From NCBI GenBank assembly GCA_016932095.1, contig JAFGDN010000055.1, forward strand, positions 1 to 35,904: a DNA stretch of 35,904 nt, given 5' to 3'. Positions within the stretch are counted from its first letter, which is position 1, and each line of letters begins with the position of its first letter. This DNA is from Sedimentisphaerales bacterium (lineage in GTDB: Bacteria > Planctomycetota > Phycisphaerae > Sedimentisphaerales > Anaerobacaceae). A program made the position numbers and the translations under genes. This document shows positions 1 through 35,904 of the stretch, one piece after another. Below the pieces are notes generated by a model that did not search any database, was not told where the DNA came from, and saw nothing but the letters and a program-made list of their open reading frames with translations.

Positions 1-651
1 ACAATCGCTTTGGACGCCGGCAGGATGCGGTTCAGCTACGATAACAGAGGGACAATAGCTTGTCCGTGGTCTGAAGCGAAGGCGGATTACAATGGGATTG
101 GAGTTGACTGGACGGCCGGCGGTCTTTTCGACTTTACGGTGCTTTCAATCGGGATTGATGGAAATATGTATAACGCCGTCGACCCTGAATACGACAGGAT
201 GTACGTGGCTATAGAAGATACCGCGGGCAATTTCAATTTAGTTAATCATCCCGACCCGAATGTCCAGAGAAAGACCTGCTGTCAGGAATGGCAGATACCC
301 CTTGCTGACTTGAACGATCCAAACGTGGATTTGACGGACATTAACGCCCTGTATATAGGAACCGGCCCCAGATGCTCATGGGGACCTCCGCCATATACTT
401 ACGGCGGGGAGGGCGTTATCTACATTGATAACATCAGGCTGTATATGAAGGTATGCCAGCAGGGATACAGGCCCGCTGGTGATTTAACCCGTGACTGTGT
501 TGTTGACTTATATGACTTGAAGGTTCTGTGCGAAGAGTGGCTTACCGAAGGGACAGTATCGGACATATACCCGAAAGGCAGCCGAGATTGCTTTGTGGAT
601 TTCAGAGATTTTGCGATATTGGCCGACGAATGGATAATGGAAAATTACTGA
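1..651 (+). CDS. Secreted protein with jelly-roll-like domain and dockerin-like tail (5' partial)
   Basis: The reading frame is open from base 1, so the true start and any signal peptide lie upstream. What remains is about 216 residues. The first ~150 look like the beta-rich C-terminal domain seen in large planctomycete secreted proteins (sequence such as GIGVDWTAGG, WQIPLADL and IYIDNIRLY). The last ~60 residues are a dockerin-like module with two EF-hand-like halves, one around GDLTRDCVVDLYDL..EEWL and one around RDCFVDFRDFAILADEWI. Such tails are common at the C-termini of Phycisphaerae extracellular proteins; their binding partner is not known from this sequence. The catalytic or main domain, if any, is outside the window. 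The gene ends at a TGA with no obvious terminator directly after it. Confidence 0.75.
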   Translation, partial: TIALDAGRMRFSYDNRGTIACPWSEAKADYNGIGVDWTAGGLFDFTVLSIGIDGNMYNAVDPEYDRMYVAIEDTAGNFNLVNHPDPNVQRKTCCQEWQIPLADLNDPNVDLTDINALYIGTGPRCSWGPPPYTYGGEGVIYIDNIRLYMKVCQQGYRPAGDLTRDCVVDLYDLKVLCEEWLTEGTVSDIYPKGSRDCFVDFRDFAILADEWIMENY

Positions 652-680
652 CAGTAACGAGAGAGAAAGGGATGACAAAC

Positions 681-776
681 GCCGGCGATTAACCATAGGC
701 GGGGTAATCCGCCTGCGGCGGATAAAACGCCGGCCTACGAAAAAAACAATCCCCCCGATAAATCGGGGGCTAAACA
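681..776. repeat. REP-like GC-rich hairpin block
   Basis: This is a cluster of short self-complementary GC-rich segments. The clearest is CCCCCGAT (752-759), AA, ATCGGGGG (762-769), a perfect 8-bp stem followed by CTAAACA. A second hairpin at 1002-1022 is followed by the same CTAAACA. The sequence before it (681-735) repeats AACGCCGGC-type and GGCGG-type words. It has no coding character. Confidence 0.6.
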
Positions 777-795
777 TTATTCGGATGCCAAAGGC

Positions 796-974
796 GAAAA
801 AATTGAATAGATTCCTCGACTTCGCTCGGAATGACAGACAATATCAAACGCCGAAGGGACGCGCAAGAAAAATCCCGTTACTTAGAAAAAATTGAATAGA
901 TTCCTCGACTTCGCTCGGAATGACAGACAATATCAAACGCCGACAGGGCGCGCAAGAAAAACCCCGTTACTTAG
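796..974. repeat. Two tandem copies of an 89-bp repeat
   Basis: Copy 1 spans 796-884 and copy 2 spans 885-974, offset by 89 bases and nearly identical. Differences cluster around 853-858 versus 942-947 and in the A-run before CCCGTTACTTAG. Each copy contains a core of the form GATTCC-TCGACTTCGCTC-GGAATGACA. The 12-base core TCGACTTCGCTC recurs inside pabC at 15005-15016. Confidence 0.85.
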
Positions 975-1001
975 ACGACTGGTGACGGGGCGAAACAGCA
1001 A

Positions 1002-1064
1002 CCCGGCAATAAAGTTGCCGGGCTAAACAGAAAGAAGAACTGGATTCCGTGTTAAACACGGAAT
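1002..1064. repeat. Two adjacent perfect palindromes
   Basis: CCCGGCAA (1002-1009), a 5-nt loop, then TTGCCGGG (1015-1022) is followed by CTAAACA, as in the hairpin at 752-769. Next comes ATTCCGTGTT (1044-1053), one A, then AACACGGAAT (1055-1064), a 10-bp perfect stem followed by GACACA. Its ATTCC..GGAATGACA frame is the same as in the 89-bp repeat. These look like dispersed palindromic repeats, not terminators, because no T-run follows. Confidence 0.7.
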
Positions 1065-1120
1065 GACACAAAAATATCCCTCGCGCAGGCACCCCCCGGC
1101 AGAGACGAGGGCTAAATACC

Positions 1121-1149
1121 TTGCAAAGGACTTATAAAACTGCTATAAT
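1121..1149 (+). promoter_or_regulatory. Sigma70-type promoter for the SGNH hydrolase gene
   Basis: A TTGCAA -35 box (1121-1126), a 17-bp spacer and a perfect TATAAT -10 box (1144-1149) lie about 90 bp upstream of the SGNH hydrolase start. Transcription would begin near 1156, giving a leader that contains the hairpin at 1164-1198. Confidence 0.6.
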
Positions 1150-1163
1150 GGTTCAAGCTGCTT

Positions 1164-1198
1164 CCCCCGTTGTTTTGAGGCAAAACAAAGCACGGGGG
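1164..1198 (+). other. Strong leader hairpin upstream of SGNH hydrolase
   Basis: CCCCCGT (1164-1170) pairs with ACGGGGG (1192-1198). Inside it TGTTTTG (1171-1177) pairs with CAAAACA (1181-1187) around a 3-nt loop. No T-run follows, so it is not a standard intrinsic terminator. It sits in the predicted 5' UTR and could affect mRNA stability or translation. Confidence 0.5.
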
Positions 1199-1239
1199 AC
1201 TACGCTTCGCTACGCTACGGAAAGGAAATGGGTGATGAA

Positions 1240-2634
1240 ATGAGAACATTGAAGAAAACGGGTGCGTTAGGATTAGTTCTTTTAATACTGAGCATTTTCT
1301 GTGTTTCGCAGACGGCATCGGCGGCGGAGGCCTGGATAGGCACCTGGGCTACCGGTCAACAGCTTGTGGAATCCCAAAACAACCCGGCTTCTCCCTATTT
1401 AGCCAATAATACACTGCGACAGGTCGTGCACGCGACCCTGGGAGGGAGCAGAATACGGGTTCATTTTTCAAACAAGTACACAACAAGCGGCGGCCCGATA
1501 ACCATTAATTCGGCCCATATAGCGGTATCAGCCAACAGTAATCCGGTAAATGGCGCAATAATTACGTCAACCGACACGGCACTGACGTTTAACGGCGGGT
1601 CGTCATCGGTAACCATAGCCGCGGGGGCGGAACAATATTCGGACGCCGTTGACTTCAACGTAGCGCCGTTGAGCGACCTGACAGTGAGTATTTGGTTCGG
1701 GACGGCGTCGTCAACGAATGTTACAGGGCATCCGGGCTCGAGGACCACATACTATCTGCAAACCGGCAATACAGTGTCATCGGCCAATATGTCGTCGGCG
1801 GCTAAACAAGCCCACTGGTATATTTTGAGCAGGATAGATGTGCTGCTTGATGATTCATACGGATGTGTTGTAGCGCTGGGCGACTCGATTACAGACGGCA
1901 GGACCACCTCCGGCAATGACAACACCAACTACCGATGGCCCGATGTTTTTGCCGCCCGGCTTGCGGCAGACCCGGCTACCGTGAAAGTCGGCGTAATAAA
2001 TCAGGGAATCGGCGGCAATTGCGTGGTATCAGGCGGCCTGGGACCGACGGCGACGGCGCGTTATGACCATGATGTAATCGGGCAACCCGGGGTGAAATGG
2101 GTGATAATTTTCGAGGGGACTAATGATATTGGCGGCGGTCAATCAGCCGCGAATATAATTTCCGCGTATCAGACATTCATAACAAAGGCCCACAATGCAG
2201 GTATCCTGATATACGGAGCGACGATAACACCTTTTAAAAACCATAGTTATTATACATATGAGTCCACGCGCGATGCGGTTAACGACTGGATAAGGACCAG
2301 CGGCCAGTTCGACGGAGTCATTGACCTGGATGCCGCTATGCGCGACCCGGCGGACGAGGACCAGATAAACCCGATTTGGCAATTCGAATGGCTTCACTTC
2401 AACCCGGCAGGTTATGCGGCGATGGCCAATTCCATTGACCTTTATTTATTCGGGCAAAAAAAAACGGCCAACCTTGACGAAATCGGCAACGTGGACTTTT
2501 TTGACTTTGCGATTTTAGGCGAGCAATGGCGACAAGCACCCGGTATCCCTTCTGCCGATATTGCACCGCCGGCGGGAATTGTTGACTTAGGAGATTTCAA
2601 CTCAATGGCCCAGGAGTGGCTGACGGCAGGGTAA
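1240..2634 (+). CDS. Secreted SGNH/GDSL hydrolase with dockerin-like tail
   Basis: This is a predicted extracellular esterase of the SGNH hydrolase superfamily. I prefer the ATG at 1240 (464 aa) over that at 1228 because the signal peptide begins MRTLKK and runs through a hydrophobic core to about AASAA. A beta-rich N-terminal domain beginning WIGTWATGQQ resembles the XynE-like branch. Catalytic blocks are visible: VALGDSITDG (Ser), NQGIGGN (Gly), EGTNDIGG (Asn) and WLHFNPAGY (His). In the last block the usual Asp of DxxH is Glu (EWLH). The C-terminal ~55 residues form a dockerin-like pair (NVDFFDFAILGEQW and IVDLGDFNSMAQEWL). The substrate is probably an acetylated or acylated polysaccharide, by family analogy only. 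It has its own promoter and appears monocistronic. Confidence 0.85.
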   Translation: MRTLKKTGALGLVLLILSIFCVSQTASAAEAWIGTWATGQQLVESQNNPASPYLANNTLRQVVHATLGGSRIRVHFSNKYTTSGGPITINSAHIAVSANSNPVNGAIITSTDTALTFNGGSSSVTIAAGAEQYSDAVDFNVAPLSDLTVSIWFGTASSTNVTGHPGSRTTYYLQTGNTVSSANMSSAAKQAHWYILSRIDVLLDDSYGCVVALGDSITDGRTTSGNDNTNYRWPDVFAARLAADPATVKVGVINQGIGGNCVVSGGLGPTATARYDHDVIGQPGVKWVIIFEGTNDIGGGQSAANIISAYQTFITKAHNAGILIYGATITPFKNHSYYTYESTRDAVNDWIRTSGQFDGVIDLDAAMRDPADEDQINPIWQFEWLHFNPAGYAAMANSIDLYLFGQKKTANLDEIGNVDFFDFAILGEQWRQAPGIPSADIAPPAGIVDLGDFNSMAQEWLTAG

Positions 2635-2841
2635 AAAACGAAGTCGAAGCCAGATATTGACAATGCCGTCAGATAATAAATTTACTTAACCTGACTAAAC
2701 GAGATTGATTCACTGCGCTCACAATAACAACAAGCCAAATCTCACGTGGGCAACCCCGAAACATTCCGCAAGACAATATCAAAAAGAAAACAGAAATAAC
2801 CTTAAAGACGGTGATATGCCGAAAAGAATAAAGGTGCAAGG
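2635..2841. other. Spacer without recognised gene
   Basis: There is no convincing coding sequence. A segment near 2703-2728 (GATTCACTGCGCTCACAATA) resembles the GATTCC..CTTCGCTCGGAATGACA repeats upstream. The AAAGGTG at 2830-2836 is the likely ribosome binding site of the next gene. Confidence 0.4.
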
Positions 2842-3543
2842 ATGGAAACAACGACGACAAGAGAGAAGGTTGTTAACCTGCCTGTGATAGCACTGGCGGC
2901 GGTGAATATGCTGCCGATATACGGGGTGGTCGTGTTAGGATGGGACACATTCACAATCGTTGTGCTCTACTGGGCTGAGAACCTGATTATCGGTTTTTAT
3001 AATATACTCAAAATCGTCTTTGCCCGGGTTGCCAGGCCGATTGATAACCTGGGCAAGCTGTTTTTGATACCATTTTTCACAATTCATTACGGCGGGTTTG
3101 TCGCTATTCACGGCATATTCATTTTTCTTCTTTTCGGCAAAGACAAAGGCGGTTCAACTCTCAATACAGGCCAGGCGTGGCCGTGTTTTCTGGTCTTTTT
3201 GCAACTTCTTATCGGGGTTGTATGGCACTGCTGGACAACAATACCGAGGGATATGAAATATATAATCGGGTCGTTGTTTTTAAGCCACGGGGTATCGTTC
3301 GTCCACAATTACCTTATCGGCGGGGAATATAAAACCGCCAAGCCCAAAGACCTTATGGGTCAGCCGTATTCACGGGTTGTCGTTATGCACGTCGCCATTC
3401 TGGCGGGGGCATTCCTTTCCGCAATGATTGGCTCGCCGGCAGGTGTGCTTATCGTTTTAATAGTCGTAAAGACAATTATCGACATCAAATTGCATCTCAA
3501 TCAGCACAAGGCCGCTTTTCGGCCGGCAGCACAGCGGGTATAA
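2842..3543 (+). CDS. DUF6498-type integral membrane protein
   Basis: A 233-residue polytopic membrane protein with about six hydrophobic segments. The motifs LYWAENLIIGFYNILKI (residues ~43-60) and PFFTIHYGGF (~77-86) match my recollection of the DUF6498 family, whose function is unknown. AAAGGTG at 2830-2836 sits 5 nt before the ATG and supports this start. The next gene, another membrane protein on the same strand, starts 33 nt downstream, so the two may be co-transcribed. The family assignment rests on motif memory, not a search. Confidence 0.75.
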   Translation: METTTTREKVVNLPVIALAAVNMLPIYGVVVLGWDTFTIVVLYWAENLIIGFYNILKIVFARVARPIDNLGKLFLIPFFTIHYGGFVAIHGIFIFLLFGKDKGGSTLNTGQAWPCFLVFLQLLIGVVWHCWTTIPRDMKYIIGSLFLSHGVSFVHNYLIGGEYKTAKPKDLMGQPYSRVVVMHVAILAGAFLSAMIGSPAGVLIVLIVVKTIIDIKLHLNQHKAAFRPAAQRV

Positions 3544-3576
3544 TTACCGAACGAATTGAATTTATCGGGAATTAAG

Positions 3577-4191
3577 ATGAAGAAGGTTTTGAGATTAAGC
3601 GTAATAGTTTCGTTATTGCTGCCGATTTCTCGGTTCGGGTTTAGCTTTTTCGGCGGCGGGGGGTGTATAATCCCGGTTGTCACGCCGATTACGTTCTATT
3701 TATGCGCCTTGATATTGTTCTGCTGTGCAATCCTGCTGCCGATGCTATTTATAATCATACTGGCCGGGGTGATTACGAAATGGAGGATTTCAGCAGGCCG
3801 CCTGATATTGTCGCTGATACTGATGGGAGTATGTATAGCAGCGGAAATACCCATTAACCGGCCCGCAAACAGCTTGGCCTCAAAGAGGTTCGAAAAATAC
3901 CTGCCCGAATACGACAGGGCGGTAAAGGAGTTAGAAAATAACGCCACATTCGAAACGCATTACGCCAAGCCAAGCGGATGGAGACGGCTTGCAATTTTAC
4001 CGCCTGTCATATACAGGGAACGCGACGGGACATTAACGGTCGAATTCTACACGGGGGGCATCGGACCGCCGCTGCTGCAAACGGCGTATATTTACCGGTC
4101 GAACGGCCTCATAGGACCGGGCTCAAAAACGGCCAAACGATGGCATCGCGGGTCAAAACTGAACGAGCACTGGTTTCGTGCAAGTGATTGA
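3577..4191 (+). CDS. Hypothetical membrane protein with soluble C-terminal domain
   Basis: I do not recognise a family. The ATG at 3577 (MKKVLRLS) is preferred over a TTG at 3556 because GGGA (3567-3570) lies 6 nt upstream. The 204-residue product has an N-terminal hydrophobic segment followed by a glycine cluster (FGGGG), then two or three further membrane segments up to about residue 95. A charged, probably exposed domain of ~105 residues follows and ends in HWFRASD. The gene follows the DUF6498 gene closely on the same strand. Confidence 0.6.
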   Translation: MKKVLRLSVIVSLLLPISRFGFSFFGGGGCIIPVVTPITFYLCALILFCCAILLPMLFIIILAGVITKWRISAGRLILSLILMGVCIAAEIPINRPANSLASKRFEKYLPEYDRAVKELENNATFETHYAKPSGWRRLAILPPVIYRERDGTLTVEFYTGGIGPPLLQTAYIYRSNGLIGPGSKTAKRWHRGSKLNEHWFRASD

Positions 4192-4232
4192 AGGCAGGCT
4201 GTGAATGACAAAGTCAAGGGAAAACGGAACAA

Positions 4233-4274
4233 GAAATGCAGAATATAGAACATTGAACACAGAATGCAGAACAC
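4233..4274. repeat. Word-repeat arm (AATGCAGAA/AACATTGAACAC type)
   Basis: AAATGCAGAATATAGAACA followed by TTGAACACAGAATGCAGAACAC is built from variations of one short word (nnnAGAA, GAACA). It resembles one arm of the quasi-palindromic elements elsewhere in the window, but I see no matching inverted arm nearby. It may be a half copy. Confidence 0.5.
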
Positions 4275-4328
4275 AAATTGGATACCCTGCTACAAAACCA
4301 GGAAAGACGCTTCTCGGGGACGGGGAAA

Positions 4329-5390
4329 TTAAGTTGTGGAAGCGGAGCGGGGGTGGGAGAGGATTTCGTGAGCGAGGTTGTAGCCGACGGCGAGCAGGAC
4401 CGGGCCGAGGAAGACGCCGATGACGCCGAATGCGGCGACGCCGCCGAGGACGCCGATTAAGGTTATGATAAAGGAAAGTTTCGAGCCGCGGCTGATGATG
4501 TAGGGCTTGATTAGGTTATCGATAGAGCTGATACAGATGAAGCCATAGACGACCATAAAGACGCCCCAGGCGGGATGGCCTTCGGAGAACAGCCATACGG
4601 CGGCGCTAATCCAGACGACGGGGGGGCCGACTGGAATGAAACTAAGGCAAAAGGTCAAAATGCCCAGCAGCATCGGGGAAGGAACGCCGGCTATGGCAAA
4701 ACCGATTCCGGCGACGAGACCCTGGGCCAGAGCGGTTCCGATTGCGCCATAGACGACGCTGTAAATTGTTTTTTTGACGACATCGAAGAGTCGTTTCGCA
4801 TAGTCGCCGCTGATTCTGCGAAAGGCCTCGTTGAGATTATCGATAACACCCTGGCCATCGCGGTAGAGGAAAAAGGCGATGAGGATGCTAATTGCGAAGC
4901 TGAAAATACCCTGAGCGAAATCGATACTGTGCTTGAGCAGCCACAGGCCGGCCTGCCTGAGCCAGGGCTTGAGCTGGTTAAAGGCGGGTTCAGCGTCTTC
5001 GGCGAGGCTGGTCCAATATTCGCTGATTTTGGGGCCGGCGAACGGGATGCGGGCGACCCAGTCGGGGGGCTGGATGAGGCCGGATTCTCTACTGGTTTCG
5101 AGCCACTGCAGGGCAGCGCTGACGCTGTCGGTGAGTGTCAGGCCGACGACAAAAAAGGGAACAAACAGGACAAGCAGCAGGATGATTGTCATAAGTGCGG
5201 CGGTGAGAGTTCTCCGGCCGTTTAACCATTTCATAAGCAGCTCGCGGAGGGGCCAGGTAACGAAACAAAGAATGGCGGCCCAGAGAATGGTGGGAGCAAA
5301 AGGTTTCAGGACGAGGGCACAACCAATGACAATCGCGGCGATTAGGATGATGCCAGCAACCTGCTCGATTCTCTGCTCGTTTATAAACAT
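4329..5390 (-). CDS. AI-2E family transporter (PerM/YdiK-like)
   Basis: A polytopic inner-membrane protein of the AI-2E/UPF0118 family. Two N-terminal membrane helices precede a soluble stretch (about residues 80-160). After this come further helices and the conserved C-terminal region with LSFIPVGPPVVW, IDNLIKPYIISRGSKLS and LGVLGGVAAFGVIGVFLGPVLLAV, which is diagnostic for the family. Members have been linked to autoinducer-2 export or Na+/H+ antiport; the substrate cannot be read from sequence. I prefer the second ATG (5390, MFINEQR, 353 aa) because AGGTGA at 5397-5402 sits 6 nt upstream of it. A promoter and an intrinsic terminator lie upstream on the same strand (5506-5682), so expression may be attenuated. 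Confidence 0.88.
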   Translation of the reverse strand: MFINEQRIEQVAGIILIAAIVIGCALVLKPFAPTILWAAILCFVTWPLRELLMKWLNGRRTLTAALMTIILLLVLFVPFFVVGLTLTDSVSAALQWLETSRESGLIQPPDWVARIPFAGPKISEYWTSLAEDAEPAFNQLKPWLRQAGLWLLKHSIDFAQGIFSFAISILIAFFLYRDGQGVIDNLNEAFRRISGDYAKRLFDVVKKTIYSVVYGAIGTALAQGLVAGIGFAIAGVPSPMLLGILTFCLSFIPVGPPVVWISAAVWLFSEGHPAWGVFMVVYGFICISSIDNLIKPYIISRGSKLSFIITLIGVLGGVAAFGVIGVFLGPVLLAVGYNLAHEILSHPRSASTT

Positions 5391-5504
5391 TCTCATTCAC
5401 CTGTCCGGGGCGAACACGAGTATAAGGAAATTATGCGATGACGGCAATGGGGAGAAACAAGTCAAAAGTGAAAAATAAAAATAACTGCGTGTTAAAACCG
5501 GGAG

Positions 5505-5648
5505 GAAAAAAATGGGCTGAGGCCAGGAGGGAGGAAGAGGAGGATTTTAACCTCAGCCCGTGGTTCATATAAGCCGTTGTCGGCTTTTTATTTCAAAGCA
5601 CTTTACCTTTTTCTTACCCACCCTACGGAAGTTTAACTTACCCCTGTT
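5505..5648 (-). ncRNA. Candidate small RNA or attenuated leader with anti-SD loop
   Basis: A promoter (5655-5682) and an intrinsic terminator (5506-5559) on the minus strand bracket about 145 nt with no convincing ORF. The predicted RNA contains a small hairpin (AAGCCG/CGGCTT, 5571-5586). It ends in a 9-bp stem whose 28-nt loop is C/U-rich and carries three CCUCC motifs, complementary to Shine-Dalgarno sequences. I cannot match it to 6S, SRP or a known riboswitch. Because it lies ~110 nt before the AI-2E transporter start, it may be either a stand-alone sRNA or a terminated leader. Confidence 0.45.
5506..5559 (-). terminator. Intrinsic terminator with C/U-rich 28-nt loop
   Basis: On the minus strand GGGCTGAGG (complement of 5551-5559) pairs perfectly with CCTCAGCCC (complement of 5514-5522), followed by A and seven T (5506-5512). 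The loop (5523-5550) is unusually long and nearly pure C/T after its first bases. Confidence 0.7.
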
Positions 5649-5654
5649 AATTTC

Positions 5655-5682
5655 AATATAGCAGTTTGAAAAATAAATGCAA
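5655..5682 (-). promoter_or_regulatory. Minus-strand promoter before the candidate RNA
   Basis: Reading the minus strand, TTGCAT (complement of 5677-5682), a 16-bp spacer and TATATT (complement of 5655-5660) form a plausible sigma70 promoter. Transcription would start near 5648. Confidence 0.45.
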
Positions 5683-5689
5683 CAAAAAA

Positions 5690-5963
5690 ATGCGCGAAGA
5701 TAAAAAAATTTTCGCATATTTATTCCCCAAAGAACGCATCAGGAAGTTCCTTAAAACGACATCAGGCAAATCCTGACTTCGGCCACGGGGCATAAAATAC
5801 AGACGCGTAAATCCGCCGTTTCGAGCGGGAATTGCCAAAGAAAACGCGAATTTTGCGCTAAAAACGGGCAAAGGCGCAGTTTTCGTGCGGTATGAATCTC
5901 AACGATTCCCTTCTTTCGGGAATCAGGACTTATAAAGTATAGAAATTTTGAAAGGAGGACGAA
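5690..5963 (+). other. Leader region of the HNH-AP2 gene with several hairpins
   Basis: No ORF is convincing. Self-complementary segments are CAGG/CCTG around 5764-5776 and a perfect 7-bp stem GATTCCC (5904-5910)/GGGAATC (5918-5924) with a 7-nt loop. The latter is followed by the AT-rich ACTTATAAAGTATAG and a strong ribosome binding site (AAAGGAGG, 5951-5958). This may be the structured leader of the endonuclease gene. Confidence 0.4.
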
Positions 5964-6569
5964 ATGGCTATTCGGTGGACAATCGAAACGCCGAGATGGA
6001 TTGACAGAATCGCGCTGTGCTATAATCGCCTGCGTCTCGGCGAGGACGTTTGCGTAATACCGCTGACGAGGGGCAAGGTCGCAATTGTTGACGTGGACGA
6101 CTACGAGCGGCTGAGCAAATACAAATGGCACACGAGCAAGAGAAAGGATTATTACTACGCGATACGACATCCGCGGGTCGGTGAGCATCGATTCTGCGGG
6201 ACGATATGGATGCACCGGGAGATTCTAAACGCCCCGCCGTATTTGCTGGTTGACCACAGGAACCATAACACATTGGACAACAGGAGGAACAATCTTCGCC
6301 TGGCGACAAGCGCGGAAAACGGCTGTAACAGGCGGAAGCTATCGACGAAAAACAAGACCTCGAAATACAAAGGGGTATCGCTGCGCAGAAGGAACGGGAA
6401 GTGGCGAGGTCTCATTTACGTCAAGGGGCGGGCGATTGAGCTTGGAGAGTTCGAGACGGAGGTCGAGGCGGCGAGGGCATACGACGAGGCGGCGAAGAAA
6501 TATTACGGGGAATTCGCGTGTTTGAATTTTCCGGAGACACGGACTGACACAGACGTTAGCACTGACTAA
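5964..6569 (+). CDS. Free-standing HNH endonuclease with AP2 DNA-binding domain
   Basis: A 201-residue homing-endonuclease-like protein. The HNH_3-type nuclease region runs from about residue 80 to 115 and includes MHREIL and VDHRNHNTLDNRRNNLR, with the expected His and Asn residues. An AP2 domain follows at ~133-190 (SKYKGVSLRRRNGKWRG..LGEFETEVEAARAYDEAA..YYGEFACLNFPE) and should bind DNA. Proteins of this architecture occur as mobile genes or inside introns and phages. AAAGGAGG 5 nt before the ATG makes the start secure. It is isolated between oppositely oriented genes, with no intron or phage gene recognised. Its 3' end runs into an ACACGGACT-type word repeat (6536-6580). Confidence 0.88.
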   Translation: MAIRWTIETPRWIDRIALCYNRLRLGEDVCVIPLTRGKVAIVDVDDYERLSKYKWHTSKRKDYYYAIRHPRVGEHRFCGTIWMHREILNAPPYLLVDHRNHNTLDNRRNNLRLATSAENGCNRRKLSTKNKTSKYKGVSLRRRNGKWRGLIYVKGRAIELGEFETEVEAARAYDEAAKKYYGEFACLNFPETRTDTDVSTD

Positions 6570-6633
6570 CACGGACTTCAAGTGCGAAGGGAGGGGGCGG
6601 AACATATTTCAATTTTGGCGCTGATTGGGAATC

Positions 6634-7410
6634 TTAGAGCCCGAGGAATTCATAGTTTCCGTGGACGCAGCAGGGGCAATCGGGATTTTTAGTGAGTTTC
6701 GAGAGGTCTATCTGCTTTAACGTATTATTCCATAAGTCAAAGACGAGGAGGGATTGACCTGCCTTATCGGGATGGCCTGAGAGGATTTTTAACGCCTCGG
6801 AGGCCTCGAAGGCGGCTGCGGCGGCGACGGCCGGGCCGAGGACTCCCATTTGGCGGCAGGTTTGCCCATCACAAGCGGGCGGCGAGGGAAACAGGCATCG
6901 CAGGCAGGGAGTTTTACCGGGGATTATGGTCATAATTTGCGATTCGGTTCCGAGGACGCCGGCGAAGACCCAGGGTCTGGATTTTTTTATCGCACAATCA
7001 TTGATGAGAAATCTGGCGGGGAAATTATCGGTTCCGTCAATTAGAACGTCGATACCCTCGACAAGCCCCTGGGCCGTCAGGCGGTTGAAACGAGTGAAAG
7101 CCGTTGCGACTTTGCAGTCGCTATTGATTTCACACAGGCGATTGGCGGCAGCGGTTACCTTGCGGACGCGGTCGGCGGCGTCTTTTTCGGTGAAAAGGGA
7201 CTGCCTGTGAATATTGGTCAAATCAACGTAGTCGTCATCGACGAGGCGAAGGCGGCCAATTCCGGCGCGAACGAGGATTTCGGCTACCCGGGAGCCGAGT
7301 CCGCCGACGCCGATAATTAAAACTGAGCTGTCGGCGAGGCGTTTCTGGCCTTCGGGGCCGAAGGGCTTGAAGGCGATTTGTCTTGCGTAACGCGATAAAT
7401 CCTTATTCAT
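6634..7410 (-). CDS. E1-like ThiF/MoeB/HesA family adenylyltransferase
   Basis: A 258-residue member of the ubiquitin-activating E1-like family, which adenylates the C-terminal glycine of sulfur-carrier proteins such as ThiS or MoaD. Visible are the nucleotide-binding GVGGLGS (34-40), LVDDDYVDLTNIHRQ (56-70), DGTDNFPARF (125-134), and zinc-binding CxxC pairs C169/C172 and C245/C248. C185 is in the position of the catalytic cysteine (TCRQMGVLGP). The two CxxC motifs argue for MoeB/ThiF type and against TcdA. It starts 6 nt after the mnmA stop codon, so the two are almost certainly co-transcribed. No sulfur-carrier gene is in the window, so the partner is unknown. Confidence 0.85.
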   Translation of the reverse strand: MNKDLSRYARQIAFKPFGPEGQKRLADSSVLIIGVGGLGSRVAEILVRAGIGRLRLVDDDYVDLTNIHRQSLFTEKDAADRVRKVTAAANRLCEINSDCKVATAFTRFNRLTAQGLVEGIDVLIDGTDNFPARFLINDCAIKKSRPWVFAGVLGTESQIMTIIPGKTPCLRCLFPSPPACDGQTCRQMGVLGPAVAAAAAFEASEALKILSGHPDKAGQSLLVFDLWNNTLKQIDLSKLTKNPDCPCCVHGNYEFLGL

Positions 7411-7416
7411 AATTAC

Positions 7417-8487
7417 TCAACGGGTAATTTTTTTTATCCAGCCGCCGCCGAGAAGGCGTTGCCGCGAATACACAACGGCGGCCTGACCGGGGGTGACGGC
7501 TTCGAGGGGCTTGTTAAAACGAACCTCGAAGGTATCGCTGCCGGTAATAATCACCTTAGCGGCTGCGCCGCGATGATTATAGCGTATTTTGACAAGAGCG
7601 TCGAATGATGCGTGGATGTCGGCCTGCCAGTTAGCATTGTCGGCGATGAGGCCTGTGGCGAGGAGGTCGTATTTATCGCCGACGGTTACCTCGGCGGTCC
7701 GGGGGTTTATGTTTGTGACATATACGGGCTTTCCTGCGGCGACGTTTGTTCCGCGGCGCTGGCCGATGGTGAACCTGCCGAAGCCATCGTGGCTGCCGAC
7801 GATTTTGCCCGATACGTCTATGATGTTTCCGGCTCGCAAGGCCCGGCTGTTATGGGCTTCGAGCAGTTTTGTATAGTCGCCGTCGGGAACGAAACAGACA
7901 TCCTGGCTGTCGGGCTTGTTGTGAACCTCAAGGGCGAGGCCTTTTGCGAGAACCCTGACGGCCTGTTTGGTTTTCAGCTCGCCGATTGGAAAAAGGATTC
8001 GGCTGAGTTTCTCGCGGGGGATACTGAATAAGACATACGACTGGTCTTTACCTGGGGCGAGGGCGGGGGCTACGGCGGGTTGGCCGGCACAATGGATGAT
8101 TCGGGCGTAATGGCCGGTTGCGACGTAATGGACACCGAGGGAGTCGGCAAGCTCGAATAGTTTGCCGAATTTAACTTTTTCATTGCAGCGGACGCAGGGA
8201 TTGGGAGTGCGGCCGGCTTCGTAATCGGAAATGAAGCTGTTTATGATTGCCTCGAAATCCCCGGCGACCGACAGGGAAATGAATTTGACGCCGAGCTTGG
8301 CGGCAATTCTGCGGGCGTCGGCGGTGTCCTGAGGGATGCAGCAGGAGCAATGGTTGCCAGTTGAAACGTTTTGCGTCCGCATACAGAGAAATACGGCTGT
8401 AACGTCGAACCCGTCGTTTTTGAGCAGGGCCGCGGCGACTGCCGAATCGACCCCGCCGCTAACTGCAACAAGAACCTTTTTCTGCAT
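7417..8487 (-). CDS. mnmA: tRNA-specific 2-thiouridylase MnmA
   Basis: MnmA makes 2-thiouridine at wobble position 34 of tRNA Glu, Gln and Lys, using ATP and sulfur relayed from a cysteine desulfurase. The ATG at 8487 gives MQKKVLVAVSGGVDS, the standard family start; a GTG at 8514 is less likely. The PP-loop SGGVDS is at residues 10-15, the catalytic cysteine C98 lies in PNPCVRCN, and the second cysteine C198 in SQDVCFVPDG. TGHYAR, GKDQSYVLF and the C-terminal FTIGQRRG are also present. Length (356 aa) is normal. An extra cysteine cluster, HCSCC (46-50), is present. The gene is first in a two-gene operon with the E1-like gene. tRNA-Glu(UUC), a classical substrate, is encoded at 29670-29744. 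Confidence 0.95.
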   Translation of the reverse strand: MQKKVLVAVSGGVDSAVAAALLKNDGFDVTAVFLCMRTQNVSTGNHCSCCIPQDTADARRIAAKLGVKFISLSVAGDFEAIINSFISDYEAGRTPNPCVRCNEKVKFGKLFELADSLGVHYVATGHYARIIHCAGQPAVAPALAPGKDQSYVLFSIPREKLSRILFPIGELKTKQAVRVLAKGLALEVHNKPDSQDVCFVPDGDYTKLLEAHNSRALRAGNIIDVSGKIVGSHDGFGRFTIGQRRGTNVAAGKPVYVTNINPRTAEVTVGDKYDLLATGLIADNANWQADIHASFDALVKIRYNHRGAAAKVIITGSDTFEVRFNKPLEAVTPGQAAVVYSRQRLLGGGWIKKITR

Positions 8488-8774
8488 GTTTAGGATTCTC
8501 GATTTATGTTTCACGCAAGTTACCGATTTTCAACAAACTATATTAACATAATTTCAACGTCTATTACGAAAGGGGTGCATCTGCCGTTTGCAGGTAAATT
8601 TTCAAGCAACCAAGGGTTTTAATTGCCATAACTGATTTCATGCTCAAAGTCGCGCGTCCGAAACGACCTTTGTGTAAACTGCGTAGATATCCTCGTTTTT
8701 TCCTACATTGAGAGCAATTTTCATACCTACAAACTCGAATCGCACCCACCCCTGACTTTGAAGAAATATTATCA
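8488..8774. other. Divergent intergenic region mnmA / rpmE
   Basis: No convincing gene is present. The half next to mnmA is AT-rich and should contain its minus-strand promoter (a TATAGT-like -10 near 8536-8541), but I cannot assign a good -35. A 26-codon minus-strand reading frame around 8645-8725 has no other support. Confidence 0.3.
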
Positions 8775-8803
8775 TTGATATTGGTTTTACGATTCAGTAG
8801 AAT
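8775..8803 (+). promoter_or_regulatory. Promoter of rpmE
   Basis: TTGATA (8775-8780), a 17-bp spacer and TAGAAT (8798-8803) lie ~30 bp before the rpmE ATG, leaving room for the GGAG ribosome binding site at 8823-8826. A TATAAT at 8815-8820 is too close to the ATG to serve unless the message is leaderless. Confidence 0.6.
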
Positions 8804-8832
8804 AGAGAGCACATTATAATCTGGAGAACGAT

Positions 8833-9054
8833 ATGAAAAAAGATATACATCCAAAATATGACAAAGTTGTGGTTCGCTGCGGCTGCGGAAACACCTTTGA
8901 AACGAGAAGCACCGTAAGCGAAATACACGCGGAAATCTGCTCGGCCTGCCACCCGTTCTACACGGGCAAGCAGAAATACGTCGATACCGCGGGCCGGGTC
9001 GAACGATTTCAGAAAAAATACGGCACGGACTACTTTAAAAAGCAAAAAAAGTAG
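8833..9054 (+). CDS. rpmE: Large ribosomal subunit protein bL31
   Basis: A 73-residue ribosomal protein bL31 of the large subunit. It begins [22 protein letters not shown] and has the zinc-binding cysteines C16, C18, C36 and C39, so it is the zinc-containing form, not the zinc-free paralogue. [24 protein letters not shown] is the typical bL31 core. GGAG lies 6 nt upstream of the ATG. The gene is followed by a hairpin and then prfA, a pairing seen in many bacteria. Confidence 0.95.
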
Positions 9055-9071
9055 CTTATATTACCGGTCTG

Positions 9072-9122
9072 AATCAGGGCTCCATTTTTGTGTTCGGCGG
9101 TTGCAGAAACGGAGCCCTGATT
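9072..9122 (+). terminator. Probable terminator or processing hairpin between rpmE and prfA
   Basis: AATCAGGGCTCC (9072-9083) and GGAGCCCTGATT (9111-9122) form a perfect 12-bp stem with a 27-nt loop. The following TTATTTATTATT contains U-rich sequence but no long T-run, so termination may be partial, allowing some read-through into prfA. Confidence 0.6.
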
Positions 9123-9162
9123 ATTTATTATTAAAGCCGCCTGTGACAGGCGCAGGGATATT

Positions 9163-10251
9163 ATGACTGAAACAAGCACAACCTTAATAGACAAATTGTC
9201 CGAGATTGAGACGCGCTTTGACGAGCTGCAAAAGCAGCTTGCCGACCCTGCCGTGGCCTGCGACCACACAAAGGCCGTAGTAATTTCAAAGGAGCAGGGC
9301 AAGCTCAAGGGGCTTGTTTTTCAATTCAGGGAATACAAAAAAGCCGCTACACAGGCAGACGAGACGCAGCATTTGATAAACAGCGACACGACGGACCCGG
9401 AATTAAAGGCCATGGCCGAGGAGGAGCTTAACCAGTTGAATGAGAAAAAGGCGCGCCTGCTTGAAGAGCTTCAGAATAAATTATTGACCGCCGACGACGA
9501 TTCGATTGTCTCGGTTATAATGGAAATCAGGGCGGGAACCGGCGGCGAAGAGGCGGCCTTGTTTGCCCGCGACCTCTATACGATGTACACGAAATACGCG
9601 ACCGACCGCGGCTGGAAAGTGGAAGACCTTGATTTCGGAACAACCGACAGGGGCGGCTTTCGGGAAGTTATTTTCGGTATCAGCGGCTCAGGGGTCTGGT
9701 CGCAACTCGGTTACGAAAGCGGCTGCCATCGCGTCCAGCGTGTCCCGGAAACGGAGGCGCAGGGCAGAATCCACACGTCGGCCGCAACGGTTGCGGTTAT
9801 GCCTGAACCGGAGGAAGTTGATATCCAGATTAAACCCGAAGACGTCGTCGAGCAGGTCTGCAGGTCAAGCGGCCCGGGCGGGCAAAAAGTCAACAAGACA
9901 AGCAGCGCTATCCGACTCGAACATATTCCCACAGGCATCACCGTCCGGATGCAGGAAGAAAAAAGTCAGCATAAGAACCGTGCAAAGGCCTGGCGAATAC
10001 TAAGAAGCCGGCTTTACGAATTTTACCAGGGCCAGAAGACAGCCGAGCGCGACGCCAAACGAAAAACGATGATTGGCTCCGGCGACCGCAGCGAAAAAAT
10101 CAGGACCTACAACTTCCCCCAGAACCGCGTAACCGACCACAGGATAAACCTTTCGCTTTACACGCTGGATAAAATCATCGCCGGCGATATGAAAGAATTG
10201 CTTAAAACCCTGAAGGAATACGACATCCAGCAGCGGCTCAAAAATCTATAA
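9163..10251 (+). CDS. prfA: Peptide chain release factor 1
   Basis: RF1 recognises UAA and UAG and triggers peptide release on the ribosome. The 362-residue product is full length. The PxT recognition tripeptide is P195-E196-T197 ([15 protein letters not shown]), which separates it from RF2 (SPF). The catalytic GGQ is at 239-241 ([18 protein letters not shown]), and its Gln is the PrmC methylation target. AGGGA precedes the ATG at 9163. The gene lies downstream of rpmE. prmC, often found after prfA, is not next here. Confidence 0.97.
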
Positions 10252-10301
10252 CAGACCCAGGACGCAAGACCTAAAATGTAAAATCATTGATGTTTGAACG
10301 G

Positions 10302-10437
10302 TAAATTAAAAATCAAAATGCAAGAATCAAAACCACAAATCAAAATTAGAAATGATTCGGCAGACGGGTTGTCAGCAACGGCATATTTGCATTTTGCATT
10401 GTCATTTTGATGTTTAATTTTTGATATTTGTTTTTTT
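10302..10437. repeat. Quasi-palindromic word-repeat element (TCAAAATGCA words)
   Basis: The left arm (10302-10354) is built of A-rich words (AAATTAAAAATCAAAATGCA, then AATCAAAACC, AAATCAAAATTAG). The right arm (10382-10437) is T-rich and reads as the reverse complement of the same vocabulary (TTTGCATTTTGCATTG, TTTTGATGTTTAATTTTTG). The central ~27 bases (CAGACGGGTTGTCAGCAACG region) are unrelated unique sequence. The whole could fold into a long imperfect hairpin. No ORF or transposase is associated. Confidence 0.7.
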
Positions 10438-10480
10438 ATCGGGCGAGAGTAATGAATGCAGAAAGCAGAAGGCGGTTTTT

Positions 10481-11587
10481 ATGATAATCGTCGTTACAGG
10501 AATGGTAGGCCTCGACAAGAAAAGCTACCTTGAGAGGGTATGCGAATATGCCGGCTCACAGGGCAAAAAAGTCCTGCTGTGCAACGTCGGCGATATGATG
10601 TATTGCGAGGCCCCTGATATCGCACCGGGAAAAATCCTCGATATCCCCCTTAAACGACTGCATTTGCTGCGAAGAAGCGTCTTTAAGGACATCATCGCAA
10701 AAGCGAAGAAGGCCCCGAACCTGATTGTCAACACCCACGCGACCTTTCGCTGGCGCCACGGCCTGTTTCCCGCGGTCGATTTCGACCAGATGCGAAAGCT
10801 TGACGCGAATTTATACGTATGCCTGATTGACGGCGTCGCCGCTTTGCACGGGCGTCTCCTCAGCGAGCATACTAACGTCCATACCCTCAAAGACCTGATT
10901 GTCTGGCGGGAAGAGGAAATCATCTCCACCGAAATGCTCTGTAAAGGCATCAATGAAAAAACGCCTTTTTTGTGTCTGGCCCGCGGCTCGGCAGAGCCGA
11001 CCGTCGAGACGTTTTATCGTCTGCTTTTCGAACCGAACATCAAGCGGGCTTATCTGAGTTATCCTATGACTGCGGTAGCGGACCTCGAAGACGTAAAAAA
11101 GGAAATAGCGGCCTTTCGCCAGGCGATGAAACGGCACTTTGCCTGCTTCGACCCCGGCGATTTGGAAGAATCATTTCTGCCCCGCCAGGCGCTCCAGGCG
11201 GTCGAAAATGGCAGGGACTTTCTCGAAGTTGACGCCGGCAGGAATACTATCCGGCTCGACCTCGACCAGATTCGGCAAATCGAACGCGACATATACAGCC
11301 AGACATACGCGAGGGATTTTCTGCTCATCGACCAGGCCGAGATGATTATCAGCTTCATCCCGACGCTGGCCGACAGCAGGGCCGCTATTTCAAGCGGCGT
11401 CGAACGCGAGCTGCAGCACGCCCACGAGGCGGGCAAGGAAGTTTACGTGATATGGCCCGCCAAACAGACGCCCTCGCTTTTCGTTACTCAGACCGCCACA
11501 AAGGTGTTCAAAGAGCCGCAGGAAGCTTTGAAATTTTTCTCGAATACCGGCCGGATTCACAAAACCGACGTATCAAGCTGCTTATAG
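10481..11587 (+). CDS. P-loop-like / nucleoside 2-deoxyribosyltransferase-like fusion protein
   Basis: A 368-residue two-part protein. The ATG at 10481 is preferred (MIIVVTGMVGLDKKSY) because the upstream frame runs through repeat sequence and GAAGG lies ~8 nt before it. Residues 1-~200 resemble an adenylate-kinase/AAA-like NTPase, but the P-loop reads GMVGLDKKS where GxxGxGK[ST] is expected, so binding may be altered. Residues ~205-355 resemble the nucleoside 2-deoxyribosyltransferase fold: AYLSYPMTAV at the start, then RDFLLIDQAEMIISFIP and SSGVERELQHAHEAGKEVYVIWP. Such enzymes cleave or transfer N-glycosidic bonds of deoxynucleosides; the reaction here is not proven. It heads the seven-gene operon that includes deoC, which would fit deoxyribose salvage (inference). 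Confidence 0.65.
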   Translation: MIIVVTGMVGLDKKSYLERVCEYAGSQGKKVLLCNVGDMMYCEAPDIAPGKILDIPLKRLHLLRRSVFKDIIAKAKKAPNLIVNTHATFRWRHGLFPAVDFDQMRKLDANLYVCLIDGVAALHGRLLSEHTNVHTLKDLIVWREEEIISTEMLCKGINEKTPFLCLARGSAEPTVETFYRLLFEPNIKRAYLSYPMTAVADLEDVKKEIAAFRQAMKRHFACFDPGDLEESFLPRQALQAVENGRDFLEVDAGRNTIRLDLDQIRQIERDIYSQTYARDFLLIDQAEMIISFIPTLADSRAAISSGVERELQHAHEAGKEVYVIWPAKQTPSLFVTQTATKVFKEPQEALKFFSNTGRIHKTDVSSCL

Positions 11588-11598
11588 AAAGTGATAAA

Positions 11599-12174
11599 AT
11601 GAAAAATCCGCAGAATTTTCTGCTGGCCGTCCTGATACTGACCAACGTTTTTGCCGGCTTCGGCCTGGCCATTCCGCTGGGCGATATGCTGGCAAAGATA
11701 ACCGGCCAGCAAAAGAAACTTAAACGGTTCGTTACTTTGGTTATAGGTGCATATTTCCTCGAATGTCTTGCGTTCACAGTCGGGATGTGCACTCAGATAT
11801 TCACTTTTGGATTAGCAATTATATGGGGTATCATTCTCGGATTATGGTGGAGAGGCAGGACGCAATCTCTGAAACCGGTAAAAACGACTGTTTTATTTTC
11901 CTTATACGGCTGTGTGCCGACGCTTTCCTTAACATTATGGCTTCCGGTTATGTGGCTGCTGGCCGGCCAGGGGATTTTGAACGTCGAGCAGGCGGCCGAA
12001 TTCGGTATCCCGCAGTTTGTGCCCTGGCCTTTTAATACGATGCTTGGCTTCTGCGCAGGTCTTGCAATCGGGACTATTTTGATAAAAACACTGATTACAA
12101 CGGGCCTGGTAAAATGGCTCGTTAGCGGTTCAGCGCAAATAACGGGCCTTGATACAATGGGAAAGGGGCTGTGA
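11599..12174 (+). CDS. Hypothetical integral membrane protein
   Basis: I do not recognise a family. The 191-residue product starts at ATG 11599, 11 nt after the previous stop. It has about five hydrophobic segments: residues ~5-30 (LLAVLILTNVFAGFGLAIPLG), 45-62, 66-80, 97-122 and 145-165. A conserved-looking stretch, LYGCVPTLSLTLWLPVMWL, lies in the middle. It is the second gene of the operon; deoC follows after 4 nt. No signal peptide or catalytic motif is visible. Confidence 0.65.
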   Translation: MKNPQNFLLAVLILTNVFAGFGLAIPLGDMLAKITGQQKKLKRFVTLVIGAYFLECLAFTVGMCTQIFTFGLAIIWGIILGLWWRGRTQSLKPVKTTVLFSLYGCVPTLSLTLWLPVMWLLAGQGILNVEQAAEFGIPQFVPWPFNTMLGFCAGLAIGTILIKTLITTGLVKWLVSGSAQITGLDTMGKGL

Positions 12175-12178
12175 CTTA

Positions 12179-12898
12179 ATGATAGTTTCCAATGAAAAGG
12201 ACTTTGCCGGCGTTATCGACCATACATTGCTAAAGCCGGAGGCAACCAGCGGGCAGATAAAACGGCTCTGCGACGAGGCGATACAATACGGCTTTCATAC
12301 GGTTTTCACCAATCCTCGATGGACGCCGGTCGTCGCGGATTTGCTTCACGGCTCGCAAGCGGCCGTGGGCGGGGTTGTGTCATTCCCGTTAGGAAACGAT
12401 TTTACGAAAATAAAAGCTGCCCAGGCCAAAGAATTGATTATGGCAGGAGCTGATGAAATAGATATGATGGCTGACATTGCCGCAATAATCGAAGGCAACG
12501 AAAGGTATCTTGCACGTCAGCTTGAGGCGGTGCGAAAGGTCTGCCATTCGATGAGGCCAAAGGTGCTGCTTAAAGTCATAATCGAGGCGGCTGCGCTTAC
12601 CACCGAACAGAAGATATTCGTATGCAAAATCGCAGACAAAGTCGGAGTCGATTTCGTAAAGACCAGCACCGGAACCCACCACGCAGGCGGAGCAACGGTG
12701 GAAGATGTAAAACTGATGAAAGAATACGCCCCGCACTGCAAAATAAAGGCCTCGGGCGGTATTCGCACGGCCAAAGAAGCTTTGGCATTCCTCGAAGCCG
12801 GCGCAGACCGTATTGGCACATCGTCGAGCGTCCAGATTATCGAACAGTTCAAAACCGGGCTCGTCTCGGCGAAGACGGAGTCGGAGCCGGACAAATAA
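12179..12898 (+). CDS. deoC: Deoxyribose-phosphate aldolase
   Basis: DeoC cleaves 2-deoxyribose-5-phosphate to glyceraldehyde-3-phosphate and acetaldehyde in deoxynucleoside catabolism. The 239-residue product opens with IDHTLLKPEAT and has the Schiff-base lysine in VDFVKTSTG. It also has the acidic EIDMMADI and LKVIIEAAALT segments that build the active site, and a phosphate-binding KASGGIRT...AGADRIGTSS C-terminal part. ATG 12179 is preferred over an upstream ATG at 12149 that would overlap the previous gene; AAAGGGG lies upstream. It is separated from pabB by a single base. Confidence 0.95.
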   Translation: MIVSNEKDFAGVIDHTLLKPEATSGQIKRLCDEAIQYGFHTVFTNPRWTPVVADLLHGSQAAVGGVVSFPLGNDFTKIKAAQAKELIMAGADEIDMMADIAAIIEGNERYLARQLEAVRKVCHSMRPKVLLKVIIEAAALTTEQKIFVCKIADKVGVDFVKTSTGTHHAGGATVEDVKLMKEYAPHCKIKASGGIRTAKEALAFLEAGADRIGTSSSVQIIEQFKTGLVSAKTESEPDK

Positions 12899-12899
12899 A

Positions 12900-14345
12900 A
12901 TGACAACGGCCGTATTACCCATCAAGCGTAAAATACCCGTTTGTCGCCTTCATTGTCGCAAACTGAACCTCGATATTGACCTGCCTTCATTGAGCGAAGT
13001 CGTCTCAAAGCTGCCGCAAGCCGCTATCCTCGGCGGCAACCCGTCAAAGTTACAGGCCGACGGCTTTAGCTGCTGGATGGCTAAACCAGTCGAAATTTTT
13101 GAATTTCACGCCGGCCAAAAAGAACCTTTCGAAAAATTACAGTCATTCCTGAACAAATATAAGCCGGTTAAGAACATACCCGAAAATCTGCCAAAAGGTC
13201 TTTTCGCAGGCGGCTGGGTCGGTTTTTTCAGTTACGACCTGGGCCGATTTACAGAACCGACCGCTTTCCCGGACAGCCGGGTAAAAGACGATTTAATGCT
13301 GCCCCTGATTCGCCTTCTATTTTATGACCGGCTGATTGCTCTCGACCACCGCAATAACGAATTTTGGCTTATCGTCCTTGAGCTTGACGGCGATTCCGAA
13401 ACGCCGCAGGAGAAATTAACCACAATCGCAAACCTGCTCGACAAAGCACGGGCAGCGCAAATGCCCGGGCTTTTGCCCGCCGACCTTGAGAACGTCGATT
13501 TTTCTCATATTTCTTCGAATATAACAAAGGACTATTATCTCAGGGCCTTCGAGAAAATAAAACGCCACATTTATGACGGCGACGTGTATCAGATAAATTT
13601 CTCACAGCGGTTCAATTGCGAATATCACGCCCGGCCAATCGACCTCTTCCACTGGCAAAACCGCTATAACCCGAGTCCGTATTCCGCCTATATTAACGCC
13701 GGCGGCTTTCAAATCGTAAGCGCATCGCCTGAGATGTTCATCACAATCCGGGACCGGAGCATCAGCACAAAACCCATCAAGGGCACAAGAAAACGACTCG
13801 AAACTGCGTCTGGCGGGGCGAACCGAATCAACGCCGAGAATTTTCAGCAGCTTCTTAACAGCGAAAAGGAAAAGGCGGAGCTGAATATGATTATCGACCT
13901 GGAGCGAAACGACGTCGCACGAATCTGCATCCCCGGCACGCGGCTTGTATCACAACCGAGGACTATTGAGACACATCCTTCCGTTTTTCACGCCGTCGCA
14001 ACCGTCTCAGGCCGGCTTCGAGATGACGTTAATTTCTGCGGCGTCCTAAAGGCGATGTTCCCCGGCGGCTCAATCACGGGCGCCCCAAAAATCCGCTCAA
14101 TGCAAATCATCGACGAAACCGAGCCGGCCGCACGAGGCGTTTATACCGGCAGTATCGGCTATATCGGCCTTGACGATAGCGTCTGCTTGAATATCGCCAT
14201 ACGCACGATTATCATTAAAAATAACTCGGCTTACGTCCAGACCGGCGGCGGCATCGTCGCCGACTCCGACCCGCAGGCCGAATACGATGAAACACTTATT
14301 AAGGCAAGGGCGCTTTTGGCGGGGACGCAAGCCGTGAATAGCTGA
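12900..14345 (+). CDS. pabB: Aminodeoxychorismate synthase component I
   Basis: PabB converts chorismate plus ammonia (from PabA) to 4-amino-4-deoxychorismate on the pABA/folate route. The 481-residue protein carries GDVYQINFSQRF, SASPEMFI, KPIKGTRKR, DLERNDVARIC, FPGGSITGAPK, YTGSIGYI and TGGGIVADSDP. The Lys in PIKGT is the residue that distinguishes ADC synthase from anthranilate synthase (PIAGT), so pabB is favoured over trpE. The start at 12900 comes one base after the deoC stop. The 3' end overlaps pabC by one base (TGATG). No pabA glutaminase is in the window. Confidence 0.93.
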   Translation: MTTAVLPIKRKIPVCRLHCRKLNLDIDLPSLSEVVSKLPQAAILGGNPSKLQADGFSCWMAKPVEIFEFHAGQKEPFEKLQSFLNKYKPVKNIPENLPKGLFAGGWVGFFSYDLGRFTEPTAFPDSRVKDDLMLPLIRLLFYDRLIALDHRNNEFWLIVLELDGDSETPQEKLTTIANLLDKARAAQMPGLLPADLENVDFSHISSNITKDYYLRAFEKIKRHIYDGDVYQINFSQRFNCEYHARPIDLFHWQNRYNPSPYSAYINAGGFQIVSASPEMFITIRDRSISTKPIKGTRKRLETASGGANRINAENFQQLLNSEKEKAELNMIIDLERNDVARICIPGTRLVSQPRTIETHPSVFHAVATVSGRLRDDVNFCGVLKAMFPGGSITGAPKIRSMQIIDETEPAARGVYTGSIGYIGLDDSVCLNIAIRTIIIKNNSAYVQTGGGIVADSDPQAEYDETLIKARALLAGTQAVNS

Positions 14346-15226
14346 TGGTAGAAAAAATTTTTCTAAACGACAAACTGGTGAATATCGAAGACGCCTGGAT
14401 ACCGGCCAATGACAGCGGCTTTCTATATGGCGCCGGATTATTCGAGACGATGCGGGCTTGTAACGGGGTTGTATTTCGTCTCGAAGACCACCTCGACAGA
14501 TTACTCACAAGTGCAAAGGCATTATCAATCGAACATTCCTACAGCAAAGAATACCTCGCCGACGCCGTCCGGAAAACGCTCGCGGCCAATGACCTTGCCG
14601 ATGCCCGAATCCGCCTGACCCTTTCAGCCGGCTTAATGTCGCAGTCGCAAAACAAGCCCGCGGCAACCCTGCTGATAACAGCCGTTAAAATGCAGCCGTA
14701 TCCCGGACAATTTTACAAAAACGGCGTGCTTGTTGTCCTTTGCCCGTTCAGACAAAACCCTGCCGACCCGACCTGCGGCCATAAGACAACCAGTTATATG
14801 TCGCGTATGCTGGCATTGAAGCAGGCACACGAAAAAAAGGCCGCCGAGGCGCTTTGGTTCACAATCGATGGCCGGCTGGCCGAGGGCTGTGTCAGCAACG
14901 TCTTTTTAGTAAAGGATTCCCACCTTTATACCCCGACGACAAATACCCCCGTGCTTCCCGGCATCGCAAGGAAAACCGTTTGCGAGCTGCTGATCGCCAA
15001 TCCTTCGACTTCGCTCAGGACAAGTAAAATTGAACTCGTCGAAAAAGACCTTACAATCGACGACCTTCTCGGCGCTGACGAGGTTTTTATAACAAACGTA
15101 ATTATGCTGGTTTTACCCGTCGTCGGAATCGAAAAACACACCGTCGGCAACGGAAAGCCGGGGCCTCAAACAAAAAAAATAGCTGAACTTTATGAACAGT
15201 TTTTAAAGCAAAGCTGCAAAAAATGA
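14345..15226 (+). CDS. pabC: Aminodeoxychorismate lyase (class IV PLP enzyme)
   Basis: A fold-type IV PLP enzyme that, given pabB next to it, is most likely 4-amino-4-deoxychorismate lyase, releasing pABA and pyruvate. Of its 293 residues, visible features are NDSGFLYGAGLFETMR (N-terminal), the PLP lysine region GHKTTSYMSRMLALKQA, LAEGCVSNVFLV and LPGIARKTVCELL. A branched-chain or D-amino-acid aminotransferase is the alternative. Residues 220-227 (PSTSLRTS) are encoded by a dispersed DNA repeat inserted in frame (15002-15025), in what should be a surface loop after the LPGIARKTV helix. The gene overlaps pabB by 1 nt and the next gene by 4 nt. Confidence 0.88.
   Translation: MVEKIFLNDKLVNIEDAWIPANDSGFLYGAGLFETMRACNGVVFRLEDHLDRLLTSAKALSIEHSYSKEYLADAVRKTLAANDLADARIRLTLSAGLMSQSQNKPAATLLITAVKMQPYPGQFYKNGVLVVLCPFRQNPADPTCGHKTTSYMSRMLALKQAHEKKAAEALWFTIDGRLAEGCVSNVFLVKDSHLYTPTTNTPVLPGIARKTVCELLIANPSTSLRTSKIELVEKDLTIDDLLGADEVFITNVIMLVLPVVGIEKHTVGNGKPGPQTKKIAELYEQFLKQSCKK
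15002..15025 (+). repeat. Dispersed repeat inserted in frame in pabC
   Basis: CCTTCGACTTCGCTCAGGAC plus AAGT encodes PSTSLRTS. Its 12-base core TCGACTTCGCTC is identical to that of the intergenic 89-bp repeats at 816-827 and 905-916. Its reverse strand reads LVLSEVEG, a peptide I associate with spurious repeat-derived segments in metagenomic proteins. The 24-base length keeps the reading frame. Confidence 0.75.
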
Positions 15227-16335
15227 AGATTAAAGACATTGTAAAACAGATTGACGAAATCGTCCCGCTGAAACTGGCGCAGGACTGGGACAACGTCGGC
15301 CTTCTCATCGGCGACGCCGAGAAAAATGCCAGGAAAATTATGCTGACCATCGATATTACAGAAGCCGTTTTAGCCGAGGCAAAACGGCTCAAAACGGATT
15401 TGATTTTGAGCTATCACCCGACAATCTGGGATGGCCTCAAAAAAATAAACGCCCGCGGCTCGACGGGCGTCGTCTATGAACTGATTCGCTCAGGTATAGC
15501 CGTCTTTGCGATTCATACAGCCCTCGACGCTGTCGTTGGCGGCGTAAACGATGGTCTGGCGGAAATAGTCGGCATAAAGGACGGCAAACCAATCGGCGAT
15601 TACGTCAACCCGCCCTCCGGCGATAATTATAAGCTCGTCGTTTATGTGCCGGTGGAGTCCGCCAATGAAGTGGCAAACGCGGTTTTTGCCGCCGGGGCGG
15701 GCCATATAGGTAATTACAGCCATTGCGGCTTTTCCGCACGGGGAGAGGGTTCTTTTTTACCCCTCGAAGGCGCTCGGCCGGCCATCGGTAAAAGGGGCAC
15801 TTTTGAAAGGGTTTCGGAGACGCGTTTCGAAACAATCGTGCCCGCTGAAAAGCTTGCAAAAGTGATGGTCGCGATGCTCAACGCCCACCCATACGAAACA
15901 CCCGCATACGACATCTTCAAAATGGCTAATGAGCAAAACAGGTTCGGCTTAGGCAGAATCGGGGCGCTGGCTAAACCGGCGCAGCTAAGCCAAATCATCA
16001 CGAAAATCAAAAAGAATACCGGCTCAAAGGCCATAGGCATCGTAGGCAAAGAAAAACGATTAGTGAAAACCGCCGCCGTCTGCGCCGGTTCCTGCAGTAA
16101 AATCATCAATTCCGTAATCGCCCAGAAAGCCGACCTTTACATTACAGGCGAGATTAAACACCATCAGGCCATCGCCGCACAGGAAGCGGGATTGACCGTC
16201 CTTTGCCTGTCGCATACCGTCTCCGAAAGATTCATTCTCAAAAAGTTAGCCCGACAGTTGCAAAAACGGCTCCCATCTGCAACAATTGGAATAAGCAAAA
16301 AAGATTACGACCCATTCAGATGGAAAGAGCTATGA
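15223..16335 (+). CDS. NIF3/YbgI-like dinuclear metal protein
   Basis: A 370-residue Nif3-like protein, often annotated as GTP cyclohydrolase 1 type 2, though that activity is not established for the family. Conserved metal-site residues appear in AQDWDNVGLLIGD, LSYHPTIWDGLKKI, AIHTALDAVVGGVNDGLAE and, near the C-terminus, ADLYITGEIKHHQAIAAQEAGLTVLCLSHTVSE. The middle ~110 residues form the inserted PII-like domain found in longer homologues (YKLVVYVPVESANEVANAVFAAGAGHIGNYSHCGFSARGEGSF). It overlaps pabC by ATGA and scpB by ATGA, indicating translational coupling. Its position after pabBC is compatible with a folate-linked role, which is inference only. Confidence 0.9.
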   Translation: MKIKDIVKQIDEIVPLKLAQDWDNVGLLIGDAEKNARKIMLTIDITEAVLAEAKRLKTDLILSYHPTIWDGLKKINARGSTGVVYELIRSGIAVFAIHTALDAVVGGVNDGLAEIVGIKDGKPIGDYVNPPSGDNYKLVVYVPVESANEVANAVFAAGAGHIGNYSHCGFSARGEGSFLPLEGARPAIGKRGTFERVSETRFETIVPAEKLAKVMVAMLNAHPYETPAYDIFKMANEQNRFGLGRIGALAKPAQLSQIITKIKKNTGSKAIGIVGKEKRLVKTAAVCAGSCSKIINSVIAQKADLYITGEIKHHQAIAAQEAGLTVLCLSHTVSERFILKKLARQLQKRLPSATIGISKKDYDPFRWKEL

Positions 16336-16982
16336 CCGAAGAGCAGGAAGCAATTGTTGATAACCATATTGGGCAAGCGCCTCCCGTAACACCAGACACG
16401 GGTGACGAGCCGCGAGCGACGAGCGACGAGCAGCCGGCGGCTGCGAATTTACAACCGGGCTTCGAGCCGACGGTCGAGTCGGTCGTCGAAGCGGTGCTTT
16501 TCGCCAGCGATGAGTCGATTTCACCGCAGCGACTGGCGGAAATCGTCGGCACCAACGTTAAACAGCTTCGCAAACACATCGACGACCTCAACGAAAAATA
16601 CAAAACCAACAAAAACGCCTTCTGTATCGAGCAAATTGCCGGCGGCTACCAGATGCTCACGCTTTCCGGCTACAACCACTGGCTCAAAAAACTCATCCGC
16701 GCCCGCGATGACAGCAAGCTCAGCCAGCCCGCACTGGAAACCCTCGCTATCATTGCCTACAAGCAGCCCATAATTCGCGCCGACATCGAGGCCATAAGGG
16801 GCGTTGCGGCAGGAGAGATGATTCGAAACCTGATGTATAAAGGGCTGGTAAAAATCACCGGCCGCGCCGAAGTCCTCGGCAGGCCTATGCTTTACGGCAC
16901 AACTAAAAAATTTCTCGAAATTTTCGGCCTCAATTCCCTCAAGGACCTCCCCAAGGCCGAAGAGCTTAAAAAACCGGAATAG
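16332..16982 (+). CDS. scpB: Segregation and condensation protein B
   Basis: ScpB is a kleisin-associated winged-helix protein of the SMC-ScpAB condensin complex. The 216-residue product starts at ATG 16332, overlapping the previous stop as ATGA with GGAAAG upstream. The core begins at about residue 46 (TVESVVEAVLFASDESISPQRLAEIVG) and continues through ALETLAIIAYKQPIIRADIEAIRGV and LKDLPK. Residues 1-45 are an acidic, Pro/Ala-rich extension; within it residues 24-34 (GDEPRATSDEQ region) are encoded by an ACGAG-type repeat also found in dnaG. scpA is not adjacent. Confidence 0.93.
   Translation: MTEEQEAIVDNHIGQAPPVTPDTGDEPRATSDEQPAAANLQPGFEPTVESVVEAVLFASDESISPQRLAEIVGTNVKQLRKHIDDLNEKYKTNKNAFCIEQIAGGYQMLTLSGYNHWLKKLIRARDDSKLSQPALETLAIIAYKQPIIRADIEAIRGVAAGEMIRNLMYKGLVKITGRAEVLGRPMLYGTTKKFLEIFGLNSLKDLPKAEELKKPE
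16404..16430 (+). repeat. ACGAG-type word repeat in scpB
   Basis: This segment is made of GACGAG/CGAGC words and matches dnaG 30340-30357 at 17 of 18 positions (ACGAGCC[G/A]CGAGCGACGA). In both genes it is read in the same frame, giving RATSDE. Confidence 0.7.
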
Positions 16983-17011
16983 CCGGACATCCCTATTTTA
17001 AACCGGCCGTC

Positions 17012-17422
17012 TTACTCCCAAACGTTGCCGCAATCCTCACACTTGTATTTTTCCTTCAGCCAAGTCAGCGGCAGCCGAAACAAAAGTATGGACAGCATCA
17101 GCGCTTTTCTGGAAAAACGCTCGTAGTCGATATTTTCAGAACCGCATTTGGGACAGACCAAATCATATCCCTCAGCCTCATCTGATTTCCCCGCCTCCGA
17201 AGACGATTTCTTTTGCCGGAGAAACTCCTCGGCGGCTTTCACGTCTTGCTGCCATACTTTTAATTTGATACCTCCGTCTGCTCGCGAAAGCAGCCAGTAA
17301 GTCGAAACGAAATTTTCTCCGCTCAAAAAGCACCGAATGCCCGCGGATTCAAGTTTAATCCTGGCAATATGCGCCTTATACGGCTCGTCAAAACTGGCAA
17401 CTGTTACGACCCTGTCGTTCAT
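17012..17422 (-). CDS. DUF2007-type protein with C-terminal zinc ribbon
   Basis: A 136-residue protein starting at ATG 17422 (MNDRVVTVASFDEPYKAHIARIKLESAGIRCFLSGEN), the usual opening of DUF2007 putative signal-transducing proteins. This ~65-residue alpha/beta domain is followed by a linker. A zinc ribbon then has CPKCGS and CEDCGNVW separated by a hydrophobic segment (LMLSILLFRLPLTWL) that could touch a membrane. Function is unknown. It is convergent with scpB, about 30 nt away, and divergent from the beta-helix gene. Confidence 0.75.
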   Translation of the reverse strand: MNDRVVTVASFDEPYKAHIARIKLESAGIRCFLSGENFVSTYWLLSRADGGIKLKVWQQDVKAAEEFLRQKKSSSEAGKSDEAEGYDLVCPKCGSENIDYERFSRKALMLSILLFRLPLTWLKEKYKCEDCGNVWE

Positions 17423-17625
17423 TTCTCTACTATCTCGCAATAACATACGCCGCACGTACGCAAAAAGCGTCCGGTAAAATCAGTAAAAATCGTTTTTTCT
17501 TGAACAAATTGACTTTCACAATCCTGTAAACCAGCCGGTTACACACAAATAGCTGGATTTTCGCGTCAATCTTTGCTAAAATAAAATTATAACATACGAG
17601 GCCGCATTATGGAGGCGGGTTTTAT

Positions 17626-19287
17626 ATGCGCAGGTCAGTGTGCGTGGTAATTTTATTGTTCTGCACCCATACAATATGGGCAGGAACGCTCTACGTCCCA
17701 TCGCCGTATAACACCATCCAGTCAGCCATCGACAATGCCATAAATGGCGATTCTGTTGTAGTTTCACCCGGTCTATACCTTGAAAACATCGACTTCAAGG
17801 GTAAATCAATCACCGTTTGTTCCACAGACCCAAATGACCCCAATATCGTAGCCGCTACGATTATCAATGGCTCCAGCCCGCCAGACCCCAATTTCGGCAG
17901 CGCCGTCCTGTTCAGAACCGGCGAGGACGCAAACTCGGTTCTGTCCGGCTTCACAATCACGGGCGGCACCGGCTCCTGGCTCGTCGTCGCCTGGGATTTT
18001 GACCGTATATACTGGAACCGCTGCGGCGGGGGCGTTCTCTGTTATAATATGTCCGCACCCACTATCACTAAAAACGTCTTCACAGCCAACATCGCCGGGC
18101 AGGGCGGCGGCATTTACGTCTATGGCAACCCGGTCGACATAAATAACCCCGTTGACCCGCCCGTCCACGTCTGCCCCGTTATTACCGATAATACCTTCAT
18201 CGAAAACTCAGCCGTCGTCGAGCACGGCTTTACGCCACCGGACACAAATTACCCCGCCGACGACCACGGCGACGGCGGTGCTATCGTCTGCTTCCAGGGT
18301 GTTGATGCCCTAATCTCCGGCAATATTATCGCCGGCAACCACGCTCGATATTACGGCGGCGGTATCCATTTACGCCAGTGGAGTAACGGCCTTGTATCTG
18401 AAAACGAGATAATTGACAACAATTCCGCCCTCGGCGCCGGCGTCCACATAACTTACAGCTCAAGGCCGACCATCAGGGATAACCTTATTAAAGGCAATGT
18501 CGCCGGCTCGCTCGGCGGGGGCGGTATTTACGTCTATTACCTCTCACAGCCCCTGATAGAGCAAAACATTATCACAAATAACTCCTCGATGAATGCCGCA
18601 GGCATAGCCGTCTATTACACAAGCGCAGGAACCGTCAGGGATAACCTCATATTTGCCAATAACGCCGGTGCAGGTATTCGCATCACGGGAAGCTACCCGA
18701 CAATTGCCTATAACACAATCGCAAGCAACTACAAAAACGGAATCGAATGCACGTCCAACAGTTACCCCCTTATCGCCGGCAACATAATCGCCTCCAACGG
18801 CACCGGCTACGGTATCAGGGTCGAGCCGAATAATACCCCCGTCATTAAATATAACGACATCTGGAATAACGCCGCGGGAACGACCGGCCCCGCGATACCC
18901 GACCAGACCGGCTTAAACGGCAATATCTCCGTTGACCCATGCTTTGTCAATCCGGACGCCAATAATTTCCATATTGACCCCAATAGCCCCTGTGTAAACG
19001 CCGGCGACCCGAATTTCTCGCCCGCTACTGGTCAGGCCGATATCGACGGCGAAGAACGTATATTCAACGACGTCGTTGATATGGGCGCCGATGAAATGAT
19101 TACAAATCCCTTTGACCTCAATTCAGACGGCGTTGTAGATTATTCGGAGCTTGCTGCTTTAGCTGATGAATGGCTTTTGACAGGCCCCGATTTACAAGCC
19201 GACTTCAACAACAACCAAACCGTTGACTGGTTCGATTTTACACTTTTAGCCAACCAATGGTTCTGGTATGCCGGCTGGTACGAGTAA
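17626..19287 (+). CDS. Secreted right-handed beta-helix protein with dockerin-like tail
   Basis: A 553-residue secreted protein. Signal peptide: MRRSVCVVILLFCTHTIWAG. It continues LYVPSPYNTIQSAIDNAINGDSVVVSPGLYLENIDF, the typical opening of pectate-lyase-like/DUF1565 parallel beta-helices. Repeated coils follow (for example PTIRDNLIKGN, PLIEQNIITNNSS, GTVRDNLIFANNA, PLIAGNIIASNG), consistent with a PbH1 solenoid to about residue 440. The C-terminal ~55 residues are a dockerin-like pair (DLNSDGVVDYSELAALADEWL and DFNNNQTVDWFDFTLLANQWF). GGAGGCGG at 17611-17618 fixes the start. No catalytic residues are recognisable, so binding versus enzymatic function is open. An IS630-like element begins immediately after its stop codon. 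Confidence 0.88.
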   Translation: MRRSVCVVILLFCTHTIWAGTLYVPSPYNTIQSAIDNAINGDSVVVSPGLYLENIDFKGKSITVCSTDPNDPNIVAATIINGSSPPDPNFGSAVLFRTGEDANSVLSGFTITGGTGSWLVVAWDFDRIYWNRCGGGVLCYNMSAPTITKNVFTANIAGQGGGIYVYGNPVDINNPVDPPVHVCPVITDNTFIENSAVVEHGFTPPDTNYPADDHGDGGAIVCFQGVDALISGNIIAGNHARYYGGGIHLRQWSNGLVSENEIIDNNSALGAGVHITYSSRPTIRDNLIKGNVAGSLGGGGIYVYYLSQPLIEQNIITNNSSMNAAGIAVYYTSAGTVRDNLIFANNAGAGIRITGSYPTIAYNTIASNYKNGIECTSNSYPLIAGNIIASNGTGYGIRVEPNNTPVIKYNDIWNNAAGTTGPAIPDQTGLNGNISVDPCFVNPDANNFHIDPNSPCVNAGDPNFSPATGQADIDGEERIFNDVVDMGADEMITNPFDLNSDGVVDYSELAALADEWLLTGPDLQADFNNNQTVDWFDFTLLANQWFWYAGWYE

Positions 19288-19299
19288 TACCAAATGTGA

Positions 19300-19869
19300 T
19301 TAAATACTGCGCTCGGTGTATTCTGCTCGGCATACGGATTTAACAATTTCAGGATTAAGTGCGGCTTTCCGCCATCCATCGACCGCAGCAAGACGCAAAT
19401 CATCATAATCAGCATACGCACGATTGGACCAGAAATGGCCTCGAAGGTAATGCCACAGATTCTCAACGGGATTAAGTTCCGGGCTGTGCGACGGCAAAGG
19501 TACGACAGTTATATTTTCAGGTATCTTCAATCTGCCGGATATATGAAAGCCGGCTTTGTCCCAGAGCATCACCACATGGATATTCGGCTCGACCTCTTTG
19601 ATAAGCTGCTCGGTGAAAATATTGATGATATCGGTGTCTATATTTTGCGATATCAATCCAACCGTCCGGCCGCTGCGTGGACAGACCGCACCGATTACAT
19701 ACAGCCAGTCATACTTTGTCTGACGCACCGCCCCAGGCCGAGAACCCTTCCTCGCCCATACACGCGTTATTGTGCCCTGCTGACCGAACCTGGACTCATC
19801 CTGAAACCATACTTCTACTTTTTTGCCCGGATGTTCCGATTTGACCTGCTCCAGCGTTTTAATGAAGTT
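19300..19869 (-). CDS. IS630 transposase, C-terminal frame (DDE catalytic domain)
   Basis: The second part of the transposase has no convincing start of its own and is reached by a -1 frameshift at the A7 run (19868-19874) of the upstream frame. Reading from AAC at 19869, it gives NFIKTLEQVKSEHPGKKVEV, then WFQDESRFGQQG (first Asp), VMLWDKAGFH (second Asp) and SPELNPVENLWHYLR (Glu), an intact IS630-type DDE triad. The frameshifted product would be about 348 residues, normal for the family. The TAA stop at 19300-19302 is part of the terminal repeat. Confidence 0.88.
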   Translation of the reverse strand, partial: NFIKTLEQVKSEHPGKKVEVWFQDESRFGQQGTITRVWARKGSRPGAVRQTKYDWLYVIGAVCPRSGRTVGLISQNIDTDIINIFTEQLIKEVEPNIHVVMLWDKAGFHISGRLKIPENITVVPLPSHSPELNPVENLWHYLRGHFWSNRAYADYDDLRLAAVDGWRKAALNPEIVKSVCRAEYTERSI

Positions 19870-20345
19870 TTTTTAAATTCCTCCTGGGCCTTCGGGTCGG
19901 CTTTCTCGTGCTGCGGCCGGGGACAAAGACACGAATATCCAAGACGGTACAACAGATCATATACCCCCCGAAATGAATAAATAACCCCGAACTCTCGCTC
20001 CAAAAGCCGCTGTATCGCCGCCCCATTGAGAACCGAAATCCCATCTGCTATTGTCGGCCCTGCTTCTATACGCATGCAAAACGCCTGCTCCCTGTGCCGG
20101 GGCAGTTTGGTCGGCTGGCCGGAACGCGGCTTGTCCGGCAGACCCGCGATACCGTCTTTATTATACCGGCGGACCCACTGTTGAACCGTTCGCCTTTTTG
20201 CTCCGGTTATCTCCGTAACCTGGATACAGGTGAGTCCTTTAGCGGCAAGATAAATGCCGTGAAGCCGTCGGGCAAGACGAGGGTCTGATTGAGATTTGTA
20301 TAACTTCAATAATTCGTTCAGTGCGTGATGCTTTTTGACATTCAT
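19815..20345 (-). CDS. IS630 transposase, N-terminal frame (helix-turn-helix)
   Basis: The first transposase frame encodes 176 residues if translated without shifting. It contains a helix-turn-helix region (LARRLHGIYLAAKGLTCIQVTEITGAKRRTVQQWVRRYNKDGIAGL) that should bind the terminal repeats. A second winged-helix part follows (LLEREFGVIYSFRGVYDLLYRLGYSCLCPRP). AAGGAGG lies just upstream of the ATG at 20345. The frame contains AAA AAA ACT near its end (T-run 19868-19874 on the plus strand). Slippage there joins it to the catalytic frame; without it a short KTSLKRW.. tail is made, possibly a regulator. Confidence 0.88.
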   Translation of the reverse strand: MNVKKHHALNELLKLYKSQSDPRLARRLHGIYLAAKGLTCIQVTEITGAKRRTVQQWVRRYNKDGIAGLPDKPRSGQPTKLPRHREQAFCMRIEAGPTIADGISVLNGAAIQRLLEREFGVIYSFRGVYDLLYRLGYSCLCPRPQHEKADPKAQEEFKKTSLKRWSRSNRNIRAKK

Positions 20346-20468
20346 AGCATCCTCCTTGCTAAAAAATGACCTTATTGCCGTGCCACTATGAAATATATCG
20401 GCCTAAACCCCAAAAGCGCATTAACTAATCACATTTGGTATAAGTCGTCTCTGACTTCGGCCGATTGA

Positions 20469-21050
20469 TTATTTTGCTTTTTCCTCCGCAGCCGGCTTAT
20501 CGACCTCAACTTTGTCGAAAACGCAGGGGGCCGGCTCTATTATATTCGCATCCATAGGAAATTCCGGGCCGTAATCAAAAACGTTAATCCACCCCGGCTT
20601 CCAGACCAGGCCGTCTTCTGAGACAGGCCCGATGAACGAATCAAGCTGGTTACCGCCGGTTCGTATTTCAAAAAAACGTATCAGAAAATTCTTCAACTCT
20701 ATATAGACGGATAGCTCCCTGACGGTGGAATCGTACTCGGCGAACAAATCGCCACCGGTAAAATCGCTTACATTTCCATCCTTCATTGGCACATGAGTAG
20801 TCTGATGCGGTCTTATTGTACACTGCATTAGAGGTATAACCGCCGAGCTGACGACGCCGTTTGGTTCAATTGTCATTTGCCAGACGCCGTCTCTCATCTG
20901 CCAGGTCCCCGCAATCTCCGATGGAATCTTGTTTGTCTGATGGCCGGAAACCATTTGCGTATTATTTTCAGATGCCGGCTTCTGACAGCCTCCGCATGAC
21001 CATATAAAAACACAGCAGCATGTTACAGCAATCAGAATCAATCGCTTCAT
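20469..21050 (-). CDS. Putative lipoprotein of unknown function
   Basis: I do not recognise a family. The 193-residue product from ATG 21050 has a lipoprotein-type signal: MKRLILIAVTCCCVFIWSC, with C19 or the following C22 as candidate lipidated cysteine. The box is imperfect, so anchoring is likely but not certain. The mature part begins with a low-complexity linker (KPASENNTQMVSGHQTNKIPSE) and then a domain starting IAGTWQMRDGVWQMTIEPNGVV, reminiscent of lipocalin-like 'GTW' barrels. The C-terminal tail is Lys/Glu-rich. GGGGTG lies upstream of the start. Its 3' end is about 28 bp from the IS630 element. Confidence 0.6.
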   Translation of the reverse strand: MKRLILIAVTCCCVFIWSCGGCQKPASENNTQMVSGHQTNKIPSEIAGTWQMRDGVWQMTIEPNGVVSSAVIPLMQCTIRPHQTTHVPMKDGNVSDFTGGDLFAEYDSTVRELSVYIELKNFLIRFFEIRTGGNQLDSFIGPVSEDGLVWKPGWINVFDYGPEFPMDANIIEPAPCVFDKVEVDKPAAEEKAK

Positions 21051-21070
21051 TTTTGACACCCCGTCTTAAA

Positions 21071-21191
21071 GCCACAGAGAATATCTTTATCTTTTTTGCC
21101 ACAGGGGTCACAGAGGACACAGAAATTATAGCCAAAAAGCACTTATGAATTTCATTTTATTTCTCTGTGGTCTTTGTGTGCTCTGTGGCTA
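21071..21191. repeat. Quasi-palindromic word-repeat element (CACAGAGGACACAGA words)
   Basis: Left arm words (GCCACAGAGAATATC at 21071, then GCCACAGGGGTCACAGAGGA from 21098) are answered by an inverted right arm at ~21154-21190 (TTTCTCTGTGGTCTTTGTGT, then GCTCTGTGGCT). An unrelated spacer of ~23 bases lies between. The architecture is the same as 10302-10437, 23487-23667 and 29592-29664, but the vocabulary differs. Confidence 0.7.
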
Positions 21192-21276
21192 TATAAAAAA
21201 CCTCTGCGGCAAACACAACCACGATGATTCAATAACTAATAATTTTACCCATCCCTCTCTAAAATGCAAATAAAAA

Positions 21277-21302
21277 AGAGGCAAGCCAAACGGCTTGCCT
21301 CT
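21277..21302 (-). terminator. Intrinsic terminator of the PEP-CTERM gene
   Basis: On the minus strand AGAGGCAAGCC, a GTTT loop and GGCTTGCCTCT form a perfect 11-bp stem, followed by TTTTTATT (complement of the A-run at 21272-21276). It lies ~36 bp after the stop codon of the PEP-CTERM gene. Confidence 0.9.
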
Positions 21303-21337
21303 AAGAAAAGCTAAACTTTTACTGGTACAATAGTCGC

Positions 21338-21871
21338 TTATTTGCGACGACGCAGCATCAAACCGCCAAGACCAAGCAGAACCATCGTCATCGGTTCCGG
21401 AATCTGGTGAACAATCAAAGTGTCGAGCAATGTCTCAGCGCTTTGATCGTACAGTTTAATGGTCACAAGACCTTCAGCATCGCAATGGAAGTCAATCAGA
21501 TCAATCAGCAGACCATCAAGCGGCGCAACTGGTCCTGATGGCGGAGTGTCATTCAACTCGAAATAGATAAACGGGTTGGCGACTACCATCACATCAGCAA
21601 GATCGGGTTCATCCATCATAAAGATGTCCGTTTGGCTGCCCGGATACAGAATAACCGCGCTATCAACGTTCAAGGTTCCAGGGCCTTCTGAACCCATGAA
21701 GAAATAACCCACGGGTTCCGAACCATCGCCGACAATGTCGAGAACCAGATGGTCGCTTGGTGCAATTGTGATCTCTGTGACAGTAGTATCACCATTGACA
21801 GAAATATACAGCGCTGCGTTGGCCGCACTGGCCATTGACAGTACCATTAAAACAACTAATAGCTTCTTCAT
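21338..21871 (-). CDS. PEP-CTERM sorting-signal protein
   Basis: A 177-residue exported protein. The N-terminal signal peptide is MKKLLVVLMVLSMASAANAA. The C-terminus is PEPMTMVLLGLGGLMLRRRK, a classical PEP-CTERM signal (PEP motif, hydrophobic segment, Arg-rich tail), which is recognised by an exosortase. The middle ~130 residues are acidic and beta-rich (VTEITIAPSDHLVLDIVGDG, a cohesin-like flavour, not proven). AAAGGAGG 5-6 nt before the ATG marks a strong start. The intrinsic terminator at 21277-21302 ends the transcript. No exosortase gene is in the window. Confidence 0.9.
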   Translation of the reverse strand: MKKLLVVLMVLSMASAANAALYISVNGDTTVTEITIAPSDHLVLDIVGDGSEPVGYFFMGSEGPGTLNVDSAVILYPGSQTDIFMMDEPDLADVMVVANPFIYFELNDTPPSGPVAPLDGLLIDLIDFHCDAEGLVTIKLYDQSAETLLDTLIVHQIPEPMTMVLLGLGGLMLRRRK

Positions 21872-21937
21872 TTCATCCTCCTTTATATCAAATTCAATTC
21901 AATTTTCAAAGCACAATAAACAATTATGTTGCGAAAC

Positions 21938-22945
21938 TTACTCTGGAACCGGGCAGAAAGGCTTCAACTGTGTCTCTCTCTTGCCCCAGTATAGAATCAG
22001 CCTGTTGTAGTCGCTTGTGTAAACACGATACTTCAAAGCACCTGCATACTTATGGTCTATATCAGCACACATCAACGGGGTACCGTCTAATCCATTCACA
22101 TCACGCAACTGCGTGGCCCTTTTACCCCAGGCAGCCATAAGTTTGTTGTAATCGCTGGTGTAAACACGATATTTCAAAGCACCTTCGCCCTTGTTATCCG
22201 TGTCGCCGTAGCATTGTGTGTTCCAGACCGGGTTTGCGCATTGTCCTGCCCAGCACTCGGGCTCCCATACGCTGAGCCACTCATTATACTGGAGTCGATA
22301 AGGCTCCCAGCACGGGAACTTCTTAGGGAAGCTGAACGTGGCACCGTTGCCTACGACCGTCGGGGTAACCGACGAGCCGTCATAAAGGACCACGCCGCCG
22401 CGAAGAGCGTTCACCGCGAAGGTTACAGTGCAACTCGCCGGAGTGCATGCCACACACGGGTCAATCGTAAGCCGGCAAAGCGTGCCTGAGCTTGCGGGTT
22501 TGTTGGCTTCGCCAACGTATAACGAACCCATCTCAAGAATGACCTTGTTGGTTCCGATACCCGTTCCCGCGGCATCCGGGTCGCTCGTTGACGCAACCGG
22601 ACCATAGTTCGGCTCAACCCAGTTTACATCACCGGGATCGAGTTCAGTCCGGAAGCTGCCCGGGAATATCCCATAGCCGGGACTTGCTTGGGTGCTTTCA
22701 CCCCTTTTGTAATCAGAGACAGCGGAAATAACAAAACCGTTGTCAACGCTGACTTCAAGGGCGAATGCACGAACTTCCTCGGCATCACAGGTATAGTTCA
22801 CGTCGAGGATATTGCAAGAACTGCCTTCTTGGTACTGCCCAACCGCATTATACGGCTGATTCTGGATAGCCCTTACGGTAACAGTCGCCATTGCAGGCGC
22901 CGTCGCCAGTAGAAGCATCGCAACAATTAGCAAAATCCTTCTCAT
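21938..22945 (-). CDS. Secreted Cys-rich protein with duplicated dockerin-like C-terminal motif
   Basis: A 335-residue exported protein with signal peptide MRRILLIVAMLLLATAPAMA (ATG 22945, with AAAGGATGG upstream). Residues ~20-220 form a beta-rich domain whose pattern (VSVDNGFVISAVSDYKRG.., LCRLTIDPC, VVGNGATFSF) recalls cohesin-like or PEP-CTERM partner domains. After a Cys/Trp-rich stretch, the motif GALKYRVYTSDYN(K/R)L..WGKR.TQL occurs twice. Each is preceded by an acidic D.D/DID segment (GDTDNKGEG and ADIDHKYAG), like two dockerin halves with an unusual KYRVYTSDYN insertion. It lies 66 nt upstream of the PEP-CTERM gene on the same strand, so the two may form an operon. Confidence 0.72.
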   Translation of the reverse strand: MRRILLIVAMLLLATAPAMATVTVRAIQNQPYNAVGQYQEGSSCNILDVNYTCDAEEVRAFALEVSVDNGFVISAVSDYKRGESTQASPGYGIFPGSFRTELDPGDVNWVEPNYGPVASTSDPDAAGTGIGTNKVILEMGSLYVGEANKPASSGTLCRLTIDPCVACTPASCTVTFAVNALRGGVVLYDGSSVTPTVVGNGATFSFPKKFPCWEPYRLQYNEWLSVWEPECWAGQCANPVWNTQCYGDTDNKGEGALKYRVYTSDYNKLMAAWGKRATQLRDVNGLDGTPLMCADIDHKYAGALKYRVYTSDYNRLILYWGKRETQLKPFCPVPE

Positions 22946-23486
22946 AAATCTTACCATCCTTTCTTTTCTTCCTTGCAAAGTCACACACTTTGCATCGTTT
23001 AGGTTTACCTGCTAAATAGAACACATCGCTTAATTACGCCCACTCAAATAATTCGATTCTGACAAATCTACTTTCATTGAGATTGACGTTTCGACTGGCA
23101 GGAGCAGTCGAAAGAAAACAAACGAAATACTCTCTATTTTACTCCTCCGGTTGTCTCCTTTCTGCCTTTTCGGCGTAATCGTGCGATTTTACTGCATACT
23201 GCACAAGGTTACTATTGGTGAAAGTCAAATGTATGTTAGCATAATCCCCAGCCGATAGTCAACTGTTTTTTTCAAAAAAATGTAAAAAAATTGAAAAAAA
23301 ACCTCGAAGCCCCCTCGAAATTCCTATAAAAACACGGGTATTGATGCTAAAACCAATACTGACAAGGATTTAGGTGTTGGCAATATGGGCAAACTGGCTA
23401 ATTAGGCAAGGTTTTTGAAAAACACCCTTTTCAATATAGGCAGCCGTGAAATGCGAAATCGGTATTGATAAAACGCCCCGTCGGTT
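22946..23486. other. Long AT-rich leader/spacer
   Basis: No gene was recognised. On the minus strand it should hold the promoter and a ~280-nt leader of the Cys-rich secreted protein, with a perfect 9-bp hairpin at 23089-23113 (TTTCGACTG/CAGTCGAAA, 7-nt loop). A second small hairpin, GTATTG/CAATAC, lies at 23338-23359. The stretch 23265-23300 is very A/T-rich. Confidence 0.4.
23233..23262 (-). promoter_or_regulatory. Possible promoter of the Cys-rich secreted protein gene
   Basis: On the minus strand TTGACT (complement of 23257-23262), an 18-bp spacer and TAACAT (complement of 23233-23238) make a moderate sigma70 match. Transcription would start near 23226, leaving a leader of about 280 nt. 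Confidence 0.35.
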
Positions 23487-23667
23487 AAATCCCAAACATC
23501 AAATCCAAAATCCTGAGCAAATTACAACCACCAAAAAACCTAATTTCAAACGACTGTCGCCTTATGGTCTGGCTATTGGATTATTTTAGGATTTGGAATT
23601 TGTTTGAGATTTGTCTTTTGGGATTTGGAAGTTGTTTACCGTTTGGGATTTGTTATTTGTGGTTTTT
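23487..23667. repeat. Quasi-palindromic word-repeat element (AAATCCCAAAC words) upstream of rodA
   Basis: The left arm (23487-~23550) has words AAATCCCAAACATCAAATCC and AAAATCC..AATTACAACC. The right arm (~23581-23667) has GGATTTGGAATTTG, GAGATTTG, GGGATTTGGAAG and GGGATTTGTTATTTGTGG, the reverse complement of the same word set. Between them is unrelated sequence (CTGTCGCCTTATGGTCTGG). It ends 18 bp before the rodA ATG. Confidence 0.75.
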
Positions 23668-23684
23668 CTCGTTATTATTCTGTT

Positions 23685-24923
23685 ATGCTTGATTTGCTCA
23701 AAGGCCGACAATTCGCCGTAAGGATTATGCTGCTGGCAGCAACCTTCCTGCTGACCGCAATAGGCATTCTAACCATATACGCAGTCGCGCATCCCTACAA
23801 TACCGAGTCATCGCCTGAGCTGACCAACCTTTGGAAAAAACAGCTCTTCTTTGCAATTGTGGGTCTCGGGTCGGTCGTTCTCATTAACCTTATCAGCTAT
23901 CGTCGGCTTGGACAGGCCGGCTACTGGCTCTACGCCGCCGTCCTCGTTATACTGGCGGTGCTGTTAATCGATAAATTTATTGATTTACCCTTCGTCCCCG
24001 TTATCAATGGCTCACGCAGGTGGATTCGTGTTCCGCTCGGCTTTGGCTCATTGAATATCCAGCCATCCGAGGTCTGCAAACCCGCGTATGTCATAGCGCT
24101 GGCCTGGTTTTTGCGATACCGCAGTAATTATCGGAATTTCAAGGCGCTAATCGGCCCGTTCGTCCTTACGCTTTTACCTATGGTGCTTATTTTGCTCGAG
24201 CCCGACCTCGGAACGGTGCTTCTTATGCTGCCGATTTTTTTTGCGATGGTTTTCGTGGCGGGGGCGAAAGTCAAACATCTCGCGATGATAATTCTCGTGG
24301 CGCTGGCAGTCAGCCCTCTTTTATGGCACTTTATGCAGCCCTATCAGCGGCTGCGTATAAGCAGCGTCCTTTTGCAAAGTGAATGGCTTCGTCAAAAAGC
24401 CCAGCAGCACCCCGCCCTCGGCCGGGTCCTCGTAGGCGGCGACTTTTCAACCAAAAAGTGGAAAGACAACTGGGCATACCATTTAATAAGGTCAAAATAC
24501 GCCGTCGCCTCAGGCGGGCCTGCCGGCTACGGCTACAGCAGGGGGCCGTTCCTTAAATATAACTTCCTGCCCGAACGGCATAACGACTTCATTTTCGCCA
24601 CAATCTCGCATCAATGGGGTTTCTTCGGCTCTATGGCGGTGCTTGCGCTTTATGTCATTCTGCTTTGGTCCGGCCTTGAAATAGCCGTTGCCAACACCGA
24701 CCCCTTTGGCCGGCTGTTAGCCATAGGCATCGTCGCGATGTTCGCCATTCAGGTTATTGTAAACGTAATGATGACCGTCGGCTTGATGCCTATTACGGGT
24801 ATTACCCTGCCCCTTGTCAGCTACGGCGGCTCAAGTTTGGTTATTACCCTGGCCTGTGTAGGGCTTCTCAACAACGTCGGCCGATGGCGTCCCTTCAGCG
24901 TCGCCCCGCGTGCGTTTGAATAA
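23685..24923 (+). CDS. rodA: SEDS peptidoglycan polymerase RodA
   Basis: A 412-residue polytopic SEDS-family glycosyltransferase that polymerises glycan strands from lipid II during wall elongation. ATG 23685 (MLDLLKGRQFAVRIMLLAATFLL) is chosen because the longer frame upstream only reads through the word-repeat element. Signature segments are GSRRWIRVPLG..NIQPSEVCKPAYV, LILLEPDLGTVLLMLPIFFAMVFVAG, FLPERHNDFIFATISHQWGFFGS and ITLPLVSYGGSSL. RodA is favoured over FtsW by overall form and by the murJ neighbour, but the distinction is not certain. Its last ~90 bases overlap the 3' end of murJ on the other strand. No partner PBP2 gene is present here. Confidence 0.88.
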   Translation: MLDLLKGRQFAVRIMLLAATFLLTAIGILTIYAVAHPYNTESSPELTNLWKKQLFFAIVGLGSVVLINLISYRRLGQAGYWLYAAVLVILAVLLIDKFIDLPFVPVINGSRRWIRVPLGFGSLNIQPSEVCKPAYVIALAWFLRYRSNYRNFKALIGPFVLTLLPMVLILLEPDLGTVLLMLPIFFAMVFVAGAKVKHLAMIILVALAVSPLLWHFMQPYQRLRISSVLLQSEWLRQKAQQHPALGRVLVGGDFSTKKWKDNWAYHLIRSKYAVASGGPAGYGYSRGPFLKYNFLPERHNDFIFATISHQWGFFGSMAVLALYVILLWSGLEIAVANTDPFGRLLAIGIVAMFAIQVIVNVMMTVGLMPITGITLPLVSYGGSSLVITLACVGLLNNVGRWRPFSVAPRAFE

Positions 24924-26528
24924 TTCCGCGATTTCCGGCGCTCCCAGCAGGTACGCGACACAAAAAAAGACGATAATCCCCACCGGCACGCAAATCACCA
25001 CAATAACCCAGTCGGCCGACTCGCTCATATACCACCTGATTACGTAAATTATCCCCGCCATAATGGCCGAAGCGATTATGCTGCGAACTACGCTTACAGT
25101 AATCTTACGCCCCCCCATAAGCCCTAATCGTCTGCGAAGCAGGTAAATCAGCACGCATGCGTTCAATCCGAAAGTAATCGTCGTTGATAATCCGAACGCC
25201 CCCGCCCCCAGCGAAGGTATCCAGACCAGTGTAACGAGCATTATAAGGTTCAATATCGCAAGAGAACATGAAACCTTCAAAGGAGTTATAGTATCCTTGA
25301 GCGAATAGAACGAGCGGGCGAGAATTTGGTAGCTGCAATAAGACCACATTCCGATAACATACATCTGTAAAACAAACGCCGCCTGAGCCGCGTCTTGCGG
25401 ACTGAAATTCCGCCGGGCAAAAATCACTTTCACTATCGGCACGGCCAGAATATAAAGCCCGACTCCGCTGGCGATACCCTCCATAAGAGCAAGGCGAAGC
25501 GCCCGGTTTATACTGTCTTTAAGATTAACCATATCTTTGCGGGCGGCATAACGTGTCAAAAGCGGGAAAACCGCCACCCCCAGCGAAATCGCCAATACTC
25601 CCATAGGGAACTGATAGAGCGCCCGTGCCGCACCTACACGGGTTATGACTCCCGGTGTCAGAGGCCTGTGTAGAATCCAGCCGAAAATATTGATATCCGG
25701 CGCCGCCTGTGTAGCTGTCAAGTTCCAGGAGATTATATTCTGGAAAAGATCTGAAATCTGTAAAAAGCCCAGCCCCAGCAATACCGGCGCAAGCATTTTG
25801 AGTATTGGTATGATACCCGGCTCAATCGGCCGCAGACGCGGCCTAATCGAAAATCCGCTCTTATTCAGCAGCCATAAGACCGCTATTAGCTGGATTACAC
25901 CGGCCGCAACTACGCTAACAGCTACTATTTCAAGCTGCCCCGCGATGTTTCCCTTAAGCAATGGGGCCACCCACCACGCTGCGATAATACCTGCAATGTT
26001 AAATATTATGGGGGCGGCCGCCGGAAACGCGAAATGCCCCCGGCAGTTCAACGTAGCCGAGCCGAGAGCCAAAAGGCAAACCGTTACCATATAAGGAAAC
26101 ATTATTGTCGCAAGCGTCATCAACAGCTTGCGGTCCTGCGGCCCCGGCAGCATCGCAAAGGTAAAAAAGCCAATCTCAACCAGCAGCATCACAGTTACAA
26201 GGAATACAGCCAGCAGCGCTAATGCGTTGGCAAATAATTTAGACGCCTTCTCAAAGCCGCTTTTCTCGGCTGTTTCTGAAAACACAGGCACAAATGCGCT
26301 CGCCAATGCCCCTTCTCCAAACAGCCGGCGGAACAGGTTCGGTATCTGAAACGCAAGCCCGAATGCGTCCGTGGAGCGGTTTGCCCCCAAAGATGTGATT
26401 CCCATATCACGGAAAAGACCGAAAATACGCGAAATTACAGTAATACCAGCCACGACTTTGGCGGCATTAAAGAAGTGCTCGCGTTCTTGATGTTCCTGAC
26501 GTGCCTTGTCATTCATAGAAACAACCAT
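24831..26528 (-). CDS. murJ: Lipid II flippase MurJ (MviN family)
   Basis: MurJ flips undecaprenyl-linked peptidoglycan precursor across the inner membrane. The 565-residue product begins MVVSMNDKARQEHQEREHFFNAAKVVAGITVISRIFGLFRD and shows the MATE/MOP-type series of ~14 helices. The family signature AFQIPNLFRRLFGEGALASAFVPVF is near the N-terminus. ATG 26528 is preferred; 26516 is the alternative. The C-terminal ~30 residues after LGAPEIAELFKR are hydrophilic (GTPSADVVEKPYTGQG) and are encoded antisense to the end of rodA, a 93-bp convergent overlap. Confidence 0.92.
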   Translation of the reverse strand: MVVSMNDKARQEHQEREHFFNAAKVVAGITVISRIFGLFRDMGITSLGANRSTDAFGLAFQIPNLFRRLFGEGALASAFVPVFSETAEKSGFEKASKLFANALALLAVFLVTVMLLVEIGFFTFAMLPGPQDRKLLMTLATIMFPYMVTVCLLALGSATLNCRGHFAFPAAAPIIFNIAGIIAAWWVAPLLKGNIAGQLEIVAVSVVAAGVIQLIAVLWLLNKSGFSIRPRLRPIEPGIIPILKMLAPVLLGLGFLQISDLFQNIISWNLTATQAAPDINIFGWILHRPLTPGVITRVGAARALYQFPMGVLAISLGVAVFPLLTRYAARKDMVNLKDSINRALRLALMEGIASGVGLYILAVPIVKVIFARRNFSPQDAAQAAFVLQMYVIGMWSYCSYQILARSFYSLKDTITPLKVSCSLAILNLIMLVTLVWIPSLGAGAFGLSTTITFGLNACVLIYLLRRRLGLMGGRKITVSVVRSIIASAIMAGIIYVIRWYMSESADWVIVVICVPVGIIVFFCVAYLLGAPEIAELFKRTRGDAEGTPSADVVEKPYTGQGNNQT

Positions 26529-26792
26529 CAAGCTGACCTATCGGCTAACCAGCGGATTTATCAATACTCAATCTCTCGGGAATCAACATCAGAGAAAACT
26601 GTTAAAAATACGTCATAAGACCGGTAAATTCATCATAAATCCGCGTAAAATCGCACATAATCCGGCCTGGTTCGTAAAAATGCAGTTGCTCGTGAAGGTC
26701 GATTAAATTGCCAGCTATCAGGTTCGTTTCGCTCTAAAGGGCTTATTGAAAACACCCGAAATATCACTTGACAAATTGTGTTTAATCTACGA

Positions 26793-29255
26793 ATGCAAAT
26801 GCTTACCGGCAAATACGTTATAATTCTATTGCTGTGGCTTGTCCTGGCCGGCCCTGTATCGGCTCAGGAAACAGGCAATGTTGCGCAGAATGAGCCAAAC
26901 GTGCCGTCTCCCGAACAATTGCGGCCGACGGCCACCGGCACTCCCAAACCCCCCGAAAAGCTCTTCTCCCCCTCGGTTAGCCAGTTATTTTATGGAATCG
27001 GCCACGAGCTTTCACACGATAACGACTCTTCCGAATCGAAGGTCCAGCAGACAATTGTCTTTTTGGATGCCGCCAACGAGCTTGACTTCAGCTCCGAGCT
27101 TGTGCCGGCTGATTTACTCACTATCGCTTCTCGTCCCGGCCACACCCGAAATTTGTATATGCTATATAACCTGCTGATAAAATATGTGAGTAAAAACTCC
27201 AATTCCCTGGTAGCGACAAACGCGATTCGGTTCCTGCTCGGGCAACTGGACTATAGAGAGCAAAAAGAAAAGATGATTTCGCGTCTGTTATTGGACTTGG
27301 GGGATTCAAATCTTTATATCAAATCCGAATTGCTGACCACTTATGGCCTGCTTTATGCCGAGAAGGCCGACGATGTTAACGCCGCTAAGCTTATGGCGAT
27401 GGCCTACAACGCAAACACATATAATCATCTGGCGTTCGAGAAACTCACCGAATTAGTGCCCGAACAAATCAGCCCAGTCCTGAACCTTCAATACCTCCGG
27501 CTGAACCTTCGCCTAAATCCCATCGACCTCGAAACGGCGCTCGCCTTTGCCCAGTATGCCCAGAGGGTCCAGCTTTACGAAGTCGCAGCCGGCTCTTACG
27601 AATACGCCGCAGATTTGTTCCGTTTCCTTTATCCAAACCAAAAGCTGCCTGCCGGTATTTACCTCGACTGGATGACCTGCTGTTATAACGTCCCGCGATA
27701 TCGAAACAGGTGCCTGCAATTAGCCGAACGGTTCCGCAAAGAAGGTCGGTTCGACCTGCAAATCGAGGCACTGGCGTCGAAGGCCGCCGAAAAGATAGGG
27801 GATACCGAACGCGCCCGGCAATTACTCAAAGACGCCGAACGACAGGCCCTTGAGCTTCTTGAAAAACCCGGCTCAACGGTCGATTATAAAACGCTCGCCT
27901 GGTTTTACTGCTTCGTCAGCCCCGACCCGAATAGAGCCGTTGATTTTGCCAATAAGGCCTTTTCAAACGAGCCAAATTCGCCAACGTCCGCCGCGCTGCT
28001 TGCCTGCGCCCTGGTTGATAACAACCAGCTCGACCAAGCAAAACCTCTCGTGGAAAACTACCCACAGACCCAAATCGCGACGTTCGTTTCGGCAAAGCTC
28101 AATCTTGCCGCCGGAAACAAACAGCAGTGCCTCGATTCGCTGCGTTCAGCCATTGACAGAGACCCCGGCTCTATTGTCGCCGGAGAGGCGCTATCGCTGC
28201 TGGCCGGCCTCGACGCCGATTACATTCCCATATTCGATACTACCCTTATGATGAACACCCTCCAACAGCAAATCGGTAAGCAGCTCATCCCGCAATTTGT
28301 GGCTCCCGAACAGATGCTTTCTTTCGTCCTTAACGTCCGCGGAACGAGATTCATATACGGCAGCGACTTCGCAGGCGTTATCTCCATCACGAATAACTGG
28401 TTTGAGCCGCTCGTAATATCCGATATTGGTTTTTGCAGGGGCAGTATTGTTATAGACGCCGAGGTTACCGGCGACCTCAACGCCAGGTTCGACAAACTCA
28501 TCTCAGTAACGACAAAACCCTCAACACCCATCGCCCCCGGGCAATCCACCCTGGTCCCCGTTCGATTATTCAGCGGCCCGCTCAGGGCGTTTCTCGTCAA
28601 TCACCCACAGGCATCCCTGAATATCAAGTTCACCGCTTATCTTGACCCCGTTATATTCCCTGATACCAATACGATTTCCTGTTTGATACCGGGCATAAAG
28701 CCGGGAATCGTCGAAATCGAACGACCGCGAGTCGAAATCACCCCGGATTTTCTACAAAACCGTTTCGAATCGCTGGCCAGGGGTAAACAAGGCCCCAGGA
28801 TAAAGGCCGCCCAGCTTTTCACGGGCCTGCTGGCGGAAAGCAGGGAAAATCCTTCTTACAAACACGTTCGGGCCGACTGGATGTATCCTATGCTGAAATC
28901 CGGCCTGGCCCAGTCGCTGACCGACGCCGACTGGGTCGTCCGCGTTCACACCCTCGCTGCGATGGCGGATTTACCTCTCGATTACGAGTTGACCGGCGCC
29001 GCATCCGCGGGCCTTAACGACCGGCATTGGCCCGCCCGTATGACCGCTTTGTGGCTTTTGGCGTCAAAACAGGGCTACAGTTTTCAAAAGGTTCTCGACC
29101 ATTCCGCTCAACATGATGAAAGTGTATTCGTCCAAAGTATGGCCGTCGCCCTCGGCGCAAAAAAACCTCAGCAAACTCGGCCCGTTGAGCAATCAATTCT
29201 CGATATACTCGGGCAGGAGCCGAACGCCTCCGACCGGCCGTTCCTGACGCCCTAA
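26793..29255 (+). CDS. Large exported alpha-solenoid/TPR-like protein
   Basis: I do not recognise a named family. The ~820-residue product has a signal peptide (MLTGKYVIILLLWLVLAGPVSAQ), so it is exported. Starts at ATG 26793 or 26799 are both possible; no clear ribosome binding site is visible. Residues ~70-500 are helical and TPR-like (for example ALAFAQYAQRVQLYEVAAGSYEYAADLFRF and AVDFANKAFSNEPNSPTSAALLACALV..). Residues ~510-640 look like a beta-sandwich (GVISITNNWFEPLVISDIGF..IAPGQSTLVPVRLF). The last ~150 residues are HEAT-like (ADWVVRVHTLAAMADLPL, NDRHWPARMTALWLLASKQG). Probably a periplasmic scaffold. Confidence 0.6.
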   Translation: MQMLTGKYVIILLLWLVLAGPVSAQETGNVAQNEPNVPSPEQLRPTATGTPKPPEKLFSPSVSQLFYGIGHELSHDNDSSESKVQQTIVFLDAANELDFSSELVPADLLTIASRPGHTRNLYMLYNLLIKYVSKNSNSLVATNAIRFLLGQLDYREQKEKMISRLLLDLGDSNLYIKSELLTTYGLLYAEKADDVNAAKLMAMAYNANTYNHLAFEKLTELVPEQISPVLNLQYLRLNLRLNPIDLETALAFAQYAQRVQLYEVAAGSYEYAADLFRFLYPNQKLPAGIYLDWMTCCYNVPRYRNRCLQLAERFRKEGRFDLQIEALASKAAEKIGDTERARQLLKDAERQALELLEKPGSTVDYKTLAWFYCFVSPDPNRAVDFANKAFSNEPNSPTSAALLACALVDNNQLDQAKPLVENYPQTQIATFVSAKLNLAAGNKQQCLDSLRSAIDRDPGSIVAGEALSLLAGLDADYIPIFDTTLMMNTLQQQIGKQLIPQFVAPEQMLSFVLNVRGTRFIYGSDFAGVISITNNWFEPLVISDIGFCRGSIVIDAEVTGDLNARFDKLISVTTKPSTPIAPGQSTLVPVRLFSGPLRAFLVNHPQASLNIKFTAYLDPVIFPDTNTISCLIPGIKPGIVEIERPRVEITPDFLQNRFESLARGKQGPRIKAAQLFTGLLAESRENPSYKHVRADWMYPMLKSGLAQSLTDADWVVRVHTLAAMADLPLDYELTGAASAGLNDRHWPARMTALWLLASKQGYSFQKVLDHSAQHDESVFVQSMAVALGAKKPQQTRPVEQSILDILGQEPNASDRPFLTP

Positions 29256-29413
29256 ACCCCTTCCTATAAATTTAATGAACGCAACATAAAATTTTCCGTA
29301 AAATTTATTTTGTTTTAAGACGCTGGTTTTGTAACATCTTGTCTTTGCAGAACAGTTATTCCAGTAACGAGCAATGAGCGTCAGGTGTCAGGTTTTTTGG
29401 AAAGGATGATGTA

Positions 29414-29587
29414 ATGCCGGCGAATGTTGACAAAGAAAAATGCACTGGTTGCGAGGCCTGCGTCTCCGAATGCCCCAGCGAGGCAATATCAATGGACGAA
29501 GGCAAGGCAAAGGTTAATCCGGAATCCTGCATCGACTGCGGCGTATGCGTCGATGCCTGCCCGGAACAGGCAATCAGTATGGAGTAG
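29414..29587 (+). CDS. Small 2[4Fe-4S] ferredoxin
   Basis: A 57-residue protein beginning MPANVDKEKCTGCEACVSEC. It has two CxxCxxCxxxCP clusters, C10/C13/C16/C20 and C39/C42/C45/C49, separated by a short AISMDEGKAKV turn. That is the compact bacterial 2[4Fe-4S] ferredoxin fold, an electron carrier for anaerobic metabolism. AAAGGA (29401-29406) lies 7 nt before the ATG. A short GTCAGG-word repeat lies just upstream (29380-29397). A quasi-palindromic element follows, then tRNA-Glu. Confidence 0.93.
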   Translation: MPANVDKEKCTGCEACVSECPSEAISMDEGKAKVNPESCIDCGVCVDACPEQAISME

Positions 29588-29591
29588 TAAA

Positions 29592-29664
29592 CAGATGACA
29601 GAGGACCGAGAACAGAAGACGGAAAATAGGCGACTGTCATCCGTCATTGGTCTTCTGTCATCCG
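29592..29664. repeat. Quasi-palindromic word-repeat element (GATGACAGAGGACC words)
   Basis: Left arm GATGACAGAGGACCGA (29594-29609) and the complement of 29647-29662 (GATGACAGAAGACCAA) agree at 14 of 16 bases. Further words (AACAGAAGACGGA; TGTCATCCGTCATTGG) extend both arms. A short unique centre separates them. It sits between the ferredoxin gene and tRNA-Glu. Confidence 0.75.
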
Positions 29665-29669
29665 GAACC

Positions 29670-29744
29670 GGCCCCATCGTCTAGGCAGGCCTAGGACACC
29701 GGGTTTTCAACCCGGCAACAGGGGTTCGAATCCCCTTGGGGCTA
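29670..29744 (+). tRNA. tRNA-Glu (anticodon UUC)
   Basis: The acceptor stem GGCCCCA pairs with TGGGGCT, with discriminator A at 29744. The anticodon stem CCGGG/CCCGG encloses TTTTCAA, giving anticodon TTC. The T-arm AGGGG-TTCGAAT-CCCCT is perfect. CCA is not encoded. Six T follow directly, which may help termination. tRNA-Glu is a substrate of MnmA, encoded at 7417-8487. Confidence 0.95.
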
Positions 29745-29900
29745 TTTTTTGCGTGGCTGGCAGGCGATTAAAACCATTGCCGAATAGGCCGGCTCAAAAG
29801 AGCGAATCGTCAATCATTAGCGAATAGTCCCGTTTCCCCGACTGTCCAAGTGCACGCCAACCCCAGAATCAGCCCTGAAAACGGCTTTTTTACACAAAAC

Positions 29901-29928
29901 TTGACTTTTGCTATTTCTCCCCTATAAT
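29901..29928 (+). promoter_or_regulatory. Promoter of the dnaG-rpoD operon
   Basis: TTGACT (29901-29906), a 16-bp spacer and a perfect TATAAT (29923-29928) lie ~90 bp before dnaG. Transcription from about 29935 would include the terminator-like hairpin at 29958-29994. Confidence 0.7.
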
Positions 29929-29957
29929 ATCATAGCGCGATTCGATGCTTCCTGTAT

Positions 29958-29994
29958 TTTAATCCCCGGTTTTGCAGGGGTATTAAACTTTTTT
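29958..29994 (+). terminator. Terminator-like leader hairpin (possible attenuator) before dnaG
   Basis: TTTAATCCCC (29958-29967), a 9-nt loop and GGGGTATTAAA (29977-29987) form a stem with one bulged A, followed by C and six T (29989-29994). It lies between the promoter and the dnaG start codon, so it could limit transcription of dnaG and rpoD. Confidence 0.6.
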
Positions 29995-30018
29995 ATCCGC
30001 CTTAGTGCGGATTGTGAA

Positions 30019-31770
30019 ATGCCGACTTTCGACGTTATTTTAATCTCTCGCATTCAGCAGGCCAACGACATTGTTGATGTCGTCGGCGAGCACCTCGCGC
30101 TCAAACGCAAAGGCCGCGAAATGATTGGTTTGTGCCCTTTCCACGACGACCATTGCCCGTCCTTCAACGTCAACCCCGCAAAGCAAATCTTCAAATGCTT
30201 CGCCTGCGGCGCCGGCGGCGACGTCGTCAAATTCATCCAGATGCGCGAAAATCTTTCATTTCCGCAGGCCCTCCAGCGTCTGGCCGACCGAGCAGGTATC
30301 AAAATCGAACCCTTGAGGCCGCGCACAAGTCACGAGTTACGAGCCACGAGCGACGAAGCAGACCCAAACGAGCTTGCCCGCGTAAACGACTGGGCCGCAA
30401 AATACTTCGCAATAAACCTCGCCCATCCCGAAAAGGGAAAAGACGCGCGAAAATACGCCGATGAACGCCGGCTTTCTCAGGATAGCGTTAAAAAATGGCA
30501 AATCGGCCTGGCTCCGATGTCCGGCAGTGATTTGCTCACAGCCGCCAGGCAAAAAAAGATTCCTGATAAGTTGCTTGTCGCAGCAGGCCTGGTTGTCGGT
30601 TCCGGCTCTTCACTGGCCGACAAATTCGTCAACCGCCTGATGTTCACGATTTGCAACGAAACGGGCAGGGTCATCGGTTTTGGCGGCAGAATCCTCACGG
30701 GCGAGGGCGCAAAATACATTAACTCGCCCACGACCGTCCTTTTTGATAAAAGCAATGCCCTGTTTGGTCTAAACCACGCCCGCCATGCAATCGTCGCCTC
30801 CGACGCCGCCGTCGTCGTCGAGGGCTACACCGATTGTATTATGGCGCATCAGTTCGGCGTCTCCAGCGTTGTCGCCACCCTCGGCACAAGCTTTACCGCC
30901 GGCCACGCCCGAATCCTTCGCCGATACGCCAAAAAAATCGTCCTGATGTTCGACAGCGATACCGCCGGCCTCGAAGCCGCCAACCGCGCTCTCGGTGTGG
31001 CGCTTGGCTCTCGCGTCGATATTGCCATCGCCTCGGTCCCACAGGGGAAAGACCCCTGTGATTTTCTGCTGGCCAAAGGTAAAGAGCCGTTTGAGGAGCT
31101 AATCGAAAACGCCACAGACGTATTCAAGTTTAAATGGGACCGTCTCGTCAGCGCCATCGGCTCGCAGCCCACAATCGCCGGTCAAAAGCAGGCCGTCGAG
31201 GAATACTTAGATGCCGTCGCAGTCGGCTTTGCCGGCGGCAACCTATCCCCCATCGAAAGAGGACTCATTGTAAATCGCCTTTCAGCCATTATGGCGATTG
31301 ACGCCAAAGATATAATCAACGAGCTTAATCGCAGGGTATCCAGAGCCAAAACCGCCTCCGCCTACGAGGCCAAAGGCACAGGCGTTCAAACGCCGCTTGA
31401 CCTCGGCACCGGCCTTTCCGCGAATGCTCAGAGAGAAATAATCGAAGTCCTGCTGGCCGAACCAACACTTTTCAACGAAGTAAAAAAAACAGTATCACCG
31501 CAGAATTTCGACATACCGGCTTTATATGCTATTGCGGAGGCGCTCTTCCGGATTTTGCCTGAAAAACCAGGTGCGACCGTCCAGGACGTATGCGGCTGTG
31601 TCGAGGATGCCCGGCTTGCCGGACTGATTACCGAGCTTGAAAGCGAAGGCGCTAAAAAAGGCAATTTTCAGAAACGGCTCGAAGGCGCCTTCAGCGCCCT
31701 CGAACTTGACCGTCAGCAAAAAATCAGAAACCCGTTGAAACCCGTGCAAAACCGTTTGGGTATGACGTAA
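30019..31770 (+). CDS. dnaG: DNA primase
   Basis: DnaG makes RNA primers at the replication fork. The 583-residue protein has the CHC2 zinc-binding domain (C39, H42, C60, C63; LCPFHDDHCPSFNV..IFKCFACGAGGDV). Its catalytic core includes KYINSPTT, the TOPRIM VVVEGYTDCIMAHQFG, and the metal-binding MFDSDTAG. The C-terminal helicase-interaction region is comparatively divergent. Residues ~102-113 (RTSHELRATSDE), in the linker between zinc domain and core, are encoded by an ACGAG-type repeat shared with scpB. The start at 30019 follows a leader with a strong promoter. The gene precedes rpoD by 38 nt, as in the classical macromolecular synthesis operon but without rpsU. Confidence 0.95.
   Translation: MPTFDVILISRIQQANDIVDVVGEHLALKRKGREMIGLCPFHDDHCPSFNVNPAKQIFKCFACGAGGDVVKFIQMRENLSFPQALQRLADRAGIKIEPLRPRTSHELRATSDEADPNELARVNDWAAKYFAINLAHPEKGKDARKYADERRLSQDSVKKWQIGLAPMSGSDLLTAARQKKIPDKLLVAAGLVVGSGSSLADKFVNRLMFTICNETGRVIGFGGRILTGEGAKYINSPTTVLFDKSNALFGLNHARHAIVASDAAVVVEGYTDCIMAHQFGVSSVVATLGTSFTAGHARILRRYAKKIVLMFDSDTAGLEAANRALGVALGSRVDIAIASVPQGKDPCDFLLAKGKEPFEELIENATDVFKFKWDRLVSAIGSQPTIAGQKQAVEEYLDAVAVGFAGGNLSPIERGLIVNRLSAIMAIDAKDIINELNRRVSRAKTASAYEAKGTGVQTPLDLGTGLSANAQREIIEVLLAEPTLFNEVKKTVSPQNFDIPALYAIAEALFRILPEKPGATVQDVCGCVEDARLAGLITELESEGAKKGNFQKRLEGAFSALELDRQQKIRNPLKPVQNRLGMT
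30329..30358 (+). repeat. ACGAG-type word repeat in dnaG
   Basis: GTCACGAGTTACGAGCCACG followed by AGCGACGAAG is built of ACGAG words. Its ACGAGCCACGAGCGACGA part matches scpB 16404-16430 with one mismatch in 18. It is in frame and encodes SHELRATSDE in the interdomain linker. Confidence 0.7.
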
Positions 31771-31808
31771 TTTTGTAAGGATTTGTTATTTTTTCGAGGA
31801 TTCTTTCC

Positions 31809-33644
31809 GTGGCAAAGAAAAAAACTACAGTTGACAACGATAAATCGGCCGACCCTAAACAGCCCGGCGCCGCACCCTTGCCGCTGCCTGCACAGGTCCC
31901 TCTTGACGCAGACGCCAAAATCAAGGCGATGATTGAAAAGGGCAAAAAGAAGGGCTACCTCACTTATGAGGAAATGAACGTTGAGCTTCCCGAAGAAATG
32001 GTTACCCCCGCCCAGCTCGATACCCTGCTTTCGACACTCGATGAAATGGGTATCTCGCTGATTGACGAGGCCGATATTGACAAGCAGGCCGTCGCGGGCG
32101 AAATCGAGGAAGAGGACTTCGAGGCAATCGAAATCGAAGGCGCCGTCGCTCCCGTCGAGGAAGAGCACGTCGAGGAAGACAAGCTCCTCGAAAAAGAGCT
32201 TATCGAAATCGAACCCAGCCGGCGAATCGACGACCCCATCAGGACTTACCTCACTCAGATGGGTGAAATCCCGTTGCTTAGCCGCGAGAACGAAATCTCG
32301 CTGGCGCGCAAAATCGAGGTCTCGCGTATGGCATTTCGGCGTAAAATGCTCGAAAACGACTACGTCGCCAAAAATTCCGTCGAAATCCTCCAGCAGGTCC
32401 GCGATGGTGCCCTGTCCTTCGACAGGACTATGAAAATCAGCACCGCCGAAAACCTCGTCAGGGGCGTTATCAGGAAACGCCTTCCTCAGAACCTGAAAAC
32501 CGTTAGCGCCCTGCTGGCCAACGACCAGCACCTCTTCAAAGAGTTCCTTTCGCTCGAAAGAAAATCCGAAGCAGCCGACAAGTCCACCCTCGTTTTACGC
32601 CGCCTCAGCCGAAATCGCCGGCGCATAGCAACCCTGCTCGAAGAGCTGAGCTTGCGGACCAGCAGAATCTCGCCGATGAAAGACAAGCTTCACGGCATTC
32701 TCAACAAAATGTTCCAGTTGTCTCAAATTATCGCCGCCGGCCCCAATAGGGACTATATTAAAGAAGACATCGACTCAATGAAACAGGAGCTGTCCGGCCT
32801 GCAGGACCTCGTTGTCGAAACGCCCCAGCAGCTCCAGAAACGCCTTCACGTCATCGAACGAATCTTTGTCCAGTACGAAAAAACCAAGCGAATCCTCTCC
32901 AGCGCAAACCTGCGCCTCGTCGTTTCCATCGCCAAGAAATATCGCAACCGCGGCCTCAGCTTTCTTGACTTGATCCAGGAGGGGAATACGGGGCTGATGC
33001 GGGCGGTGGATAAATATGAGTATCGCCGCGGCTACAAATTCAGCACCTACGCCACGTGGTGGATTCGCCAGGCCATTACAAGGGCTATTGCCGACCACGC
33101 CCGTACCATTCGCATTCCGGTTCACATGATTGAAACGATGAGCCGGCTGCGCACCGCCGGCAAAGTCCTTACCCAGCGCCTCGGCAGAGAGCCGACTATC
33201 GAAGAAATCGCCAAAGAAGCCCAAATGAGTATCGACGAGGCCCGCCGGGTGTTGAAAATGTCAAAGCACCCCATCTCCTTAGACAGGCCCATCGGCGACA
33301 GTGAGGACAGCAACTTCGGCGACTTCATCGAGGACGACGAGGTCGATTCCCCCGTCTCAACCGCCACGCAGTCAATGCTCAAGGAGCGTATCGACGCCAT
33401 TCTCAAGACCCTGTCTTACCGCGAACGCGAAATTATAAAGCTTCGCTACGGCATCGGCGACGGCTACACCTATACGCTCGAAGAGGTAGGCAGGATTTTC
33501 AAGGTAACTCGCGAGCGCGTCCGTCAGGTCGAGGCCAAGGCAATCCGCAAGCTCCAGCACCCCGTCCGCGCCCGCAAGCTCGAGGGTTTCCTTGACCATA
33601 AGAACCATACTCCCGTCCCGTCCGGCCGCGATTTATTGTATTAA
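31809..33644 (+). CDS. rpoD: Primary RNA polymerase sigma factor RpoD/SigA
   Basis: The housekeeping sigma70 factor, 611 residues. GTG 31809 is the start, with GAGGA upstream. Region 1.1-like sequence ([33 protein letters not shown]) is followed by an acidic stretch. Region 1.2 ([29 protein letters not shown]) comes next, then a long non-conserved region of ~170 residues. Regions 2.1-2.4 ([63 protein letters not shown]), region 3 ([14 protein letters not shown]) and the 4.2 helix-turn-helix ([27 protein letters not shown]) are intact. It is co-transcribed with dnaG. Confidence 0.96.
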
Positions 33645-33859
33645 TTTTTGTTTAGCCGCTCATAGAGCAGCGTCGATACCCGGAAGGAACTTTCTTGCTC
33701 TTGTGCCGAGGATTCACTGGTTTGCAGCGGTCCCTGTTAAACGATAAAAATTCGTGCAGTATCGTTCAACCACTTATACAGAGCCGATTATAGAGACAGA
33801 ACAATAAGAAGTAGGTTACGGGGCTGTTACAAATGGTGCGACATTCTTTACCAGATGAA
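33645..33859. other. Convergent spacer after rpoD
   Basis: No gene is seen. A short inverted repeat AACGATA (33740-33746)/TATCGTT (33760-33766) is present, but no T-run follows it, so I cannot call a terminator for either side. Confidence 0.35.
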
Positions 33860-35065
33860 TTACCGCTCACTCCACCTGTGAATCACGAATCTTACGGCCT
33901 CATCGTTGACGGTCCTGTCCCTCAAATTGGCGTCGTAATAAACGACGGCCGAGTTTCTCAGGACGAAGCTGTCGGAAACAACGGAGCCGTAAATATTGCC
34001 GGAATTGTCGAGGTCCACCGCTGCATTGGGTGCGTATATCGCCCCGCGAAAATCGGCGCTGTTTTTAAGGGCAATGCTTGTGCAGCTATCGAGGCCGTAA
34101 ATATACAAACGCTTCGCGTCCATTGTAAGATTGTTGAACCCGGAGGAGTATTTGCCTTCGAGGTTTCCGGCGAGGTATATTATCAAAGAAGCATTATTAT
34201 CCGTATCAGTCGCACCGCCTATTTCTATAATCGCGCTGTTGCCGAGCGTGATGTCGCCGGTGATATAAAGCACAATCGGCTCAGTGATAGTGATTGTATC
34301 ATTGGTGCCGAGGGTCATACCGCTGAATTTGCCAGTAACAAAGGAAGATTCCTTTTTGATAACGCCGCCGGAAGACATAGCAGCCAGCCAGTCAGGGACG
34401 GTTATCGTCGGCAATTCGGGATTGGATATCATCGGATAGATGTTGCCTGTAATAGTGCCGGAGCTTGAGATTACAGAAGCGGGGTCGCCTCCGGCGCCTA
34501 CGACAATATCGCCGTTCACGGTCGTGTTACTCAAAAGCGTTATCGCACCGGATGCCGTGCTTGTGGTGCCTATCTGGAGGGGCCAGTCATCGGCCTGGTT
34601 ATTATACCAGTCAACCGTCGCGCTGCTTTTAAGCTCGAGAGAGCTTCGGGTTAAAACCGCGTAGTCAAACGGGCTGTAAAGGCGCAGTGTGCTTTCGACA
34701 ACACGAGAGGTTCTCACCCCCCGGCCTGTTCCTGTGATGGTGTAAACTCCGCCCGCATTGGAAACCGTATAATCAAAAGTTGCGTCGGAATTCAGCAAAC
34801 TCACGGTTGAGGCGGTCGGCAGAGAAGAATCATCCCAGGGTTTGACTTTCAGCTTCTCATTCAACTGGAAAATGGCATTGGCAACCGCCGCATCAGCCGC
34901 CAATCGTGCCGTAATTTCGTCGCCAGCACGAATACCCAGCATCCGGGAATGAAAAGCCAGAGCCAACAGGCCGGTCCCGACGATGGCGCATATCAGGCAT
35001 ATCAGAAGGACTATGCCCATCAAACTGCCTTTCATTCGCGTCTTTTGCGGTTTTATCTTAAACAT
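33860..35065 (-). CDS. PilX-like/DUF7305 surface protein, copy A
   Basis: A 401-residue protein. The N-terminus has one membrane segment after a short basic stretch (KTRMKGSLMGIVLLICLICAIVGTGLLALAFHSRML), resembling PilX/prepilin-like anchors, followed by an alpha-helical IRAGDEITARLAADAAVANAIFQLNEKLK. The rest is beta-rich with repeated 'NTTVNGDIVVG' and 'ITGDITLGNSA' turns and ends in a DUF7305-type domain (GAIYAPNAAVDLDNSGNIYGSVVSDSFVLRNSAVVYYDANL). ATG 35065 is preferred over a GTG at 35101. It lies 20 nt downstream of copy B, its paralogue. Function is probably surface or pilus related, by resemblance only. Confidence 0.7.
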   Translation of the reverse strand: MFKIKPQKTRMKGSLMGIVLLICLICAIVGTGLLALAFHSRMLGIRAGDEITARLAADAAVANAIFQLNEKLKVKPWDDSSLPTASTVSLLNSDATFDYTVSNAGGVYTITGTGRGVRTSRVVESTLRLYSPFDYAVLTRSSLELKSSATVDWYNNQADDWPLQIGTTSTASGAITLLSNTTVNGDIVVGAGGDPASVISSSGTITGNIYPMISNPELPTITVPDWLAAMSSGGVIKKESSFVTGKFSGMTLGTNDTITITEPIVLYITGDITLGNSAIIEIGGATDTDNNASLIIYLAGNLEGKYSSGFNNLTMDAKRLYIYGLDSCTSIALKNSADFRGAIYAPNAAVDLDNSGNIYGSVVSDSFVLRNSAVVYYDANLRDRTVNDEAVRFVIHRWSER

Positions 35066-35085
35066 AACGGTCACACTTGCGCGTT

Positions 35086-35904
35086 TTAGTGTTCTGCCCA
35101 CCTGTGAACCACGAATCTGACGGCCTCATCGTGAACGGTCCTGTCTCTCAAAGCGGCGTCGTAATAAAATGTTGCCGAGTTTTTCAGAATAAAGCTTTGC
35201 CCGACAATCGAGCCATACACATCGGCGGAGTTATCCAGTATAATGGAGGCGTTTGGGGCGTAAACGGTACCATATAAAATGCCGCCGTTTTTGAGGCGGA
35301 TGTCCGTGCAGGAATCGAGACCGAAAAGGGTAAATTTCGTGGCATCCTGTGTAAGATTATTAATTCCCACGCCGTTATCGCCTATAAAACTATCGTATAG
35401 GTATATTATCAAAGAGGCGTCGTTATCAGTATCCGTCGGTCCGCCTATAACGATTTCGCCATCGTTGTCGAGAGTGATAGTGCCTGTAATGTACAGCATA
35501 ACCGGCTCTGTGATTGTGAGGGTAGCTTTTTTCAGGTCTATTGTATTGTATCTTCCGGATGCGCTCAAAGTTACGCTTGTTTTAATATCGCCACCGGAGG
35601 GCAGAAACGCCAGCGAGGCAGGAACTGAGACCGAAGGCAAAACGGCGTTGGAGAACATCGAATAAACCTGGCCGGTGATATTAACGCTGCTGTCATATAT
35701 ACCGTTGATGACGTTGTAGGGGTTGCCGCCAACGCCAACGATGACGTCGCCTTCGATGGTCGTGTTACTTTTCAGCGTAATCGCTCCGTTGTTTGTGCTG
35801 TTTGTTCCGACCTGCAGGGGCCAGTCATCGGGCTGTTTGTTAATCCAGTTTACATTGGCGCTGTTTTTGAGCTCAATCGCATCCCTGGCAAAAAGTGCGT
35901 AATC
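35086..35904 (-). CDS. PilX-like/DUF7305 surface protein, copy B (5' partial)
   Basis: The frame is open to the window end (first visible residues DYALFARDAIELKNSANVNW), so the start and membrane anchor lie outside. The visible ~272 residues align throughout with copy A: DDWPLQVGTNSTNNGAITLKSN versus DDWPLQIGTTSTASGAITLLSN, and a C-terminus RDRTVHDEAVRFVVHRWAEH versus RDRTVNDEAVRFVIHRWSER. The beta-rich body and DUF7305-type end are the same. The two genes are a tandem duplication on the minus strand, probably one operon, with copy B upstream. Confidence 0.75.
   Translation of the reverse strand, partial: DYALFARDAIELKNSANVNWINKQPDDWPLQVGTNSTNNGAITLKSNTTIEGDVIVGVGGNPYNVINGIYDSSVNITGQVYSMFSNAVLPSVSVPASLAFLPSGGDIKTSVTLSASGRYNTIDLKKATLTITEPVMLYITGTITLDNDGEIVIGGPTDTDNDASLIIYLYDSFIGDNGVGINNLTQDATKFTLFGLDSCTDIRLKNGGILYGTVYAPNASIILDNSADVYGSIVGQSFILKNSATFYYDAALRDRTVHDEAVRFVVHRWAEH

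Follow-up and report, generated by a model that had tools for sequence, protein, structure and literature searches.

Four stretches of the window (the whole of contig C83, 35,904 nucleotides of a planctomycete genome) read as long quasi-palindromes, E1 to E4, and they raise the question of what could produce one shape from four unrelated sequences. The initial annotation had described arms made of a short degenerate word and its reverse complement, with a different word at each locus and no transposase, and had favoured a generating process, such as template switching plus slippage, over the copying of a single MITE. We found all four quasi-palindromes at the positions reported, each in intergenic DNA (Table 1; the boundary of E2 is corrected here, with GCCACAGAG ... 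CTCTGCGGC as its outer pair). The inverted similarity of the halves of E1-E4 was compared with 1000 dinucleotide shuffles, giving p = 0.002, 0.001, 0.001 and 0.001, respectively, and p = 0.003, 0.009, 0.001 and 0.002 when each half was shuffled separately. In this comparison, the arms exceed shuffled sequence in all four elements (p ≤ 0.009). An independent repeat search recovered the arms of E1, E3 and E4. The arms of all four are terminal inverted repeats with long-stem potential; predicted RNA folding was strong for E4 (z = -6.7) and E2 (z = -5.9), modest for E3 (z = -2.3) and weak for E1 (z = -1.2).

Table 1 Word-repeat features of the window.
Feature	Position	Description
E1 quasi-palindrome	10302..10437	words AAATCAAAATG; arms ~10303-10345 and 10387-10437
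212-bp insertion	10266..10477	between prfA and the next gene; holds E1 and one-armed arrays
One-armed CAGAA-type array adjoining E1	10452..10475	same words in L052
E2 quasi-palindrome	21071..21210	words CACAGAGGA; outer GCCACAGAG / CTCTGCGGC; 26 related places in the genome
E3 quasi-palindrome	23487..23667	words AAATCCCAAAC / GTTTGGGATTT; upstream of ftsW
E4 quasi-palindrome	29592..29664	words GATGACAGAGGAC; between a ferredoxin gene and tRNA-Glu
One-armed CAGAA-type array	4233..4274	words as in L052
Claimed one-armed GTCAGGT array	29380..29397	two units only

The common architecture, the many unrelated vocabularies and the lack of a transposase were thus borne out for the four loci. The loci do not resolve to a single consensus, and we rejected the one-MITE explanation because the vocabularies are unrelated. 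The one-armed versions that had also been claimed fared unevenly: the array at 4233-4274 is real, while that at 29380-29397 amounts to just two units. The 212-bp insertion around E1 also contains a one-armed AGAATGCAGAAAGCAGAA-type array. A family distinct from the word palindromes is seen at 796-975 of the window, where an 89-bp tandem duplication contains GATTCCTCGACTTCGCTCGGAATGACA; a 123-bp palindrome (TGTCATTGCGAGGAGCGCAGCGACGAAGCAATCTC...) at L018:10962-11084 is possibly related to it.

The hairpins of the window are not four oddities: in the spacers of 0.73 Mb of this genome (2.95 Mb in 94 contigs, 96% complete), a shuffle-controlled scan counted about 104 word-repeat arrays along with 47 word palindromes. 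Their vocabularies include CAGAACA, AAATCCT, AAGACCC, GACGGAA and CAGCGAA, as well as CACGAAGG, CAGGTTAT and AGAGCACA; a literature search with word sequences gave primer-like matches only. The vocabulary of E2 is itself a multi-copy family with 26 dispersed occurrences, which include both complete palindromes and lone left or right arms. Therefore, we regard every recurring vocabulary as a separate dispersed family.

Could such hairpins be functional, maintained by selection as terminators, RNase III sites or regulator-binding sites? Roles of this kind were proposed for the paired tandem repeats of Geobacter metallireducens (PMC2700814), and they would suit the strong folding of E2 and E4 and the location of E4 just 5' of tRNA-Glu, a site at which another genus also has a hairpin. 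However, palindromes were not enriched between convergent genes (3/42, vs 17% of spacer length), the arrays had no orientation bias relative to genes (purine strand 23 vs 21), and three congeners (G001, G002 and G003) lack the 212-bp E1 insertion in their prfA spacer. The arms do not resemble intrinsic terminators either, being long and AT-rich or mixed. We consider it improbable that hairpin function explains these elements.

The lead to their origin was one word array that runs straight into an ORF of the S23p family (PF05635, TIGR02436). Seven genes for this 23S rRNA intervening-sequence protein are present in the genome, vs none in 14 named control genomes; word arrays adjoin all seven, and inverted arrays bracket six of them. 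There is no S23p gene in the window, which is why this link was absent from the initial annotation. Several vocabularies are common to S23p loci and gene-less arrays: ATCAGGTT (S23p locus L080, gene-less L024/L039), CAGCG words (S23p locus L078, gene-less L042) and GACAGAGGAC words (S23p locus L079, window element E4). Gene-less arrays were also closer to the S23p arms of their own genome than to random S23p sets (0/500; two-letter words and L083 removed). Only E4 has a clear word match, and the vocabularies of E1-E3 are without an S23p partner in the genome; thus, these three are assigned by shared architecture. At one S23p locus (L081:1481-1990), the coding sequence seems to hold AATCTGA-type words, as its flanks do.

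We know of no function for S23p so far. The protein is a four-helix bundle with solved homologues 2gsc and 2rld, and 2gsc has been described as a ring of five such bundles (PMC4990558, PMC10053308). The Avd proteins of DGRs form a homologous four-helix bundle family (PMC10053308), and NF033474 matches were obtained here. Avd, however, works with a reverse transcriptase, and mobilisation of the reverse-transcriptase/DGR type was rejected here since RVT_1 was not matched in the 96%-complete genome. Phage carriage of S23p was likewise rejected, as one query gave 0 matches in 50,697 phage records.

Is the association between S23p and inverted arms particular to this genome? PF05635 is present in 58 of 119 Planctomycetota genomes, and inverted arms (z > 3) were detected around 67% of 33 S23p loci from this genome and its phylum. 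They were also detected around 62% of 77 loci from our multi-phylum sample (80 S23p loci), whose ~20 phyla include Bacteroidota, Patescibacteria groups, Desulfobacterota, Nitrospirota, Acidobacteriota and Planctomycetota, with phyla of uncultured genomes named as in the submitters' titles. As controls, inverted arms were scored at 4/140 genes of this genome having spacers on both sides, at 2/22 neighbour genes of the multi-phylum loci and at 1/69 same-sized genes. S23p genes are therefore bracketed by inverted word arrays in 62-67% of cases, vs 3-9% of control genes, by a crude detector (by eye, some unscored loci have arms and others none). The association extends across ~20 phyla. Among 56 periodic S23p flanks, the word period was 7 in 35 and 8 in 13, with one periodic flank in the shuffles, and the 5' arm was purine-rich in 54 of the 80 elements and pyrimidine-rich in 9. 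A divergent PF05635 subfamily is mostly without arms (2/26 armed); it comprises L114-L143 and reaches 13-25 copies per genome in G061, G073 and G138. Between genomes, the number of S23p genes and the density of arrays correlate only loosely in these small samples, G039 having eight PF05635 matches and few arrays, and G004 having no match and some arrays.

The words, moreover, co-vary with the protein. The share of S23p locus pairs with common vocabulary rose with protein identity, from ~2% of pairs below 50% to 39% at 60-70% and 62% above 70%, and a Mantel test of S23p identity against vocabulary gave r = 0.26 (p = 0.001). Across phyla, the 36 pairs with at least 60% identity had a mean word similarity of 0.20, vs 0.07 when permuted (0/500). 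In a loose and weakly supported S23p group that mixes Desulfobacterota, Nitrospirota, KSB1, Lentisphaerota, Planctomycetota and Bacteroidota, several members share GGCACAGAGGCACAAAGG-type words. Either the elements carry their words along, or else the protein constrains the words.

Comparison of sites between relatives revealed insertion. A site on cyanobacterial conjugative plasmids occurs in four states: empty in Nostoc linckia and Tolypothrix; filled by an S23p element with a 5-bp target duplication, GTAAT, in Trichormus and Scytonema, the flanks being ~98% identical; a decayed remnant in Nostoc C052; and a gene-less word palindrome in Brasilonema. At a second Nostoc plasmid site, TTCTA flanks the element on either side, and the empty relatives have a single copy of it. 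Further cyanobacterial sites gave the duplications TTAG and TAATG/TTATG, and two examined sites were not legible. Some cyanobacterial sites thus have a target duplication of ~5 bp; duplications were read at cyanobacterial sites only, and none was legible at E1. Empty sites in relatives, as expected of a MITE, were found in the comparison of E1 with G001-G003, which covers E1 only. In Lacinutrix mariniflava, the sdhA-sdhB spacer measures 455 bp with its S23p element, vs 9-14 bp in the nine congener genomes with a readable junction. Since the empty spacers at the plasmid and Lacinutrix sites are free of palindromes, the arms came in with the gene. The two insert as a unit, and a gene-less form exists at the site of a full element.

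These sites bear on a reading in which S23p is a passenger, that is, a cassette that targets pre-existing hairpins, be they palindromes of other origin or 23S helices. The IVS does lie in helix 45 of the 23S rRNA (PMC4990558), and the recurrence of S23p at a favoured site, sdhA-sdhB, would also suit such targeting. Nevertheless, the empty spacers lack the palindrome that the cassette would have targeted, and the words track the protein, not the host; we give this reading little chance. In Bacteroidota, sdhA-sdhB accounts for 10 of the 80 loci (L164, L170, L172, L181, L185, L191, L208, L215, L219 and L222), a recurrence that reflects either a hot spot or an old insertion with many clean losses. 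On cyanobacterial plasmids, S23p elements were also seen within CRISPR operons (L307, L309 and L316), between cas6 and cas4 or between cas10/cmr2 and cmr3. One operon of different Nostoc plasmids has two S23p vocabularies at neighbouring junctions (L331:780-1340), AGTCAGA at one and AAAAGGG at the next.

The same comparisons address the origin suggested by the initial annotation, namely local slippage and template switching, in which no mobile element takes part: a short word of the host expands, and the opposite strand receives a copy of it. Between the Trichormus and Scytonema plasmids (L314 vs L321; 98% identical), one and the same arm differs by two 7-bp units, meaning that arms change in steps of entire words. 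AGACCCAAGACGC, a word pair that belongs to a different array (L027), is already present in the prfA spacer of the congeners, and the orthologous fdx-tRNA-Glu spacer of G012, which belongs to another genus, has a palindrome with words other than those of E4; by eye, this palindrome (L074:2921-3040; cf. window 29592-29664) resembles the arms of G012's own S23p (L250). All three observations could be accommodated by local generation. In contrast, one-step insertions with target duplication beside near-identical empty sites, dispersed multi-copy vocabularies and the co-variation of words with S23p across phyla are not what a purely mutational process would leave. Slippage keeps a part, with arms differing by whole words and the heptamer number of Coxiella varying by strain (PMC4990558), whereas a purely template-switching origin is not supported. 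Local generation is already weakened as a rival and, in our judgement, unlikely; pure template switching and slippage are not needed to explain the elements.

A transposase-driven alternative is that a Y1 (HUH) transposase moves these elements, which would make them REPIN/RAYT-like. The logic is alike, as REPINs are non-autonomous inverted pairs that co-evolve with a partner gene (PMC3116915), and the genome does hold one Y1_Tnp gene (C56:19001). The RAYT partner, though, is a Y1 transposase acting on a fixed REP unit, whereas here the partner is S23p and the arms are degenerate word arrays in which, by eye, we saw neither the GTAG/CGTC tag of REP units nor any other common tag. A single Y1 gene also faces dozens of vocabularies. 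Finally, Y1 transposition makes no target duplication, and for this reason it does not fit the duplications at cyanobacterial sites. We consider this alternative very improbable, more so than any other weighed here.

What, then, do the S23p elements resemble? In Coxiella burnetii, the IVS of the 23S rRNA has an S23p ORF between terminal inverted repeats, with a 28-bp terminal stem, and the heptamers GACAGAT/GACAGAA lie directly 5' of S23p in a number that varies by strain (PMC4990558). The likeness extends to the ORF, the inverted repeats and the heptamers 5' of the ORF, and the window elements carry the short-word, mostly 7-nt tandem repeats of such arms. The Coxiella element, however, lies within the 23S rRNA and is excised by RNase III, whereas those described here are intergenic, dispersed, of many vocabularies and, in the window, gene-less; the tRNA was the sole Rfam match there and the window holds no rRNA, so none of its elements sits in a 23S rRNA helix. 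A similar stem, with 7-nt repeats on both strands and alternative heptamers (TDNGATT, NNTGAGT), is the cyanobacterial STRR/P6b stem of the Nostoc trnL intron (PMC4476775), and heptamer arrays flank S23p on Nostoc-group plasmids. The 'global regulator sites' of Geobacter metallireducens are tandem 7-8-nt repeats in opposite-strand pairs at variable distance, read there as IHF/HU binding sites without a mobile element (PMC2700814). Xanthomonas has GGGAATC heptamer arrays in ~70 convergent inverted pairs per genome; these are like our arrays but were studied as G-quadruplexes (PMC4692102). We found no literature joining heptamer/STRR arrays or paired repeats with S23p, in a search that covered papers outside subscription.

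Taken together, these results make it probable that the quasi-palindromes of the window belong to a family of small mobile elements of the S23p/IVS type, as MITE-like members that lack the gene. The full-length form has a single S23p gene, flanked on one side by an array of a degenerate 7-9-nt word and on the other by the reverse-complement array; in our model, the window's own four would have lost the gene and kept the arms. S23p is a putative recogniser of the word arrays, with each subunit of its pentameric ring possibly binding a single word. None of the elements examined encodes a recombinase, and no autonomous transposase-encoding partner with the same ends was found, the partners encoding S23p and no recognised transposase; we therefore assume that the DNA would be moved by a recombinase supplied in trans. 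Slippage would then alter the number of words, and single arms may be leftovers of decay, giving the one-armed versions.

The IVS came to light more than 25 years ago, and several reports, each with its own explanation, have dealt with heptamer arrays in the spacers of bacteria. One family of mobile elements that includes gene-less derivatives would unite these arrays with the IVS, would give S23p a testable role, the recognition of words, and would account for a visible share of the intergenic repeat DNA of environmental bacteria. We describe this family as widespread and little-noticed. More tentatively, and with somewhat less than even confidence in the whole, we propose that S23p and its word arrays may together form a selfish system of two parts, analogous to RAYT/REPIN, in which a pentameric ring protein with putative recognition of element-specific 7-8-nt words would move horizontally between phyla and mobilise swarms of gene-less word palindromes. 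If true, such a system would explain together the 23S rRNA IVS, the STRR heptamers, the Geobacter 'regulator sites' and the Xanthomonas pairs.
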